This document shows positions 1-64,000 of a DNA stretch of 64,000 nucleotides, in pieces. The stretch spans positions 1 to 64,000 of the forward strand of contig UBNQ01000011.1 in the NCBI GenBank assembly GCA_900466875.1, in the 5' to 3' direction. The notes under the pieces are model-generated. The model was not told the origin of the DNA. It made no database searches and was given only the letters and a program-made list of their open reading frames with translations. Position 1 is the stretch's first letter. Each line of letters begins with the position of its first letter. The position numbers and the translations under genes were made by a program. The stretch comes from Hyphomicrobiales bacterium. Its GTDB lineage: Bacteria; Pseudomonadota; Alphaproteobacteria; Rhizobiales; Rhizobiaceae.

Positions 1-16
1 CCTGCCCCCGCAACCA
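1..16 (+). tRNA. 3' end of initiator tRNA-fMet (partial)
   Basis: The first 16 bases, CCTGCCCCCGCAACCA, match the 3' end of bacterial initiator tRNA-fMet: T-stem end, the acceptor strand CCCCGCA, discriminator A and encoded CCA. The body of the tRNA lies before the window. The identification rests on recall of the fMet 3' sequence, and the cloverleaf cannot be folded from this piece. Confidence 0.65.
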
Positions 17-20
17 AACA
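4..20. repeat. attL-like direct repeat (17 bp)
   Basis: GCCCCCGCAACCAAACA. It covers the last 13 bases of the partial tRNA plus AACA, and is identical to 31141-31157. The flanks diverge on both sides of the match. Confidence 0.75.
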
Positions 21-191
21 AACATGCAAATTCGTTCATTCCGGTTACTTGTGCTCAAGCGTCGAGCAGCTTCTCCTTCTTGTCTTCCTTATCTATCTCA
101 CCCGACGCAATCCTGGATATTAGATCGCCGACGCCTGGTCACAAGGAGCGGAAATGCCCGATACAAGGCAAGTCAGACGAGGATGCAGTGT

Positions 192-563
192 CTAGGCTGC
201 TAGACCATGAGCTTCCAATGCCTTGAACAATTCGGTCTCACCGACAGGTTTGGTCAGAAACGTCGCATCCGCAGGGAGTTTTACAGGATCTGGATTGTAT
301 CGGCCGGAGATAACGATGATGCGGCAATTAGGCCAACGGTCGCAAACGCGCCGAGCAAGCTCAAGCCCATCCATAGAACCAGGCATGTCGATATCGGTTA
401 CAAGCGCTGCGATATCCGTTTCAAGCATGATCGCCCAGGCTTCATCGGCGTTTGCCGCTTCAAGAACGGGATAGCCGGCATCTTGTAATGTGTCGACAAG
501 ATCCATCCTGATCAGTCCATCATCTTCCACAACCAGAAGTGGAGCCTTTGTCGATAACGCCAT
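192..563 (-). CDS. single-domain response regulator
   Basis: This is a 123-residue CheY-like receiver with no output domain. The acidic pocket is E13-D14-D15 (VVEDDG), the likely phosphoacceptor is D57 in VTDIDMPG, the switch Ser is S86 (VISG) and the conserved Lys is K105 (LTKPV). It starts one base after the stop of the HWE histidine kinase, so the two are co-transcribed and probably a cognate pair. Stand-alone receivers next to HWE/HisKA2 kinases often act in phosphorelays of the alphaproteobacterial general stress response. That role here is inference, supported by the EcfG-type promoters in the same island. Confidence 0.9.
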   Translation of the reverse strand: MALSTKAPLLVVEDDGLIRMDLVDTLQDAGYPVLEAANADEAWAIMLETDIAALVTDIDMPGSMDGLELARRVCDRWPNCRIIVISGRYNPDPVKLPADATFLTKPVGETELFKALEAHGLAA

Positions 564-564
564 A

Positions 565-2031
565 TCAATGCTCCTTCTGGAAGCCGGCGAGATCGGCTGA
601 AATCGAAAACCTCAAACCGTCTGCTTCATAGTCTATCGACAACTGACAGTCCGCCGTGCCGTTGAGGCCCGCTCTGATCAAGCGGCTGCCTGTGCCTTCG
701 ATTTTGGGTTCAGACACCAGTGGGCCGCCCGTTTCCTCCCACTCGAGCTTGAAGCGATCACGGTAAGGGCCGCCGACGCGCCAGGTCAGCGCGACACGTC
801 CCTCCGGAACCGAAAGCGCGCCATACTTCACGGCATTGGTCGCCAGCTCGTGCAGGATTAATGACAGCGAAAGTGCGGGTCGGGATCCCACGGCCATGTT
901 GGGGCCAGCCACAAGAATGCGCGGATGTTCGGGGCTGTCATGGATGCTTGTCATCTGAGCGACCAGATCTCCAACCCTCGAATGACCGGTACCTCCCTCA
1001 ATGATCGAGTCGTGCGATCGGCTGAGCACTGCGATCCGGTCACTGAGGCTCGTGCGGGCTGTCTGAGTGTCGGATGCATATCGCAGCGTTTGCGATGCGA
1101 TGGCCTGAACCATGGCAAGCTGGTTCTTTAATCGATGGCCGAGCTCATAGGCTAGCAACTCGCGGTGTTTTTCCTCGGCCCTCAATTCGGTGACATCCCG
1201 GGTCTGGACGAGAATGCCTGTAATGCGTCCCTCCTGGCTACGCATTGGCTGGTATACAAGATCGATCAGACGGTTCTGCTCTTCGCCTTCAGGTCCGCGG
1301 TTGAGCTTTATCGGCAAGTTCTTTGCGATGAATGGCTCGCCCGTTGTGAAAACGGCATCGAGAATTCCGATAAATCCCTGGCGAATGACCTCGGGCACCG
1401 CGTCTGCAACCGTTTTGCCGACGATCTCGCGTCCTATGCCGACCATCGAATAATACTCTTCGTTGGCATATTCGAAAACATGGTCTTTGCCCGTCAGCAT
1501 GGCGATGCCGCCCTGGCTGAGTTCAAAGACCTGCATGAAGCGCTCCTTGAGATCATCCTGAACACGGCGGGCCCGGACCTCTGATGTCGTTTCTGTACAA
1601 GCGCAGAACATGCCGAGCACGGATCCCCATGGATCCCGCACCGGCGTGTAGGAAAACGCGAAATGCGTTTCTTCAGGATAGCCGTTGCGATGCATCGTGA
1701 ACTGGATATCGTCCATCGAGGTACCTTGACCGGCATAGGCCGCCGAGATGATCGGTTCGACCTGGTCCCAGATGTCATGCCAGAGGGAGTAAAAACTTTT
1801 ACCGAAGGCAGCCGGATGGCGATTGCCGCACATCACAGCATAGCCGTCATTGTAGAGTGTCGTCTGGTGTGGGCCCCAGACTATCAACATAGGCTGCAGC
1901 GAGCCGAGCATGACGCTCGTGAGTGTCTTGAGCTCCGGGGGCCAGGATGACGGAGGTCCGAGCGGAGAGGTGGCCCAATCGAAGTCCTTGAAGATCGTCG
2001 CGCAGCCGCTGGGTGGAAACTGAATATTCAA
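565..2031 (-). CDS. PAS-domain HWE-family sensor histidine kinase
   Basis: This 488-residue soluble kinase has an N-terminal PAS-like module (about 20-150), a second PAS (about 165-285) and an HWE kinase domain (about 288-480). The phosphoacceptor is H299 in ELGHRLKNQLA; the N-box is HELATNAVKYGA (N399) and the diagnostic W-E is in LEWEETGGP (431-433). There are no membrane segments, so it should sense a cytoplasmic signal. It is the first gene of a two-gene unit with the receiver at 192-563. HWE kinases frequently feed PhyR-type general stress signalling; the real partner and signal are unknown. Confidence 0.9.
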   Translation of the reverse strand: MNIQFPPSGCATIFKDFDWATSPLGPPSSWPPELKTLTSVMLGSLQPMLIVWGPHQTTLYNDGYAVMCGNRHPAAFGKSFYSLWHDIWDQVEPIISAAYAGQGTSMDDIQFTMHRNGYPEETHFAFSYTPVRDPWGSVLGMFCACTETTSEVRARRVQDDLKERFMQVFELSQGGIAMLTGKDHVFEYANEEYYSMVGIGREIVGKTVADAVPEVIRQGFIGILDAVFTTGEPFIAKNLPIKLNRGPEGEEQNRLIDLVYQPMRSQEGRITGILVQTRDVTELRAEEKHRELLAYELGHRLKNQLAMVQAIASQTLRYASDTQTARTSLSDRIAVLSRSHDSIIEGGTGHSRVGDLVAQMTSIHDSPEHPRILVAGPNMAVGSRPALSLSLILHELATNAVKYGALSVPEGRVALTWRVGGPYRDRFKLEWEETGGPLVSEPKIEGTGSRLIRAGLNGTADCQLSIDYEADGLRFSISADLAGFQKEH

Positions 2032-2352
2032 AGCCGGACGTGATCCTGATTTTAAGCGGTGGCTGATATATGGGGAAGGCAGGGCGTTTGGGAAGGCTGG
2101 ATCATAGTAGACGGTTAACTCGAAGAGATACGCGGGTGATTGGAGGCTGATCCCTCAATTGCAAATCCGTGAAAACTCACATCAGCAGCGGGTTGTTTCA
2201 GATCGCAACAAAGGACCGCGTTGCAGATTGCGTGAATATGCGAAGATGGACATCCAGGCCTCGTCGCCCTATTGTTATTTCCATCGTTCGCAGACTGTTA
2301 GGGCGCGACCGGCTGAGAGATGATCCGCTCTTGCCCCAAGCAGGAGTGAACC
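2032..2352. other. divergent intergenic region between two kinases
   Basis: These 321 bases separate the minus-strand HWE kinase from the plus-strand GAF kinase and must hold both promoters. No GGAAC-type EcfG site, clear palindrome, RNA gene or credible small gene was seen. The AGGAG before the 2353 start lies at its right edge. Confidence 0.5.
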
Positions 2353-4098
2353 ATGTCTATCTTTCTCGAAGTCACTCCTATCGACATTGAATCCTCGAAT
2401 GTCGCAACTCCCCTGTCGACGCTCAACAAGGCGATCACAGAGATGGCGCGCGCGTCAACCGTTGAAGACGTGGTTGAAACGCTGCGCGTGACAGCGAGAT
2501 CGCTGATCGGCTGTGACGGAATTGCTGTCATCCGCCGCGACGGCGATCTTTGCCATTATATCGAAGAAGATGCGGTCGGGCCTCTGTGGAAAGGGCAAAG
2601 CTTTCCCGTCACGGCCTGCATAAGCGGATGGGCGATGATCCATCGGCAGACTGTCATTGTGCCGGACATCGTAAAGGATGATCGTATCCCTTACGAGCTC
2701 TACAGCGATACTTTCGTGAAATCCGTTGCTATGGCACCGGTCCGCACTGAGGATCCGATCGGCGCCATCGGTGCATATTGGTCCAGACCTTATTCGCCGG
2801 CCGAATGGGAAGTGGATGTGTTGGAAGCGCTTGCGGGCGCTGCGGCCATGGCAATCGAAAAGACCCAGGCAATACAAACCCTGACCAACGTCGAGAAGCC
2901 GTCTGCATCGGATGGCGCGGAAAGCCCGGAAGACTTTTCAAAAGATATCGCGCGGGTGGCCGGCATTGCCGCAATCCCGACGATCCTCGACGTCGTTCTT
3001 CGCATGACCGGAATGGGCTTTGCTGCAGTCGCCAGGGTGACCGACGATCGCTGGATCACCTGCCAGTCGCTTGATCATGTCGGTTTTGGCCTAAAGCCGG
3101 GTGACGAGCTACCAGTCGAAAGCACACTCTGTGACGAGATTCGTGGTCATCGCCAGCCGATCGTCTTCGATGATGCAGTTGAAGAGCCGCTTTATCGCGA
3201 CCACCATACGCCGCGGATCTACGGTTTGAGGAGCTATATCTCCGTTCCGATCATTCTGGCCAACGGCCAGTTCTTCGGGACGCTATGTGCAATCGACCCT
3301 AATCCGGCGAAGGTAAACAATCCGCAGGTCATCGGGACCTTCAAACTGTTCGCCGAACTGATCGGGCATCATCTCTATACAGACGAGCGTCTCAAGACGA
3401 CGGAAGAACTGCTTGAACGCGAGAAGGAGATGTCTGAACTCCGTGAGCAATTCATTGCCGTGCTTGGTCATGACCTGCGCAACCCGATCGCCGCGATTGA
3501 TGCCGGCACCTCGCGCCTCCTTAAAGAAGGTTGGACACTCCGCAGCCCTCTCGTGCTGAAGTTGATGAAGGCGAGCATCTCGCGAATGGTCGGACTTGTC
3601 GACAACGTCATGGACCTGGCCAGAGCCCGGATGGGCGGAGGCATTACCCTCGATCTTGCGATCGATGATCTTGGCCTCGCCCTTCGTCACGTCGTCGAAG
3701 AGCTGCAACTTGCACATCCAGATCGCGATATATCGCTCGCCCTCAATCTGCCGGCAACACTTGTCGTCGACAAATTGCGCCTCGCTCAGTTGTTCTCGAA
3801 CCTAGTATCGAATGCTCTTATCCATGGTGTCGAAACAGAGCCCGTGAGGATTGTCGGCGGGGTGAATGGGCGAATGCTGGAAGTGTCCGTAGCCAATGGC
3901 GGTCAGCCCATATCACAAGAGGCGATTGCAAAGCTGTTCCAGCCATTTCGCCGCGGCGACCTGAGGCCGAGCATGCAGGGGCTAGGCCTTGGATTGTTTA
4001 TCGCATCCGAGATCGCAAACGCGCATGGCGGGACGATAGAGGTGAAATCTGACGAGATTGAAACCTGTTTTACCTTCCGCATGCTTTTGAGAGCATAG
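2353..4098 (+). CDS. GAF-domain sensor histidine kinase
   Basis: This 581-residue protein carries GAF (about 25-175), a second GAF (about 200-342), a short coiled coil, HisKA with H373 in VLGHDLRNPIAA, and HATPase_c (about 465-580) with N484/N487 and a G-box GLGLGLF (543-549). No transmembrane segment is seen, so it is a cytosolic sensor, possibly binding a small molecule or chromophore through GAF. The ATG at 2353 follows AGCAGGAG with good spacing. No receiver gene follows; it is divergent from the HWE kinase operon and may cross-talk with it. The specific signal cannot be told from sequence. Confidence 0.88.
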   Translation: MSIFLEVTPIDIESSNVATPLSTLNKAITEMARASTVEDVVETLRVTARSLIGCDGIAVIRRDGDLCHYIEEDAVGPLWKGQSFPVTACISGWAMIHRQTVIVPDIVKDDRIPYELYSDTFVKSVAMAPVRTEDPIGAIGAYWSRPYSPAEWEVDVLEALAGAAAMAIEKTQAIQTLTNVEKPSASDGAESPEDFSKDIARVAGIAAIPTILDVVLRMTGMGFAAVARVTDDRWITCQSLDHVGFGLKPGDELPVESTLCDEIRGHRQPIVFDDAVEEPLYRDHHTPRIYGLRSYISVPIILANGQFFGTLCAIDPNPAKVNNPQVIGTFKLFAELIGHHLYTDERLKTTEELLEREKEMSELREQFIAVLGHDLRNPIAAIDAGTSRLLKEGWTLRSPLVLKLMKASISRMVGLVDNVMDLARARMGGGITLDLAIDDLGLALRHVVEELQLAHPDRDISLALNLPATLVVDKLRLAQLFSNLVSNALIHGVETEPVRIVGGVNGRMLEVSVANGGQPISQEAIAKLFQPFRRGDLRPSMQGLGLGLFIASEIANAHGGTIEVKSDEIETCFTFRMLLRA

Positions 4099-4170
4099 GC
4101 TGATCGCCGAAGCTGAATTGAATTCATCGCTCTTGGAGCCTCAGCTTAGGTACACAACTCAACCAGATGG

Positions 4171-4815
4171 TTGAGATTGCCAGCATCGATTCGATTGGAA
4201 CCTTCCCGACTAGAACTGCTTTTGTCGTCGTCCGCATTTTTCGCGGTCGCAGGGGCCGTCACTGACGTCTACGCGGCAAACACGAGGGGAATAGCCTTGC
4301 TGCATACAACAGAAGTATCCTTCGAGATCAATGGTGAAGCAAAACATCTGACGCTCGATAATCGCACCAGCTTGCTCGACGCTTTGCGTGAGCATCTACA
4401 TTTGACTGGCACGAAAAAAGGCTGCGATCATGGTCAGTGTGGAGCCTGCACCGTGATCGTGGATGGGCGCCGTATAAATTCCTGTCTGACGCTCGCCGTG
4501 ATGCATGAGGGCGACGCGATCACCACCATTGAAGGATTGGGGGAGCCCGGCAATCTGCATCCAATTCAAGCCGCGTTCATCAAGCATGACGGCTTTCAGT
4601 GTGGCTACTGCACGCCAGGGCAGATCTGTTCCTCCTTGGCCGTGATTGAGGAAATCAATGCCAACATTCCGAGCCATGTCACCAAAAATCTTACCGATCA
4701 GGTTGCGATCACGGCTGCTGAAATCCGCGAACGTATGAGCGGCAATCTCTGTCGGTGCGGCGCTTATTCCAACATCCTTGATGCGATCAGCGACGTTGCG
4801 GGAGTGAAGGCATGA
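4171..4815 (+). CDS. paoA: aldehyde/xanthine oxidoreductase [2Fe-2S] subunit (PaoA/YagT-like)
   Basis: This is the small subunit of a three-subunit molybdenum hydroxylase. A plant-type ferredoxin domain has [10 protein letters not shown] plus a fourth Cys (NSCL), and a C-terminal helical domain holds the second cluster (CGYC ... LCRC). The N-terminus is signal-like: [19 protein letters not shown] then TDVYA. E. coli PaoA carries a Tat signal, and this looks like SRRELLL with the second Arg changed to Leu (CTA, one base from CGA). The start is uncertain: only TTG codons are available (4171, 4177, 4195), and a TTG at 4297 has a better AGGGGA site but would remove the signal. The gene overlaps paoB by ATGA. 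Confidence 0.88.
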
Positions 4816-5762
4816 GATCGTTTTCTTACGAGCGTGCGACCTCCATTGAGGCGGCGCTGCAGGCGGCGGCTCGAAACGTCGACGCGAGATTTATCGCCGG
4901 CGGCACCAATCTTCTGGATTTGATGAAACTCGAGATCGAGAAGCCATCGCATCTTATCGACGTCAATGGTCTCGGCCTCGACACGATCGAGAAATCGCCG
5001 GAAGGTGGGCTGCGCATTGGTGCACTTGTTCGAAACACCGATCTCGCGGCAGATGAAACGGTTCGCCGCGACTATGGCCTTCTTTCGCGCGCGCTGGTTG
5101 CCGGGGCATCCGGCCAATTGCGTAACAAGGCGACGACGGCGGGGAATCTTCTGCAACGAACACGATGTCCTTACTTTTACGATCCCAATCAGGCCTGCAA
5201 CAAGCGGCAGCCGGGCAGCGGATGTTCTGCTTTCGGTGGGGTCACCCGTCAGCTCGGCGTCATCGGTGTGAGCGAGGCCTGTCTTGCCACCCAACCGAGT
5301 GACATGGCGGTCGCTATGCGAGCGCTGGACGCTGTCGTAGAGACGCGCGGTGCCAGTGGGGCTAAGCGTTCCATCCCGATTGGCGATTTCCATCGCCTTC
5401 CCGGCGATACGCCGCATATCGAAACGGAGCTGGAACCGGGAGAACTCATTACTGGCGTTGTGTTGCCTCCGCCCGTTGGCGGTAAGCAGATTTACCGTAA
5501 GGTTCGCGACCGTGCATCCTACGCTTTTGCCTTGGTATCGGTTGGTGCTGTTATTCATCCGGATGGAAGTGGCCAGGTCGCGGTTGGCGGTGTTGCCCAT
5601 AAGCCATGGCGTGTTGAAGATGCCGAAACCGAACTTTCGAAAGGCGCGCGAGCAATGTCGGCGGTCTTGATGGAGGGAGCCCGTCCGACTGAACAGAACA
5701 AGTTCAAGATCAGTCTCGTCGAACGCACGCTCGAAGCTGTCCTGAAGGAGGCGAGGGAATAA
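4812..5762 (+). CDS. paoB: aldehyde/xanthine oxidoreductase FAD-binding subunit (PaoB/YagS-like)
   Basis: This 316-residue FAD subunit of the PaoABC-type oxidoreductase passes electrons from the Fe-S clusters. The FAD loop [13 protein letters not shown] lies near residue 28. The stretch [27 protein letters not shown] (about 117-143) contains the Cys residues that in E. coli PaoB hold an extra [4Fe-4S] cluster, a mark of the PaoABC subfamily over ordinary xanthine dehydrogenases. The start ATG overlaps the paoA stop (ATGA), and paoC begins 3 bases after its stop, so the three are translationally coupled. Confidence 0.92.
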
Positions 5763-5765
5763 CTC

Positions 5766-7964
5766 ATGCAGTTTGACAAGCCAGCAACGACCAATCCAAT
5801 CGACCGACTGAAAGTCGTCGGCAAACCGATCCACCGCATCGATGGCGAGTTGAAAACGACCGGGCGCGCGATCTATGCCTATGAGTGGCACGACCCCAAC
5901 ATGCGTTATGCATACGGATATCCGGTAGGGTCAGCTATCGCCAAAGGGCACGTCACGTCCATCGACAGCGTGGCCGCGAATAATGCCCCCGGCGTTCTCG
6001 GCGTGGTCACCACCCTTGACGTTGGCGACCTCCAAAAGGGCAAGCTCAATACCGCCAAGCTTTTTGGTGGAAGCGAGATCCAGCACTATCATCAGGCTGT
6101 TGCGGTGGTGGTGGCCGAAACCTTCGAGCAGGCTCGGGCCGCAGCCCATTTGGTCCAGGTCGAATATGCGCCGGAAAAGGGGCGCTTTGACCTGAGGGTG
6201 GAATTGGTCAATGCGGGAGCTCCCGACCCGTCGACTGAACCCGAAAGTTCGGCTGGTGATTTCCAGACAGCTTTCGCTGCTGCTCCAGTCACGCTTGACG
6301 CAGAATACACGACCCCTGACCAGTCTCATTCGATGATGGAGCCGCATGCATCGATTGCCGCTTGGAACGGTGATGAGGTCACGATCTGGACATCCAGCCA
6401 AATGATCGACTGGTGGCGCACCGATCTGGCGACAACGCTTGGTGTCGACAAGGAGAAAGTGCATCTCATGTCGCCGTTTATCGGAGGTGGCTTTGGCGGC
6501 AAGCTTTTCCTGCGTGCAGATGCAGTTCTGGCAGCGTTCGCCGCAAAATCGGTCGGGCGACCGGTCAAAGTCGCGCTTCCGCGCCCGATGATGATGAATA
6601 ATACAACCCACCGGCCGGCGACGATCCAGCGTATCCGCATCGGTGCCGAGAAAGACGGCAGGATCACCGCTATAGCGCATGAAAGCTGGTCTGGCGATTT
6701 GCTGGGTGGCGGGCCAGAGACCGCAGTCATGCAGACGCGGCTGCTCTACGCCGGCGCAAACCGGATGACGGCGATGAAACTTGCGGTGCTTGACCTTCCT
6801 GAAGGCAATGCAATGCGCGCGCCGGGCGAGGCTCCGGGATTGATGGCGCTCGAGATCGCAATCGACGAGATGGCGGAGACGCTCGGCATGGATCCGATCG
6901 CATTCCGTATCACCAATGACACCCAAGTCGATCCGGAAAATCCCGAAAGGCCCTTTTCTCAACGCGATCTGATTGGTTGTCTGAAGCTCGGCGCGACAAA
7001 GTTCGGCTGGGACGAACGCGAGAAACCTGCGACACGCCGCGAGGGCGACTGGATGATCGGCATCGGCGTTGCCGCCGCTTTCCGCAACAATCTCGTCATG
7101 CCGTCTGGAGCACGAGTGAAACTCGATCGCAACGGTGTGGTTACCGTCGAGACCGACATGACAGATATCGGAACCGGGAGTTACACAATCATCGCCCAAA
7201 CTGCCGCCGAGATGATGGGAGTTGCTATGGACAAGGTTGCTGTTCACCTGGGTGACTCCCGGTTTCCCGTCTCGGCAGGCTCTGGTGGGCAGTTCGGGGC
7301 CAATTCCGCCACGTCCGGCGTGTATGCGGCCTGCGTCAAGCTTCGGGAAGCCGTTGCCAGCAAGCTCGGTTTCAATTCAGCCGACGTCGTCTTCGATAAT
7401 GGCGAGGCTCGGTCGGGTAACCGGGTCATCGCCCTGGCAGAAGCTGCAGGAGAGGATGGCCTTGTCGGAGAAGATACGATGGAGTGGGGTGATCTGACCA
7501 AGACACACCAGCAGTCTACGTTCGGCGCGCACTTCGTCGAAGTTGGTGTCGACATCGCAACCGGCGAAACCCGCATTCGTCGCATGCTGGCCGTTTGTGC
7601 GGCTGGCCGCATTCTCAATCCTATCACCGCGCGCAGCCAGGTCATCGGCGCGATGACGATGGGGGCGGGGGGCGCTCTTTCGGAAGAACTTGCGGTCGAT
7701 ACGCGGCATGGCTTCTTCGTCAACCACGATCTCGCTGGCTACGAGGTGCCTGTCCATGCTGATATTCCGCACCAGGAGGTCATATTCATGGATGAAACGG
7801 ATCCGTATTCATCACCGATGAAGGCTAAGGGTATTGGCGAACTCGGTCTTTGCGGCGTTTCGGCTGCCATCGCCAACGCGATCTATAACGCGACGGGAGT
7901 GCGCGTCCGGCATTATCCGATCACGCTCGACAAGCTGATTGGTGGACTGCCCGAAGTCGCCTGA
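5766..7964 (+). CDS. paoC: aldehyde/xanthine oxidoreductase molybdopterin subunit (PaoC/YagR-like)
   Basis: The 732-residue catalytic subunit binds the molybdenum cofactor and oxidises aldehydes or N-heterocycles. The N-terminal domain begins with RLKVVGKPIHRIDGELKTTGRAIYAYEW, and cofactor-binding loops include PFIGGGFGGK, AMRAPGEAPG and GSGGQFGANSAT. The conserved active-site Glu lies in KAKGIGELGLCG near the C-terminus. Length matches PaoC. GGAGGCGAGGG precedes the ATG. The dedicated chaperone gene paoD, adjacent in E. coli, is absent here, so insertion of the cofactor would rely on an XdhC-type protein elsewhere. A broad aldehyde-detoxifying role is the family expectation. Confidence 0.92.
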   Translation: MQFDKPATTNPIDRLKVVGKPIHRIDGELKTTGRAIYAYEWHDPNMRYAYGYPVGSAIAKGHVTSIDSVAANNAPGVLGVVTTLDVGDLQKGKLNTAKLFGGSEIQHYHQAVAVVVAETFEQARAAAHLVQVEYAPEKGRFDLRVELVNAGAPDPSTEPESSAGDFQTAFAAAPVTLDAEYTTPDQSHSMMEPHASIAAWNGDEVTIWTSSQMIDWWRTDLATTLGVDKEKVHLMSPFIGGGFGGKLFLRADAVLAAFAAKSVGRPVKVALPRPMMMNNTTHRPATIQRIRIGAEKDGRITAIAHESWSGDLLGGGPETAVMQTRLLYAGANRMTAMKLAVLDLPEGNAMRAPGEAPGLMALEIAIDEMAETLGMDPIAFRITNDTQVDPENPERPFSQRDLIGCLKLGATKFGWDEREKPATRREGDWMIGIGVAAAFRNNLVMPSGARVKLDRNGVVTVETDMTDIGTGSYTIIAQTAAEMMGVAMDKVAVHLGDSRFPVSAGSGGQFGANSATSGVYAACVKLREAVASKLGFNSADVVFDNGEARSGNRVIALAEAAGEDGLVGEDTMEWGDLTKTHQQSTFGAHFVEVGVDIATGETRIRRMLAVCAAGRILNPITARSQVIGAMTMGAGGALSEELAVDTRHGFFVNHDLAGYEVPVHADIPHQEVIFMDETDPYSSPMKAKGIGELGLCGVSAAIANAIYNATGVRVRHYPITLDKLIGGLPEVA

Positions 7965-7973
7965 TCAAAATGT

Positions 7974-7993
7974 GGTGGCCAGTTTTGGCCACC
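7974..7993 (+). terminator. hairpin after paoC
   Basis: GGTGGCCA, a 4-base loop GTTT and TGGCCACC form a perfect 8-bp stem 9 bases after the paoC stop. No T-run follows, so it may stabilise the mRNA end rather than terminate on its own. Confidence 0.4.
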
Positions 7994-8019
7994 TCCAAAC
8001 CTCTGGGAAATAATCGACC

Positions 8020-8442
8020 ATGCAGGACAGGAATACCTATTCGATCGTGAGACAGCCGCCTGGGATCGATGACTATATGCGTCTTCGCAAGATATCCGGC
8101 CTTACGCCGTTCGAAAGAGATGCTGCTGAGATCGGGCTGAAGGGTACCATCTTTGCCAGCGTCGTCTTTCACAACGAAACCGCAGTGGCCATGGGGCGAC
8201 TGATCGGCGATGGAGGATGTTTCTTCCAGGTGACGGATATCGCCGTCCATCCTGACCACCAAGGTCGGGGCCTTGGTAAAATGATCCTGGCTTCAATTAT
8301 GGATTATGTGGAAAGCGAGTTGCCGGTATCGGCTTACGTGAGCCTGATCGCTGACGTGCCTGCCAACCGGCTGTACGAGCAATTCGGATTTAAAGAGACC
8401 GCGCCGCGGTCCGTCGGGATGTCGTATCTTGTAAAGAAGTGA
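8020..8442 (+). CDS. GNAT family N-acetyltransferase
   Basis: This 140-residue Gcn5-related acetyltransferase carries acetyl-CoA motif A in VTDIAVHPDHQGRGLGKMIL (about 72-91), with the Q-x-x-G-x-G pyrophosphate loop, and a C-terminal NRLYEQFGFKET. The substrate cannot be predicted; single-domain proteins of this kind modify small amines or antibiotics. The ATG at 8020 lies 55 bases after the paoC stop, behind a hairpin, so it may be transcribed separately. Confidence 0.85.
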   Translation: MQDRNTYSIVRQPPGIDDYMRLRKISGLTPFERDAAEIGLKGTIFASVVFHNETAVAMGRLIGDGGCFFQVTDIAVHPDHQGRGLGKMILASIMDYVESELPVSAYVSLIADVPANRLYEQFGFKETAPRSVGMSYLVKK

Positions 8443-8578
8443 GCCGCACGGGCTAAACTCGTAACCCGTTGTCGGCTGCACTGACCGCCCGCCTGTGTGG
8501 CTACGGAGGTAGTCTCGCTTTGCCACCGCCTTTACGGTCCCGCACTTGGCAGGGCACTTCAAATCTTGCCGACGTGCG

Positions 8579-8603
8579 GGAACATTCGTTGGCAGCTTTC
8601 GTT
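8579..8603 (+). promoter_or_regulatory. EcfG (RpoE2)-type promoter, perfect consensus
   Basis: GGAAC (8579-8583), 16-base spacer, CGTT (8600-8603). It sits 25 bases before the ATG of the PPOX-fold gene at 8629, giving a short leader. This is the general stress response sigma factor consensus of alphaproteobacteria. Confidence 0.8.
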
Positions 8604-8628
8604 TTCCGGCGTCACACAGGAGAGCACG

Positions 8629-9111
8629 ATGGCGTATCAAGACGATCAAAATGCGATGGTTTGGGAGTTGGCCGAGAAGATAGGCTTCTGCATGCTGACG
8701 ACGCAAAGTGGCTCCGATCTTCGGGCTCGTCCAATGTCGGCTTACAGCGAGCGTATCGAGAACGCGTTTTACTTTCTGACTGACGTGGCAAGCCATAAGG
8801 ATGAAGAGATCGCGCGACATCCGAATGTGTGCCTGGCATTTGCTGACTCGAAAGGCCAAAAATACGTGTCGGTCTCCGGGACTGCTGAGATCCAAAACGA
8901 CCGTGAGAAAATTCGCGACCTATGGGCGACGCCCGCAAAGGCCTGGTGGGAAAATGCCGACGATCCGTCGATCCGGGGGCTAAAAGTGACGCCGTCATAC
9001 GCTGAATACTGGGACAGCCCCGGCACTATCATCAGCTACATAAAAATGGCGGCGGCAGCCGTCAGCAACACCCGACCGGATATGGGCGACAATGCCAAGG
9101 TCGAGATGTAG
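8629..9111 (+). CDS. pyridoxamine 5'-phosphate oxidase-fold (general stress protein 26) protein
   Basis: This 160-residue split-barrel flavin-binding-fold protein of the GSP26 group shows CMLTTQ, LRARPMSAY and the segment AFYFLTDVASHKDEEIARHPNVCLAF. The longer frame opening at 8497 is rejected because ATG 8629 has an AGGAGAG site and because a perfect EcfG promoter lies at 8579-8603, inside the longer reading. Family members bind flavin or F420-like cofactors, but the reaction is undefined. It is followed at 14 bases by the GST gene. A homologue of the same family is at 12591-13058. Confidence 0.88.
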   Translation: MAYQDDQNAMVWELAEKIGFCMLTTQSGSDLRARPMSAYSERIENAFYFLTDVASHKDEEIARHPNVCLAFADSKGQKYVSVSGTAEIQNDREKIRDLWATPAKAWWENADDPSIRGLKVTPSYAEYWDSPGTIISYIKMAAAAVSNTRPDMGDNAKVEM

Positions 9112-9124
9112 GGCACAAGCAGGC

Positions 9125-9760
9125 ATGCTGATTGTCCATCACCTGAATAACAGCCGATCGCAACGCATTCTCTGGATGCTCGAAGAGCTTGGCCTCGATT
9201 ATGAGATCCGGCGCTATCGCCGGAACTCGGACATGTCTGCGCCCACTGAGCTGAAAGCCATTCATCCACTTGGGAAGTCGCCAATATTAGAGGATATGTG
9301 CGAGGAAGGTCGCCAAACCATTGTGGTCGAAACCGGAGCGCTCTGCGAGTATCTTGTCGGGCGGGCAGGTGGCCGGCTCGGTCCGGACGACGCGACCGAT
9401 CCTCTCCTGTATCGCCAATTCCTTCATTATGCCGAGGGCTCGGTGATGCCAGTCCTGTTTGCACTGCTGGTTGCGTCAAAGATCCCGATACTGGGCCGGA
9501 CTGCTGCGAAGCGTATTCAGCCCATGCTGGATACCCATCTCGACTTCATCGAGGAGCAGCTTGCTTTGCGGCCCTGGTTTGCAGGCGACCAGATCACTGC
9601 AGCAGACATCATGATGAGCTTTCCGCTCGAGGCAGCTCGCCGGCGAGGCCGGGAGGGTAATTCCCGACCAGCAACAACCGCGTGGCTGGACAGCATCCAT
9701 GCCCGGCTTGCCTATATCATTGCGCTCGAAAAGGGCGGTCCCTACGCCTTTGCTGCATAG
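9125..9760 (+). CDS. glutathione S-transferase family protein
   Basis: This 211-residue GST starts at ATG 9125 (MLIVHHLNNSRSQRILWMLEELGLDYEI), matching the family start; an upstream in-frame ATG at 9092 lies inside the previous gene. The N-terminal thioredoxin-fold domain (about 1-85) has HPLGKSPILED with the cis-Pro region, followed by an all-alpha domain with ITAADIMMSFPLE (N-capping box region). It probably shares the EcfG-type promoter at 8579 and would conjugate or reduce electrophiles with glutathione. The DedA gene follows 8 bases later. Confidence 0.88.
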   Translation: MLIVHHLNNSRSQRILWMLEELGLDYEIRRYRRNSDMSAPTELKAIHPLGKSPILEDMCEEGRQTIVVETGALCEYLVGRAGGRLGPDDATDPLLYRQFLHYAEGSVMPVLFALLVASKIPILGRTAAKRIQPMLDTHLDFIEEQLALRPWFAGDQITAADIMMSFPLEAARRRGREGNSRPATTAWLDSIHARLAYIIALEKGGPYAFAA

Positions 9761-9768
9761 GTGTCATC

Positions 9769-10371
9769 ATGGAAGCTTTCGTCCAGATGATGATGCAGCG
9801 CCTTGGCCCTCTCGGGATCGGCCTTCTTATGTTCCTCGAGAACGTCTTCCCGCCAATCCCTTCCGAGTTGATCATGCCTCTTGCGGGTTACCTGGCAACG
9901 CGCGGAGATATGAATATCCTCGTCGTGATCGCCGCCGGCAGTGTTGGCTCACTGCTCGGCACTCTTCCTTGGTATTATCTGGGGCGTCGTCTAGGCCATG
10001 ACGGAGTTCGCCGCCTGGCAGAAAAGCATGGCCGGTGGCTTACCATGTCGCCGTCGGATGTTGATGCTGCCTCTGATCGCTTCAAGCGGCACGGAAATTC
10101 CTCGGTCATGCTCGGACGGTTGATCCCCACAGTGCGGACATTGATCTCCGTTCCCGCGGGTGTCGCCAACATGCCGTTAGGGCAGTTTCTCCTCTTTTCC
10201 TCGATCGGCACGTTATTATGGACATCGGCCTTGGCTTTGGCAGGCTACCTGCTGGGACAGGCATACAGCGTGATCCAGGACTATGTGGATCCGGTTTCCA
10301 CCACCGTCCTTATTATTTTGCTGGGCTACTACATCTACCGGGTTGTTACCTTCAAAAAGGAGCGGACGTGA
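9769..10371 (+). CDS. DedA family membrane protein
   Basis: This 200-residue integral membrane protein starts at ATG 9769 (MEAFVQMMMQRLGPLGIGLLMFLENVFPPIPSELIMPLAGYLA). DedA/VTT features are the reentrant E-N-x-x-P-P-I-P-S-E motif and the G-R-L-I-P-x-x-R-T-L-I-S-V-P-A-G motif (about 123-138), with four or five hydrophobic segments. DedA proteins affect lipid-carrier recycling and membrane potential; the exact role here is unknown. Its stop overlaps the MgtC start (GTGA), so the two membrane proteins are coupled. Confidence 0.9.
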   Translation: MEAFVQMMMQRLGPLGIGLLMFLENVFPPIPSELIMPLAGYLATRGDMNILVVIAAGSVGSLLGTLPWYYLGRRLGHDGVRRLAEKHGRWLTMSPSDVDAASDRFKRHGNSSVMLGRLIPTVRTLISVPAGVANMPLGQFLLFSSIGTLLWTSALALAGYLLGQAYSVIQDYVDPVSTTVLIILLGYYIYRVVTFKKERT

Positions 10372-10829
10372 GCGAGTGGCTAGCGTCAATGGGCGTGGAA
10401 CTCAACATTGTCCCGCATCTGATCGCATTGCTCGTCGCCTACGCCCTTGCGCTACCGATCGCCTGGGATCGGGAGAGAAACGAGCGAAGCGCAGGTTTGC
10501 GCACTTTTCCTCTTGTCGCTATCGCCGCCTGCGGGTTCATTCAGGCCGCGGAAAGTGTCACCGTTGGAAATGCCGAGGCGACGGCCCGCATTGTCGAAGG
10601 CATTATCAATGGTGTCGGCTTTATCGGGGGTGGTGCCATTCTCGTTGGAAAGCTTGGAACACGAGGGACTGCGACTGCAGCGAGCATATGGGCGACGGGT
10701 GCAATCGGAACCGCGGTCGGGCTTGGAGCCTATGACACTGCCATCGTTCTCTCGATAGCGACGTTTGCCACTCTTCGGATCATGGCAAACTTCAAAGCAG
10801 CCAGAAACGAACCGGATGATGGTGGGTGA
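10368..10829 (+). CDS. MgtC/SapB family membrane protein
   Basis: This 153-residue MgtC-like protein starts at GTG 10368, overlapping the DedA stop by 4 bases and preceded by AAGGAGCG. It has four hydrophobic helices with family motifs LPIAWDRERNERSAGLRTFPLVAIAACG and GVGFIGGGAILVGKLGTRGTATAASIWATGAIGTAVGLG. It lacks the C-terminal soluble domain of virulence MgtC, as the shorter family members do. MgtC proteins are linked to magnesium limitation and membrane ATPase control; the role here is unknown. An ATG at 10389 is a second possible start. Confidence 0.88.
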   Translation: MSEWLASMGVELNIVPHLIALLVAYALALPIAWDRERNERSAGLRTFPLVAIAACGFIQAAESVTVGNAEATARIVEGIINGVGFIGGGAILVGKLGTRGTATAASIWATGAIGTAVGLGAYDTAIVLSIATFATLRIMANFKAARNEPDDGG

Positions 10830-10946
10830 TAGACAACAGCAAAGGTATGTTTCGGGAGCAAGAGATCGCCAGGCTCCGCTGAGCTGGCCACCCCCCGATA
10901 GCGTAATCATGATGTCGGGCAGACGTCGCTTCCTTGCAGGCTATTT

Positions 10947-11201
10947 CTATTGTTCGTCCTTTGACGGTATGCTGGTCGATCCAATCTGCACATGGCTCCG
11001 GCGCTCTTCGATATGGCGATCCAGCGCCGTGACAAGCCTATCGAGATTGTTATGCTCAACGTCGAACGCCCTGATCAAAAAGGCGGCCGCTTCTTCCCCC
11101 AAAGGGCTTTTGGGATCGACCGAGTTCTCAGCGCACCACTCCAAATGAGCGTCTCTGATTGTGTTGAGTTGGTCCACGTTAAAGATCGACGACGAATTCA
11201 T
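10947..11201 (-). CDS. small hypothetical protein
   Basis: This 84-residue acidic, helical protein beginning MNSSSIFNVDQLNTIRDAHLEWCAENSVDPKSPLG is not recognised. ATG 11201 follows GGGAGGAATG with a rather long spacer; an in-frame ATG 36 bases further upstream is possible. It has no signal peptide or membrane segment. It lies downstream of DUF1206 on the same strand with a 48-base gap and may be its operon partner. Confidence 0.55.
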   Translation of the reverse strand: MNSSSIFNVDQLNTIRDAHLEWCAENSVDPKSPLGEEAAAFLIRAFDVEHNNLDRLVTALDRHIEERRSHVQIGSTSIPSKDEQ

Positions 11202-11249
11202 AGTTTTATCATTCCTCCCAGGAACAGGATACCTCACAGCCGCTCCCGC

Positions 11250-12080
11250 CTAGCTGCGTATATTCAGGGGCAAGGCACGCTTCATATCATCGAGCTTTGG
11301 TCCTTCGACGGTTCGATACTTCGCGGCTATCAAATTGTAGATGCCGAACGCAGCCAGACCGACAGCCACGACGAGATACAGCGCGGAGCCGAACGGCAGT
11401 TCCCGCAGCCACTCCAGGGCATCGGCCATGCCTCCCGCTTGGTCTGGATCGACGCTGAAACCAGCGTAAGCAAACAACATTCCTGTGACAGAAAACACGA
11501 TGCCCCGAGCGATCAGGCCATACATGCAGATATAGGTAAGGAGGCCGCGCCGCTTCGGTAAATTGACGTATTTCTCGAATTTGCGCAAAACGCCTTTCAC
11601 CGTGGTGACGATGCCTCCCCCGATCAGGCCGACGCCGATCGCGATTGCGATATATGGTCCGAACGGCTGCGACATCACCCATTCGGCTAGCCCTTTTTCC
11701 CCTGATTCGCCGCTGCCGCCGCCTGCACTGGCCGCGTGTAAGAGGGCGTAGAAGGCAAGACCGGCATAAGTCACTGCGCTACCGAGGAGGGCGATCCGTA
11801 TAAACATGGCCTTCCCGCCGTTGCCCTGCCTATCGGCGTCTGCGATAGATTGAGCTAGCCGCCAAGCGACAAAGCCCAGAAGTCCAAGTCCTATCAGACC
11901 CACCCAAACGCGTCCTAACGGTTGCTGCAGCAGGGTAGATATCGCTGATTTTGTCTCTGGTTGTCCCCCGGCTATTCCTGAGAACAGCGCGAGTAATGCG
12001 ACCAAAAGAAATACAATGCCTCGCGCAGCGTAGCCCAACTTTGCCAGTAGCTCGAAACTTATCACGCTCGGCATGTTCAC
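11250..12080 (-). CDS. DUF1206 family membrane protein
   Basis: This 276-residue hydrophobic protein is built of three similar two-helix units, each opening with a K-x-G-Y-A-A-R-G-I-V-F-like motif: LAKLGYAARGIVFLLVALLALFSG near residue 10, a looser unit near 95-115, and LTYICMYGLIARGIVFSVTGMLFAYAG near 190. This threefold repeat is the DUF1206 signature. Function is unknown. A weak EcfG-like element (GCAAC-N16-CGTT, 12102-12126) lies upstream. It is read divergently from the small gene at 12251. Confidence 0.88.
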   Translation of the reverse strand: MNMPSVISFELLAKLGYAARGIVFLLVALLALFSGIAGGQPETKSAISTLLQQPLGRVWVGLIGLGLLGFVAWRLAQSIADADRQGNGGKAMFIRIALLGSAVTYAGLAFYALLHAASAGGGSGESGEKGLAEWVMSQPFGPYIAIAIGVGLIGGGIVTTVKGVLRKFEKYVNLPKRRGLLTYICMYGLIARGIVFSVTGMLFAYAGFSVDPDQAGGMADALEWLRELPFGSALYLVVAVGLAAFGIYNLIAAKYRTVEGPKLDDMKRALPLNIRS

Positions 12081-12101
12081 CTCCGGATTTTTCGAGGCAT
12101 T

Positions 12102-12126
12102 AACGCGCGAGGACCACCGTCGTTGC
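12102..12126 (-). promoter_or_regulatory. weak EcfG-like promoter candidate
   Basis: On the minus strand this reads GCAAC-N16-CGTT, one mismatch from consensus in the -35 element. It lies 22 bases upstream of the DUF1206 start. Confidence 0.3.
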
Positions 12127-12250
12127 CTGGTAGAGGCAATATCACTTTCCCGGCGGTTTCGTTTTCCTGCCTACCTCCAGCAGTGCAATCGATCATATTG
12201 ACCAACTGTCTCGACTAGAAGACACTCTTCGATTGTATGAGGAGGAACGA

Positions 12251-12553
12251 ATGGGTGAACAGGCTCGCTGGCGCCACATGCGGACCGCGCCGAGAGATGG
12301 CAGTCGGATACTGGTGACGATTTATCCCTCCGAGCAGGGACCAGGAGCTGTTGATCTGGCCTACTGGTCGAAGGGTGATCAATTCGGTGACGGCGGCTGG
12401 CGTTCTTCTGATTCCGCGCCTGGCTTGATCATCGAATATGCCGAGCCTGAATTGAAGTGCTGGATGCCGATGCCTGCCGCCGATGTTGATCGTATGACGC
12501 AACCTGCCTGGGAAGGCGGAAGAGACGAGGAACTTGACGGATCAGGAATTTAG
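12251..12553 (+). CDS. small hypothetical protein
   Basis: This 100-residue protein starts at ATG 12251 behind a strong GAGGAGGAACGA site. The sequence MGEQARWRHMRTAPRDGSRILVTIYPSEQ resembles the short W-x-x-M-x-T-A-P-R-D-G-T/S-x-I-L modules found in many rhizobial and phage small proteins, here followed by W-rich segments (DLAYWSKGDQFGDGGWR, LKCWMPMP). It is probably a cytosolic small domain of unknown function. Confidence 0.6.
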   Translation: MGEQARWRHMRTAPRDGSRILVTIYPSEQGPGAVDLAYWSKGDQFGDGGWRSSDSAPGLIIEYAEPELKCWMPMPAADVDRMTQPAWEGGRDEELDGSGI

Positions 12554-12590
12554 TTGGCTTCACCGCACCGAGTTGATGGCGAGTTGATGC

Positions 12591-13058
12591 TCAAACTACC
12601 CCTCCCGCGACAGCATCCAGACCTGGCATGGACACTTGCCCACTTTCCTCGCCATCCCAGTATTCGATCGATTTCGCCGAAACCTTGATAAGGACGATGC
12701 CAGCGGTGTCTACGCCCGCGGGAAACCAGCGGTCGAGCTCATTCAGCCAATGCTGCTCGAACTGTGATTTGTCACGTATCAAGCTTGCTTCGCCGTCTAT
12801 CGCCAGAAAAATGCCCGGCTTGCCGAGAAGACTGGGCGGCGCCGTAAACGTCAGCGAGACGCGCGCACTGTGATTGATATCGGCAACCTTCCTTGTATCC
12901 TCGTAGGAAAAGAACCAGGAGTCGCCGTCGTACTCGACGTCACCGTTATTGCTCATCGGGCGACTGGTAATCGTTCCGGAACCACCCGTCGTGTTGAGCA
13001 TGCAGAAGTCGATCTTCCGGAGCTGCTTTGAAAGCTCTTCCAAGGTCATAGCCGTCAT
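12591..13058 (-). CDS. pyridoxamine 5'-phosphate oxidase-fold stress protein
   Basis: This 155-residue split-barrel protein of the GSP26 family is related to the protein at 8629-9111: KIDFCMLNTTGGSGTITSRPMSNN, then DSWFFSYEDTRKVADINHSARVSLTF, and SIEYWDGEES near the C-terminus. ATG 13058 with GGAG 6 bases upstream is preferred over an upstream TTG (13070). Probable flavin binding and stress role are inferred from the family. No EcfG-type site was found directly upstream. Confidence 0.85.
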   Translation of the reverse strand: MTAMTLEELSKQLRKIDFCMLNTTGGSGTITSRPMSNNGDVEYDGDSWFFSYEDTRKVADINHSARVSLTFTAPPSLLGKPGIFLAIDGEASLIRDKSQFEQHWLNELDRWFPAGVDTAGIVLIKVSAKSIEYWDGEESGQVSMPGLDAVAGGVV

Positions 13059-13283
13059 CAGGTTCTCCAATACTGGTGCACCTTCAGAAAACCGCTATCG
13101 ACGCTATTGGTTTCTCATGTCCTCGAAATTATAGCTCGGCCCTGACCTCTCGCCGTCCTCCACTTCGTTATTTTCATCGGTAGTCCCGCCAATGACTGGC
13201 TCGACGCTGAGCGATAAAAGATACCAGCCGCCATCGGGCAAAGCATTTCAGCCCAATGCTCTCCCCGTTTCCAGCCTCTCGCA

Positions 13284-13308
13284 GGAACAAGCGCCGTGTT
13301 GTTTTGTT
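13284..13308 (+). promoter_or_regulatory. EcfG-type promoter candidate
   Basis: GGAAC (13284-13288), 16-base spacer, TGTT. It matches the looser RpoE2 pattern GGAAC-N18-TT. It lies about 110 bases upstream of the small gene at 13422. Confidence 0.45.
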
Positions 13309-13421
13309 GAGCTTTAGCGAAACTTTCCGCGCAGGCCTGTCTGCCAAAAAGTCCTGACGTTGAACCGTGATCCTGCTGGAAAAGCTGTATCTGATTGCGG
13401 CGGAAATAAGAGGAGACTGAG

Positions 13422-13631
13422 ATGAGCAATCCCGAAAATGATGCCAAGGGGCAATACGCGCCGTCCCAGGCTGATCGCAAGGCGAGCGGTGTTCATAGTG
13501 CCAAGCCGACTGTGGTGACCGGCTCGGAAGATGCTACCGTGAACCGCGATCCACCCGGCAAGAAGGCCGGAAAGGATTTCGATTTGAACTATGATCCCGC
13601 CACCTCTGACCAGGGCAAGTTCAGAGGCTGA
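13422..13631 (+). CDS. small hydrophilic hypothetical protein
   Basis: This 69-residue, highly charged, probably disordered protein (MSNPENDAKGQYAPSQADRK ... KAGKDFDLNYDPATSDQGKFRG) starts at ATG 13422 behind GAGGAGACTGAG. It has no Cys and no membrane segment. Its composition is like small stress-induced hydrophilic proteins. A likely EcfG-type promoter lies upstream and a terminator follows at 13640, so it appears to be a single-gene unit. Confidence 0.65.
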   Translation: MSNPENDAKGQYAPSQADRKASGVHSAKPTVVTGSEDATVNRDPPGKKAGKDFDLNYDPATSDQGKFRG

Positions 13632-13639
13632 TGCGGGCG

Positions 13640-13677
13640 GTCCGGCGTGCCCGATTTCCCGTCGGACCGTGCTTTTA
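13640..13677 (+). terminator. rho-independent terminator candidate
   Basis: GGTCCGGCG pairs with CGTCGGACC (one G-T pair) across a long loop, followed by GTGCTTTTAC. It begins 8 bases after the small gene at 13422-13631. Confidence 0.5.
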
Positions 13678-13697
13678 CAATTGACGAGGCCCCCTGA

Positions 13698-15992
13698 CTA
13701 AATATCGTTCGTATCCGCTACACGGATGCGAACAGGTATGGCTTTTGATGCGGGTGTTTTCGACATCTGGTCATGATGGTCGATTGAGTTCAGGACATTA
13801 CATTCGGGATAGTAGGCGCAGATCGTGCCGCGCGGCAGGTTATGCGATACTATTCGCAGCCCGGCCAGTTCTCGAAGCTTGCCGTCTTCGAAATCGCTGA
13901 CGAGCGAAACCAGTTGGCCTGGTTCAAGTCCCGCCTCATCAATATCTTCCGCGCATATCAGGACGACATCTCGCGTACCCTCAATTCCCCGGAAACGATC
14001 GGAATAACCGTAGATCGTCGTGTTGAACTGATCATTCGAACGCATTGTAAGCAACCGATACCGTCCCGAACGGTCTTCGAACGACAGCGCGTTCAGCCGA
14101 TCCGGTGTTGTGAAAACGGCCTTCTTCTCCTCGGTATTCCAGACCCGATCATGGGCGTCATTGCCTCGGTAGAAACCGCCCGGCTGAAACATGCGTTCAT
14201 TATAGTCCTTGAAGTCATTGGGGTAACTTGCCTCGATGAGATCACGGACGAGCCCGTAATCGGCGGTCCATTCGTCCCACTTGAGCCCGGGTTTGGCAAA
14301 AAGCGTTGCCTTGGCGATACCGGCCACGATTGCGAGCTCGCTTTTGAGATGTTCGGATGCCGGCGTCCGTTTTCCGGTCGAGCCGGAGATGTGCGAGAAA
14401 CTGTCTTCCGTCGTAACCGATTGAAGACCGGTCGCCTGGACGTCGCTTTCCAATCGCGACAGACAGGGCAGGATATAGGCCTGCTTGCCGGGGAACAGAT
14501 GGCTGCGGTTCAGCTTGGTCGAGACCATGACAGTCAGGTCCTGCTTTTCCCAGCTACACTCCATTTCCTCCTGTTCCGGGACCGCCCTCAAAAGGTTGCC
14601 GCCGAGACAGACGAAGGCCCTGACCTCGCCGGCGATCAGGTTTTTGACCGCATCCACGATCGTCATGCCATCTTCGGTCGGCGGGTCGAAATCGAAAAGC
14701 TGCTTCAGCCGGTCCATCGGAATCAGCTTCGTCTTCTCTGCCACGCCGACCGTTCTCTGCCCCTGGACATTCGAATGGCCGCGCACCGGGCAGCAGCCTG
14801 CGCCTTCGCGACCGATATTGCCGCGCAAAAGCAGCAGGTTAACCAGCATGGCGATGTTGAGTGCGCCTTGCGAATGCTGCGTCAGACCCATGCCGTAGAC
14901 GCCAATGACACGTTCGGAGCGAATATAGATTTCTCCGGCTCGGCGGATTGCCTGCTCGGACAATCCGCTTTCACGTGTGATATCTTTCCAGTCGGCATGC
15001 CTGACGCAGTCGATAAAGCGCCCGAACCCGGTTGTATGCTCCTGGATGAAATCGATATCCAGAACCCGCTTCGTGCCGGCAGTCACGGCGACGTCATCGG
15101 CCTCGACGACCGTCTTGCAAACCCCGAGGATCGCGGCGATATCGCCGCCCGCCTTCACCTGCAGATACTCATCGGAGATCGTCGTCTCGTGTCCGGTCAG
15201 CATGTCGAAAGGATTTTGCGGGTTGACGAAGGAGACCAAACCCTGTTCGACGACCGGATTGAAGGTGACGATGCTGGCGCCCCGCTTCTTGGCCTCCTGA
15301 AGCGGATGCAGGAAGCGGGGACTGTTGGAGCCCGGGTTCTGGCCGAAGAAAAAGAATGCGTCGGCTTTTTCGAGATCTTCCCACACGATTGTGCCGACGG
15401 GCGAGCCGATGACCTCGCTCAATCCTACCGATGTCGTCTCGTGGCACATGTTCGAGCTTTGAGGAAGGTTGTTGGTGCCGAAAGCCCTTGCAAACAGGGC
15501 ATAGAGATAGGCGGCTTCCAAACCTGCATGGCCTGAAGAATAGAATACGGCTGCGTTGGGCGTCAGCGATTTCAGCTTTGCGCCGATCTGCTCGAACGCC
15601 TCATCCCATGTAATCTCGACATAGCGGTCAGTGCCGGCGTCATAACGCATGGGATGTGTCAGGCGGCCGGTCATTTCCAGATCGTGGTCTTTCCATGCCC
15701 GCAGTTCCGCCACCGTGTGATCGTTCCAGAAATCCGGTGTACAACGGTCATTCGTCAGGTCCCACAACGTGGCCTTGGCACCGTTCTCGCAAAATTCGAA
15801 CGGATGGTAATTGACCGGCTTCGGCCAGGCGCAGGAGACGCACATGACGCCACCAGGTTTGTTCTGCTTGGAGAGCGCTTCGATTGCAGTCGGTGTCGGC
15901 CATGTCTCACCATAGATGCGTGCAATCGATTTGAGAGAGCCCCAGCCTCCCGCCGGACCTGCGGATTCCGGATTTGCTATGCGATCCGCCAT
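13698..15992 (-). CDS. FdhF/YdeP family molybdopterin oxidoreductase
   Basis: This 764-residue Mo-bisPGD enzyme of the YdeP branch carries CVSCAWPKP (C51, C54) near the N-terminus in place of the four-Cys cluster of formate dehydrogenases. The probable Mo ligand is C183 in SSNMCHETTSVGL. Cofactor-binding segments include FFFGQNPGSNSPRFLHPL, VYGMGLTQHSQG and GREGAGCCPVRGHSNVQGQRTVG. YdeP proteins are linked to acid resistance in E. coli; the substrate is unknown. ATG 15992 follows GGGAGAAGAGCTTC; a longer frame to 16061 would run into the perfect EcfG promoter at 16051-16075. No fdhD or partner subunit is adjacent. Confidence 0.9.
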   Translation of the reverse strand: MADRIANPESAGPAGGWGSLKSIARIYGETWPTPTAIEALSKQNKPGGVMCVSCAWPKPVNYHPFEFCENGAKATLWDLTNDRCTPDFWNDHTVAELRAWKDHDLEMTGRLTHPMRYDAGTDRYVEITWDEAFEQIGAKLKSLTPNAAVFYSSGHAGLEAAYLYALFARAFGTNNLPQSSNMCHETTSVGLSEVIGSPVGTIVWEDLEKADAFFFFGQNPGSNSPRFLHPLQEAKKRGASIVTFNPVVEQGLVSFVNPQNPFDMLTGHETTISDEYLQVKAGGDIAAILGVCKTVVEADDVAVTAGTKRVLDIDFIQEHTTGFGRFIDCVRHADWKDITRESGLSEQAIRRAGEIYIRSERVIGVYGMGLTQHSQGALNIAMLVNLLLLRGNIGREGAGCCPVRGHSNVQGQRTVGVAEKTKLIPMDRLKQLFDFDPPTEDGMTIVDAVKNLIAGEVRAFVCLGGNLLRAVPEQEEMECSWEKQDLTVMVSTKLNRSHLFPGKQAYILPCLSRLESDVQATGLQSVTTEDSFSHISGSTGKRTPASEHLKSELAIVAGIAKATLFAKPGLKWDEWTADYGLVRDLIEASYPNDFKDYNERMFQPGGFYRGNDAHDRVWNTEEKKAVFTTPDRLNALSFEDRSGRYRLLTMRSNDQFNTTIYGYSDRFRGIEGTRDVVLICAEDIDEAGLEPGQLVSLVSDFEDGKLRELAGLRIVSHNLPRGTICAYYPECNVLNSIDHHDQMSKTPASKAIPVRIRVADTNDI

Positions 15993-16050
15993 GAAGCTCT
16001 TCTCCCGATCGATTGTTCGCTGAAAGGTGGCCTGCGCGGCCACAGGGTGG

Positions 16051-16075
16051 AACGGGCGCACACATACATCGTTCC
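16051..16075 (-). promoter_or_regulatory. EcfG (RpoE2)-type promoter, perfect consensus
   Basis: On the minus strand this is GGAAC (16075-16071), 16-base spacer, CGTT (16054-16051). It lies about 58 bases upstream of the YdeP-family gene start at 15992. Confidence 0.8.
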
Positions 16076-16454
16076 GACGCAGATTTAGGAAGCAGCGAGT
16101 GTGCGATTATCTTTGCTAGACGGCGCTGTTGGCAGGCGACGGCTCTTATCTGCATCACCGACATTTTGTTGATGTTAGCGGCCATCTGTAAGCCGATATG
16201 AGGTCCGCTCTGGATCGTGACCTCGCGATATCCGGCGAACAACAGGATGTCGTTGTCATGGACTGCGCGCCGTATGCCAATTTTACCATGAGATCAACAT
16301 TTTATCGGACATAGTTGGAACCGGCGGCGATACTCGGTGACGCCGCCTCAATTACGTGATGAAAGATTTTCCAGCTCCGCCAACCTCAGAACTTGAGGTG
16401 ACTGTACCGCTTAGGTTTCGTCCTCCCACGGATCGTCAGGCTCGGCCATTTTGC
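16076..16454. other. non-coding stretch upstream of the ydeP-like gene
   Basis: These 379 bases lie between the EcfG-type promoter of the ydeP-like gene and the end of the DUF2934 gene. No credible gene, RNA or repeat was seen. A 12-codon minus-strand frame (16411-16449) just after the DUF2934 stop is considered only as a curiosity. Confidence 0.4.
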
Positions 16455-16586
16455 TTAAACCGGCCTCCATTCTTTGGTCGCCTGGCTCCAGTGCTCATGC
16501 TGCTGATCTTCCGGCTCACCGGCATGCTGCCAGAGCTCGTAAGCGCGATTGTTTATCCAGGTTTCGCGACCGTTTTGGTTTTCCAT
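16455..16586 (-). CDS. DUF2934 domain small protein
   Basis: This 43-residue protein begins MENQNGRETWINNRAYELWQ and continues HAGEPEDQQHEHWSQATKEW. It matches the DUF2934 pattern (R-A-Y-x-L-W-x-x-A-G-x-P-x-x-x-x-x-x-H-W-x-x-A), a small helical domain common in stress-regulated genes of rhizobia. ATG 16586 follows a strong GGGAGGACTAGAT, and a perfect EcfG promoter lies 36 bases further upstream. The protein ends soon after the motif, shorter than some homologues. Confidence 0.75.
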   Translation of the reverse strand: MENQNGRETWINNRAYELWQHAGEPEDQQHEHWSQATKEWRPV

Positions 16587-16622
16587 ATCTAGTCCTCCCA
16601 ATTGCGCTCGATTTCCGGCCAC

Positions 16623-16647
16623 AACGGAACGTAATTTCGCCGGTTCC
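16623..16647 (-). promoter_or_regulatory. EcfG (RpoE2)-type promoter, perfect consensus
   Basis: On the minus strand this is GGAAC (16647-16643), 16-base spacer, CGTT (16626-16623), placed to express the DUF2934 gene. It is divergent from the SDR promoter at 16714-16738, with the two -35 elements 66 bases apart. Confidence 0.8.
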
Positions 16648-16713
16648 GCCATGGCACCACACATGGGATCAACCGTACGGTGCCGTACAAAACGCTTCAT
16701 TCGGTGACGTACG

Positions 16714-16738
16714 GGAACTTCAGCCGAAAGGTTCCGTT
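16714..16738 (+). promoter_or_regulatory. EcfG (RpoE2)-type promoter, perfect consensus
   Basis: GGAAC (16714-16718), 16-base spacer, CGTT (16735-16738). The next plus-strand gene is the SDR at 16933, implying a leader of about 190 bases that holds a small ATGACG/CGTCAT hairpin near 16878-16900. Confidence 0.78.
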
Positions 16739-16932
16739 CCTGAATGCCTCCGACGACATGCAGGCTGCACTTCTTAGAAGAAGGCCGGCACCCGGTTTTG
16801 CTTTCAGTCTGTCTGCTTTTGAAGCTCTGAGCTTGCCGCCACGCTCAGAACCTGCCTCCCGCCTGCCGGTATATCCGATGACGGACGTTTTTCGTCGTCA
16901 TTTGTCCGGACGCGACCCAAAGGAAAACGACT

Positions 16933-17808
16933 ATGGAAAATCCCACGACTAAATATCCCAAGCCCGAATTCGAAAAACAGTCACAGCCGTTTCCCGGTCT
17001 GGCCGGCAAGATGAACCCGAAGCCGGATCATGGTGAGACGTCCTATAGGGGGTCGGGCCGGCTGGCGGGGCGCAAGGCGCTGATTACCGGCGGCGATTCC
17101 GGCATGGGTCGGGCAGCGGCGATCGCCTATGCACGCGAGGGTGCCGACGTCGCGATTAATTATCTGCCTGACGAGGAGGCGGACGCGAGAGACGTTGTCG
17201 AGCTGATCGAGAAGGAAGGGCGCAAAGGTGTAGCGCTTCCCGGCGATCTTCGCGACGAAGCCTTTTGCGAACAGTTGATCGAGGACGCCGTCGAAGCGCT
17301 GGGAGGTCTCGACATCCTGGTGAACAACGCCGGCCGGCAACAGCAGGCGGCGTCGCTCTCGGATATTACGACTGAAGCCTTCGATGCGACGATGAAGACC
17401 AATATCTACGCGATGTTCTGGCTGACCAAGGCGGCATTGAAGCATCTGCAGCCGGGGTCGTCTATTATCCAGACGACATCGGAACAGGCATATGACCCGT
17501 CGGAGGATCTGGTCGATTACGCGATCACCAAGGCTGCGGGCTTGAGCTTCACGAAGTCGATGGCAAAGCAGCTCGGCCCGAAGGGTATTCGCGTCAACGG
17601 CGTTGCGCCCGGTCCCGTATGGACGCCATTGCAGGTCGCGGGCGGCGCCACGATGGAAAAGCTCCAGCAGTTCGGCGGAAAGACGCCGCTTGGACGTCCC
17701 GGCCAACCTGCGGAACTTGCCTCGATCTACGTCCAGCTTGCCGACAACAATGCGAGCTTCACCACGGGGCACATTTACGGCGCGGGGGGTGGAAGCGGCC
17801 AGCCGTGA
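16933..17808 (+). CDS. SDR family oxidoreductase (YhxC/YghA-like)
   Basis: This 291-residue NAD(P)-dependent short-chain dehydrogenase has the extended N-terminus typical of the YghA/GsiB-linked group (PFPGLAGKMNPKPDHGETSYRGSGRLAGRKALITG). It has the cofactor motif TGGDSGMG (52-59), NNAG (131-134), and catalytic S183, Y196 and K200 (VDYAITKAA). Members act on alcohols, sugars or aldehydes and are often stress induced. AAAGGAAAACGACT precedes ATG 16933. It heads a run with the zinc alcohol dehydrogenase, hydrolase and flavoprotein genes, under a perfect EcfG promoter. Confidence 0.92.
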   Translation: MENPTTKYPKPEFEKQSQPFPGLAGKMNPKPDHGETSYRGSGRLAGRKALITGGDSGMGRAAAIAYAREGADVAINYLPDEEADARDVVELIEKEGRKGVALPGDLRDEAFCEQLIEDAVEALGGLDILVNNAGRQQQAASLSDITTEAFDATMKTNIYAMFWLTKAALKHLQPGSSIIQTTSEQAYDPSEDLVDYAITKAAGLSFTKSMAKQLGPKGIRVNGVAPGPVWTPLQVAGGATMEKLQQFGGKTPLGRPGQPAELASIYVQLADNNASFTTGHIYGAGGGSGQP

Positions 17809-17850
17809 GATTTCCCTGAACACGCCTGATGCAACATGGAGGATTGAGAC

Positions 17851-19014
17851 GTGAAAGCTTTGACATGGCACGGCAGTGGAGACATTCGCTGCGAGCAGGT
17901 GGATGACCCGATCATTCAGGATGATCGCGACGCCATCATCAGGGTGACAAGCTGTGCGATCTGCGGTTCGGACCTGCATCTCTATGGCGGTTTCGTTCCC
18001 GGAATGCATGCCGGTGATGTCATGGGGCACGAAACGATGGGGGAAGTCGTCGAAGTTGGCCGGGGCAATTCGAAGCTCAAGGTCGGCGACCGTGTCGTGG
18101 TGCCGTTCACGATTTCCTGCGGCGAGTGCCGCATGTGCAAGTGGAACCTGTTCGCGCTGTGCGAACGGTCCAACCCTAGCGGCAAAGAACAGGCCAAACA
18201 GATCGGTTATCCGACGGCAGGGTTATTCGGCTATTCCGAAACTTATGGCCGCTTTCCGGGCGGTCAGGCGGAATATCTGCGGATTCCCTACGCCGACGTC
18301 GGGCCGATCAAGGTGCCGGGTGGACTGACCGACGATCAGGTTCTGTTTCTCTCCGATATCTTCCCGACAGGTTACATGGCGGCCGAGAATTGCGACATCC
18401 AGCCGGGTCAGACGGTAGCTGTCTTCGGTTGCAGGCCAGTTGGTCTATTCGCCATCAAGTCGGCTTTCCTGCTTGGGGCCGAGCGGGTCATCGCGGTCGA
18501 TAACGTACCCGAGCGGCTTGCTTTGGCGCGTGCTTCGGGTGCCGAGACGCTCGATTACACGGATGCTGATCTGCAGCAGCGGATTATCGACATGACGAAC
18601 GGGTTGGGCCCTGATGCAGTCATCGAAGCCGTCGGCATGGAAAGCCATGGCACCGGCGGGGTGATGGAAACCCTGCAGTCAAAGTTCTCATCCACTGAAC
18701 GGCCATATGCCCTGCAGCAGGCAATCCTCGCCTGCAGGCCAGGAGGAATTGTATCGATCCCGGGCGTTTTCGTCGGCTCGGCCGTGACTGCGCCGCTCGG
18801 CGCATTTGTCGGCAAGGGCCTGACGCTCAGGACGGGCCAGACCCATGTCCAGCGCTATCTGGAACCGCTGATGGCCATGATCGCGGATGGCCGGATCGAT
18901 CCTTCCTTCATCATCACCCATCGCATCGGTCTCGAAGACGGCCCCGAAGCCTACAAGACCTTTCGGGACAAGACGGACGGCTGCGTGAAGGTCGTCATTC
19001 GTCCGCACGGTTGA
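17851..19014 (+). CDS. zinc-dependent alcohol dehydrogenase (MDR family)
   Basis: This 387-residue enzyme starts at GTG 17851 after GGAGGATTGAGAC. Catalytic zinc ligands are C38, H60 and E61 (AICGSDLH ... GHETMGE); structural zinc ligands are C90, C93, C96 and C104. The Rossmann loop is degenerate: VFGCRPVGLFAIKSAFLLGAERVIAVD, with CRPVG where GxGxxG is usual, as in the formaldehyde-dehydrogenase-like branch. The insertion after DAVIEAVGMESHG fits the same branch. The likely role is oxidation or reduction of short aldehydes or alcohols under stress. It lies 42 bases after the SDR gene. Confidence 0.9.
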   Translation: MKALTWHGSGDIRCEQVDDPIIQDDRDAIIRVTSCAICGSDLHLYGGFVPGMHAGDVMGHETMGEVVEVGRGNSKLKVGDRVVVPFTISCGECRMCKWNLFALCERSNPSGKEQAKQIGYPTAGLFGYSETYGRFPGGQAEYLRIPYADVGPIKVPGGLTDDQVLFLSDIFPTGYMAAENCDIQPGQTVAVFGCRPVGLFAIKSAFLLGAERVIAVDNVPERLALARASGAETLDYTDADLQQRIIDMTNGLGPDAVIEAVGMESHGTGGVMETLQSKFSSTERPYALQQAILACRPGGIVSIPGVFVGSAVTAPLGAFVGKGLTLRTGQTHVQRYLEPLMAMIADGRIDPSFIITHRIGLEDGPEAYKTFRDKTDGCVKVVIRPHG

Positions 19015-19093
19015 GGGATCGCGGCGGCTCTATCTCCTCGGCCCGTCAGAGCACGTGGCCATTGTTCGAACGTAATCGAAAAAGGATTTTTCA

Positions 19094-19894
19094 ATGACAA
19101 CGATCGTCTTCGTACACGGCATGTTTCAGAACCCCAAGAGCTGGTCTCGCTGGGTCGAATACTTCTCCGCTCTTGGCTACGATTGCATCGCTCCTGCCTG
19201 GCCGCTGCATGATGGCGAGCCTGCGGTTTTGAGGCAAAATCCACCCGCAGGCCTCGGCGAGCTCAGTCTCGATCAGATCGTCTCCAGTATCGAAGGCGTC
19301 GTCGCCCGTTACGACCGACCGGTCCTTGTCGGTCATTCCGTCGGGGGGCTGATTGCCCAGCTCCTGCTTGCCAAGGGGTATCTCTCCGCCGGTGTCGCGC
19401 TTTCCTCGGTCGCACCGAACGGCATGCTCGATTTCGACTGGGGCTTTATCAAGAATTCGGCAATCATCGCCAATCCGTTGAAGGGTGACGAGCCGATCTA
19501 TATGGATGCCAAGACATTCCACGGGTCGTTCGCCAACACGCTCTCGGAGGCGGACGCCACGCTGGCATTTGAGGAAACTGCAACCCATGACGGGCGTAAC
19601 GTGCTGCGGGACTGTATGGGGTCATCCGGAAAGATCGACCTTGATCGTCCGCACGCTCCGCTTCTTCTGATCGGCGGCGAGGAAGACCAGATCATTCCCG
19701 CCGATCTGAACGAAAAGAATTTCAAGGCCTACACGGATGCTGCCAGCGTCACCGAATTCCAACGTTTTGCGGGACGAAGCCACTTCATTGCCAATGAACC
19801 GGGCTGGGAAGAGGTTGCCGGGGCCGTTCACCAATTCCTGCAGAAGCACCTTCCCCTTAGCAATCACTCCGCAGTCTTGGGAGACGTGTCATGA
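19094..19894 (+). CDS. alpha/beta hydrolase
   Basis: This 266-residue alpha/beta-hydrolase has nucleophile S82 in VGHSVGGL, an oxyanion HGM near residue 8, an acid probably in LLIGGEEDQIIP, and a catalytic His in FAGRSHFIANEPGW. It has no signal peptide and resembles small soluble esterase/lipase-like enzymes. The start is ATG 19094 after AAAAAGGA. It overlaps the flavoprotein gene by 4 bases (ATGA), so hydrolase and reductase are made together; the substrate is unknown. Confidence 0.88.
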   Translation: MTTIVFVHGMFQNPKSWSRWVEYFSALGYDCIAPAWPLHDGEPAVLRQNPPAGLGELSLDQIVSSIEGVVARYDRPVLVGHSVGGLIAQLLLAKGYLSAGVALSSVAPNGMLDFDWGFIKNSAIIANPLKGDEPIYMDAKTFHGSFANTLSEADATLAFEETATHDGRNVLRDCMGSSGKIDLDRPHAPLLLIGGEEDQIIPADLNEKNFKAYTDAASVTEFQRFAGRSHFIANEPGWEEVAGAVHQFLQKHLPLSNHSAVLGDVS

Positions 19895-20502
19895 GCCTTA
19901 AAGCGCTTGCGTTCAACGCAACCTTGAAGCGGACGGGAGGCGATCCGTCATCGACGGATCGCATGCTCGACCTGATCGCGGAGCGTATGAAAAAGGATGG
20001 CGTCGTGACGGAGATCGTGCGCCTTGCCGATCACGACATCAAGCCTGGTGTGACGTCCGACGAAGGTCCCGGCGACGCGTGGCCGAAGATACGAGAGAAG
20101 ATCATGGAGGCCGACATTCTTGTGTTCGGCACGCCGATATGGTTGGGACAAACCTCCAGCGTCGCAAAGCGCGCGCTGGAGCGCATGGATGCGTTTCTTG
20201 AGGAAACCGATGACGAAGGCAGGATGGTTTCCTATGGCAAGGTGGCCGCGGTCGCCGTGGTCGGCAACGAGGATGGCGCGCATCACGTCAGTGCCGAACT
20301 CTATCAGGCACTGAACGACGTCGGATTCAGTCTCGCGCCGAATGCAGTTGCCTATTGGGTCGGTGAAGCCATGGGCAGTACGGACTTCAAAGATCTTGAG
20401 GAAATTCCCGACACGGTGACGACCACTATCGAGATGCTTGCGACGAACACAATGCATCTCGCCAGGCTTCTGCAGGAGAATCCCTTCCCGGGTTTAAGCT
20501 AG
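19891..20502 (+). CDS. flavodoxin-fold NAD(P)H-dependent FMN reductase family protein
   Basis: This 203-residue flavodoxin-like protein has an N-terminal phosphate-binding loop NATLKRTGGDPSSTDRML, the segment ADILVFGTPIWLGQTSSVAKRALERMD that contacts flavin, and AVAVVGNEDGAHH. Family members reduce quinones, azo or nitro compounds or act as FMN reductases. It is coupled to the hydrolase by ATGA and is the last gene of the run that begins with the SDR. Confidence 0.87.
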   Translation: MSLKALAFNATLKRTGGDPSSTDRMLDLIAERMKKDGVVTEIVRLADHDIKPGVTSDEGPGDAWPKIREKIMEADILVFGTPIWLGQTSSVAKRALERMDAFLEETDDEGRMVSYGKVAAVAVVGNEDGAHHVSAELYQALNDVGFSLAPNAVAYWVGEAMGSTDFKDLEEIPDTVTTTIEMLATNTMHLARLLQENPFPGLS

Positions 20503-20674
20503 TTTGAGACGATAAGCGTAGCGTAAGACGCGCAGATCACGAGAAGAGGAGACAACAAGAGATTATTGCGGGGATTTGAGTGCGAAACTTTTGGATGTGT
20601 TCAGCAGGTGCGTCGCGACATCGAAGTAGTTGCAATCCACTCCGTCAGGTTGAGGTTGCAGATCAGCATGCTCC

Positions 20675-20905
20675 CTATCCCCCGCAGCGAATATGGCGAT
20701 CGATAGCGATGGTGTAGATACCCTCCAGCACATCGCGATTGGAAACACGAGCGTCCGACATTGCAATCATGGATGCGCGACATATGCGTTTGTTTGACGA
20801 AACCTTGCAGCCGCTTTGGATGTGGTCGTAGAGCTCGTGCCCGGCCAGCCCCCTGCCAACGCCATGGATCAACACTTCGTAGACGCTGGAAAGCTTTCTG
20901 CCCAT
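20675..20905 (-). CDS. small hypothetical protein
   Basis: This 76-residue protein begins MGRKLSSVYEVLIHGVGRGL and contains AGHELYDHIQSGCKVSSNKRICRASMIAMSD, then VLEGIYTIAIDRHIR. ATG 20905 has GGAG with a 6-base spacer. It looks like a compact helical protein with three Cys; no family was recognised. A weak EcfG-like site (GCAAC-N17-CGTT, 20947-20972) lies 42 bases upstream. It is read opposite to its neighbours. Confidence 0.5.
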   Translation of the reverse strand: MGRKLSSVYEVLIHGVGRGLAGHELYDHIQSGCKVSSNKRICRASMIAMSDARVSNRDVLEGIYTIAIDRHIRCGG

Positions 20906-21248
20906 GACGGTCTCCTGCAGAAGATCGAAGGTAATTGTTGCCCACCAACGCGCGAAGGACTTGCACGGTTGCATTGTACGGTGAGGTCTGTCGGAACCGC
21001 GTATGAAACCCCGAAATGCAGAAAGGGCCGGAACATGGGCCCGACCCTTCAAACATAAGACCTCGACGCCGGTACATCCGCGGTCGCCAAGCACCAGTGA
21101 GGAATGACGCGGCGCGGTTTAGGTTCCACGTCCATACGCTTGTTTGCAAGATGCAGGTCCGCTGCGCTAACCGGCGCAGATTGCGGCAGGCTTGGAAAAC
21201 CATCCGCCGCCGCTAGATCTTGTCTGGGACCGGAATGGAGAAAAATTC
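20906..21248. other. intergenic region, no gene seen
   Basis: These 343 bases lie between the small minus-strand gene and the CurA-like gene. Apart from the weak EcfG-like element at 20947-20972 (minus) there is no recognised gene, RNA or repeat. Short frames in it lack ribosome sites. Confidence 0.4.
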
Positions 21249-22268
21249 ATGACTGAAGCTACCCGTATAGTCCTCGCCAGCAGACCTTCAGGCGCACCCA
21301 ATGCCGAAAATTTTCGGACGCAGCGCGTGGAGCTGCCCGACGCGGCTGAGGGAGATGTCACCGTCAGGGTTCTGTATCTGTCACTCGACCCATATATGAG
21401 GGGAAGGATGAGTGACGCGAAATCCTATGCGGAGCCCGTTCCTATTGGCGGGGTGATGGAAGGTGAGACGGTCGCTGAAGTTCTCAAATCCCGGCACAGC
21501 GACTTTGCCCCGGGAGATATTGTTCGCGGTCGAATAGGCTGGTGCTCGCATGCTGTGATCGGCGGCGACAAGCTGCGTCTTGTCGAAACCCATGGCGCGC
21601 CCGTCTCTGCTGCCCTTGGCGTCCTGGGAATGCCGGGCTTCACGGCCTGGAGCGGACTGAAATTCATCGGTAAACCTCAGCCGGGCGAAACGGTTGCCGT
21701 GGCGGCGGCATCCGGGCCTGTTGGATCAATGGTTGGCCAGCTTGCAAAGCTTGCCGGTGCAAGACCCGTCGGTATTGCCGGCGGCCCTGAGAAGTGTGCC
21801 TTCGTGAAGGATGAGCTGGGTTTCGATGCGGTCCTGGACCATCGTTCCCCCAGCCTCTCGTCGGATCTGCAGACGGCCTGCCCGAAGGGCATCGATGTCT
21901 ATTTCGAAAATGTAGGCGGACATGTCTGGGATGCCATCCTGCCGCTGCTCAATCCATACGGCCGCGTGCCGGTCTGTGGGCTCGTCGCCCATTACAATGG
22001 TGCAGGAGCGGGAAACGAGGACAGGCTTCCTACCACTATGGGGGCAATCCTGCGCAGAAGCCTGACCGTTCGAGGCTTCATTCAGACGGAATTTGCGGCA
22101 GAGCATTTTGCGACGTTTCTTGCCGAAGTTGGTCCGCGTGTTGCGTCAGGCGAGGTCCGCTACCGGGAGGATATCGTCGAAGGTATCGAGAATGCGCCCG
22201 AGGCGTTCATCGGCATGCTCACCGGAAAGAACTTTGGAAAGCTTGTTGTTAAGGTCAGCGACCTTTGA
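21249..22268 (+). CDS. NADP-dependent oxidoreductase (CurA-like, MDR family)
   Basis: This 339-residue zinc-less medium-chain reductase of the curcumin/leukotriene-B4 reductase group has VRVLYLSLDPYMRGRMSD near residue 45, the nucleotide-binding segment AVAAASGPVGSMVGQLAKLAGARPVGIAGG (about 155-184) and DVYFENVGGHVWDAILPLL. Such enzymes reduce conjugated double bonds of reactive enones and ketones. ATG 21249 (GGAGAAAAATTC upstream) is chosen over an upstream ATG at 21192. It is monocistronic or followed by the small gene at 22377. Confidence 0.9.
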   Translation: MTEATRIVLASRPSGAPNAENFRTQRVELPDAAEGDVTVRVLYLSLDPYMRGRMSDAKSYAEPVPIGGVMEGETVAEVLKSRHSDFAPGDIVRGRIGWCSHAVIGGDKLRLVETHGAPVSAALGVLGMPGFTAWSGLKFIGKPQPGETVAVAAASGPVGSMVGQLAKLAGARPVGIAGGPEKCAFVKDELGFDAVLDHRSPSLSSDLQTACPKGIDVYFENVGGHVWDAILPLLNPYGRVPVCGLVAHYNGAGAGNEDRLPTTMGAILRRSLTVRGFIQTEFAAEHFATFLAEVGPRVASGEVRYREDIVEGIENAPEAFIGMLTGKNFGKLVVKVSDL

Positions 22269-22376
22269 CGGGAAAGCGGGAGGCGTGTTCCGGGCGCGCC
22301 GCCCGCCGAGGAATGTTCCGCGCCGACGCAAGGGCAAACCATGGAACTTTAACTGATCTGGCGGATTTTTCCGCAC

Positions 22377-22664
22377 ATGGATGCGCACCTCGACAAACAC
22401 AAACGTCTCGCAGACGACCTACGTATCGCAGGTAGCATCATTCATGCGCTTTACCTGAGGCTGAAGGCCGAGCGGGAAACCCGCGAGGCGATCATCGACG
22501 CGGCCCAATCCGGTGCCGGACCGGAAGTCCTGGAAGCGATTGCATCCGATCCCGTGCCCGCAATCGATGAACTCGGAAAGGACGCGACCGTCCGTGCTCT
22601 AGTCGATAGTTTTTCAAAAAGCCCTGCAGGCCGATCGTCGAATATCTTAGAAATCGGCCGATAA
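22377..22664 (+). CDS. small hypothetical protein upstream of ligD
   Basis: This 95-residue helical protein begins MDAHLDKHKRLADDLRIAGSIIHALYLRLKAERE. It has an acidic, charged composition and plausible coding bias, but a poor ribosome site. It ends 3 bases before the ligD start, so it is probably co-transcribed. No family is recognised. A marginal GGAAC-N18-TT element lies only about 10 bases before its ATG, which would make it nearly leaderless. Confidence 0.5.
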   Translation: MDAHLDKHKRLADDLRIAGSIIHALYLRLKAERETREAIIDAAQSGAGPEVLEAIASDPVPAIDELGKDATVRALVDSFSKSPAGRSSNILEIGR

Positions 22665-22667
22665 ACC

Positions 22668-25301
22668 ATGGCTGCCAAGCTTTCGACATACCAAGGCAAA
22701 CGCGATTTCAGGAAGACAAAGGAGCCTTCCGGCGATGTGGAGGTAAAACCTTCCAATCGTTTGCGATTCGTTATCCAGAAACATGACGCGACCCGGTTGC
22801 ATTACGACTTGCGTCTCGAGCTCGATGGCGTCTTCAAGTCCTGGGCGGTGACGCGCGGGCCGTCACTTGATCCGACAGACAAGAGGCTGGCAGTGGAGGT
22901 CGAAGACCATCCACTCGACTATGGCGACTTCGAAGGCACAATCCCGAAGGGTGAATATGGCGGTGGCACGGTCATGTTGTGGGATCGTGGATACTGGGAG
23001 CCGGAAGGGAATACACCTCCCGAAAAGGCGCTTGAAAAAGGCGATTTCAAGTTTGTTCTCCATGGTGAGCGTCTGCAAGGCAGCTTCGTGCTCGTCCGGA
23101 TGAAACACGACAGAGACGGTGGAAAGCGCATCAATTGGCTTCTGATCAAGCACCGTGACAACCATGCGGTAAACAGAAACGGCGGCGCAATCCTCACGCG
23201 CGAAAAAACATCGGTTGCCTCAAGCCGTGACATGGCGACGATCGCAGCCGGCAAGGGGGCAAAGCCGAAACCGTTCATGCTGAGCGCACCGGTCGTCGGG
23301 GCAGATGCAGTATGGGACAGTAGTGAAGGTTTCGCTGCCGAAGAGCGGAAGAACCGTCAGCCGGCAAAGGCAAAGAAAGCCAGTCGCTCCGCCATAAGTG
23401 CTATGCCGATTTTCATTCCGCCACAGCTCTGTAAATCGCAGGACAGACCACCCTCGGGATCCGGATGGCTGCATGAGATCAAGTTCGACGGCTATCGCAT
23501 CCAGATGCGCATCGAGGCCGGCAAGGTTAAGCTCATGACACGCAATGGGCTGGATTGGACCAATCGCTTCAAACAGATCTCCGCGGGCGCAGAGAATTTT
23601 CCCGAAGCTATCATTGATGGCGAGATCTGTGCACTGGACCACAACGGCGCTCCCGATTTTGCGGCACTTCAAGCTGCGCTATCGGAAGGCAGAACCGAGA
23701 ACTTGGTCTACTTCGCCTTTGATCTACTGTTTGTCGACGCTCAGGATTTGCGCGAGCTACGGCTTGATGATCGAAAATCCCGGCTTGAAGCATTCCTAGC
23801 ACGAGCCGAACCCGACCCCTTGATCCGGTATGTCGAACACTTCGACACAGGCGGAGATGCCGTACTTCGTTCCGCATGCAAACTTTCTTTGGAAGGGGTT
23901 GTCTCGAAGAAAGTCGATGCGACCTACCGATCGGGGAAAAGCGATAGCTGGGTAAAGTCTAAATGCAGGGCAGGGCACGAGGTGGTCATTGGCGCTTACG
24001 CAACCAATGGCAGCCAGTTCCGATCGCTTCTCGTTGGCGTCTATCGTGGGAAACATTTTGTTCATGTCGGCCGTGTGGGGACCGGATTTGGTGGTGGAAG
24101 AGCGAAAATGCTGCTCGATATCTTGAAGCCAGTTAACACCGCACGTTCGCCTTTCACCGGGATTGGCGCACCGAAGAAAACCGAAGGCATTCACTGGGTA
24201 AAGCCTGTTCATGTTGCGGAAATCGAATTTGCGGGATGGACTGCAGACGGACAGGTGCGGCAGGCTGCATTCAAGGGATTGCGGGAAGACAAGCCGGCCG
24301 ATGAGGTGACCGCCGAAAAGCCGTCACCGGCGGATCAGCCCACAGCGGTAGCGGAACCCGTAACCAAGTCCGGACCGGCGGGATCCGGGAGGAAGAGCGC
24401 CAAGGCGGAAGTGATGGGCGTTCTCATCTCAAATCCCGACAAGCCGCTGTGGCCGGATGAGGACCGTCCGGTCACCAAGGAGGATCTGGCCCATTATTAC
24501 GCAGAGGTCGGTGAATGGCTGATCGCCCATGTGCGCGGCAGGCCGTGCTCGGTTATCCGCGCTCCTGACGGCATTGAAAAAGAGCAGTTCTTCCAGCGTC
24601 ATGCCATGCCGGGAACATCCAATCTTCTGGAACTTGTCAATGTGTCCGGTGACAAGAAACCTTATCTGCAGGTTGATCGCGTCGAGGGACTCGCGGCATT
24701 GGCTCAGGTGGCGGCGGTCGAACTTCACCCGTGGAACTGCCAGCCCGACGATCCGGAGGTGCCAGGCCGTCTGGTCTTCGATCTCGATCCCGGTCCGGAT
24801 GTTGACTTTTCCACGGTCGTTGAAACTGCCCGTGCTCTTCGCGACCGACTGGATGATCTCGGTCTCATAAGTTTTTGTAAGACAACCGGCGGCAAGGGAC
24901 TACATGTCGTCACCCCTCTCAAAGCCGGTAAAGGCGGGTCGATCGACTGGGATGATGCCAAGGATTTCGCCCGTCGCGTTTGCGAGCAAATGGCGCAGGA
25001 TCAGCCGGACCTCTATTTGACCAAAATGTCGAAAAAGCTCAGGACAGGTCGGATCTTTCTGGACTACCTGCGTAACGACCGGATGGCGACTGCGGTCGCG
25101 CCGCTGTCGCCGCGAGCAAGACCGGGCGCAACGGTGTCTATGCCGCTTACGTGGAGCCAGGTGAAATCTGACCTTGATCCCACACGCTTCACCATCCGAA
25201 CCGTGCCGCCGTTGATTGCAAAGAGCAACGCCTGGCAGGATTATCTCCAGTCCGAACGGTCGCTTTCAGATGCCATCAGACGGTTCGACAAAGCCAGTTG
25301 A
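22668..25301 (+). CDS. ligD: multifunctional DNA ligase D (NHEJ)
   Basis: This 877-residue LigD carries out end processing and sealing in bacterial non-homologous end joining. Domain order is phosphoesterase (about 1-190; [28 protein letters not shown]), ATP-dependent ligase (about 245-555; catalytic K272 in [11 protein letters not shown]), a Pro/Ala-rich linker (about 560-590), then primase-polymerase (about 590-870; metal ligands D705 and D707 in DLDPGPD, and [16 protein letters not shown]). All three activities look intact. It converges on two ku genes with only 12 bases between, giving a compact NHEJ locus. Confidence 0.96.
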
Positions 25302-25313
25302 AGCGTCGGTCCA

Positions 25314-26135
25314 TCACGTCTTCCTGGATCGGCTGCTGTCGGCCTCCACGGATTTTCGAAGCGCGTCCATGATATTTATTACGTTGCTTGGCTTTTCATT
25401 CTCACCTTCCGTTGGATCTGGCCTGTTCGGTGCAGGAACTTTGCGCTTCTTCTTTTTCGACTTGATGATGTCGAGAAGGCTCTCCTGCACCGGATCAGAG
25501 ACCATCTTGGCGTCCCAATGGCGGGTCTGCTTCTTGATCAACTTACGGATCAGGGGAAGCGCTTGCTTTTCCGGTTTCGCCTTGTCCAGGCCATCGAAAT
25601 AGCCGCTTGCCTCGCGCACCTCGTCGCCATACCTTAGCGTCCACAGGACGATGCCCCTGCCGCGTGGCTCAAGCATCACTGCGCGCTCGCGGCGACCGAG
25701 CACAAGTCGGGAGATTCCGACCATTTTCTGCTTGTCCATTGCGGCGCGGATGATGGCGAACGCCTCTTCGCTGACCTTGTCGTTCGGCGTCAGGTAATAG
25801 GGCTTATCGAGCCAGATCCAGTCGATCTCATCACGCAGCGTAAAGACGGAAATGTCGATCGTCCTGGTGCTTTCCAATGCGACATGATCGAGATCTTCAT
25901 CCTCGAGCATGACATATTCGTCTTCGCTGCGCTGATATCCTTTCACCTCGTCCCGTTCGCGAACGGGTTTGCCGGTCAGTGAATCCACATACTGACTTAT
26001 TACTCGATTACCCGTATCCCGGTTCAGCGTATGAAACCTGATCTTCTCGCTGTCGGACGTAGCAGGTGTCATCTCTACAGAACAGGTGACCAGCGACAGC
26101 TTGAGGTAGCCTTTCCAATAAGGGCGGAACGCCAT
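25314..26135 (-). CDS. ku: Ku protein (second of pair)
   Basis: This 273-residue bacterial Ku begins MAFRPYWKGYLKLSLVTCSVEM, the canonical Ku start. It has a ring-forming beta-barrel core (IRFHTLNRDTGNRV, VKGYQRSEDEYVMLEDEDL) and a basic C-terminal tail (KSKKKKRKVPAP). ATG 26135 has AGAGGGAGCTCGAGAAA upstream; a longer frame to 26357 lies within the neighbouring gene and is rejected. It starts 16 bases after the first ku gene. Two unlike Ku chains suggest a heterodimer, as proposed for Sinorhizobium Ku3/Ku4. Confidence 0.94.
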   Translation of the reverse strand: MAFRPYWKGYLKLSLVTCSVEMTPATSDSEKIRFHTLNRDTGNRVISQYVDSLTGKPVRERDEVKGYQRSEDEYVMLEDEDLDHVALESTRTIDISVFTLRDEIDWIWLDKPYYLTPNDKVSEEAFAIIRAAMDKQKMVGISRLVLGRRERAVMLEPRGRGIVLWTLRYGDEVREASGYFDGLDKAKPEKQALPLIRKLIKKQTRHWDAKMVSDPVQESLLDIIKSKKKKRKVPAPNRPDPTEGENEKPSNVINIMDALRKSVEADSSRSRKT

Positions 26136-26151
26136 TTTCTCGAGCTCCCTC

Positions 26152-27039
26152 TCACCCGGCCTTGCGGCGTGACGATGCCGTGGTGGCTGTCGCCTTGTCG
26201 CTTTTGGCGGTCTTTTTTCGCGATGTATTGGAGTTTGTAGACTTGGGTTTGTTAGCCGCTTTCCTGGTCGCGCCAGCACTGTCTCTAAGGGCCTGGAGCA
26301 GGTCGCTTGGTTTCGATGCCTTTGGAGATGCCACTTTCTTGAAAGGCTTGCCTTCAAACTTCGCCTTTACGAGTTCCGCCAGCGCTTCATCATAACGATC
26401 GTCGAATTTGGACGCATCGTAACTGCCCTTCTTCGTTGCTATGATATGCGACGCCAGATCAAGCATTTCCGTGTCGATCCCGATATCTGCCATATCGCCG
26501 AAAGCGTCGTTGGCGGACCGCACTTCGTAATCGAAGTTCAATGTGGTAGCGACGAGGCCGCTGCCATGAGGCCGGATCAAAACAGTCCGCAGGCGACGAA
26601 ACAAGACGGTGCTCGCAATCGCTGCAACCTTCGCTTCCTGCATTGCGTTTCGCAAAAGCGAAAAGGCTTCCTCGCCTGTTTCCTGCGGTGCAAGGTAATA
26701 GGGCTTGTCGAAATAGACATCATCGATCTCGTCACAAGGGATAAATGCGCTGATTGCCAGCGTCTTGTCGCTGTCGGGAATGGCTGCTGCAATCTCTTCG
26801 GGTTCCAGTACGACATATCGGCCGTTGCCGATCTCATAGCCCTTCATCTGATCGTCGTGTTCAACGAGTTTGCCAGTTTCGCTATCGATGAATTCCCGCC
26901 GCACCCGATTACCGGTCTTGCGATTGAGGATGTTGAAGCTGATCCGCTCGGATGCTGAGGCCGCCGTATAAAGTGCGACGGGGCAGGTGACCTCACCAAA
27001 CCTGATATGACCTTTCCAGTTGGCGCGGGGGCTGGACAT
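26152..27039 (-). CDS. ku: Ku protein (first of pair)
   Basis: This 295-residue Ku begins MSSPRANWKGHIRFGEVTCPVALY. The core domain is followed by a long Lys/Ser/Thr/Ala-rich tail from about residue 225, longer than that of its partner. Ku rings bind DNA ends and recruit LigD. It is the first gene of the ku-ku operon, with a possible EcfG-type promoter at 27073-27098. The two Ku chains share layout but differ throughout, so they are not a recent duplication. Confidence 0.94.
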   Translation of the reverse strand: MSSPRANWKGHIRFGEVTCPVALYTAASASERISFNILNRKTGNRVRREFIDSETGKLVEHDDQMKGYEIGNGRYVVLEPEEIAAAIPDSDKTLAISAFIPCDEIDDVYFDKPYYLAPQETGEEAFSLLRNAMQEAKVAAIASTVLFRRLRTVLIRPHGSGLVATTLNFDYEVRSANDAFGDMADIGIDTEMLDLASHIIATKKGSYDASKFDDRYDEALAELVKAKFEGKPFKKVASPKASKPSDLLQALRDSAGATRKAANKPKSTNSNTSRKKTAKSDKATATTASSRRKAG

Positions 27040-27072
27040 GGAACGCTCTTCCTCGATTTGACCATTGCAGTA

Positions 27073-27098
27073 AACTCGTCGATCCGGCGAACCGTTCC
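27073..27098 (-). promoter_or_regulatory. EcfG-type promoter candidate for ku operon
   Basis: On the minus strand this is GGAAC (27098-27094), 17-base spacer, AGTT. It fits GGAAC-N19-TT but not the stricter CGTT -10. It lies 34 bases upstream of the first ku start. Confidence 0.45.
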
Positions 27099-27148
27099 AG
27101 GGGGCTGAAGATCAACAGTGGGAAGACCGAGTGGACGGTCGGTCTCGC

Positions 27149-27178
27149 CAAAAGAAAAGCCCGGCACGCAGCCGGGCT
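27149..27178 (-). terminator. rho-independent terminator after PRC-barrel gene
   Basis: An 8-bp perfect stem AGCCCGGC/GCCGGGCT (27158-27178) with a 5-base loop is followed on the minus strand by TTTTCTTTT. It sits 19 bases after the PRC-barrel stop, upstream of the ku promoter. Confidence 0.8.
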
Positions 27179-27196
27179 AAAATAGATATCCAGTTT

Positions 27197-27493
27197 TCAG
27201 TGCCGATGTTCCGGCATCTGTTTGAGCTGATCCTTTGTCCAGGCGGTAACGGCATGGACATCGCCATCCTCATCTCGCATGAATTGAAGATCGGTCAGCG
27301 GGACAGCGACCGGTTTGGCACCGATTCCAAGAAAACCGCCGACATCAATGATCGCCGTGCTCTCGGCTCCTGCTCCATGGATGTGGTCGACCTTGCCGAC
27401 CTTGTGGTCGTCGGCACCATAGATCGTTGCGCCTTCGAGGACTGCCGGTGTGAGTTCCGTGGAGCTCAGGCGAACATGATTGGTGTGGTCCAT
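27197..27493 (-). CDS. PRC-barrel domain protein
   Basis: This 98-residue single PRC-barrel protein has LEGATIYGADDHKVGKVDHIHGAGAESTAIIDVGGFLGIGAKPVAVPLTDLQF covering the small beta-barrel, and a His-rich end (MPEHRH). Such stand-alone PRC barrels are common in rhizobial stress regulons and may act as scaffold or RNA/protein-binding modules; no enzymatic role is expected. ATG 27493 has TAAGGAGGAAACGAG upstream, and an EcfG-type promoter is near (27528-27552). Confidence 0.9.
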   Translation of the reverse strand: MDHTNHVRLSSTELTPAVLEGATIYGADDHKVGKVDHIHGAGAESTAIIDVGGFLGIGAKPVAVPLTDLQFMRDEDGDVHAVTAWTKDQLKQMPEHRH

Positions 27494-27527
27494 CTCGTTT
27501 CCTCCTTATCGTGATGTGCAAGAGGAG

Positions 27528-27552
27528 AACCACGCTTGGGTCGCTTTGTTCC
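27528..27552 (-). promoter_or_regulatory. EcfG-type promoter candidate
   Basis: On the minus strand this is GGAAC (27552-27548), 16-base spacer, GGTT. The -10 differs from CGTT by one base that is tolerated in RpoE2 consensus. It lies 35 bases before the PRC-barrel ATG. Confidence 0.55.
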
Positions 27553-27612
27553 GGTGGCGGCAACGCCGAGCGGTCATATGATCGTACGACTGCGCAAAGC
27601 CTCACGTCACGC

Positions 27613-28701
27613 TCAAGGTTCGTGGATGGGGCAGCGATTGAAATTCTGGCGAAAGTCCGAAGAGTGCTGGTAAGCAGCCTTGCGCGCGCGGTTGATGTTA
27701 CCGAGCGGGCGATGAGCGGAAAGGCCGGTCCAGACACTGAAACGCATTTCTTCATCGACCCTTTGGACCTTGTCGGCGCTCCAGCTATCCTGCGGGCCTG
27801 CCCTTATCGTGGCAACGGTGACGAAAGGCGCCTCCTCCTCGCTCCACTCCACCGTAGGATCCTCGATCGGCTGCCTGTCTATGTCGCGACAGAGCTGCAC
27901 CTGGAATTCCCAGGCAGCATCGACAGTCTGCATCTCCGCTTGGATAGTTTCACGAATGGCATCCTCGGAAACACTGACATCGATTTTCTTGCCGGTAAGC
28001 GCGGTCAAATCCTGTGACACGGGTTTCAGTCGGAATTTCGCGACGTATTCGCCGTAGCGAAATGGAGTGACACTGAAATAGGTCTCGCCCAACGGATTAA
28101 CATTCGGCGCGCCGCCCAGGGATTGTATCTTCGGGCTTGCCACGCCTACGGCTTCGAGCGTGTCGTTAACCGTCTGAAGCACGCTCGACATGACCGTTTT
28201 CGTCCCTTCCATCCGGTCGGTAGTCTTCGCCAGCATCTTCAGATTCCCAAGAAACTGCTTTGCTGTTTTCGACTGGAAAACCGGGCCGTTCACCATGATA
28301 AAGTCTTGATTTCTGCCTTCTGCATCGGGCAGTCGGTTGCCGTCGACATCAAGCACCTTGATTGCCAGACCGCGCGGCAACGACACTGCATCCGGCAGAA
28401 TATCGCCAGCATTGGTCGAAATACGCAGATAGACCGGATGGTCCTTCGAATGTTCAAACAGACCTTGCGCCAATTCCTGCGGAAGGTCGCCGCGGACCGA
28501 CATCACGCCTTTGAGAATGCCATGGGCTTTCGCATGGACCGATCGAACCGCGTGGCCGTAATCTCCGGAAGTCCTTTCCAGGATTGTATTGAAAGCATCA
28601 TTCAGGCCGTTTTCCGTTTCACGCTCATCCGGTTGCAAGCTCTCGAGATCGGGTGAATAGTGGACGGGCTTCGGAATGCCGACAGTGACGGTTTCGGTCA
28701 T
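27613..28701 (-). CDS. catalase-family (catalase-related) protein
   Basis: This 362-residue member of the short catalase-related group has a probable distal His in VRSVHAKAHGILKGVMSV, the segment LPRGLAIKVLDVDGNRLPDAEGRNQDFIMVNGPVF matching the catalase core, and the characteristic C-terminal AHRPLGNINRARKAAYQHSSDFR. It is shorter than true catalases and lacks their C-terminal flavodoxin domain, so heme binding is likely but strong H2O2 dismutation is not assured. ATG 28701 (AAGGAAAGTTTC upstream) is chosen over a start at 28848. An EcfG-type promoter candidate lies at 28747-28771. Confidence 0.88.
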   Translation of the reverse strand: MTETVTVGIPKPVHYSPDLESLQPDERETENGLNDAFNTILERTSGDYGHAVRSVHAKAHGILKGVMSVRGDLPQELAQGLFEHSKDHPVYLRISTNAGDILPDAVSLPRGLAIKVLDVDGNRLPDAEGRNQDFIMVNGPVFQSKTAKQFLGNLKMLAKTTDRMEGTKTVMSSVLQTVNDTLEAVGVASPKIQSLGGAPNVNPLGETYFSVTPFRYGEYVAKFRLKPVSQDLTALTGKKIDVSVSEDAIRETIQAEMQTVDAAWEFQVQLCRDIDRQPIEDPTVEWSEEEAPFVTVATIRAGPQDSWSADKVQRVDEEMRFSVWTGLSAHRPLGNINRARKAAYQHSSDFRQNFNRCPIHEP

Positions 28702-28746
28702 GAAACTTTCCTTATGTTGGTGAAATGCGGGGGCTTGGCCACTTCC

Positions 28747-28771
28747 AACAAGACTGTACTTGTTAAGTTCC
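28747..28771 (-). promoter_or_regulatory. EcfG-type promoter candidate
   Basis: On the minus strand this is GGAAC (28771-28767), 16-base spacer, TGTT. It fits GGAAC-N18-TT and lies 46 bases upstream of the catalase-family start. Confidence 0.5.
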
Positions 28772-29005
28772 AGGCCGACGGAAGAAAGGGCGGGAGTGTG
28801 GACACTTCTGTGATCATCAGAGTTTTCCGACCGATCATGTAAAGGCAATCTAGCTGCATTACGCGGCGGGAGGCACAGGTTCGGCCTTGTCTCACAGGAA
28901 AGCGGATTGCCGGCAGGCCCTGCGAGTTCAACGTACGTTAGCGTACCGAAACAAACTAAGCGGAGGTTTGTTTTCTTTCCGTAGGGTCAGGTGAGGAAAC
29001 AAAAA

Positions 29006-29314
29006 ATGATTAAAATTCTTGCGGTTACGGCGCTTTCCCTCGGCCTTGCAACTTCGGTAATGGCTCAAAGCTCTGACGGTGGAAACAGCGGCGGCAACGG
29101 CGGTGCCAATAATGGCTCCGGCAGCAGTGATACGAACAATGGATCGACGGGTTCATCCGGCAATAGCGGCTCGAACCAGGGCGCTGACCAGGGCAGTTCA
29201 AACAGTAACTGTGGTGCACCAGGCGGCGTCTCCACCGATGGCAAGGCACCGGAAGGTTCGACGGGATCAGGTGTCAGCAATCCCGGTGCCGGCACAGCGG
29301 GCACGTCCTGCTGA
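29006..29314 (+). CDS. secreted Gly/Ser/Asn-rich low-complexity protein
   Basis: This 102-residue protein has a clear Sec signal peptide (MIKILAVTALSLGLATSVMAQ, cleavage after AMAQ-like region about residue 20). The rest is almost wholly Gly, Ser, Asn, Asp and Thr (about 22-70), with two Cys in the tail (SNCGAPGG and terminal TSC). It is probably an exported disordered protein; no family was recognised. ATG 29006 has GAGGAAAC upstream; a GTG at 28991 is possible. It is monocistronic, ending in a strong terminator. Confidence 0.75.
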   Translation: MIKILAVTALSLGLATSVMAQSSDGGNSGGNGGANNGSGSSDTNNGSTGSSGNSGSNQGADQGSSNSNCGAPGGVSTDGKAPEGSTGSGVSNPGAGTAGTSC

Positions 29315-29326
29315 TTCCAGTGGAGT

Positions 29327-29352
29327 AGCCCCGCCGAATTGGCGGGGCTTTC
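29327..29352 (+). terminator. rho-independent terminator
   Basis: AGCCCCGCC, loop GAATT, GGCGGGGCT (9-bp perfect stem), then TTT. It begins 12 bases after the secreted protein's stop. Confidence 0.8.
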
Positions 29353-29650
29353 CCGAATAACGCATGACGTCTGCTAAGCCTTTGCGGAGAGTTATGTACG
29401 ATATGGTACTGATTTCTGCTCATCCTTGCCGCGTAATAGACCGGTGTTATCTTTGTGCCGTCGCGAGGTAGGCAATCTCGAGATCGGTGGGGTATCGACC
29501 AATCAGGGGTGTGTTGTTCGGCTCCACCGAATTTGCCCGATTTCTCGGGCCGGTGAAGAGATGTCTGCGCAACCCCGCGTTTCCGAGAAACAGCCAGTTT
29601 TCGAATCTTCCGAGCGACGGGTAGGCTTGCTCCCAGATACGCTAAAATCT
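29353..29650. other. intergenic region upstream of TIGR02587 gene
   Basis: These 298 bases between the terminator and the EcfG promoter at 29651 have an open frame joined to the TIGR02587 gene from 29426. It lacks family similarity and ribosome site and is read through the promoter, so it is not taken as coding. No RNA or repeat was seen. Confidence 0.4.
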
Positions 29651-29675
29651 GGAACGATTGTCATGTTCGATCGTT
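29651..29675 (+). promoter_or_regulatory. EcfG (RpoE2)-type promoter, perfect consensus
   Basis: GGAAC (29651-29655), 16-base spacer, CGTT (29672-29675). The TIGR02587 gene starts at 29771, leaving a leader of about 90 bases. Confidence 0.78.
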
Positions 29676-29770
29676 CGCCGGACCTACTTAACCGTGGCAG
29701 ATTCTCACTATGGTCATCACGGTACGCTGTATCTCATTGGATTATCTTTGCGTGCCGAAAGGAGATTGGG

Positions 29771-30652
29771 TTGGCAAGCCATCCAGCGGCGGAAGAGGAT
29801 ACGGAATTGCGGCAGTTCCTGATTGGGATTGGCCGCGGCGCGACCGGTGCGCTGCTGTTCGGTCTGCCTATGCTGATGACGATGGAACTTTGGCAGCTCG
29901 GCTTCTACATCGAACGCGATCGGCTCCTGCTTCTCGTTCTTGTCAATTTTCCTTTGTTGGTGGCACTCGCGCACAGTGTCGGGTTTGAGAAAACCTACAC
30001 TCTTTCGCAAGCCTGCCGCGATGCGATGATCGCCTACGGACTTGGGATACTGATGAGCGCGATAATTCTTCTTCTTTTCGGCGATCTCAAATTGACCATG
30101 CCGTTATCGGAAGTTGTTGGGAAGATCGCCATCCAGGCCGTCGCGGCCAGCATAGGCGCGCTTCTTGGACGCTCGCAGCTCGCTGACCAATCCGGATCAG
30201 GCGACGCTACTGATGACAACGACGTCAAAGGCGAAGGGGCGGTGAAGGATCAGATGTCGGGAAACTACGGTCAGGAACTGTTTCTGATGGCTGTCGGTGC
30301 GCTTTTCCTCAATCTTAACGTTGCTCCTACTGAGGAAATCATCCTGATTTCCTACAAAATGACTGCTTGGCATGCTCTCGTGACAATCGTGGCATCAATC
30401 GCGATCATGCATGCGTTCGTTTATGCTGTCTCCTTCAAGGGAACCCATCAGGCACCGGCAGATACTCCCTGGTGGCATATCCTGGTACGCTTTACGCTTC
30501 CGGGTTATATCGTGGCGATGGCGGTCAGCATCTGCGTGCTCTGGCTATTCGGTCGGCTGGATGACAAGGCGATCACTCAGATGCTGATGTCCTCTGTTGT
30601 TCTGAGCTTCCCCGGTGCAATAGGGGCTGCGGCAGCGCGGCTCATCCTTTAG
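29771..30652 (+). CDS. TIGR02587 family membrane protein
   Basis: This 293-residue integral membrane protein has about seven to eight hydrophobic segments; the N-terminal part ELRQFLIGIGRGATGALLFGLPMLMTMELWQLGFYIERDRLLLLVLVNFPLLVAL and the later LFLMAVGALFLNLNVAPTEEIILISYKMTAWHAL match the family. The start is TTG 29771, with AAGGAG 6 bases upstream; an open frame extends to 29426 but crosses a perfect EcfG promoter. Function is unknown. It is followed at 10 bases by TIGR02588, its usual partner. Confidence 0.87.
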   Translation: MASHPAAEEDTELRQFLIGIGRGATGALLFGLPMLMTMELWQLGFYIERDRLLLLVLVNFPLLVALAHSVGFEKTYTLSQACRDAMIAYGLGILMSAIILLLFGDLKLTMPLSEVVGKIAIQAVAASIGALLGRSQLADQSGSGDATDDNDVKGEGAVKDQMSGNYGQELFLMAVGALFLNLNVAPTEEIILISYKMTAWHALVTIVASIAIMHAFVYAVSFKGTHQAPADTPWWHILVRFTLPGYIVAMAVSICVLWLFGRLDDKAITQMLMSSVVLSFPGAIGAAAARLIL

Positions 30653-30662
30653 AGGACATGGC

Positions 30663-31064
30663 ATGGCATCACGTTCCAGCATCGAGGGGCGGCAAGGGCA
30701 TTGGGTCGAGTGGGCCACCGGTGGCCTTTCGGCCTTGCTCGTGCTTGCGATGGTCGGGGTGATTGCGTGGGAAGCCCTGACGGATAAAAGAACACCGCCC
30801 GAACTGGATGTCAGGCTGACAAGTCGGTTCCAGGTCGCAGATGGATATCGCGTGACCTTCGACATTTCCAACAGGTCAACGACCACCGCCGCGAGCGTTG
30901 TCGTACGAGGCGAAATCCTTGACGGGGGCGAGGCGCTGGAGGCGGTGGATGTGACCTTTGATTACGTTCCGGCAGAATCCAAGTCTTCCGGAGCAATCCT
31001 GTTTTCGCAAGATCCCGGAAGTCGCGATGTGCGGATCCGTGCGTTGGGCTATACCGATCCATGA
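30663..31064 (+). CDS. TIGR02588 family protein
   Basis: This 133-residue protein has one N-terminal membrane segment (TGGLSALLVLAMVGVIAWEAL, about 19-39) and a periplasmic or cytosolic beta-rich domain (PPELDVRLTSRFQVADGYRVTFDISNRSTTTAASVVVRGEI). It matches TIGR02588, which travels with TIGR02587. The pair probably forms a small membrane complex of unknown function. It is the last gene of the island before the right repeat. Confidence 0.87.
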   Translation: MASRSSIEGRQGHWVEWATGGLSALLVLAMVGVIAWEALTDKRTPPELDVRLTSRFQVADGYRVTFDISNRSTTTAASVVVRGEILDGGEALEAVDVTFDYVPAESKSSGAILFSQDPGSRDVRIRALGYTDP

Positions 31065-31140
31065 GCTTGGATAAGTGCCACCTATAGACACCTATAACTC
31101 AGTGCGAATTGGGAATTTCTACAAGTCTCAATGCGTTCAG

Positions 31141-31157
31141 GCCCCCGCAACCAAACA
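31141..31157. repeat. attR-like direct repeat (17 bp)
   Basis: GCCCCCGCAACCAAACA, identical to the tRNA-overlapping copy at 4-20. The sequence to its left does not continue as a tRNA T-arm, so this copy is a fragment. A 9-bp inverted pair, TTGGGAATT (31109-31117) and AATTCCCAA (31231-31239), flanks it and could be recombinase arm sites or chance. Confidence 0.75.
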
Positions 31158-31190
31158 CTTTTCCAAAATCAAAATGCTCACAATCAAGAC

Positions 31191-31210
31191 AAAGCCCCTG
31201 ACGGGGCTTT
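31191..31210 (+). terminator. terminator hairpin right of attR
   Basis: AAAGCCCC, loop TGAC, GGGGCTTT; 8-bp perfect stem with A-T ends. It lies 33 bases after the right repeat. It may be the original terminator of the tRNA-fMet gene, separated from it by the island. Confidence 0.6.
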
Positions 31211-31260
31211 CCCGCGTTCCGAAACACGCGAATTCCCAACTCTCATGTCGCTGAAACAAA

Positions 31261-31303
31261 TTTTGCTCCCGCGTGCAAATTGTTGTTGCTCGCGAGAGCA
31301 AAA
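31261..31303. promoter_or_regulatory. nested inverted repeats before iolG (possible operator)
   Basis: TTTTGCTC (31261-31268) pairs with GAGCAAAA (31296-31303). Inside lie TTTGC/GCAAA (31262-31279) and TTGCTC-GCGA-GAGCAA (31286-31301). The cluster is 53-95 bases before the iolG start and is a candidate regulator binding region. No iolR-type gene is in the window. Confidence 0.4.
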
Positions 31304-31355
31304 CTTGCAATGCTTCGGGTTCAAGGCAGTTGGAGCTGCCGTCTGGGAGGATAGA

Positions 31356-32345
31356 GTGCTGAAAATCGGATTGCTCGGCGCGGGTCGTATCGGCCGCGTG
31401 CATGCCATCAATATTGCCAATCACAGCCGCAGCCAGCTGGTTGCAGTGTCGGATGTCAACGAGGAAGCAGCCCGGTCGCTGGCCGATGCCTATGGCGCAA
31501 GGGCCGACAGTTCCGAGGCGATCTTGGCGGATGCGTCGATCGACGCGGTGCTGATCGCCACGTCCACCGATACCCATTCGGACCTGATCGAAAGAGCTGT
31601 CGCCGCCGGCAAGGCAGTGCTGTGCGAAAAGCCGGTCGATCTTTCGCTGGAGCGGGCGCAACGTTGCCTCGATGCGGTGAACACGGCCGGCGTGCCCGTC
31701 ATGATCGGGTTCAATCGACGTTTCGATCCCAATTTTTCCGCGATCAGGGCGTCCATAACCGCCGGCGAGATCGGCAGGCCGGAGCTTCTGTCGATCACTT
31801 CCTTCGATCCGGCACCGCCTCCGGTGGCCTATGTCAAAGTCTCGGGCGGCCTGTTCCGCGACATGATGATCCATGATTTCGACATGGCGAACTTTTTGAT
31901 GGGCGATCTGCCGAAGACGGTTCATGCCGCAGGCACGTCCATCGTCGATCCGGAGATCGGCAAGGCCGGCGATGTCGACACTGCCGTGGTGACACTGACC
32001 TATGCCGACGGCCGGATTGCCGTCATCAAGAACAGCCGAAGGGCTGTCTACGGATATGACCAGCGGGTGGAAATCCTTGGATCGGAAGGGCTTTTATCGG
32101 CCGGAAACGTGCTGGAAAATACCGTATCGAAGGCGACGAAACAGGGCGTGACCAGCGCCAAGCCGGAATTCTTTTTCCTGGAACGCTACATGCGCGCCTA
32201 TGCGGCGGAATGGGATGCGTTTGTTGCAGCCATTCTCGATGGCGCCGCCATTCCGGTTTCGCTGAAGGACGGCGTTGCGGCACTGGCGCTTGCAGAGGCT
32301 GCGACAACATCCGCGAAATCGGGCCAAGTGGTCGCTTTGACCTGA
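31356..32345 (+). CDS. iolG: myo-inositol 2-dehydrogenase
   Basis: This 329-residue Gfo/Idh/MocA oxidoreductase oxidises myo-inositol to 2-keto-myo-inositol with NAD. The Rossmann loop is GLLGAGRIGRVHA (5-17), the catalytic motif CEKPVD has K92, and the active-site segment is RDMMIHDFDMA (about 168-178). The start is GTG 31356 behind GGGAGG; the longer frame to 31131 would cross the attR copy and the terminator and is rejected. It is the first gene of the iol operon iolG-C-D-E-B. Confidence 0.92.
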   Translation: MLKIGLLGAGRIGRVHAINIANHSRSQLVAVSDVNEEAARSLADAYGARADSSEAILADASIDAVLIATSTDTHSDLIERAVAAGKAVLCEKPVDLSLERAQRCLDAVNTAGVPVMIGFNRRFDPNFSAIRASITAGEIGRPELLSITSFDPAPPPVAYVKVSGGLFRDMMIHDFDMANFLMGDLPKTVHAAGTSIVDPEIGKAGDVDTAVVTLTYADGRIAVIKNSRRAVYGYDQRVEILGSEGLLSAGNVLENTVSKATKQGVTSAKPEFFFLERYMRAYAAEWDAFVAAILDGAAIPVSLKDGVAALALAEAATTSAKSGQVVALT

Positions 32346-32389
32346 TGGGTCGGTGGCGACGGCCGATGTCGTCGCCCTGAAAAGGATCG

Positions 32390-32415
32390 CCGCGGAGCAG
32401 GGGAGTGCTCCGCGG
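32390..32415 (+). other. intercistronic hairpin between iolG and iolC
   Basis: CCGCGGAGCA, loop GGGGAG, TGCTCCGCGG: a perfect 10-bp stem. A second, imperfect hairpin (GGCTTTCG/CGAGAGCC) follows at once. It probably controls relative mRNA stability or attenuates readthrough within the 174-base gap. Confidence 0.5.
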
Positions 32416-32519
32416 GCTTTCGGTTCGCGAGAGCCGGAGGAGGGGCTGGAGATCGAGGAGATCATCCATGCCATGGGCGCCTGTCATGGCGACAGCCTAT
32501 ACATCGAAAGGCAGACCAC

Positions 32520-34445
32520 GTGACGAAGAAACTGGATGTCATCACCATCGGCCGCGCCGGCGTCGATCTTTATGGCGCGCAGGTCGGCGGACGGCTGGAG
32601 GACATGGGCTCGTTCGAGAAATATATCGGCGGCTCGCCCACCAATATCGCCTGCGGAGCCGCGCGGCTGGGATTGAAGACGGCGCTGATCAGCCGCGTCG
32701 GCAACGAGCATATGGGCCGCTTCATCCTCGAGCAGCTGACACGCGAGGGCGTCTCGACCCAGGGCGTCAAGACCGATCCCGAACGGTTGACGGCGCTCGT
32801 CATTCTCGGAATCCGCGACGATACGCAGTTTCCGCTGATCTTCTACCGTGAGAACTGTGCAGACATGGCGCTGTGCGAAGACGATATCGACGAGGATCTT
32901 ATCGCATCGGCCCGTGCAGTCGTCGTCACCGGGACGCATCTGAGCAATAGCCGCACCGAAGCTGCCGTCCTCAAGGCGTTGAAACTGGCGCGCAAACACG
33001 GGCTGCGCACTGCACTCGACATCGATTACCGCCCCAATCTGTGGGGTGTCGCAGGTCATGGCGATGGCGAAAGCCGGTTTGTGGAAAGCGCCAAGGTGAC
33101 GGCCAAATTGCAGGCGTCGCTGCATCTGTTCGATCTCATCGTCGGCACCGAGGAAGAGTTTCATATTGCTGGCGGCTCGACCGATACGCTGAAAGCGTTG
33201 AACGCTGTTCGCGCCGTCAGCGCCGCGACGCTGGTCTGCAAACGTGGTCCGCTGGGCGCTACCGCCTTCGAGCATGAAATTCCCGTGAGCCTCGATGAGG
33301 GGCAGAGCGGGCAGGGGTTTCCGATCGAGGTCTTTAATGTGCTCGGGGCCGGAGACGGCTTCTTTTCCGGTCTTCTGCGTGGCTGGATGACCGGCGAGGA
33401 CTGGCCGACGTCGTTGAAATTCGCCAATGCCTGCGGCGCCTTTGCGGTCAGCCGTCACGGCTGCACGCCGGCCTATCCGAGCTTCGAAGAGCTGGAGTTC
33501 TTACTGAAACGCGGCGTGGTACGGCCCGATCTGCGTAACGATGCGGAACTGGAACAGCTGCACTGGTCGACCACGCGGCAGCGGCGTGTGGATGGCGACT
33601 GGTCGACCATGCGCGTCTTTGCCTTCGATCATCGTGTGCAACTGGAGCAGATGCCGGGATACACGCTGCAGAAAGGGGCGGGTTTCAAGGAGCTTTGCCT
33701 CAAGGCGGCACTTCGCGTGCAGGCGGGCAAGCCCGGTTACGGCATTCTGTGCGACAGCCGGATCGGTCGCTCGGCGCTGCATCGCGCCTCGGGCTCTGGA
33801 TTGTGGATCGGCCGGCCTGCCGAGTGGCCGGGCTCACGGCCGCTGACGCTGGAGCCGGAACTGGGCAGCGATTGCGGCACGCTTTCGGAATGGGCGCGCG
33901 AGGACGTGGTGAAGGTTCTGTGCTTCTGCCACCCGGACGATGATGCGGCGATGCGCAGCGAGCAGGAGGCGGTGGTCAAGCGGCTGTTTGAGGCTGCACG
34001 GCGCAATCGCCTCGAATTCCTGTTCGAAATCATTCCGTCCAAGGTCGGCCCCACCGACGACCGGACCGTCGCGTCGCTGATCCATCAATTTTATGCGGCC
34101 GGCATCTATCCCGACTGGTGGAAACTGGAGCCGATGAAGACTGCGGCCGGCTGGCGCAATGCCATTGACGCCATCGAGGCACATGACCGGTTTACGCGCG
34201 GCATCGTCGTGTTGGGGCTGGATGCGCCGGAAGAAGAGCTTTCGGCCAGTTTCGAGGTGGCTGCGCAGTTCGATCTCGTGAGGGGATTTGCGGTTGGCCG
34301 CACGATTTTCGGCGATGCGGCGCGGTCGTGGCTGGCGGGTGACATGACCGACGAGGCGGCCATCGAACATATGGCGCAACGTTACGAGCGGCTGTGCCGG
34401 ATCTGGAACGCGGCGCGTGAAAAGGCACGGGAGCAGGCAGCATGA
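32520..34445 (+). CDS. iolC: bifunctional 5-dehydro-2-deoxygluconokinase / DUF2090 aldolase-like protein
   Basis: This 641-residue fusion has a PfkB-type sugar kinase at about 1-325 (KYIGGSPTNIACGAARLG substrate region; catalytic Asp in NVLGAGDGFFSG), phosphorylating 2-deoxy-5-keto-gluconate. It is followed by a DUF2090 TIM-barrel-like domain (about 335-640, MRVFAFDHRVQLEQM ... FLFEIIPSK), thought to take the IolJ aldolase step. This fusion is usual in rhizobia. The start is GTG 32520. It overlaps iolD by ATGA. Confidence 0.92.
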   Translation: MTKKLDVITIGRAGVDLYGAQVGGRLEDMGSFEKYIGGSPTNIACGAARLGLKTALISRVGNEHMGRFILEQLTREGVSTQGVKTDPERLTALVILGIRDDTQFPLIFYRENCADMALCEDDIDEDLIASARAVVVTGTHLSNSRTEAAVLKALKLARKHGLRTALDIDYRPNLWGVAGHGDGESRFVESAKVTAKLQASLHLFDLIVGTEEEFHIAGGSTDTLKALNAVRAVSAATLVCKRGPLGATAFEHEIPVSLDEGQSGQGFPIEVFNVLGAGDGFFSGLLRGWMTGEDWPTSLKFANACGAFAVSRHGCTPAYPSFEELEFLLKRGVVRPDLRNDAELEQLHWSTTRQRRVDGDWSTMRVFAFDHRVQLEQMPGYTLQKGAGFKELCLKAALRVQAGKPGYGILCDSRIGRSALHRASGSGLWIGRPAEWPGSRPLTLEPELGSDCGTLSEWAREDVVKVLCFCHPDDDAAMRSEQEAVVKRLFEAARRNRLEFLFEIIPSKVGPTDDRTVASLIHQFYAAGIYPDWWKLEPMKTAAGWRNAIDAIEAHDRFTRGIVVLGLDAPEEELSASFEVAAQFDLVRGFAVGRTIFGDAARSWLAGDMTDEAAIEHMAQRYERLCRIWNAAREKAREQAA

Positions 34446-36274
34446 GCACGGCGAGACTGACGGCGGCGCAGGCCATGGTGAAATGGCTTTCGGCGCAGAT
34501 GACAGAGGACGGCGAACGGTTCGTCGATGGCATCTGGGCGATTTTCGGTCACGGCAATGTTGCAGGCCTCGGCGAAGCGTTGCAGAAGGCAGGCAACAGC
34601 CTGCCGACCTGGCGCGGGCAGAACGAACAGACCATGGCGCATGCGGCGATTGCCTATGCCAAGGCGAAGAAACGTCGGCGCGTGCAGGCGGTCACGTCCT
34701 CGATCGGGCCGGGCGCCACCAATATGGTCACGGCGGCCGCACTCGCTCATGTCAACCGTCTGCCGGTTCTGCTGATCCCCGGCGACGTGTTCGCCAACCG
34801 CCGGCCTGACCCGGTGCTGCAGCAGGTGGAGGATTTCGATGATGGCACGGTGTCGGCGAATGACTGCTTTCGCCCGGTCAGCCGTTATTTCGACCGTATC
34901 ACCCGTCCCGAGCAGTTGCTGACAGCCCTGCCACGGGCGTTGCGTGTGATGACCGATCCCGCCAGTTGCGGACCGGTGACGCTTTCTTTCTGCCAGGACG
35001 TTCAGGCCGAGGCTTATGACTGGCCGGATGCCTTTTTCGAGCCAAAAGTCTGGCGCATCCGCCGGCCGGAAGCGGATGCCCGTGATCTCGATGAGGTGGC
35101 GAAACTCATTCGTTCGGCGAAAAATCCCGTCATCGTTGCAGGCGGCGGGGTGATCTATAGCGGTGCGGAACAGGAGCTTGGCGATTTCGCCAGCCGTCAC
35201 GCGATCCCGGTGATAGAAACGCAGGCGGGAAAGTCGGCACTGGCGCAAAGCCATCCGATGAATTTCGGGGCGGCCGGGGTCGATGGTTCGGCTGCCGCCA
35301 ATGCACTCGCCCGCAAGGCCGATCTGGTGATCGGCATCGGCACGCGCTTTCAGGATTTCACTACGGGATCGTGGTCGCTGTTCGAGGCAAAGGACCGCAA
35401 ACTCGTTTCGATCAATGTTCAGGCCTATGACGCCGACAAGCATGGCGCGATCGGTCTGGTTGCCGATGCCAGGGTGGCGTTGACGGCGTTGGTGGAGAAA
35501 CTTGGCGGACATCGCGCGTCCGAACCGGATCTTGCATCCCGCAAGGAATGGCTCGCGGCTGTAGACCGTCATTGCGCTGCACCGTCGCAGGATGGCCTGC
35601 CGTCCGATGCGCAGGTGATCGGGGCGGTACAGCGGGCAACCGGCGAAGACGCGATCGCCATGTGTGCGGCGGGCACGATGCCGGGCGCTTTGAAACTGCT
35701 GTGGCAACCGAGCCAGGGCGGCTATCACATGGAATACGGTTATTCCTGCATGGGGTACGAGATCGCCGGCGCCATGGGGCTGAAGCTGGCGCGACCGGAG
35801 CGCGAGGTGATCTGCTTCGTCGGCGACGGTTCCTACATGATGGCCAATTCGGAGCTGGCGACGGCAGTCATGCGCCGGGTGCCGTTCACGGTCGTCCTGA
35901 CCGACAACCGGGGTTATGGCTGCATCAACCGGCTTCAGCGCGGTACCGGCGGAGAGGCGTTCAACAATCTCTACAAGGACTGCAATATCGAGCAGCAGCC
36001 GGATATCGATTTCGTCGCTCATGCCTCCGCGATGGGGGCAGCTGCCGTCAAGGCGAAGGATATCGGCGACCTCGAGGCGCAGATCGCGGCGGCCCGCACC
36101 CGCGATATCCCGACCGTCATCGTCATCGACACTGACCCGACCGACGGTCCGGGCTTCGGCGATGCCGGCCATTGGTGGGACGTTGCCGTGCCGGAAATCG
36201 GCACGACCGACAAGCTGAAAGAAGCCTATGCGCGCTATCTGACAAGCGCTGCCAGGCAGAACACCGTGAATTGA
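34442..36274 (+). CDS. iolD: 3D-(3,5/4)-trihydroxycyclohexane-1,2-dione hydrolase
   Basis: This 610-residue thiamine-diphosphate enzyme opens the ring of the diketo-inositol derivative. It has the catalytic Glu in [17 protein letters not shown] and the ThDP/Mg motif [33 protein letters not shown] (about 461-493), including GDG...N. Length fits IolD. It is translationally coupled to iolC (ATGA), and iolE follows 10 bases later. Confidence 0.95.
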
Positions 36275-36284
36275 GGAACAAGAG

Positions 36285-37181
36285 ATGATCCGCTTCGGCA
36301 CCAACCCCATCGCCTGGGCCAATGACGACGACCAGAGCCTCGGCGCCAATATTCCGACCGAACAAATACTTCTCGAGGCGAGCCAGATCGGCTTCGACGG
36401 CATCGAAAACGGCCATCGCTGGCCGGACGAGCCGGGGGCGCTGAAGCAGCTTCTCGGCTCCCACGGTCTTGCCTTCGTTTCCGGCTGGTATTCGCTCAAC
36501 CTGCTCACCCAGTCTGTCGAGGCGGAAAAGGCGGCGATCCAGCCGCATCTCGACAAGCTCAAGCACAATGGTTGCACGGTCTGCATTGCCTGCGAAACAT
36601 CGAACAGCGTGCAGGGCCTGCAGGCGCCGTTGTCTGAGAGCCCCGTATTGTCGGAGGCGGAGATGAAGGCGTTCGGCGCTAAGGTGGAGGCACTTGCGGC
36701 GTTCACTGCGAGCCAGGGCATCAAGCTCGTCTACCATCACCACATGGGAACCGTTGTCGAAACGCCGGAAGAGATCGATGCGTTCATGGCGGCGACCGGT
36801 CCCGAGACGCAATTGCTGTTCGATGCCGGCCATTGTTATTTCGGCAGCAACGGGCGTGATCCCGCACCGATCCTGTCGCGTTATATCGATCGGGTCGGGC
36901 ATTTCCATGCCAAGAACGTACGCCCGCAGATCATGCGACGGGTGCGCGAGGAGGGACTGTCCTTCATGGACGGCGTGCGCGCCGGGGTGTTCACCGTACC
37001 AGGAGACAAGGAGGGGGGCGTCGAATTCGAACCGCTGCTGCAGATCCTCGAAGATGCCGGTTATCACGGCTGGATCGTCATCGAGGCGGAGCAGGATCCG
37101 GATGTGCGCAATCCCTTCGAATACCAGTCGCTCGGCCTGAAGACCTTGAAGGCCGCGGCCGCAAGGGTCGGTCTCGTCTGA
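36285..37181 (+). CDS. iolE: myo-inosose-2 dehydratase
   Basis: This 298-residue TIM-barrel dehydratase removes water from 2-keto-myo-inositol. Family landmarks are the start [16 protein letters not shown], the metal-binding region [30 protein letters not shown] and [10 protein letters not shown], and [11 protein letters not shown] with the final metal-binding Glu. AGGAACAAGAG precedes ATG 36285. It is the fourth gene of the operon. Confidence 0.95.
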
Positions 37182-37201
37182 GGACATAGCAGGAGTTTTC
37201 G

Positions 37202-37999
37202 ATGCCCAATCTTCTTCATCGACCTTTCGGCAATCACGGCAAGGTTCACCAGATCACGCCCGCTTCGGCCGGCTGGCGATATGTCGGCTTCTCGCTCTAC
37301 CGGTTGCGGGCGGGCGAGACGGCGGCGGAGACGACGGGTGATCGCGAGGTCATCCTGGTGATGGTCGAGGGCAAGGCAGTGCTTCAGGGAGCAGGGCGCG
37401 ACTGGGGCGTGCTGGGCGACCGGATGAGCGTCTTCGAACGGACGCCGCCGCATTGCCTCTACCTGCCCGATGGCAGCGATTGGAAGGCGGTGGCAGAGAC
37501 CGATTGCGTGATCGCGGTCTGCTCCGCGCCTGGCAAGAGAGGTCACGAGGCGCGCCGCATCGGGCCGGACGGCATCACGCTGACGCAGCGCGGCGAGGGG
37601 ACCAACACCCGTTACATCAACAATATCGCGATGGAGAACGAGGATTATTGCGACAGTCTTCTGGTGACGGAAGTGTTCACGCCGGCCGGCCATTGGTCGA
37701 GCTATCCGAGCCACCGCCACGACGAGGACGATTTTCCGCGGATCACCTATCTGGAAGAGACCTATTACCACCGGATCAATCCGGCCGACGGGTTCGGCAT
37801 CCAAAGGGTCTATACCGATGACCTGCAACTGAACGAGACGATGGCGGTGCATGACGGAGACGTGGTCTGCGTGCCGCGCGGGCATCACCCCTGCGGCGCG
37901 CCGCATGGTTTCGAGATGTATTATCTCAACGTGATGGCCGGTCCTTTGCGGAAATGGCGGTTCGTCGCCGCACCACCCGTGGAACACCTGATGCGCTGA
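37202..37999 (+). CDS. iolB: 5-deoxy-glucuronate isomerase
   Basis: This 265-residue bicupin converts 5-deoxy-D-glucuronate to 2-deoxy-5-keto-D-gluconate. Metal ligands lie in SSYPSHRHDEDDFPRITYLEETYYHRINP, and the C-terminal PRGHHPCGAPHGFEMYYLNVMAGPLRKW is diagnostic for IolB. AGCAGGAG precedes ATG 37202. It ends the operon; iolA is not present here. Confidence 0.94.
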   Translation: MPNLLHRPFGNHGKVHQITPASAGWRYVGFSLYRLRAGETAAETTGDREVILVMVEGKAVLQGAGRDWGVLGDRMSVFERTPPHCLYLPDGSDWKAVAETDCVIAVCSAPGKRGHEARRIGPDGITLTQRGEGTNTRYINNIAMENEDYCDSLLVTEVFTPAGHWSSYPSHRHDEDDFPRITYLEETYYHRINPADGFGIQRVYTDDLQLNETMAVHDGDVVCVPRGHHPCGAPHGFEMYYLNVMAGPLRKWRFVAAPPVEHLMR

Positions 38000-38102
38000 C
38001 TGCGAATGAGCCAATAGGCCACGAATAGCAAGCGATGGAGCCGGGCACTCCTTTGGAAACCGATCTGACCTTGACCTGGCCGCTGTCTACGCGGCAAAGG
38101 CT

Positions 38103-38891
38103 TTAGCCGCTGAAGCCCAGGCTTTTCGAGGCCATCTGTCCGGCATCCAGCAGCATTCGGACATAGGTGGATTTGCGTGCGGGGTCGAAGCGGAACAGCG
38201 GGAATGAAATGCTGATTGCTGCGATCGATTTTCCCAGATGATCGCGGATCGGCACGGCCATACAGCGCACGCCCACCTCGCTTTCCTCCAGTTCCTCCGA
38301 ATAGCCATCCTCGCGGATACGGATCAGTTGTTCGCGCAAGGTCTCCACGTCGGTGATCGTTTTCGGCGCCAGTTTTTCGAAGGACATTTTCGAAAGCCGC
38401 TCGGAGATCTCGGTTTCGTCGCGGAAGGCCAGAAGCGCCTTGCCCAGCGACGTGCTGTGAAGCGGGTTCCGCTTGCCGAGCGGAGAATTCATCGAGAGGC
38501 TGTAGGCGCTGTCGTATTTGTGGATATAGGCCACGCGCTGTTCGCGTTCGTCCATCACACCCAGATTGATCGATTCTCCGGTCTCCCGCGAGAGCATGCC
38601 CATGGCGCGGTCGGCGACCTGCAGCAGATGGGTCTGGCCACGCAGGGTGCGCGCGCCCAGCCCGAACAGTTTGAGGGTCAGCCGGTATTTTTCCGTTTCC
38701 TCTTCCTGCTCGGCGTAACCGAGATCGACCATCGTCTGCAGCAGTCGATGGGTGGTGGCTTTTGAGGTCATGGCGCGCTGGGCGATGTCGCCAAGGCTGG
38801 AGCGGCCTTCTTCCGCCAATGTTTCAAGAACCGAAAAGACTTTCAGGACCGCAGCGACATTGTCAGATTTGTTACGCGAGGTGTCGGACAT
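38103..38891 (-). CDS. IclR family transcriptional regulator
   Basis: This 262-residue regulator has an N-terminal winged helix (about 10-70: NVAAVLKVFSVLETLAEEGRSSLGDIAQRAMTSKATTHRLLQTMVDLGYA) and a GAF-like effector domain (about 85-255, with GLGARTL and VRCMAVPIRDHLGKSIAAISISFP). It is divergent from the GH105-GH4-ABC operon and most like KdgR-type regulators of pectin catabolism. Matching 12-bp inverted elements lie at both edges of the divergent region (38917-38928, 39072-39083), candidate operators. The effector is probably a pectin breakdown product, by context only. Confidence 0.9.
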   Translation of the reverse strand: MSDTSRNKSDNVAAVLKVFSVLETLAEEGRSSLGDIAQRAMTSKATTHRLLQTMVDLGYAEQEEETEKYRLTLKLFGLGARTLRGQTHLLQVADRAMGMLSRETGESINLGVMDEREQRVAYIHKYDSAYSLSMNSPLGKRNPLHSTSLGKALLAFRDETEISERLSKMSFEKLAPKTITDVETLREQLIRIREDGYSEELEESEVGVRCMAVPIRDHLGKSIAAISISFPLFRFDPARKSTYVRMLLDAGQMASKSLGFSG

Positions 38892-38916
38892 TTATCGCTC
38901 CAAAAAAATAGAACTG

Positions 38917-38928
38917 CATTCTGAAAAT
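38917..38928 (-). promoter_or_regulatory. IclR operator candidate, regulator side
   Basis: CATTCTGAAAAT is the exact reverse complement of ATTTTCAGAATG at 39072-39083 on the other side of the divergent promoter region. It lies 26 bases upstream of the iclR-family start, suggesting autoregulation. Confidence 0.5.
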
Positions 38929-39071
38929 ATTGTCACGCGTTGTCAAGTCGCGCCAAACATCGATAATATGCGGTGAAATCAGCGGAAAACCTATAGTCCT
39001 TGCGGTTTGAAAGGTTTGGCTCGATAATTCCTGAGCCCCCATTGCATTTCATTTTTTTGTATGCTTCCTTC

Positions 39072-39098
39072 ATTTTCAGAATGAAATCGCATTCCGAT
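39072..39098 (+). promoter_or_regulatory. IclR operator candidate, GH105 side
   Basis: ATTTTCAGAATG (39072-39083) is the inverted partner of 38917-38928. It overlaps a palindrome GAATG-N6-CATTC (39079-39094). It lies about 50-70 bases before the GH105 start. Confidence 0.5.
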
Positions 39099-39144
39099 TT
39101 CGTGATCGGGCAAGGAGACCCGGCAGTACTGGAGGGATCTGGCT

Positions 39145-40269
39145 TTGACTATGCATGCGCTGCTGCGGCAGAAGAGTTTTGTTGCGCCCAGACAGGATGT
39201 CGTTGGCCTGATCCAGCGGCTGGCCGACAATCTCGTTGCCATAGAGGACAAGACGGGCGAATTCCTGCTGCGTCTGGAAGACGGACGGGTGATCGACACC
39301 AAGGGCTGGGCCGGCTGGGAATGGACCCACGGCATCGGACTCTACGGTCTCTTCAATTACTGGCAGCAGACCGGCGACCAAAAGGCGCTCGACATTATCA
39401 CGTCTTGGTTCGATGCTCGTCTTGCCGAAGGCACTCCGACCAAGAACGTCAACACCGTCTGCCCGTTCCTGACGCTTGCATGCCTTTATGAGCTCAATCC
39501 CAATCCCGCCTGGAAGCCCTATCTGGAAACCTGGGCGGAATGGGTGATGCACGAAATGCCGCGCACGAGCGAAGGCGGCATCCAGCACATCGTCTACAAC
39601 AACGTCAATCATCAGCAGATGTGGGATGACACGCTGATGATGAGCGTCATGCCGCTCGCCAAGATCGGCCTGCTGCTCAACAAGCCGGAATATGTGGAAG
39701 AGGCGAAATACCAGTTCCTCATCCACACCCAGTATCTGGCCGACCGGAAGACCGGCCTGTGGTTCCATGGCTGGACCTTCGAGGACAAGCACAATTTTGC
39801 AGAGGCGCTGTGGGCGCGTGGCAATTCGTGGATCACGATTGCCATTCCGGAATTTCTCGACCTGCTCGACCTGCCGGAAGGCGATGCCTTCCGCCGTCAC
39901 CTGATTTCGACGCTGAAGCGCCAGGCGGAAACGCTGGCAGAGCATCAGTCGTCCTCCGGGCTCTGGCACACGCTGATCAATGACCCGCAGAGCTATGTGG
40001 AATCCTCGGCGGCTGCCGGCTTCGGCTACGGGCTGATGAAGGCCGTGCGCAAGCGCTATCTCGGGCCGGAATACCTGGCCGTTGCGGAGCGTGCCGTGCA
40101 GGGCGTGATCGGCCATATCGATGCGGCCGGCGAGTTGCAGAACACGTCCTTCGGCACGGCCATGGGGGCCGATCTCGATTATTACCGCCAGATCAAGCTG
40201 ACGGCGATGCCCTATGGACAGGCGATGGCGATCCTCTGCCTGTCGGAATATTTGCGTTCCTACATTTAA
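39145..40269 (+). CDS. GH88/GH105 unsaturated uronyl hydrolase
   Basis: This 374-residue (alpha/alpha)6-barrel glycoside hydrolase of the YteR/YesR family removes unsaturated galacturonic acid from pectin lyase products. The catalytic Asp pair is D161-D162 in NVNHQQMWDDTLMM; other family motifs are GWAGWEWTHGIGLYGLF and FAEALWARGNSWITIAIPEF. It has no signal peptide, so it acts in the cytoplasm after uptake. The start is TTG 39145 (GGAGGG 8 bases upstream) or ATG 39151. It is the first gene of the pectin operon. Confidence 0.9.
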   Translation: MTMHALLRQKSFVAPRQDVVGLIQRLADNLVAIEDKTGEFLLRLEDGRVIDTKGWAGWEWTHGIGLYGLFNYWQQTGDQKALDIITSWFDARLAEGTPTKNVNTVCPFLTLACLYELNPNPAWKPYLETWAEWVMHEMPRTSEGGIQHIVYNNVNHQQMWDDTLMMSVMPLAKIGLLLNKPEYVEEAKYQFLIHTQYLADRKTGLWFHGWTFEDKHNFAEALWARGNSWITIAIPEFLDLLDLPEGDAFRRHLISTLKRQAETLAEHQSSSGLWHTLINDPQSYVESSAAAGFGYGLMKAVRKRYLGPEYLAVAERAVQGVIGHIDAAGELQNTSFGTAMGADLDYYRQIKLTAMPYGQAMAILCLSEYLRSYI

Positions 40270-40276
40270 CGATCCT

Positions 40277-40295
40277 CCCGGGTTATCCGGGTTTT
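40277..40295 (+). terminator. short hairpin with T-run after GH105
   Basis: CCCGG, loop GTTAT, CCGGG, then TTTT, 8 bases after the GH105 stop. The short stem suggests partial termination, allowing higher expression of the first gene. Confidence 0.45.
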
Positions 40296-40311
40296 CATGA
40301 CCTTGTGATGC

Positions 40312-40331
40312 GTCCGGCGCTTGCGCCGGAC
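40312..40331 (+). other. intercistronic GC-rich hairpin
   Basis: GTCCGGCGC-TT-GCGCCGGAC, a perfect stem in the 95-base gap between GH105 and GH4. It is likely an mRNA stability or processing element. Confidence 0.45.
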
Positions 40332-40364
40332 CGGTGTACGCTGCCCTTTTAGGAGGAGGAAAGC

Positions 40365-41759
40365 ATGCCTTCGCACTCTGTTTCCGAAATCACCTTAGCT
40401 TATATCGGCGGCGGCTCTCTGAACTGGGCCCAAGTGCTGATGGCCGATATGGTGCATGACCGCAGCCTGGCGGGTGAAATCCGACTGTTCGATCTCAATC
40501 TCGAAGCCGCACAGCGGAATGCGGCGATCGGCAATCGCCTGTCGCAAGCCCATGGGCTTTCAATTCGCTACACTGCCAGCGAAACCATCGCCTCGGCCCT
40601 CAAGGGCGTGGACTTTGTCATCGTTTCGATCCTGCCGGGTTCGTTCGACGACATGGCCAAGGATATCGAACTGCCTGAGGCAGAGGGCATTCTCCAGTCC
40701 GTGGGCGATACGGTGGGCCCTGGGGGGCTGGTGCGCGCCATGCGGGCGATCCCGGCCATGGCGGAGATCGCCGAAGCAATCCGCACTTATGCGCCCAAGG
40801 CTTTTGTCTGCAATCTCACCAACCCGATGTCGGTGCTGACCGGCGCGCTTTACGCGGCTTTCCCAGATATCAGGGCCTGGGGCGAATGCCACGAGGTCAC
40901 CAAACTGCGCCACATCATCGCCTGGCTCGCCAATCGGGCGGAAGGCTCGATCCGCTACGGTTTTCGCGATGTGCAGGTCAATGTACTTGGCATCAACCAC
41001 TTTACCTGGGTCGACCGCGCCTTCGTGGGCGGCCGCGACTGGCTGCCGGACTATCTCAGCTTCGCGGCGGAAAATCGCGAAAAGGGCTGGCGGGCGGTGC
41101 CGCTCGATCCGGCCGATGAATTCCAGCGCTATTTCGAGGACATCAACAGGGTCAAGTTCGATCTTGCGTCGCGCTTCGGCATTGCCGCTGCGGCGGGAGA
41201 CCGGCATCTTGCCGAATTCCTGCCTTCAAGCTGGTATCTGAGCCGTTCGGCCGAATGGGGTTTCGGTCTCACGCCGGTGGACTGGCGCCGCCGCGACCAG
41301 GCCAAGCGGCGGGAGGATGCACGCGCCGCCGAAGCCGCCAACGGAGTTCCATCGCTGCGGGCCGTATCGGAAGAGGCCCTGGTTGGGCAGATCCGCGCGC
41401 TGACCCGCGGCGAGACGCTGATCGTCAATGCCAACATGCCCAATACCGGACAGATGGAAGGTTTGGCGCCGGGAACCGTCGTCGAGACCAATGTCCTGTT
41501 TTCCGGTCACGGGGTGCGCCCGGTCCATGCCGGCCGGTTGCCGGCCGCGGTCGAGGCCCTGGTGAAACCGCATGCCGAGCGCCAGAACGCCGTGTTGAAA
41601 GCGGTGCTTGCCGGCGATGGCGTAACGCTCGAAGGCCTGTTCCTTTCCGACCCGCTGGTCACGCCACTGGGTCAGGACCGCGCCGCAAAACTGTTCCGAA
41701 CCATGGTTGCCGCGACTGCCGCACGCCTGCCGGAAAACTTGAGGAGGCTTTCTGCATGA
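40365..41759 (+). CDS. GH4 glycoside hydrolase, probable alpha-galacturonidase
   Basis: This 464-residue NAD- and metal-dependent family 4 hydrolase has the NAD loop AYIGGGSLNW (12-21), NLTNP (150-154), and the metal/active-site motif CHEV (175-178, WGECHEVTK), followed by LGINHFTW. The CHEV signature has been reported for alpha-galacturonidases (LplD type), which fits the neighbouring GH105 enzyme and importer. Many databases label such proteins alpha-glucosidase/galactosidase. AGGAGGAGG precedes ATG 40365; the stop overlaps the next permease start (ATGA). Confidence 0.88.
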   Translation: MPSHSVSEITLAYIGGGSLNWAQVLMADMVHDRSLAGEIRLFDLNLEAAQRNAAIGNRLSQAHGLSIRYTASETIASALKGVDFVIVSILPGSFDDMAKDIELPEAEGILQSVGDTVGPGGLVRAMRAIPAMAEIAEAIRTYAPKAFVCNLTNPMSVLTGALYAAFPDIRAWGECHEVTKLRHIIAWLANRAEGSIRYGFRDVQVNVLGINHFTWVDRAFVGGRDWLPDYLSFAAENREKGWRAVPLDPADEFQRYFEDINRVKFDLASRFGIAAAAGDRHLAEFLPSSWYLSRSAEWGFGLTPVDWRRRDQAKRREDARAAEAANGVPSLRAVSEEALVGQIRALTRGETLIVNANMPNTGQMEGLAPGTVVETNVLFSGHGVRPVHAGRLPAAVEALVKPHAERQNAVLKAVLAGDGVTLEGLFLSDPLVTPLGQDRAAKLFRTMVAATAARLPENLRRLSA

Positions 41760-42640
41760 GTGGCGACAGTCGACTTCTCGGCTTCTGGTATGTTCTGCCG
41801 TACCTGATCGGCCTCCTGGTTTTCACGGCCATCCCGTTTCTCGGATCGCTCTACCTGTCGTTCACCGATTACCGGCTGATGCAGGGCATGGATTTTGTCG
41901 GACTGCAAAACTACACCGACATTCTGACCAGCGACCGCACGTTCACACGCTCATTCAAGGTGACGATGCTTTTTGTGGCGCTGACCGTGCCGTTGAAACT
42001 GGCGTTCGCGCTTTTTATCGCCAGCATCCTCAACGCCAAGCTCAAGGGCATCGGCTTTTTTCGCACCGCCTATTACGTGCCTTCCATCCTGGGCGGCTCG
42101 ATCGCTGTCGCGGTTTTGTGGCGCTACATGTTTGCCGATGTCGGCATGGTCAACATGATTTTGACCGGGCTCGGTTTCAAAGCCATCAACTGGTTCGGCA
42201 ATCCCGGTACGGCGCTGTTCACCATCACGATCCTGCGCCTGTGGCAGTTCGGCTCCGCCATGGTGATCTTCCTGGCCGCGCTTCAGTCGATCGACAAGTC
42301 GCTTTACGAGGCGGCGGCCATCGATGGTGCAAAACCGTGGAGGGCATTCTTCGCCGTGACCCTGCCGCTTCTGACGCCCGTGATCTTCTTCAATCTGATC
42401 ATGCAGATGGTTCAGGCCTTCCAGGAGTTCAACGGACCTTATGTCATCACCGGCGGCGGCCCTCTGAAATCCACCTATCTGCTGCCGCTGTACATCTATG
42501 AAATGGCCTTCAAGAAATTCGACATGGGTTATGCCTCCGCCATCGCCTGGGTGCTGTTCGCAGTCATCATGGTGCTGACGCTGCTCGCCTTCTGGTCGTC
42601 GAAATACTGGGTCTATTACGCCGGCGACAAGAGGAGCTGA
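41756..42640 (+). CDS. sugar ABC transporter permease (MalF/UgpA type)
   Basis: This 294-residue inner-membrane permease has six hydrophobic segments and the EAA loop EAAAIDGAKPWRAFFAVTLPLLTPVIFF (about 183-210) that contacts the ATPase. ATG 41756 overlaps the GH4 stop; a longer frame running back to 41255 inside the GH4 gene is rejected. With the next three genes it forms a complete CUT1 importer, by context for oligogalacturonide or rhamnogalacturonide fragments. Confidence 0.92.
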   Translation: MSGDSRLLGFWYVLPYLIGLLVFTAIPFLGSLYLSFTDYRLMQGMDFVGLQNYTDILTSDRTFTRSFKVTMLFVALTVPLKLAFALFIASILNAKLKGIGFFRTAYYVPSILGGSIAVAVLWRYMFADVGMVNMILTGLGFKAINWFGNPGTALFTITILRLWQFGSAMVIFLAALQSIDKSLYEAAAIDGAKPWRAFFAVTLPLLTPVIFFNLIMQMVQAFQEFNGPYVITGGGPLKSTYLLPLYIYEMAFKKFDMGYASAIAWVLFAVIMVLTLLAFWSSKYWVYYAGDKRS

Positions 42641-42642
42641 CC

Positions 42643-43551
42643 ATGAGTGACAGTATCATTCACTCCGACGACAAGGCCTTCGAAGAGGCCCAAAAGTATC
42701 TCGCTGTGCAAAAGCGCCGGCAAAACATCACGCTTGCTATCCGCTACACCATCCTGACGGTCGTTGGCCTCATCATGCTGTATCCGCTGTTCTGGCTGAT
42801 TGGCGCGAGTTTCATGACCAATGAGGAAATTTTCGGCAGCGCCGGTTTCATGCCAGCCAACCCGGTCATGGACGGTTATATCGAAGGCTGGCAGACCTCG
42901 ACGCCCTACACATTCGGCCGCTTCTTCTGGAACACGTTCCTGATCATTGCGCCGAAGACGATCTGCACGGTGATTTCCTGCACGGTGGTCGCCTACGGGT
43001 TTGCCCGTTTCGACTTTCCCGGCAAGAAGATCCTGTTTGCCGCAGTGATCGGCACGCTGCTTCTGCCGAACGTGGTTACCCGCATCCCGCAATATATGCT
43101 CTTCAACGAACTTGGCTGGCTCGACAGCTACCTGCCGCTGTGGGTGCCGTCCGCTTTTGCCGGCGATGCCTTCTTCGTCTTCCTGCTGCTGCAGTTCCTG
43201 CGATCAATTCCGCGTGACATGGAAGAAGCGGCCCGCGTGGACGGCGCCACCAGCTTCCAGGCGCTGATCTATGTGGTCGTACCGATGCTGGTGCCGGCGA
43301 TGATCTCGGTTGGACTGTTCCAGTTCATGTGGACCATGGACGATTTTCTCGGTCCGTTGATCTACATCTCCTCGGTTGAAAAATTTCCTGTTTCACTGGC
43401 TCTCAAACTGTCGATCGATACCGCTGAATCATTCGAGTGGAACCGTATCCTTGCCATGTCAGTGCTGACGCTTCTGCCGTCGTTGCTGGTGTTCTTCATG
43501 TCTCAGAAATACTTCGTCGAAGGCATCTCTGCCGGCGGCGTAAAGGGGTAA
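42643..43551 (+). CDS. sugar ABC transporter permease (MalG/UgpE type)
   Basis: This 302-residue second permease subunit has six hydrophobic segments; the EAA motif is MEEAARVDGATSFQALIYVVVPMLVPA (about 194-220). The N-terminal soluble stretch of about 30 residues precedes the first helix. It starts 2 bases after the previous stop behind GAGGAGCTG, and the ATPase gene follows 4 bases after its end. Confidence 0.92.
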   Translation: MSDSIIHSDDKAFEEAQKYLAVQKRRQNITLAIRYTILTVVGLIMLYPLFWLIGASFMTNEEIFGSAGFMPANPVMDGYIEGWQTSTPYTFGRFFWNTFLIIAPKTICTVISCTVVAYGFARFDFPGKKILFAAVIGTLLLPNVVTRIPQYMLFNELGWLDSYLPLWVPSAFAGDAFFVFLLLQFLRSIPRDMEEAARVDGATSFQALIYVVVPMLVPAMISVGLFQFMWTMDDFLGPLIYISSVEKFPVSLALKLSIDTAESFEWNRILAMSVLTLLPSLLVFFMSQKYFVEGISAGGVKG

Positions 43552-43555
43552 TCCA

Positions 43556-44671
43556 ATGGCTCAGCTTACTATCCGCAACCTCGAAAAGGTCTATAGCGGC
43601 ACCGTGAAGGCACTCCATGGCATCAATCTCGAAGTCAAGGACGGCGAGTTCATGGTCCTGGTCGGCCCTTCCGGCTGCGCCAAGTCGACGACGCTGCGCA
43701 TGATCGCCGGGCTGGAAACCGTCTCCGGCGGTCACATCACCATCGGTGAGAAGGTGGTCAACAATCTGCCTCCGGGCGACCGCGGCATCGCAATGGTGTT
43801 CCAGAACTATGCGCTCTATCCGCATATGAAGGTGCGCAAGAACCTCTCCTTCGGGCTCAAGCTGGCCGGTGAAAACAAGGAGGAGATTGCAAGGCGTGTT
43901 GCGGAGGTGGCCGAGGTGCTGGAAATCGAGCCGTTGCTCGACCGCCTGCCCAAGCAGCTTTCCGGCGGACAGGCGCAGCGCGTGGCGCTGGGCCGCGCGC
44001 TGATCAAGAAGCCGGAAGTCTTCCTGTTCGACGAGCCGCTTTCGAACCTCGACGCCAAGCTGCGTGCCTCCATGCGTGTCCGCATCACCGATCTGCATCG
44101 CCGACTGAAGGAACAGGGGCAGTCATCGACCGTCGTCTACGTGACCCATGACCAGGTGGAGGCCATGACCATGGGCGACCGGATCTGCGTCATGAAGGAC
44201 GGCCATATCATGCAGGTGGACGATCCCGAGACGCTTTATGCCCGTCCAGCCAATGCCTTCGTCGCAGGTTTCATCGGCATGCCGGAAATGAACCTCGTCA
44301 ACGCCACGCTTACTCAGGGCGAGAGCGGCCCGGTCGTGACCTTTGGAGATCAGTCGATCCAGTTCGGAAAGGAACTCGCCGGGCGTCTGCAGCCAGGAAT
44401 TGTGGGCGACGTCACTTTCGGCGTGCGGCCGCAGCATTTTCGCCTGGCAGAACCGGGTGAGGATGCTCTGCTGGCCAAGGTCAGCAAGGCGGATTTCCTT
44501 GGTCATGAGGTCGATGTGCATATCACCATCGGGGGCCAGCGCTTTACCGTCGTCCTGCCCGTGGAGGAATTCCGCAAAGCCACCGTCGACGGTGTCATTC
44601 GCATTCGCCCGGAAGAGGAACGGGTTTTCGTCTTCGACCGCACAAGCGGTCTGAACGTCAGCCTCGCCTGA
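43556..44671 (+). CDS. sugar ABC transporter ATP-binding protein (UgpC/MsmX type)
   Basis: This 371-residue CUT1 ATPase has Walker A GPSGCAKST (about 38-46) with Ala in place of the usual Gly before Lys, a variant I associate with rhizobial homologues, signature LSGGQAQRVALGRAL, Walker B VFLFDEPLSNLDA, and a C-terminal TOBE/regulatory region (about 240-371). It energises the two preceding permeases. The substrate-binding protein gene follows after 55 bases with its own AGGAGG site. Confidence 0.93.
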   Translation: MAQLTIRNLEKVYSGTVKALHGINLEVKDGEFMVLVGPSGCAKSTTLRMIAGLETVSGGHITIGEKVVNNLPPGDRGIAMVFQNYALYPHMKVRKNLSFGLKLAGENKEEIARRVAEVAEVLEIEPLLDRLPKQLSGGQAQRVALGRALIKKPEVFLFDEPLSNLDAKLRASMRVRITDLHRRLKEQGQSSTVVYVTHDQVEAMTMGDRICVMKDGHIMQVDDPETLYARPANAFVAGFIGMPEMNLVNATLTQGESGPVVTFGDQSIQFGKELAGRLQPGIVGDVTFGVRPQHFRLAEPGEDALLAKVSKADFLGHEVDVHITIGGQRFTVVLPVEEFRKATVDGVIRIRPEEERVFVFDRTSGLNVSLA

Positions 44672-44726
44672 GGGCGCAGCTGGCGACTATGTCACCGATG
44701 CAGGGTTTCAGGAGGAAAAACGCATC

Positions 44727-45986
44727 ATGAGCAAGAAATCGGTATTGAATGTTCTATCTCTAACACTGGCCGCTTCCGTGGTGGCAACGAACTTCGCTGC
44801 GGCGGCTGATCTGCGCATGTCGTGGTGGGGTGGTGATGGCCGCCATGTCGCCACGCAGAAGGCGCTGGAGTATTGCACGGGCAAGACCGGGCACAAGGTC
44901 AAGGCCGAGTTTGCCGGCTTCGAAGGTTATCTCGAAAAGCTGACGACACAGATGGCCGGCAGCACCGAGGCCGACATCATCCAGGTCGACTGGCCTTGGC
45001 TCTTCCAGTTCTCCAAGGACGGTACCGGTTTCGCCGATCTCAAGCAGTTTTCCGGCGAGCTTGACCTGACCCAATGGAACGACAGCCAGCTGGCGCCCGC
45101 CAGCATCAACGGCAAGCTGAACGGCGTGCCCGTTTCGGTTACCGGCGCCACCTTCTATTTCAACGACGAAATCTATAAGAAGGCCGGCATAGAGACGCCG
45201 AAAAGCTGGGATGACCTTGCTGCGGCAGCCAAGAAGCTCAATCCGCAGGGCCTTTATCCGTTCGATACCACCCGCGTCATCCTTATGCTGATGGTCGAAG
45301 CCTTTGCGGCGCAGATTTCCGGCCAGGAATTCGTCAAGCCCGGAACCAACGAACTGGCATGGACGGCGGAAGATATCGCCGGCGCCCTCAAGCATTACCA
45401 GTGGATGGTCGATAACGGCATCGTGCGCTCGGCCAAGGACGCCGCAGGGGGCGGCAATATCGAGATCTTCGACGATCCGGCCTGGGTGACCGGCAGGATC
45501 GGGGGCACGTATTTCTGGGATTCGACCTATTCGAAATACAACGATCCGCTAACGGTCGGAAAGCTGGTGCCGGCGGCTCCGCTGCAGATCAAGGGTGCGA
45601 AGTCCGATGGCGTCTACAAGAAGCCGTCGATGGTCTTTTCGATCTCCAGACATTCGAAAGATCCGAAAGCCGCCGCGCAGGTGCTGAATTGCCTTCTGAA
45701 CGACAAGGACGCCATCCTGATCCTGGGTGACAGCCGCGGTCTTCCGGCATCGGCTATTGCCAAGTCAACGCTGGAAGCGGCGGGCAAGCTGACCCCCGAG
45801 CGTCTCGACGGCGCAAAGATCGTTGCCGCCGCATCGGGACCGGTCATGTCGCCGCTGATCGAGCACCCGACGGTGCAGGAACTGTTCAAGGATGTCATCG
45901 AGCAGTTCGCCTATGGCCAGCTGACCGCGGACGAAGCCGGCGAGGAAATCGTCGACGGCCTGACCAAGGCCCTGCGTCGCCTCTGA
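44727..45986 (+). CDS. sugar ABC transporter substrate-binding protein
   Basis: This 419-residue periplasmic binding protein of family 1 has a Sec signal peptide (about 1-27, VLNVLSLTLAASVVATNFAAAAD). The mature part has EADIIQVDWPWLFQFSKDG and VTGATFYFNDEIYKKAGIETPKSWDDLAAAAKKL. It resembles TogB/YtcQ-like binding proteins for pectin oligomers, by context rather than by ligand residues. A terminator follows at 46011. Confidence 0.92.
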   Translation: MSKKSVLNVLSLTLAASVVATNFAAAADLRMSWWGGDGRHVATQKALEYCTGKTGHKVKAEFAGFEGYLEKLTTQMAGSTEADIIQVDWPWLFQFSKDGTGFADLKQFSGELDLTQWNDSQLAPASINGKLNGVPVSVTGATFYFNDEIYKKAGIETPKSWDDLAAAAKKLNPQGLYPFDTTRVILMLMVEAFAAQISGQEFVKPGTNELAWTAEDIAGALKHYQWMVDNGIVRSAKDAAGGGNIEIFDDPAWVTGRIGGTYFWDSTYSKYNDPLTVGKLVPAAPLQIKGAKSDGVYKKPSMVFSISRHSKDPKAAAQVLNCLLNDKDAILILGDSRGLPASAIAKSTLEAAGKLTPERLDGAKIVAAASGPVMSPLIEHPTVQELFKDVIEQFAYGQLTADEAGEEIVDGLTKALRRL

Positions 45987-46010
45987 TCGACGCCATGATG
46001 CCATAACGCG

Positions 46011-46042
46011 ATGGCCCGTGTCGGAAGGCACGGGCCATTTTG
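46011..46042 (+). terminator. rho-independent terminator of the pectin operon
   Basis: ATGGCCCGTG pairs with CACGGGCCAT (10-bp perfect stem) across an 8-base loop, followed by TTTTG. It lies in the convergent gap 24 bases after the binding-protein stop. Confidence 0.75.
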
Positions 46043-46120
46043 CGTTCAGTTCATCCTCGCACCCGCCGCGGTTTCGGACGGGGAATGGCTAGACCAACGG
46101 CTTGCGCGTTGCCATCGGGT

Positions 46121-46951
46121 TCAGGCGGCTGCGAAAGCTTGTTTTTCCTGCTCCACCAGGAAGGACAGGTCCTTGGCGAGGCCCGGCGCGCAGGCGACGA
46201 CGGGGCCGCCATGGGCGAGAAGCTGTGCAAGCGGCGGAAGTGCCACCACGGCACCGGCCTCGCGGGCGATCAATGCTGCGGCCAGCATGTCCCAGGCGGA
46301 CAAATGACGTTCGTAATAGAGGTCGGCCACGCCTTCGGCGACGCGGATCAAGCCGATCGCGGCGGCACCCATGCGGCGGTAATCCATGCCGGTTTCGTAA
46401 ATCTGCCGCGAGATGGAGAGATAATCCTCGAAATCGGTTCTGCGGGAATGGCCGAGAATGGCGATGCCACGTGACGGATCGGTCGTCTTTGCCGCCGTAA
46501 TCGGCTTGCCTTCGCGCAGGGCGCCTTCGCCGCGGATCGCACTGAAGACGGCGTTCTGGGTGGCATCATAGATGACGCCGACGAGGATTTCGTCACCGCT
46601 GACGAAGGCGATCGAGACGCCCCAGTGGCGAAAACCGCGAATGAAATTGGTCGTGCCGTCGATCGGGTCGACCACCCATGTGCCGCCGGACGAACCGGAC
46701 CGGCTGGCGCCGCCTTCTTCGCCGAGAAAGGCGTCATCAGGAAACTGCTCGAGAAGCGTTTTGCGGATCGTCTGTTCGGCGCGCTTGTCGGCGACCGTGA
46801 CAAAATCCTGGAGGCCCTTGTTCTCGACTGCGAGCGTTTCCGGCTGGATGTCGGCGCGGAATTTTGCGGTTTCGGTGCCGACATGACGGGCAACGGCGAT
46901 GGCAGCCTCGGCGCGTTTGCGCAGCGCGGATAGATCGAATGGGGATGGCAT
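46121..46951 (-). CDS. inositol monophosphatase family protein
   Basis: This 276-residue Mg-dependent, Li-sensitive-fold phosphatase has the metal-binding Glu in FLGEEGG (about 75-81), WVVDPIDGTTNFIRGF (about 90-105) and AWDMLAAALIAREAGA near the C-terminus. Substrates in the family include inositol-1-phosphate, other sugar phosphates and PAP. It is the last gene of the minus-strand operon, its start overlapping the GDPD-LacI stop by one base (TGATG). The context suggests it dephosphorylates the product of the GDPD domain, comparable to AccG in agrocinopine catabolism. Confidence 0.92.
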   Translation of the reverse strand: MPSPFDLSALRKRAEAAIAVARHVGTETAKFRADIQPETLAVENKGLQDFVTVADKRAEQTIRKTLLEQFPDDAFLGEEGGASRSGSSGGTWVVDPIDGTTNFIRGFRHWGVSIAFVSGDEILVGVIYDATQNAVFSAIRGEGALREGKPITAAKTTDPSRGIAILGHSRRTDFEDYLSISRQIYETGMDYRRMGAAAIGLIRVAEGVADLYYERHLSAWDMLAAALIAREAGAVVALPPLAQLLAHGGPVVACAPGLAKDLSFLVEQEKQAFAAA

Positions 46952-48702
46952 CAGGCACTTCTTCTTTTGATCAATGTGACCGGCGTGAATTCCACGCGGG
47001 CAACGGCATCGGGGTCCAGGATACGGCTGGAGAGGAGATCGATCACCTGTTCCGCCTGGATATCGCAGGGCTGCAGGAAGGTGGTCAGGTCATAGGCGCC
47101 CCAACTGGCCTGGGGGATATCGTCATGGCCGATCACCTTGATCGAGCCATGGTTTCGTCCGGCATCGCCCAGACCATCGAGGACACCGCAGGCCATGTAA
47201 TCGTTGACGGCAAAGATGCCGTTGATGCCGTTGTCGAGCAAGGCTGGCACGATATCACGGCCGTTGCGGTAATCGTTCTGGGCAACGGAGATGTGGGAGA
47301 CTTCCACGCCAAGCGTTTTTGCGCGTGCCAGAAAAGCCTCAGTGCGGCGGCGGGAGGAATAGGAGATCGTTGTGCCGGCGATGACGGCAAGCCGTGTTGC
47401 GCCCGCCTGCAGGAGGTGATCGGCGGCGAGATGGCCGGCATTGTGGTCATCCGACAGGACACGATCGACGAGCGGATAGTCTTCGCCCTTGTTGATCAGC
47501 ACGATCGGGACGCCTTCTGCCGCACATTCCTCACAGATATGCGAGGGAGGCGCATCCGAGGTGACGATCACGCCTGATACCGCATAATGCAGCAACTGGC
47601 CGATGACGGTGGCGCTGTCGGCTTCCTGCGAGGTGGGAAGCAGGATAGGGCGGTAGTTGCGGGCGATCAGCGCGCGCGCCAGATGTTCCACCTGCTGCGT
47701 TCGAAAAGGGTTGTCGAGGCCGGCGGCGACAAGGCCCACGAGATCGGAGCGCTTGTTGGTGAGGCTGCGGGCGAGATAATTGACGCGGTAGCCGAGGTCC
47801 TTGGCGGCCTGATAGACCTTTTCACGGGTCTTTTCCGAAACGCTGGCATCCGGCGTAAACGCGCGGGAGACGGCGGCGCGGGAAACGCCGGCGGCACGTG
47901 CAACATCATGCGAGGTGACGCGTTTTGCCGGGCGATCGTTGCCGTGGTTTTCGCGCGGGCGCATCAGGTCCGGCAGGTTGGTGCAGATGCCGAGCACCGG
48001 TAAAGACATGATGTCGGCGAGGACGTCAGGCCGTTCCTCGTGCCACAGGACGATTTCGCGGCCGTCAGCGAAAGCGCGGGCGATCAATTCATCGGTGACG
48101 AATTCCTGTGGTGTGTCGCTCGCCTTTTCCCAGCACAGATGCAGGATATCGGCCGATGCTTCGTCGCCCATGGCATGGGGATCGGCGCCGACGCGGATCA
48201 GGACGGCGAGCGGATAATCGCAGCCGAGTTCGCGCAGTTCCCGCACCTGTGCCGGATCGAAGGAGCCGAAACAGGCGAAACGCTGCTCCATGTCCTTCAG
48301 GTGTTGCCAGCAGAGCAGGCCGGTGCCGACGCGCTTCAGCTCGATGTAGAGGCCGCAATCCGTTTCGCGTGCAAGGGTTGCCACTTCCTCGAAGCTGGGT
48401 ACCTCCGGGATCGCGGCCCGCAGGTCGGCAAAGGAGAGCTGCGAGATATGCACGTCCTTGCCGAAGACGCGCTCGAGATGATCGTCATGGGAGATCACCA
48501 CGACACCATCGGCAGTCAGTTGCGTGTCGATTTCCCACATGTCGGCACCGAGTTCGGCGGCGCGACGGAAGGCTGCGAGCGTGTTTTCAGTCTCGTGGCC
48601 ACTCGCACCGCGATGACCGATGCAGAAGGGCAGGCGCCCTCTCTGTTCCGGCCAGCCGAAACGGGAAAAGAACGGTGAAAAATCCCTAGCAGAGGTCATC
48701 AT
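46951..48702 (-). CDS. GDPD-LacI fusion: phosphodiesterase plus transcriptional regulator
   Basis: This 583-residue single frame joins two proteins usually separate. Residues about 20-250 are a glycerophosphodiester phosphodiesterase with H30-R31 (HRGASG), E39-N40 (ETENT), E57/D59 (WEIDTQL), H72 (SHDDHL) and K123 (IELKR), all catalytic positions present, ending ICTNLPDLM. Residues about 262-310 are a LacI helix-turn-helix (RVTSHDVARAAGVSRAAVSRAF) and about 320-583 the periplasmic-binding-like effector domain (VNDYMACGVLDGLGDAG, KVIGHDDIPQASW). It starts 10 bases after the ABC ATPase stop. A longer frame to 48852 overlaps that gene and is rejected. Confidence 0.9.
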   Translation of the reverse strand: MMTSARDFSPFFSRFGWPEQRGRLPFCIGHRGASGHETENTLAAFRRAAELGADMWEIDTQLTADGVVVISHDDHLERVFGKDVHISQLSFADLRAAIPEVPSFEEVATLARETDCGLYIELKRVGTGLLCWQHLKDMEQRFACFGSFDPAQVRELRELGCDYPLAVLIRVGADPHAMGDEASADILHLCWEKASDTPQEFVTDELIARAFADGREIVLWHEERPDVLADIMSLPVLGICTNLPDLMRPRENHGNDRPAKRVTSHDVARAAGVSRAAVSRAFTPDASVSEKTREKVYQAAKDLGYRVNYLARSLTNKRSDLVGLVAAGLDNPFRTQQVEHLARALIARNYRPILLPTSQEADSATVIGQLLHYAVSGVIVTSDAPPSHICEECAAEGVPIVLINKGEDYPLVDRVLSDDHNAGHLAADHLLQAGATRLAVIAGTTISYSSRRRTEAFLARAKTLGVEVSHISVAQNDYRNGRDIVPALLDNGINGIFAVNDYMACGVLDGLGDAGRNHGSIKVIGHDDIPQASWGAYDLTTFLQPCDIQAEQVIDLLSSRILDPDAVARVEFTPVTLIKRRSA

Positions 48703-48712
48703 CGTGTCCCCG

Positions 48713-49768
48713 TCAAAGTCTCTGGCCATCGTTAGAGAAGACGAAAGCCGATTTGCTGTCGATAAACCAGCGCACAGGCTCACCAAGTGCCCAGTTTCTC
48801 CCCGCAGGCTGAATCGAGCGCAGGACCGAGCCATCGGCGAGTGCGACGTCATAGAGATTTTCGCGGCCCTGCGTTTCGGCGAAGGCGATTTTGCCTTCCA
48901 CCGCTATGTCGCCTTCGGGACCGAAGTGTTCCGGTCGAACGCCGAGCTTCAACTGCGTGCCATCGGCAATGCCTTCGTGAACGCCGAGCGGAACACGCAG
49001 TTTGATCGGCGCAACGGAGAAGGAATTTTCCATGGCGATGCCGCTGAGGAAGGAGATCGGCGGATTGCCGAGGAAACCGGCGACAAAGGACGTGCGCGGA
49101 TTGCTGTACATGTCGGCAGGGGTATCGATCTGGACGATCTCGCCCTTCTTCATGATGGCGATGCGGTCGCACATCGACATGGCTTCCACCTGGTCGTGGG
49201 TGACCAGAACGGCGGTGATGCCGGTTTCGAGCTGGATACGGCGGATTTCGGAGCGCATTTCCAGCCGCAGTTTCGCGTCGAGATTGGCGAGCGGTTCGTC
49301 GAGAAGCAGGACATCCGGTTTACGCACCAGAGCGCGAGCCAGCGCCACACGCTGCTGCTGGCCCCCCGACAGCTGGCCGGGGCGGCGCTCCAGCAGTTCG
49401 GAAATGTGGGTCAGTGCCGCGATGGCGCGGACTTCGCGATCGATATCGGCCTTGTTGTCCTTCCGGACCGTCAGCGGGAAGGCGATGTTTTCGAAGACGT
49501 TCATGTGCGGGTAGAGCGCATAGTTCTGGAAAACGACGCCGACATTGCGTTTCTGGCTTGGCAGGCCGCTGACGTCGCGGTCGCCGAACATCAGCTGGCC
49601 CCTGTCCATACGGTGAATGCCGCTGATGGTGAACAGCGTCGTCGACTTGCCGCAGCCGGAAGGGCCGAGCAGCGCCAGCATTTCGCCATCGCGGATCGTC
49701 AGGTTCATATCGTCGATGACAGGAGTGCCATCGAATGTCTTGGTGAAATTGTTGATGGAGATCTGCAT
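48713..49768 (-). CDS. sugar/glycerophosphodiester-type ABC transporter ATP-binding protein
   Basis: This 351-residue CUT1 ATPase has Walker A GPSGCGKST (about 35-43), signature LSGGQQQRVALARAL, Walker B VLLLDEPLANLDAK and a C-terminal TOBE region. It is similar in layout to UgpC/MalK. Its start overlaps the stop of the preceding permease by one base. It serves the importer of the phosphodiester operon. Confidence 0.92.
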   Translation of the reverse strand: MQISINNFTKTFDGTPVIDDMNLTIRDGEMLALLGPSGCGKSTTLFTISGIHRMDRGQLMFGDRDVSGLPSQKRNVGVVFQNYALYPHMNVFENIAFPLTVRKDNKADIDREVRAIAALTHISELLERRPGQLSGGQQQRVALARALVRKPDVLLLDEPLANLDAKLRLEMRSEIRRIQLETGITAVLVTHDQVEAMSMCDRIAIMKKGEIVQIDTPADMYSNPRTSFVAGFLGNPPISFLSGIAMENSFSVAPIKLRVPLGVHEGIADGTQLKLGVRPEHFGPEGDIAVEGKIAFAETQGRENLYDVALADGSVLRSIQPAGRNWALGEPVRWFIDSKSAFVFSNDGQRL

Positions 49769-50592
49769 CAGCCTTTGGTGCCCCCGCCGAAAATGTTCAT
49801 GAGACGGTTCTGGAACAGCACGAAAAGTGCGAGCACCGGCAGCGTGTAGAACAGCCCGACCGACTTGAAGATGTTGAAATTATAGGTGCTGGAATTGGGG
49901 TCAGACACCGTGTTGAGATACATGGACAGGACTTCGAAATCGCTGGATGGCGCAAGGATCCGCGGCAGCATGTATTCGCTCCAGCCATCGATGAACGCGA
50001 AGAGTGCGAGCGACAGAAGGCCGGGTTTGACCTGCGGCAGGATGATGCGCCGCCAGACGGTGAAACGGCTTGCGCCATCCTGCACGCCGGCCATCTCGAT
50101 CTCCCACGGAACGGCATCGTAAAAGCCCTTCATGATCCAGATGCCGAAGGGCAGCATCAGGCTGGCCTTGACCAGAATGACGCCGGTCAGGGAATTGTAG
50201 AGACCGGCGAACTGCAGCACGAGGAAAACGCCGATGATCAGCGTGACCGATGGAAAAGCATGCATGACCATGATGCCTGACAGCACGAAACGTCTGAACG
50301 GCAGAGCCAATCGCGAGAGCGCATAACCGGCGGTGGCAGAGACCGAGACGACGATGACCATCATGCTGGAGGCGAAAAGAAACGTCGTCAGCGTCGGTTT
50401 CCACACGTCGCCGGTAATGGTCGGGTCGATGAGGAAACGCCAGTGTTCCAGCGTGAACTCGTTGGGCAGAAGCGAGCCGGGCGCGGTGTTGCTGAACGTG
50501 TCGACCAGCAGGAACAGGTACATGACGAAGAGCGGCAGGCTGAGCACGGTCAAAAGCAGGATGATCGGCCAGGCGGCGAAATTGCGGGTCAT
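49768..50592 (-). CDS. ABC transporter permease (MalG/UgpE type)
   Basis: This 274-residue permease has six hydrophobic segments and the EAA-type motif WEIEMAGVQDGASRFTVWRRIILPQVKPGLL (about 160-190). GGGAGG precedes ATG 50592. It partners the larger permease encoded just upstream and is coupled to the ATPase gene by a one-base overlap. Confidence 0.9.
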   Translation of the reverse strand: MTRNFAAWPIILLLTVLSLPLFVMYLFLLVDTFSNTAPGSLLPNEFTLEHWRFLIDPTITGDVWKPTLTTFLFASSMMVIVVSVSATAGYALSRLALPFRRFVLSGIMVMHAFPSVTLIIGVFLVLQFAGLYNSLTGVILVKASLMLPFGIWIMKGFYDAVPWEIEMAGVQDGASRFTVWRRIILPQVKPGLLSLALFAFIDGWSEYMLPRILAPSSDFEVLSMYLNTVSDPNSSTYNFNIFKSVGLFYTLPVLALFVLFQNRLMNIFGGGTKG

Positions 50593-50604
50593 GGTCGTCC
50601 TCCC

Positions 50605-51927
50605 TTAAAACTCGATCTTCGGCTTCGACATCATCTCGTCAAAACGGAAGAGGCGGAGATAGACGATGGAAAGAACCAGACCGACGGCGACGAGGATCAG
50701 CGCCATGGCGGCACCCAGGCCGTATTGCAGGTTGCCGGTGTAATTGTTGAGCGCGGTCTTGAAGGCTTCGAGCGCCCACACGGTCGTGGTGCTGCCGGGG
50801 CCGCCATTGGTGGTGAGCCAGATCTGCTCGTAGGAGGAGAGAAGCGAGAGTGTCTGGTAACTGGTGACGAACAGTATCGGCCAGCGCATGTGCGGCAGAA
50901 TGATGTAGCGGATCTGCTGCCAGCGCGAGGCGCCGTCCACTTCGCTGGCCCAGAGCTGCTGCACCGGAATGGCTTTCAGCGCGCCGGAAAACAGGATCAT
51001 GCCAAAGGATGCGCCGACAAAACCGTTGACGAGGATGACGACCGTCCAGGCGCTCGCGACCGATCCCTTCATGTAGTTGAAGGCGGGAAGGCCGAGGTCC
51101 TGGGCGATGTTGAAGACGAAACCGTCTTCCCAGGTAAACCACTTCCACATGACGGCATAAAGCACGACCGGGGTGATGCGCGGCAGAAGCCACAAGATGC
51201 TGAAGAAGCCAGAACCTGCGGATGGGAGATAGAAAGTTGTGATGGCCAGAAACAGGCCGACCAGAACGTTGAAGGCAAGGGTCAGCACCACGTAGAAGAC
51301 CGTATTGCCGACGATGCGCCAGGTATCGGGGGCAATAACGAGGTTCTTGAAATTCTCCGTCGTCCAGGTCCAGCCGGTATAGCTTGCGGTTGCGATCTGT
51401 TCGACGGCGCCTTGCGGCGGGTTTTCGAGCATATGCGAAAGTGCCGCCTCCATCTCGCCGCGACTGGCGTAACGCACGTTCAGAACCGATTGCTCGAAGG
51501 CACTGGCGGCGATCTTCAGGTCACGCACACGCGTCGGGCGGGACGGAAGCGTTTTCAGTTCGCGTTCGAAAGCAGACGAGCTGGTGAAGGAGCGATCCTT
51601 GAGCCGTTCACCGATTTCCGTGATGAATTTCGCATCGACGCCGGCGGTGCGAGCCTTTTCCAGCCCCGCCTGATCGATGATGTAGCTCGACTGGCGGAGT
51701 GCCTTGATCGTTTTTGCGTCCAGCCCCTCATCGGTCAGCGACCGCAGAAGGTTGCCTGTGACGACATAGGAGCCGCCGGAAATGCCGGTTGCCGTGCTCA
51801 TGTTGGTGAAAGCGAAGACGCTGGTCAGCACGACCGGCAGAAAGAAGAAGCCGAGAAGCAGAACCATAGCCGGCGTCATGAAAGCCAGGCCGAGAAGATT
51901 TGCCCTGTAAGGCGAAGAGGTGCGCAT
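50605..51927 (-). CDS. ABC transporter permease with large periplasmic insert (MalF type)
   Basis: This 440-residue permease is larger than usual because about 140 residues (about 45-185, hydrophilic, with TDEGLDAKTIKALRQ and FERELKTLPSRPTRVRDLKI) lie between the first membrane helix and the core, resembling the position of the MalF P2 loop. The core carries EVDGASRWQQIRYIILPHMRWPIL as EAA motif. The start ATG 51927 is chosen over 51963 because the latter lies inside a strong hairpin (51953-51976). Confidence 0.88.
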   Translation of the reverse strand: MRTSSPYRANLLGLAFMTPAMVLLLGFFFLPVVLTSVFAFTNMSTATGISGGSYVVTGNLLRSLTDEGLDAKTIKALRQSSYIIDQAGLEKARTAGVDAKFITEIGERLKDRSFTSSSAFERELKTLPSRPTRVRDLKIAASAFEQSVLNVRYASRGEMEAALSHMLENPPQGAVEQIATASYTGWTWTTENFKNLVIAPDTWRIVGNTVFYVVLTLAFNVLVGLFLAITTFYLPSAGSGFFSILWLLPRITPVVLYAVMWKWFTWEDGFVFNIAQDLGLPAFNYMKGSVASAWTVVILVNGFVGASFGMILFSGALKAIPVQQLWASEVDGASRWQQIRYIILPHMRWPILFVTSYQTLSLLSSYEQIWLTTNGGPGSTTTVWALEAFKTALNNYTGNLQYGLGAAMALILVAVGLVLSIVYLRLFRFDEMMSKPKIEF

Positions 51928-51952
51928 GGGAACCTGAAGGTATGCAGAGGAG

Positions 51953-51976
51953 CCGGGCGGCATTTGCGCCGCCCGG
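51953..51976 (-). other. intercistronic hairpin after the binding-protein gene
   Basis: CCGGGCGGC, loop of 6, GCCGCCCGG: a perfect 9-bp stem between the substrate-binding protein stop and the MalF-type permease start. This placement is typical for keeping binding-protein mRNA more abundant than permease mRNA. Confidence 0.6.
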
Positions 51977-51989
51977 TGGATGGATGGGA

Positions 51990-53345
51990 TCAGCGAATGA
52001 CAATCTTGTCGCCGAGTGCGTTGCGCACTTCCGTCTCGACCGCCTTGACGGCATCGGCGACGGAGTTGGTCTTGGTCCAGGAGGCTTCAAGCCCCTTGTA
52101 CATGGCCTTCCAGACGATGCCGAAATCGCTGTTGTTGGGGATGGCGTTTGCCTTCGGCAGCAGGCCTTCGGTGGCAACCGTCGTCCAGCGGTCGTTGGCA
52201 TAGAAGGGGATCGTCGCCTCGGCCGAACCGATGGCAAGATGGCCCGACTTCACTGCGTGAAGTGCATTGATATAGGGCTCGGATGCCGTGGTGATCAACT
52301 CGGCTGCGAGCGTCGCATCCTCATCCGAACCGCCGGTCGACAGGAGATAGACGAGCGGATGCGTGATCGTGTTGGCGCGGCCCTTTTCGTTGCCGGCCGG
52401 GATCAGGCTGTATTGCATCTGGCCGAAGAAGTCCTTCAGGCCCCACTTGGCTTCCCATTCGGCCTTGTGCCAGGTGCCGCCGTGCCAGATGCCGGCCTTG
52501 TCGCCGGCGACAGCCTGGTGCCAGGTATCCCAGGTCATGCCGAGATAGGTGGCCGGAACGACGCCCTTTTCAACCGCGTCGACGAAGAACTGGTACATGC
52601 CGGTCAGCGCCTGACGGTCGAGCACCAGCTTGCCGGATTCCGCGTCGACCATCTCGCCGCCAAAACTCTGGTAGAACTGCCAGTAGTCGGTGCCGTTGTT
52701 CGGGCGCGGCATAAAGCCCTTGCCCGGTTCGACCACCTTGGCATCCTGCATCTTCTTTGCGTCGTCGAGCATGGAGTAGAGCGTGTATTCGCCACTTTCG
52801 ACCTTGGCCGGCAGCGCTTCGATATCGGCATCCGAATAACCGATCGCCTTCAGATGCGACTTGGAGAAGAAGAAGGGACGCGCCTCGGCATCCTGCGGAA
52901 TGCCCCAGATGCGGCCGTCATAGGAGGAGACGTCGATCAGATTGGGGTAGAGCTGGTTGAGTGGCCAAGCGTCGAAATCCACATAGTCCTCGATCGGGCG
53001 CAGAAGGCCGGACTGCGACCAGGGGCCGATATCCTCGTGGCCGGACACGATAATGTTCGGCGCCTTGCCGGATTCGGCGGCCAGCGTCACAGCCTGCTTG
53101 AAATCGTCCCAACCGGTCCAGGCCTGGGATTCGATCTTGATGGTGAGGTCTTCGCCGCGGATCTTTGCCTGACGCGAGACGACGTCGGCAGCCATCTTGA
53201 TGGCCTCGATACGGTAATCATTGGTCGGGCCGGTGCCGCCGGCCCAGACTGAGATGGTGACATCCTTGGCCATGGCGAAGGTTGCTGTCGACGCCAGCAG
53301 GGCTGTCGCCAGGATGGCGGATTTGAAACGCGGAAGTACGGTCAT
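51990..53345 (-). CDS. ABC transporter substrate-binding protein
   Basis: This 451-residue periplasmic binding protein of family 1 has a signal peptide (FKSAILATALLASTATFAMAKD, cleavage about 26). The mature domain has ISVWAGGTGPTNDYRIEAIK and IWGIPQDAEARPFFFSKSHLKAIGYSD. It is the first gene of the minus-strand operon binding protein-permease-permease-ATPase-GDPD/LacI-phosphatase. The ligand is unknown; a phosphodiester is inferred from the enzymes. The LacI-type palindrome at 53474 is about 130 bases upstream. Confidence 0.92.
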   Translation of the reverse strand: MTVLPRFKSAILATALLASTATFAMAKDVTISVWAGGTGPTNDYRIEAIKMAADVVSRQAKIRGEDLTIKIESQAWTGWDDFKQAVTLAAESGKAPNIIVSGHEDIGPWSQSGLLRPIEDYVDFDAWPLNQLYPNLIDVSSYDGRIWGIPQDAEARPFFFSKSHLKAIGYSDADIEALPAKVESGEYTLYSMLDDAKKMQDAKVVEPGKGFMPRPNNGTDYWQFYQSFGGEMVDAESGKLVLDRQALTGMYQFFVDAVEKGVVPATYLGMTWDTWHQAVAGDKAGIWHGGTWHKAEWEAKWGLKDFFGQMQYSLIPAGNEKGRANTITHPLVYLLSTGGSDEDATLAAELITTASEPYINALHAVKSGHLAIGSAEATIPFYANDRWTTVATEGLLPKANAIPNNSDFGIVWKAMYKGLEASWTKTNSVADAVKAVETEVRNALGDKIVIR

Positions 53346-53473
53346 GACTTATCCCCGATAAGCGATCTCGCTTCCTCCGCGGCCGGTCGCATGCAGTGTT
53401 ATCCGGGCGGGAAAGCGAGGAGTTGATCCTGAACGAGGCGGACCTTAGGAGCGCTCCACAACAGAGAGATGAC

Positions 53474-53495
53474 AAAATGTACACGTGTACATTTT
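53474..53495 (-). promoter_or_regulatory. 22-bp perfect palindrome, LacI-family operator candidate
   Basis: The half-site AAAATGTACAC is followed directly by its exact reverse complement, giving a symmetric site with central CG, as LacI-family operators have. It lies in the divergent region between the importer operon (minus) and the S58 peptidase (plus), and the nearest LacI-type gene is the GDPD-LacI fusion in that operon. Confidence 0.75.
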
Positions 53496-53744
53496 TTATT
53501 TTTGGCGCAGGTTTTGGCCCAATCACCGGCGTTGGGTCTCATGCCGGAGCGCTCAAGGTTGGGATGGTTGACGTGCAGAAGGCGTGGAGAGCGCCTTCTC
53601 TTATCTGTCCCGCCAAGTGAGTCACGGCGCATCTTTGGCCTTATGTTCTCTTGCAAAGGCGGTCTGAAACTATTCTGTTTTTGTTGTGCCGGTTCGGAGC
53701 GGCCTGAAGTAGTCTTCGGTCACCTTGAAGACCGGAACCATTCA
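53496..53744. other. divergent intergenic region, right part
   Basis: These 249 bases precede the S58 peptidase. They hold one hairpin (AGAAGGCG/CGCCTTCT, 53577-53599) of unclear role. The open plus-strand frame from 53469 reads through the operator and is not taken as coding. Confidence 0.4.
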
Positions 53745-54794
53745 ATGACCAGCGAACATCGTGCGCGCCTGCGTGATCTCGGCATATCCATCGGCCATTA
53801 CGAGACCGGTGCGCTCAATGCGATCACCGATGTCGCGGGCGTTGCCGTCGGCCATGTGACCTGCGTCGAAGGCGAGCGGACGCGCACGGGTGCTACGGCC
53901 ATCCTGCCGCATTCCGGCAATCTGTTTCAGGACAAGGTGCCGGCAGCACTCGCCGTGTTCAACGGTTTTGGCAAGTTTGCCGGCTCCACGCAGATTGCCG
54001 AGCTTGGCGAGATCGAGACGCCGATCCTCTTGACCAACACGCTCGGTGTCGGCCGTGCCATCGAGGCGATCAATCGGCATGTGCTGGCGCAAGCTGGTAA
54101 CGAGCGCGTCGTGTCGCTCAATGCCGTTGTCGGCGAGACCAATGATTCCCGGTTGAACGATATTCGCGCTGCCCGTCCGAGCGTGGATGAAATGACGGCG
54201 GCGCTTACTGCTGCCAAGACCGGGCCGGTCGAGGAAGGTGCGGTCGGTGCCGGCACCGGTACGGTTGCTTTCGGCCTGAAGGGCGGGATCGGCACGAGTT
54301 CGCGTGTCGTGAAGGCCGGCGGCACGGACTATACGGTCGGTGTGCTGGTTCAGTCCAATTACGGCGGCAAGCTGATGGTGGCCGGCAAGCCCTATGAGGC
54401 GGAAGGGGCGCATGACAAGGACGGCTCGATCGTGATGATCGTTGCGACCGATGCGCCGCTTTGCTCGCGGAACCTGAAGCGTCTTGCCGAGCGTTGTTTT
54501 GGTGGTCTTGCCCGCACGGGGGCTGCGCTTAGCAATGGCTCGGGCGATTATGCGTTGGCGTTTTCCACTGCCGAGGAGGTGCGCCGGACGCCCGCGCGCC
54601 GCAAGGCAGTCGCCAACTATCCGGTTCTCTCCAATGATGTCGTCTCGCCGCTCTTCGAAGCTGTGATCGAGGCTGCCGAGGAAGCGATCCTCAATTCGAT
54701 GACGATGGCGGTGACCACCCATGGCTACAATGCCGGGACGGACAAGCCTTCCACCATCCATGCCATTTCTCTCGACGCTCTCAAGCGTCGCTAA
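53745..54794 (+). CDS. P1/S58 family aminopeptidase (DmpA/BapA type)
   Basis: This 349-residue N-terminal-nucleophile aminopeptidase is expected to self-cleave before S228 (HDKDG-S-IVMIVATD), making alpha and beta chains with Ser as new N-terminus. Conserved parts include GISIGHYETGALNAITDVAGVAVGHVT, LLTNTLGVGRA, ETNDSRLNDI and NGSGDYALAFST. Such enzymes release N-terminal L- or D-residues or beta-amino acids from peptides and amides. ATG 53745 is chosen because homology begins there. It is followed at 24 bases by a D-amino acid aminotransferase. Confidence 0.92.
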   Translation: MTSEHRARLRDLGISIGHYETGALNAITDVAGVAVGHVTCVEGERTRTGATAILPHSGNLFQDKVPAALAVFNGFGKFAGSTQIAELGEIETPILLTNTLGVGRAIEAINRHVLAQAGNERVVSLNAVVGETNDSRLNDIRAARPSVDEMTAALTAAKTGPVEEGAVGAGTGTVAFGLKGGIGTSSRVVKAGGTDYTVGVLVQSNYGGKLMVAGKPYEAEGAHDKDGSIVMIVATDAPLCSRNLKRLAERCFGGLARTGAALSNGSGDYALAFSTAEEVRRTPARRKAVANYPVLSNDVVSPLFEAVIEAAEEAILNSMTMAVTTHGYNAGTDKPSTIHAISLDALKRR

Positions 54795-54818
54795 GCTATC
54801 CCCAAGACTGGAGTTCCC

Positions 54819-55685
54819 ATGCCTGCCGCTACACCCCGTATCGTTTATCTCAACGGTGCCTTTCTGCCTGAAAACGAAGCCCATATCTCGATCTTCGATC
54901 GCGGTTTTCTCTTCGGTGACGGTATCTATGAAGTGACGGCAGTGCTGGACGGCAAGCTGATCGACAGCCCGCTGCACATGACGCGTCTGGAGCGCAGCGT
55001 GCGGGAGATCGGCGGTCATCTGCCGATTTCGACCGACGAGATCGTCGCGATCGAAAAGCGTCTGGTCGAAGACAACAAGCTGACCGAGGGCGTGATCTAC
55101 CTGCAGTATACGCGCGGTGCGGAAGACCGGAATTTTCTCTATTCGGAAAACCTTGAGCCGACGCTTCTGCTGTTTACGCAGGCCAAGACGCTGGAACATG
55201 TCGCTGCGGTCGAAAAGGGCCTGAAGGTCAAGGTCGTGCCGGACCAGCGCTGGGAACGTCGCGACATCAAGACCGTCTGCCTGCTGCCGCAGGTTCTGGC
55301 CAAGCGCATCGCCAAGGCGGAAGGCTGCGACGAGGCTTGGATGGTGGAAGATGGTTTCATCACGGAAGGTGCGTCTTCGACCGCCTACATCATCACCCAG
55401 GACGACAAGATCGTCACACGTGGCAATGGCAATGCCATCCTGCCGGGCTGCACGCGTCTCGCCGTGCTGGAGCTGGCCCGTGAACAGGGACTGACCGTTG
55501 AGGAGCGTCTGTTCACCGTCGAGGAAGCGATGGCTGCGCGCGAAGCGTGCCTGACGAGCGCCTCCAACTTCATCGTGCCGATCACCTCGATTGATGGAAA
55601 GCCGGTCGGAGACGGCAAACCGGGTGCGATGTTCAAGCGCCTGCGCGAGCTTTACATGGACAATGCCCGCCGCACGGCGGTCTGA
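54819..55685 (+). CDS. class IV aminotransferase, probable D-amino acid aminotransferase
   Basis: This 288-residue PLP fold-type IV enzyme has the PLP lysine K151 in RRDIKTVCLLPQVL, FDRGFLFGDGIYEVT near residue 26-40 and FITEGASSTAYII binding the PLP phosphate side. The pattern fits D-alanine aminotransferase (Dat) better than branched-chain enzymes. It would transaminate D-amino acids released by the neighbouring peptidases to 2-oxo acids. It is co-transcribed with the S58 peptidase. Confidence 0.88.
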   Translation: MPAATPRIVYLNGAFLPENEAHISIFDRGFLFGDGIYEVTAVLDGKLIDSPLHMTRLERSVREIGGHLPISTDEIVAIEKRLVEDNKLTEGVIYLQYTRGAEDRNFLYSENLEPTLLLFTQAKTLEHVAAVEKGLKVKVVPDQRWERRDIKTVCLLPQVLAKRIAKAEGCDEAWMVEDGFITEGASSTAYIITQDDKIVTRGNGNAILPGCTRLAVLELAREQGLTVEERLFTVEEAMAAREACLTSASNFIVPITSIDGKPVGDGKPGAMFKRLRELYMDNARRTAV

Positions 55686-55752
55686 GCATCTCTTTTAACG
55701 CAATTCAGGACGCAAAACCGGTTCCCGCTTTTGCTGGAATTGCTGACAACAC

Positions 55753-56637
55753 TTAGCCGGCGGCCAATGTGTCCCAGATACGTTTGACGATGGGCCGCCG
55801 GTTTTCCTTCGAGCGATAGAGCCGAATCTCGACTTCGATATCCCAATCGCTCTCGGCCGCGCGAAGCAGCCGGCCGTCGGCCAGTTCGGCGGCGACCAGA
55901 CTTTCAGGGATCCAGGCGAGGCCCCAGCCGGCCATCACCATCGCTTTCAGGCCGACCGAATGGCTGCCGACGTGGACGCGATTATCGGTCGGCAGGCGAG
56001 TGGCGAAAGCACCGGCCATCAACTGGCCGAAGAAGGACGTCTTCTGATAGCTGACATGGGCGAAGCCCGGCTCGACGCGGTGTAGCGGTGCGCCTTGCTT
56101 ATCCGGCGCGCTGACGGGAATGATCGTCTCCGCCCCCAGTCTGTGGTGTTCGAATTGAGGGTCGAGCAGCATCGGCACATGCAGGTTCTGGTAGGTCAGC
56201 AGGAAATCGGAATCGCCGTCGATCAGCGAGTTGAGGTTTTCTTCCATGCTGCCGGAATCAGGCCGCATATGGGAAACGATTGGCCCCAGCTCAGCACCCA
56301 GATTTGTCAACCAGTCTGGAAAGAAGGTGAAGGACAGCGTGTGCAGGGCGGTCAGCGTTACTGTGCGGGCATCGTTGCCTTCCTCATGCTGCAGGTTGCG
56401 ACGGGCCTGATAGAGGTTTTGCAGCGTCAGCTCGGCAATGGGCACGAAACGCTGGCCGGCTTCGGTGAGGCGGGATGGATAGGTGGCGCGGTCGATCAGG
56501 CTTGTTCCGACCCATGCTTCCAGCTGTCTTATACGGCGGCTGAAGGCGGATTGGGTGACATTGCGCTCGTCGGCTGCCTTGGAAAAGTTCAGCGTCTGCG
56601 CGAGCGCCAGAAAATCTTCAAGCCATTTGACTTCCAC
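55753..56637 (-). CDS. LysR family transcriptional regulator
   Basis: This 294-residue LysR regulator has an N-terminal winged helix (MEVKWLEDFLALAQTLNFSKAADERNVTQSAFSRRIRQLEAWVGTSLIDR, 1-50) followed by a substrate-binding-like effector domain. It is convergent with the aminotransferase gene and lies downstream of the S12 aminopeptidase on the same strand. The context suggests control of the peptide/D-amino-acid locus, responding to a released amino acid or peptide. Confidence 0.92.
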   Translation of the reverse strand: MEVKWLEDFLALAQTLNFSKAADERNVTQSAFSRRIRQLEAWVGTSLIDRATYPSRLTEAGQRFVPIAELTLQNLYQARRNLQHEEGNDARTVTLTALHTLSFTFFPDWLTNLGAELGPIVSHMRPDSGSMEENLNSLIDGDSDFLLTYQNLHVPMLLDPQFEHHRLGAETIIPVSAPDKQGAPLHRVEPGFAHVSYQKTSFFGQLMAGAFATRLPTDNRVHVGSHSVGLKAMVMAGWGLAWIPESLVAAELADGRLLRAAESDWDIEVEIRLYRSKENRRPIVKRIWDTLAAG

Positions 56638-56746
56638 GACGAACTCCCATGCAAAACCGGCTGCGGTTTTCCATTGGTCCCATCGGGAAGAAAATGCAAT
56701 CAGCAGATCGTGCTTTTGGAATGCGGCAGGATACGGGGTGAGGGTA

Positions 56747-58252
56747 TCATCCGCGGCTGTATTCGATCATTCGTGCGCGGGACAGAACCAGTTCGAGGCG
56801 GTTTTCGGACAGGAGATGTAGGCAGACGCGCTTCGTCCACGGACCATCCTTCAGGGTGAAGAGAAAGCGGCCGCTGCCGAGTGCCTTGAGCGGCATGCGA
56901 TGGCGCACCGGGCCAACGCCCATGACAAGATTGTCTCCGTCGATCTCGAACGTGGCGCCTTCGTCAGAGGACCAACGGCCGGAGAGTGAGGCCGGTACGC
57001 CGGTATCGACTGCCGGCAGAAAACGGCGGGCGGGGTAGCCAATCTGGCCGACAATCGCCGTGCCATCCATCTTCAGGCGCATGGGAGAGGTCGCGGAGAA
57101 AGAGGAGACATGGTCATCCTTGTCCTCATAAACGGCGGTATCGGCGTCGAGCCAGTTGACGCTGGAGCTCTTGACCTCAATCCAGAAGGGACCGGTTTCG
57201 GTGACGTAAAGACCATCCTGCAAGGCAGAGGAGGGGACGGGCAGGGCGAGACCGAACAGGGTCGCCATGGCTTCCTGTGCGATCTTGCTGCCATTGGTGT
57301 CCTCGCGATTGGAGACGATGACAAAACCGATCTGGCTTTCCTGATCGAGAAGGAAATAGGTCTTGTAACCGGGATGCGAACCGCCATGGCCGGTGAAGTC
57401 GCGGCCGCCCAGTGTCGTGCGGCAGATGCCGAGGCCGTAACCGCTTTCACGGCCATCGGATAGCGCGCGCGGGGCGGCGAGGCGATCGAGCGTGCCCGTG
57501 AAAGGCGCCTTGTCGGACAGCAGAAGGCGCAGCCAGTTGGCAAGGCTCATGGCGCTGCCGGTCATGCTGCCGGAGGCGGAGATATGCAGGCCGGCGGCGG
57601 AGAGCTGCCACTTTTCGCCGTCGTGCCAATAACCGGGAACGAGGCCGGCGACGGCATCGTTCCAGACGTCAGGGGCATCGAGCGTGGCTCCGGCCTTTGC
57701 GCCCGCATCACGGATGAAATCGCGGAAGAACAGGCCCTTGCGCTCAAGTGCCGTCTCAACGAAGCGATAGCCGGTGTTGGAATAGGAAACTTCGGTGCCG
57801 ACTTCGTAGTTCAGGCGCGTCTGGCGGGCGAGGAATTCCATCAGCGGGCCGGCCTTGGTTTCGGTGTAGACCGAGAGGCCGAGGAGGGAGAGGCATTCGC
57901 GGGTGTCCGGCAGGCCGCCGCTCATGTCCAGCGCACGGCCGACGGTGACGCTTGCCATGGGCTCCTGCAATTCGGGCAGATGCTGGCCGAGCGTGTCGTC
58001 AAGCGAGATCGCTTCAGGGTGTGAAAGCACCATGGCGCAGAAGGCGTGTTTGGTGACGGAGGCGTAACGCACGACCGTCTCGGCGGAGAAGGGCGCCATG
58101 GTCGATAAGCTCTCGACGCCGCCGGTTTCGGCAAAGCGGATGCCGTTGGCGTCGAAGCCGATCACCGCACCACCGGGCTGGTCAGCACCCCATCCGCCAG
58201 TGAATTTCCTGACGGCTTGTTGCGCTGCTTCCCAATTGGTCGTGATCGACAT
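56747..58252 (-). CDS. S12 family serine hydrolase, D-aminopeptidase (DAP) type
   Basis: This 501-residue penicillin-binding-fold hydrolase has S65-x-x-K68 (YASVTK), Y157 (SYSNTGYRF) and an H-G-G motif (FTGHGGSHPGYK) as third motif, like Ochrobactrum DAP. C-terminal beta-barrel domains (about 335-500) match the three-domain DAP layout. DAP removes N-terminal D-residues from peptides. It has no signal peptide, so it is cytoplasmic. ATG 58252 follows TCTGGAGAAGCGAA. It follows the Dpp-type operon, separated by a terminator-like hairpin. Confidence 0.88.
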   Translation of the reverse strand: MSITTNWEAAQQAVRKFTGGWGADQPGGAVIGFDANGIRFAETGGVESLSTMAPFSAETVVRYASVTKHAFCAMVLSHPEAISLDDTLGQHLPELQEPMASVTVGRALDMSGGLPDTRECLSLLGLSVYTETKAGPLMEFLARQTRLNYEVGTEVSYSNTGYRFVETALERKGLFFRDFIRDAGAKAGATLDAPDVWNDAVAGLVPGYWHDGEKWQLSAAGLHISASGSMTGSAMSLANWLRLLLSDKAPFTGTLDRLAAPRALSDGRESGYGLGICRTTLGGRDFTGHGGSHPGYKTYFLLDQESQIGFVIVSNREDTNGSKIAQEAMATLFGLALPVPSSALQDGLYVTETGPFWIEVKSSSVNWLDADTAVYEDKDDHVSSFSATSPMRLKMDGTAIVGQIGYPARRFLPAVDTGVPASLSGRWSSDEGATFEIDGDNLVMGVGPVRHRMPLKALGSGRFLFTLKDGPWTKRVCLHLLSENRLELVLSRARMIEYSRG

Positions 58253-58302
58253 TTCGCTTCTCCAGATAATTCTCGAAGACCGGGCCTGGGTCCGCCAACC
58301 AT

Positions 58303-58342
58303 GAAAGAAATGACCCGAAACCGGTCTCGGTTTTCGGGTCAA
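58303..58342 (-). terminator. terminator between ABC operon and D-aminopeptidase gene
   Basis: TGACCCGAAAACCG pairs with CGGTTTCGGGTCA on the minus strand (one bulge, 4-base loop), followed by TTTCTTTC. It lies just after the second ATPase gene, so the aminopeptidase may depend on readthrough or its own promoter. Confidence 0.6.
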
Positions 58343-58350
58343 ATTCCAGG

Positions 58351-59103
58351 TCAGGCCGGTTCTTCGAGCTCCACGCTCAGGCTGCGCAATTCGCGGGTGT
58401 GAGCGTGATTGACATTGCCGAGCCTCAGATCTTCGGCTGTAACCTGTTCAACCATGTGGCCATCGATCATCACGCCGACTTCGGTGCACAGATGCGCGAT
58501 GACGCTGAGATTGTGGCTGACCATCACGTAGGTGAGGTTCCGCTCGACGCGCAGGTCGGCCAGAAGGTTGAGGATTTCCGCCTGAACCGAGACGTCGAGT
58601 GCCGAGGTCGGCTCGTCGAGCAGCAGCACTTCCGGCTCTGCGATCAGGGCGCGGGCGATTGCGACGCGCTGGCGCTGGCCGCCGGAAAGCTGGTGCGGAT
58701 AGCGGAAGCGCGTGGTCTGCGGCAAGGCAACGGCGGAGAGCACCTTGGCGATACGATCGTCGATATTGTCCATGCCGTGCACGAGCGGCAGTTCCGACAG
58801 GATGCGGTCGATCGTCTGGCGCGGGTGCAGCGAACCGTAGGGGTCCTGGAATACCATCTGTACCTTGCGGAAGAAGGCCGGCGGGCGATAGAGCGGTGCA
58901 TTTTCGCCGGAAAAGGCGATACGGCCGGACCAGTCGTTGTTGAGGCCGGCCATGGCGCGCAGGACGGTGGATTTTCCCGAGCCGCTTTCACCGACGATGC
59001 CGAAGCTTTCGCCCTTTGCGACGTTGAAGGACACGCCCTTTACGACTTCGCGGTCACCGAAGCTGATATGCAGATTGTCGATCTCGATCGTCATTTCAGC
59101 CAC
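58351..59103 (-). CDS. dipeptide/oligopeptide ABC transporter ATP-binding protein (DppF/OppF type)
   Basis: This 250-residue ATPase has Walker [10 protein letters not shown] (about 36-44), signature [15 protein letters not shown], Walker [13 protein letters not shown] and switch His in [13 protein letters not shown]. It is shorter than many OppF proteins, lacking part of the C-terminal extension. It overlaps the partner ATPase gene by 13 bases. Confidence 0.92.
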
Positions 59104-59918
59104 TCCGGATCACGGGTCAAGACGGGCAGGCGCTTCTTCGGGTGCATCAGCGAGGGCATGCAGTTCAGCAGGCCGCGCGTATAGGGATGCTGTGCGGACA
59201 GGAGTTCGGAGGCCTTGATCTCTTCCACCACATGGCCGGCATACATGACGGCGACACGATCGCAGAAATGCGAGACCAGCGGCAGGTCGTGGCTGATGAG
59301 CAAAAGGCCCATGCCGCGTTCCGAAACCAGTTCCTCGATGAGGCGCAGGATTTCGGCCTGCACGGTGGCATCAAGGGCCGAAGTCGGTTCGTCGGCGATC
59401 AGCAGTTCCGGATCGGGTGCCAGCATCATGGCAATCATGACGCGCTGGCCCATGCCGCCCGAAACTTCGTGTGGATAGGAGCTTGCTACCTTTTTCGGAT
59501 CGCGGATTTTCACCATTTCCAGAAGGTTGATTGCGGCTTCCAGCGCCGCACGCTTGCTGCCGCCCTTGTGGGCGCGCCACGCTTCTGCGACCTGGCTGCC
59601 GACGGTCTTTACCGGGTTCAGCGAATATTTCGGGTCCTGCAGAATGAAGCCGGCCCGCTTGCCGCGGATCGTGCGCATCTGCTTTTCCGACGCCGACAGG
59701 ATGTCGATGCCGTCGAATTCGAGCTTGTCTGCCTCGATGCGTGCCTGGCTGGGCAAAAGCTTCATCAGTGCGCGGGCGGTCAGGCTCTTGCCCGATCCGC
59801 TTTCGCCGACGATGCCGAGCTTTTCGGTGCCGAGCTTCATCGACACGCCCTTGACGGCGGGCGCAAAACCGGTGCGGCTTTCAAAGCCGATGTGGAGATT
59901 GTTGATTTCGAACAGCAT
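59091..59918 (-). CDS. dipeptide/oligopeptide ABC transporter ATP-binding protein (DppD/OppD type)
   Basis: This 275-residue ATPase has Walker [10 protein letters not shown], signature [15 protein letters not shown], Walker [17 protein letters not shown] and the C-terminal oligopeptide-transporter extension [14 protein letters not shown]. Together with the 58351 ATPase it powers the permeases encoded upstream. The preceding permease ends 3 bases before. Confidence 0.92.
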
Positions 59919-59921
59919 CCG

Positions 59922-60821
59922 TCAGTTCCCTTTCGGATCCAGCACATCGCGTAGCGCATCGCCCAAAAAGTTGAAGGCGAGCGAGACGAAGAAGATGGCG
60001 ATGCCGGGAATGGCGGCAACCCACCATTGTTCGAAGATGAAGCGCTTGGCAGTCGCGATCATCGCACCCCATTCCGGCGACGGCGGCTGTGCGCCCATGC
60101 CGAGAAAGCCGAGCGAAGCGGCGGTGATGATGATCGACGACATGTCGAGCGTGACGCGCACGATCAGCGTCGGCACGCAGAGCGGCATGATGTGACGGAA
60201 GATGATGCGCCATGAGGAGCCACCGGTCAGACGGTAGGCGGCGATGAAGTCGCTGCCGCGAACCGTCAGCGTTTCGGCGCGGGCCATACGGGCATAAGGC
60301 GGCCAAGCGGTCAGCGCGATGGCGAGCACGGCGCTTTCGACGCCCGGCTGCAGGGCTGCGACGAAGGCGAGAGCCAGAACGAGGCGTGGGAAGGCCAGAA
60401 AGATGTCGGTGATGCGCATCAGGATCGTGTCGACGATGCCGCCGAAATATCCGGCGATGCAGCCGATGGCGAGACCGACCGGGGCGACGAGCACGACCAC
60501 GGCGATGACCATGCCGAGCGTGACGCGACCGCCATAGAGAAGGCGCGAGTAGATGTCGCGGCCGAGTTCATCGGTACCGAACCAGTGCAGGGCAGTGGGG
60601 GCGGCGAGGCGGTTGGCAAGATCCTGCGATGCTGGGTTATGGGTGGCCAGCAGCGGTGCGAAGATCGCGATGCCGATGAAGATGGCGATGATGGTCAGGC
60701 CGATCATGCCGAGCGGATTGCCGCGCAGGTTCAGCCAGATGCGGTACCAGTTGCCCCAGGCGGCCTGGCGGCGCGAGGACGGATTTTCGTCCAAGGCCCA
60801 GTTTCGGAAGGTGGCGATCAT
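59922..60821 (-). CDS. peptide ABC transporter permease (DppC type)
   Basis: This 299-residue inner-membrane permease has six hydrophobic segments, an N-terminal cytoplasmic stretch with WYRIWLNLRGNPLGMIGL, and the EAA-type loop RAETLTVRGSDFIAAYRLTGGSSWRIIFRHIMPLCVP. ATG 60821 overlaps the DppB-type stop by one base; a longer frame to 60974 is rejected for that reason. Confidence 0.92.
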   Translation of the reverse strand: MIATFRNWALDENPSSRRQAAWGNWYRIWLNLRGNPLGMIGLTIIAIFIGIAIFAPLLATHNPASQDLANRLAAPTALHWFGTDELGRDIYSRLLYGGRVTLGMVIAVVVLVAPVGLAIGCIAGYFGGIVDTILMRITDIFLAFPRLVLALAFVAALQPGVESAVLAIALTAWPPYARMARAETLTVRGSDFIAAYRLTGGSSWRIIFRHIMPLCVPTLIVRVTLDMSSIIITAASLGFLGMGAQPPSPEWGAMIATAKRFIFEQWWVAAIPGIAIFFVSLAFNFLGDALRDVLDPKGN

Positions 60822-61834
60822 TATTGTACCCGTGGATCGAGGACGCGGTAGAGAATGTCCGCAATCAGGTTGAGGCCGACATAGATGATGCCGATCAGGA
60901 GCGTGGTGCCGACGACCGGGTTCATGTCCGCGTTCATCAGCGATACGGTCAGATACTGGCCGATGCCCGGCCACGAGAACACGGTCTCGGTGACGACCGC
61001 GCCTTCCAAGAGGCCGGCATAGGTCAGCGCCATGACCGTGACGAGCTGGACTGCAACCGTCGGAAAGGCGTGGCCCCAGATGACTGTCGTCAGCGACAGG
61101 CCCTTGGCGCGGGCGGTGATGACATATTCGCCTTTCAGCGCATCGATCATGAAGGCGCGCGTCATGCGGGCGATGTAGGCCATCGAGAAATAGGCAAGGA
61201 TGATGACCGGCTGCGCCATATGCGCCAACGCATCCCAGAAGGCATCGAAATCGCCGGCGATCAGGGTGTCGATCGTCAGGATGCCGGTGACCGTATCGAT
61301 CATGCCGTCATAGATGATGTCCTGCCGGCCGGGGCCGGGCGCGATGTCGAGCCACGAATAGAAAATCAGCAGCGAGATCAGCGACAGCATGAAGACCGGC
61401 ACGGAATGGCCGGCGAGGCAAACGACGCGGATCGCCTGGTCGGTAAACGTGCCCTGGCGCACAGCTGCCCATACGCCGAGCGGGATGCCGATAAGCGCTG
61501 CGAGAATGAGGGCCGCGGTGGCAAGCTCGAAGGTGGCCGGGAAAAAGCGGACGATATCGGTCGCGACCGGGTTCTTGGTCAGAACCGACATGCCGAAATC
61601 GCCATGGATGAGCTGGTTCAGATAATGCAGGAACTGCACCGGAATGGGCTGATCAAGGCCCATTTCTGCGCGGACGCGAAGGATGACATCCTCAGGGGCA
61701 TTGTCGCCAACGGCGGCAATGACCGGATCGACCGGCATGACCCGGCCGATGAGGAATGTCAGGACAGTCAAACCGAACAGCGTCAGGAGGACGCTGCTCA
61801 GTGTTGCTGCAAGGCTTTTGAAACGTCTGTTCAC
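60821..61834 (-). CDS. peptide ABC transporter permease (DppB type)
   Basis: This 337-residue permease has N-terminal LFGLTVLTFLIGRVMPVDPVIAAVGDNAPEDVI typical of DppB/OppB, GDFGMSVLTKNPV, and the EAA-like MIDALKGEYVITARAKGLSLTTVIWGHAFP. It starts at GTG 61834, overlapping the binding-protein stop by 4 bases. With DppC and two ATPases it forms the channel of a Dpp/Opp-class importer. Confidence 0.92.
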   Translation of the reverse strand: MNRRFKSLAATLSSVLLTLFGLTVLTFLIGRVMPVDPVIAAVGDNAPEDVILRVRAEMGLDQPIPVQFLHYLNQLIHGDFGMSVLTKNPVATDIVRFFPATFELATAALILAALIGIPLGVWAAVRQGTFTDQAIRVVCLAGHSVPVFMLSLISLLIFYSWLDIAPGPGRQDIIYDGMIDTVTGILTIDTLIAGDFDAFWDALAHMAQPVIILAYFSMAYIARMTRAFMIDALKGEYVITARAKGLSLTTVIWGHAFPTVAVQLVTVMALTYAGLLEGAVVTETVFSWPGIGQYLTVSLMNADMNPVVGTTLLIGIIYVGLNLIADILYRVLDPRVQ

Positions 61835-63429
61835 GCCTTGGAAGTCCCGAGATAGGAGTTGCCTTCAGACAGAACGCCGAGCTGGAAACCGTCTACACCC
61901 TTGCGGCATGCCGCCGTCTTGGTGTTCTGGAACATCACGGCAAACGGGCTGTTGTGCATGAATTCACGCTGCAGCGCTTCGTACAGTTCCAGACGCTTTG
62001 CCGGATCCTTCTCGTCACGAGCGGCTTCCGCCTTGGCGGTAAGTTCGTCGTTCTTGAAGCTGGAGCGCCATGCGAAAGGCTTCTTCTTGGCGTCGTCCGA
62101 ATTGTCCTTGTTGATGCAGAACACTTCAGCGTTGGAGTTCGGATCGAAATAGTCCGTGCCCCATGCGGACAGCGCCATCTCGTGCTGGCGGGCGCGCATC
62201 TTGGTGAGAACCTGACGGTTTTCAGCCGACTGCAGTTTTACGCGGATACCGATTTCGCCGAGGTTTGCCTGGATTGCCTGGGCGATATCCGGAGCCGGCT
62301 GTGCGGAATAGTGATCCATGGTGATGTCGAAGCCATCGGCAAGGCCGGCTTCCGCCATCAGCGCCTTTGCCTTGGCGACATCCTTCTGGAACGGCGTGTC
62401 CATAACCGTGCCGGGGAAGCCGGCCGGTTCCATGCTCTGGTGGACGGCGTGCGTCAGCGGGATGATGTTCTTCTGGATGCCGTCGTAATCGAGCGCCCAC
62501 TTGACTGCTTCCCAGACCTGCGGCTTGGCAAGGTTCGGGTTCGACTGGTTCATCGAGATCAGCATCAGGGAGGCGATCTGCTTGCGGACCAGAACGACGT
62601 TTTCGTCGGACTGCAGGACCTTCAGCTGTTCGGAGGTGAGGTCGCGGGCGATATCGACGTCACCCTTTTGCAGCATCAGCATCTGCGACGACGGATCTAC
62701 GACGTGGCGGATGATGACGCGCTTCAGGTTGCCCTTGTAGGGACCGTGCTCGTTGAGCGTCATTGCGATGCTTTCGGAAGCCTTCCAGGCCTGAAGCTTG
62801 AACGAACCGGAGCCGGCGCTGTTCTTCTGCAGCCAGGCATTGCCGAGGTCGCCGTTCACTTCGTTTTCGAGGACGGTCTTCTTTTCGACGATGGCGCCGA
62901 TGTTTGCCGACAGGCAGAACAGCAGGAAGGAGATTGCCGTCGGCTTTTCGGTGGTGATCGTGACGGTCTTCTCATCCTTGGCGACGATGAGCGTTTCGAC
63001 GTTTTCAGCGGTGAAGCCGAACTGGTTGATGATGAAGGCCGGGCTCTTGTTCATCTTGATGGCGCGCTGCAGCGAGAACGCGACGTCCTCAGCGGTGACG
63101 GCGGCGCCGGAGGCGAACTTGGAATTGCCGAGCTTGAAGGTGAAGACCTTGCTGTCGGCATCTGCTTCCCAGGACGCGGCGATGACCGGGGTCACTTCGT
63201 TCGGGTTGTCGCTGTTGGCGCGAACCAGCTTTTCGTACATGTTGCTGATCATTTCGCCGCCGACGGCCTCAAAACCTTCATGCGGATCAAGGCTGGTCAT
63301 GTTGTCGAGCTGCTGTGCGACGACCAGGATATCCTTCGGCGTGGCTGCAAATACAGTGTCTGCCAGATTGATGTAGGACAGGAAGGGCAGGGCTGCGCCG
63401 CCGATTAGAAAATTACGTCTGGATACCAT
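61831..63429 (-). CDS. peptide ABC transporter substrate-binding protein with Tat signal
   Basis: This 532-residue family 5 (SBP_bac_5) binding protein begins MVSRRNFLIGGAALPFLSYINLADTVFA, a twin-arginine signal (SRRNFLI), so it is exported folded. The mature part has LVVAQQLDNMTSLDPHEGFEAVGGEMISNMYEKLVR and NGDLGNAWLQKNSAGSGSFKL. ATG 63429 follows AAGGGAATATAGCA; a longer frame to 63585 is rejected. It is the first gene of the peptide importer operon, divergent from the M19 dipeptidase. Confidence 0.92.
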   Translation of the reverse strand: MVSRRNFLIGGAALPFLSYINLADTVFAATPKDILVVAQQLDNMTSLDPHEGFEAVGGEMISNMYEKLVRANSDNPNEVTPVIAASWEADADSKVFTFKLGNSKFASGAAVTAEDVAFSLQRAIKMNKSPAFIINQFGFTAENVETLIVAKDEKTVTITTEKPTAISFLLFCLSANIGAIVEKKTVLENEVNGDLGNAWLQKNSAGSGSFKLQAWKASESIAMTLNEHGPYKGNLKRVIIRHVVDPSSQMLMLQKGDVDIARDLTSEQLKVLQSDENVVLVRKQIASLMLISMNQSNPNLAKPQVWEAVKWALDYDGIQKNIIPLTHAVHQSMEPAGFPGTVMDTPFQKDVAKAKALMAEAGLADGFDITMDHYSAQPAPDIAQAIQANLGEIGIRVKLQSAENRQVLTKMRARQHEMALSAWGTDYFDPNSNAEVFCINKDNSDDAKKKPFAWRSSFKNDELTAKAEAARDEKDPAKRLELYEALQREFMHNSPFAVMFQNTKTAACRKGVDGFQLGVLSEGNSYLGTSKA

Positions 63430-63636
63430 TGCTATATTCCCTTGAACGGCCGAGCCTGCGGCACGCCGCAGTCCGGCAAGATTTTGCCGCAATTCGTCGC
63501 GCGTCTTAACAGTGCGTTTAAAGGCGGACCAATTCCATTTTTCGAATAGGTTATGCGCGGTTTGCATTTGCGGCCGCGGCGCCACCTACTTACGGATAGC
63601 CAAAACCCTCAGTGTTCCGGCAGGACAAATTTGAAA

Positions 63637-64000
63637 ATGTTGAACAATCCTCTCCCGATTTTCGATGGTCATAACGATGTGCTGTTGCGCCTGCGGCGTG
63701 GTGGCGGCAACGATCCGGTAAAGCGTTTTCTCGAAGGTGAGGATACGGGACATATTGACCTGCCCCGCGCCAAAGCTGGCGGCCTGGCGGGTGGCCTATG
63801 CGCCATTTACGTGCCCTCGCCAAGCATGACGAAGGATGCGAACGGGGATTACCCGACACCTGCACAGCCCGACGCACTCAACGAAACACTGGCGATGGCG
63901 CGGCTTCTGTTCGACATCGAGGCGCGTTCCGATGGCGCCGTGACCGTATGCCGCACGGCGGACGACATCCGCCGATCGATCGATACGGGCAGCTTTGCCG
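63637..64000 (+). CDS. membrane dipeptidase (M19, renal dipeptidase family), 5' part
   Basis: The visible 121 residues begin MLNNPLPIFDGHNDVLLRLRRGG. The H-x-D in DGHNDVLL supplies the first zinc ligands of the M19 family, followed by GHIDLPRAKAGGLAGGLCAIYVPSP. Such enzymes cleave dipeptides, often with a D-residue at the C-terminal side. The gene runs off the end of the window. It is divergent from the peptide importer and fits the D-peptide theme. Confidence 0.88.
   Translation, partial: MLNNPLPIFDGHNDVLLRLRRGGGNDPVKRFLEGEDTGHIDLPRAKAGGLAGGLCAIYVPSPSMTKDANGDYPTPAQPDALNETLAMARLLFDIEARSDGAVTVCRTADDIRRSIDTGSFA

Follow-up and report, generated by a model that had tools for sequence, protein, structure and literature searches.

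A GDPD-type phosphodiesterase domain joined to a LacI-family repressor in a rhizobial operon predicted to take up and break down phosphodiesters

Can an enzyme and the repressor of its operon be a single protein, and would their joining tie catalysis to transcription? A 64,000-nucleotide stretch of Rhizobiaceae DNA (the window, taken at its full length) raises this question. A preliminary description of it had proposed, from an uninterrupted 583-residue frame, a glycerophosphodiester phosphodiesterase (GDPD) fused to a LacI-family regulator, in which substrate hydrolysis could be coupled directly to de-repression. We found a single unbroken open reading frame of 583 codons plus stop, on the minus strand, which the earlier account had not named (Table 1). 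Its ATG, at 48702, lies 10 nucleotides past the stop codon of an ABC transporter ATPase gene and is preceded by a GGGGA-like Shine-Dalgarno (SD) sequence. The encoded protein comprises a GDPD domain, a flexible linker, a LacI helix-turn-helix (HTH) and a LacI sensor, in that order. PF03009 (GDPD) matched residues 30–245 (E = 2e-27; 97.2 bits against a gathering cut-off of 23.6), PF00356 matched the HTH at residues 265–308 (E = 4e-13), and the sensor was matched by Peripla_BP_1 (PF00532, residues 321–523) and Peripla_BP_3 (PF13377, residues 427–582). The HTH and sensor domains all scored above the Pfam cut-offs, which places the C-terminal half in the LacI/GalR family and bears out the full HTH and sensor first claimed for it.

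An AlphaFold2 model, built from an alignment of 62 rows, had a mean pLDDT of 87.8 and a pTM of 0.49. pLDDT fell below 50 at residues 251–259 and 308–317; such a profile is expected for well-folded domains held by loose tethers. LacI-family repressors were the best fold matches to the model, with RbsR first, and RbsR was also the best NCBIfam and solved-sequence match for the LacI half. No GDPD structures appeared among the 50 fold matches listed, which were ordered by E-value, and the GDPD assignment therefore relies on sequence; the N-terminal part aligns with solved GDPD chains. Judged by these matches, the 583-residue product genuinely consists of two parts: a GDPD-type phosphodiesterase of the cytoplasm, followed by a LacI-family repressor.

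Table 1. Positions of the features discussed, in window coordinates unless a locus is named.
Feature	Coordinates	Strand	Evidence or remark
GDPD-LacI fusion gene, 583 aa	46951..48702	minus	ORF, Pfam; 24 distinct fused sequences, window included
Fusion gene stop codon	46951-46953	minus	
GDPD catalytic domain, residues 30-245	47968..48615	minus	PF03009; catalytic residues invariant 88/88
Interdomain linker, residues 246-262	47917..47967	minus	differs among relatives; AlphaFold2 pLDDT <50 at 251-259
LacI HTH and hinge, residues 263-310	47773..47916	minus	PF00356; median dN/dS 0.038
LacI-type effector-binding (sensor) domain, residues 311-583	46954..47772	minus	PF00532/PF13377; top fold match RbsR 9ny7
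IMPase-family (inositol-monophosphatase) phosphatase	46121..46951	minus	PF00459; start overlaps fusion stop as TGATG
ABC transporter ATPase, UgpC/MalK type	48713..49768	minus	Pfam, NCBIfam
ABC permease 2	49768..50592	minus	best NCBIfam match MalG
ABC permease 1, 452 aa	50605..51963	minus	best NCBIfam match MalF
Periplasmic solute-binding protein (SBP)	51990..53345	minus	SBP_bac_1
22-bp perfect palindrome, presumed operator	53474..53495	none	AAAATGTACAC/GTGTACATTTT
Neorhizobium plasmid records with broken fused frame	L103:3001-4742, L154:1001-2747		

Every GDPD catalytic residue that the preliminary description expected was found: H30, R31, E39-N40-T41, E57, D59, H72-D73, E121 and K123, forming the pattern HR...EN...E-x-D...HD...E-x-K, which we take to be the catalytic and metal residues of GDPD enzymes. 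They were invariant in all 88 homologous GDPD sequences (24 fused and 64 unfused). Within the fused clade, median dN/dS was 0.114 for the GDPD domain, 0.038 for the HTH, 0.122 for the sensor and 0.41 for the linker (16 fused sequences; 120, 116, 120 and 107 pairs, respectively), values that are rough because the dS medians are near 1. By this measure both halves of the fused protein are under purifying selection, and the linker is relaxed. A GDPD domain inactive in all homologues, an objection anticipated earlier, is contradicted at the level of sequence by the residues and by the median dN/dS of 0.11, and the domain is predicted to be active; we infer its catalysis and the class of its substrate from sequence. 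Glycerophosphoinositol was rejected as the definite substrate: the pointer to it is the name of the IMPase family, and a literature search returned nothing relevant.

A peptide-pattern scan of 84,980 genomes returned 89 relatives, 80 of them kept as 78 loci, and a whole-genome search (60 relatives) showed that 14 of the 36 genomes belonging to the window's own genus, the window's among them, carry a full-length fused gene. Both domains were present in 90 of the 100 loci collected, 36 of them fused and 54 split (duplicates between two sources included); the remaining ten were five with LacI only, three with GDPD but without a full LacI (L092, L095 and L098), and two outside the table of loci (L099 and L100). 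Counting the window's own genome each time, fused genes occurred in 12 of 297 genomes of the family (at E 1e-70), 2 of 385 of the class and 4 of 398 of the phylum (both at 1e-60), and in these three samples they were confined to the window's own genus; two fused records from the peptide-pattern scan are named Ensifer, as recorded (L031 and L034). These searches cover relatives of the window's protein, and unrelated GDPD-LacI fusions lie beyond their reach. Altogether there were 24 distinct unbroken fused sequences, window included, which rule out a sequencing error or a frameshift hiding two genes, the other objection foreseen. The 60 records listed by a plasmid search included six from Neorhizobium plasmids; in two of these six the fused frame was broken, near residues 291 and 404–410 in EC2-8 and near residues 283–290 in VafX2. 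These fall in the LacI half, away from the junction, and are compatible with decay or with sequencing error.

Elsewhere the two domains are encoded by separate genes, which overlap in most cases; this holds for the Rhizobium etli/leguminosarum group, for Devosia and for the outgroups examined. The GDPD gene extends several codons beyond the LacI start in the R. etli/leguminosarum group, the overlap measures 17 nt in R. johnstonii, and an ATGA is common to the two genes in Devosia (L089/L091) and in G040; some other split genomes (e.g. L125) have a gap of a few to about 20 bases, by script-picked starts. In a tree of 85 LacI halves, drawn by a quick method and with long outgroup branches, all 24 fused sequences formed one clade (SH-aLRT 98) and every outgroup was split, implying one change. 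On this tree the fusion is a derived state with a single origin among the sequences compared, and it arose from a GDPD gene and an adjacent LacI gene, which probably already overlapped.

The surrounding gene order is shared well beyond the fused clade. SBP, permease, permease, ATPase, GDPD, LacI and IMPase-type phosphatase followed one another in almost every locus of sufficient length, with conservation in Rhizobium, Neorhizobium, Pseudorhizobium and Devosia loci and in nine further genome stretches. The exceptions were L098, which has the GDPD gene with the operon absent, L095, at a contig end, and L092, a decayed operon with the GDPD gene retained, a short LacI remnant and no phosphatase match; a phosphatase match was likewise missing from L065 and L120. 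The GDPD gene of five distant genomes (L015/L121, L120, L122, L123 and L124) encodes a double GDPD (one was tested by Pfam and gave two stretches); the second domain (D2) is absent from the fused lineage, which keeps the first (D1). The operon very probably performs phosphodiester uptake and breakdown.

Within these loci the transporter block fell into two types, which disagree with the relationships of GDPD and LacI (49768–53345 against 46121–48702 in the window; L121, L122, L091 and L033 against L026 and L058). The SBP and permeases of L121 were 70–82% identical to those of the window, and its GDPD, LacI and IMPase 49, 44 and 33%; for L026 the corresponding values were 50–59% and 80, 80 and 72%. 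The transporter block seems to have been exchanged. Beyond the phosphatase, L101 (7320–8177) and many Rhizobium loci at the same place carry a second GDPD-family gene, low in score, convergent and with no HRG motif; the window's phosphatase instead adjoins the binding-protein gene of another ABC operon. A further cluster in the window's own genome (C49:17500–22500; L136/L138) holds a MalK-type ATPase, two GDPD genes and an IMPase.

The palindrome at 53474, to which the preliminary description expected the protein to bind, is real and 22 bp long. Its core, TGYACRCGYGTRCA, is conserved upstream of the SBP gene: with up to two mismatches allowed, all 84 distinct promoters (the window's excluded) carried it no more than 300 bp upstream of the SBP start. 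Of these sites 31 were exact, 2 had one mismatch and 51 had two, the last being a Rhizobium variant with the core TGCACACGTGCTCA or near it. The pattern was defined once these promoters had already been inspected, and its support therefore rests on the controls (no occurrence in 84 coding stretches and a rate of 1.4% in simple block shuffles) and on the sites lying at similar positions. The window's 5.6 Mb genome contains one exact core site and one more at one mismatch, and a reversed-pattern control also found one site at one mismatch in the same genome; the presumed repressor thus most likely serves the window's operon alone. A simple scan of 53300–53760 recognised no sigma-70-type promoter. 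A CG-centred palindrome in the promoter of the regulator's own operon fits the LacI/GalR family, and we presume it to be the operator; that the LacI half represses the operon through this site is highly probable.

These observations can be assembled into a model. With substrate absent, the LacI half would bind the palindrome and the operon would be repressed. The ABC importer would take up a sugar or polyol phosphodiester, which the GDPD half would cleave to a phosphorylated sugar or polyol and an alcohol. The phosphorylated product would then bind the LacI half and release it from DNA, and the IMPase-family enzyme would strip the phosphate, which would both supply catabolism and terminate the signal. 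On balance, we favour reading the fused protein as a bifunctional autorepressor whose operon takes up and breaks down sugar or polyol phosphodiesters. Whether the LacI half has the GDPD product, as opposed to the diester, for its effector appears to us evenly poised. It is unlikely that the protein is a repressor making its own inducer, with the GDPD half generating the phosphorylated effector beside the LacI sensor; if it were, de-repression would report local catalytic flux and not the bulk pool, and the downstream phosphatase would be the off-switch. We are equally doubtful that the fusion itself adds coupling beyond a fixed 1:1 stoichiometry. The coupling of hydrolysis to de-repression first proposed is thus plausible in one part, inasmuch as the enzyme's product is the repressor's effector in the acc system, according to an excerpt of PMC4526662, but the fusion is unneeded for it, as 54 of the 90 two-domain loci are split with the same operon.

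How, then, is the fusion to be explained? Co-translated neighbours may have been merged neutrally by a small indel, leaving the halves independent on a flexible tether and gaining equal amounts only. Such a merger of overlapping genes accounts for the fusion equally well as a hand-off in the fused protein, and it has in our judgement about an even chance of being correct. The overlap in most split relatives eases fusion, the linker is short, variable in length, lax at a dN/dS of 0.41 and disordered in the AlphaFold2 model, and fused and split loci have a similar operator; the retention of the same operon by split loci and the breakage of some fused copies also argue against coupling. Since relatives manage with split genes, the fusion is dispensable for the system. 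Against neutrality stands the lack of any split sequence inside the fused clade of 24, a weak argument, as reversal needs several changes.

A different question is what the LacI half senses. It could respond to the intact diester or to the final free sugar or polyol, the GDPD half then being merely catabolic; we regard this as a real possibility, though somewhat improbable. Many LacI proteins sense unphosphorylated sugars, and the closest fold match of the LacI half, RbsR, is ribose-bound, both of which favour such sensing. It is disfavoured by the closest LacI paralogue (L151, own genome C50:2000–18000), which clusters with an IMPase, an SBP_bac_11 protein, a double permease and an ATPase, a set that we assume is perhaps a sugar-phosphate importer, and by the functionally parallel acc system, which senses the cleavage product (excerpt of PMC4526662). 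In the pocket region, the basic residues R334 and K405 are invariant in 85 of 85 sensors; other LacI proteins have R at 405 in 11 of 17 cases and R or K at 334 in 4 of 17, and we rejected the pair as proof of a phosphorylated (anionic) effector, as unspecific.

The fused frame might also give, from an internal start, a free LacI repressor, made alongside the full-length protein or in its place. At split LacI starts, SD pairing averaged −6.4 kcal/mol (n = 53; the best candidate start was used, which favours stronger pairing), as against −3.0 kcal/mol at the nearest in-frame internal ATGs of fused genes (n = 24), a value equal to the in-frame background (−3.1 kcal/mol, n = 5112). The window's sole nearby in-frame ATG, M247, pairs weakly (−3.2 kcal/mol) and belongs to an L/M-M-R motif that 6 of the 7 unfused GDPD proteins shown (not L089) carry at their C-terminus, outside the LacI frame; motif and background-level pairing together rule out M247 as a relic LacI start in the window. 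Four N. galegae-type genes (L007, L009, L027 and L090) have an SD-like GAGGGA/GAAGGA ahead of an in-frame ATG near the junction, so that these genes may yield an additional internal product. The PLSDB gene table for one fused relative (L102:11986–13737) begins LacI at an internal ATG and leaves the GDPD unlisted, the frame being open throughout; this table is incomplete, a locus-tag number being missing at the GDPD position. Taken together, these data make a free repressor from an internal start very improbable.

Among open-access papers, searched by titles and abstract starts with subscription papers outside the search, we found no prior description of a GDPD-LacI fusion. The locus offers a natural before-and-after pair, with the same operon and domains and a similar operator, fused in one clade and split in relatives. 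It makes testable a question of long standing, whether the joining of enzyme and repressor alters the switching of a pathway whose repressor senses the enzyme's product.

The bifunctional autorepressor that we favour has its nearest functional parallel in acc, the agrocinopine operon (AccR, AccA-E, AccF and AccG) carried on Ti/opine plasmids of agrobacteria. According to an excerpt of PMC4526662, AccF cuts agrocinopine; the ligand of the repressor AccR is the product, arabinose-2-phosphate, rather than agrocinopine itself, and agrocinopine fails to induce an accF mutant. The opine-catabolic plasmid compared carries an ACC region, as stated in part of PMC6546132. The acc-type cluster of pOC-Colt5.8 comprises a DeoR regulator, an SBP_bac_5 protein, ABC parts, two GDPDs and an IMPase, the names accR, accA, accF and accG being given by position and by that ACC-region statement. 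AccF-type enzymes matched D2 of the distant double GDPDs at 32–53% over 105–192 aa (81–113 bits), D1 of the same proteins at 49–61 bits among the matches listed, and the window's GDPD, a D1, at 27–31% identity (65–74 bits). The window's phosphatase was 34% identical over 216 aa to the AccG-position phosphatase and was a better AccG-type match than the one other own-genome IMPase compared (2 of the 10 own-genome IMPase hits entered this comparison). Like the window's operon, acc unites a repressor, a binding protein, an ABC importer, one or more GDPDs and an IMPase-family phosphatase in one cluster. However, its AccR is of the DeoR type and its AccA of the SBP_bac_5 type, whereas the window has SBP_bac_1 and a LacI repressor that is fused to the enzyme. 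The different regulator and binding-protein families make the analogy a functional one: by this comparison the window's operon would work like acc and is not an acc operon. We read it as a parallel system for phosphodiester uptake whose enzyme and repressor have become one protein, and the resemblance suggests a wider class of rhizobial phosphodiester-uptake systems.

Other known systems share single aspects. Ugp (UgpB-A-E-C with UgpQ) is alike in its UgpC-like ATPase (the best NCBIfam match), its importer class and its GDPD, but the window's proteins score 354 of the 432 bits set as the NCBIfam cut-off for UgpC and 37 of 297 for UgpE, and Ugp is controlled by phosphate starvation and is not known to include a LacI or an IMPase. 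LacI/GalR repressors such as RbsR have the complete HTH, hinge and sensor of the fusion, without the catalytic domain of about 250 residues ahead of the HTH. An enzyme-type domain and a DNA-binding function also share one polypeptide in enzyme-derived regulators such as NadR, BirA and the "trigger enzymes." The same is true of BzdR, in which, as described in part of PMC3602430, the enzyme-like domain is itself the sensor; the GDPD-LacI protein, in contrast, has a complete LacI sensor and a complete enzyme.
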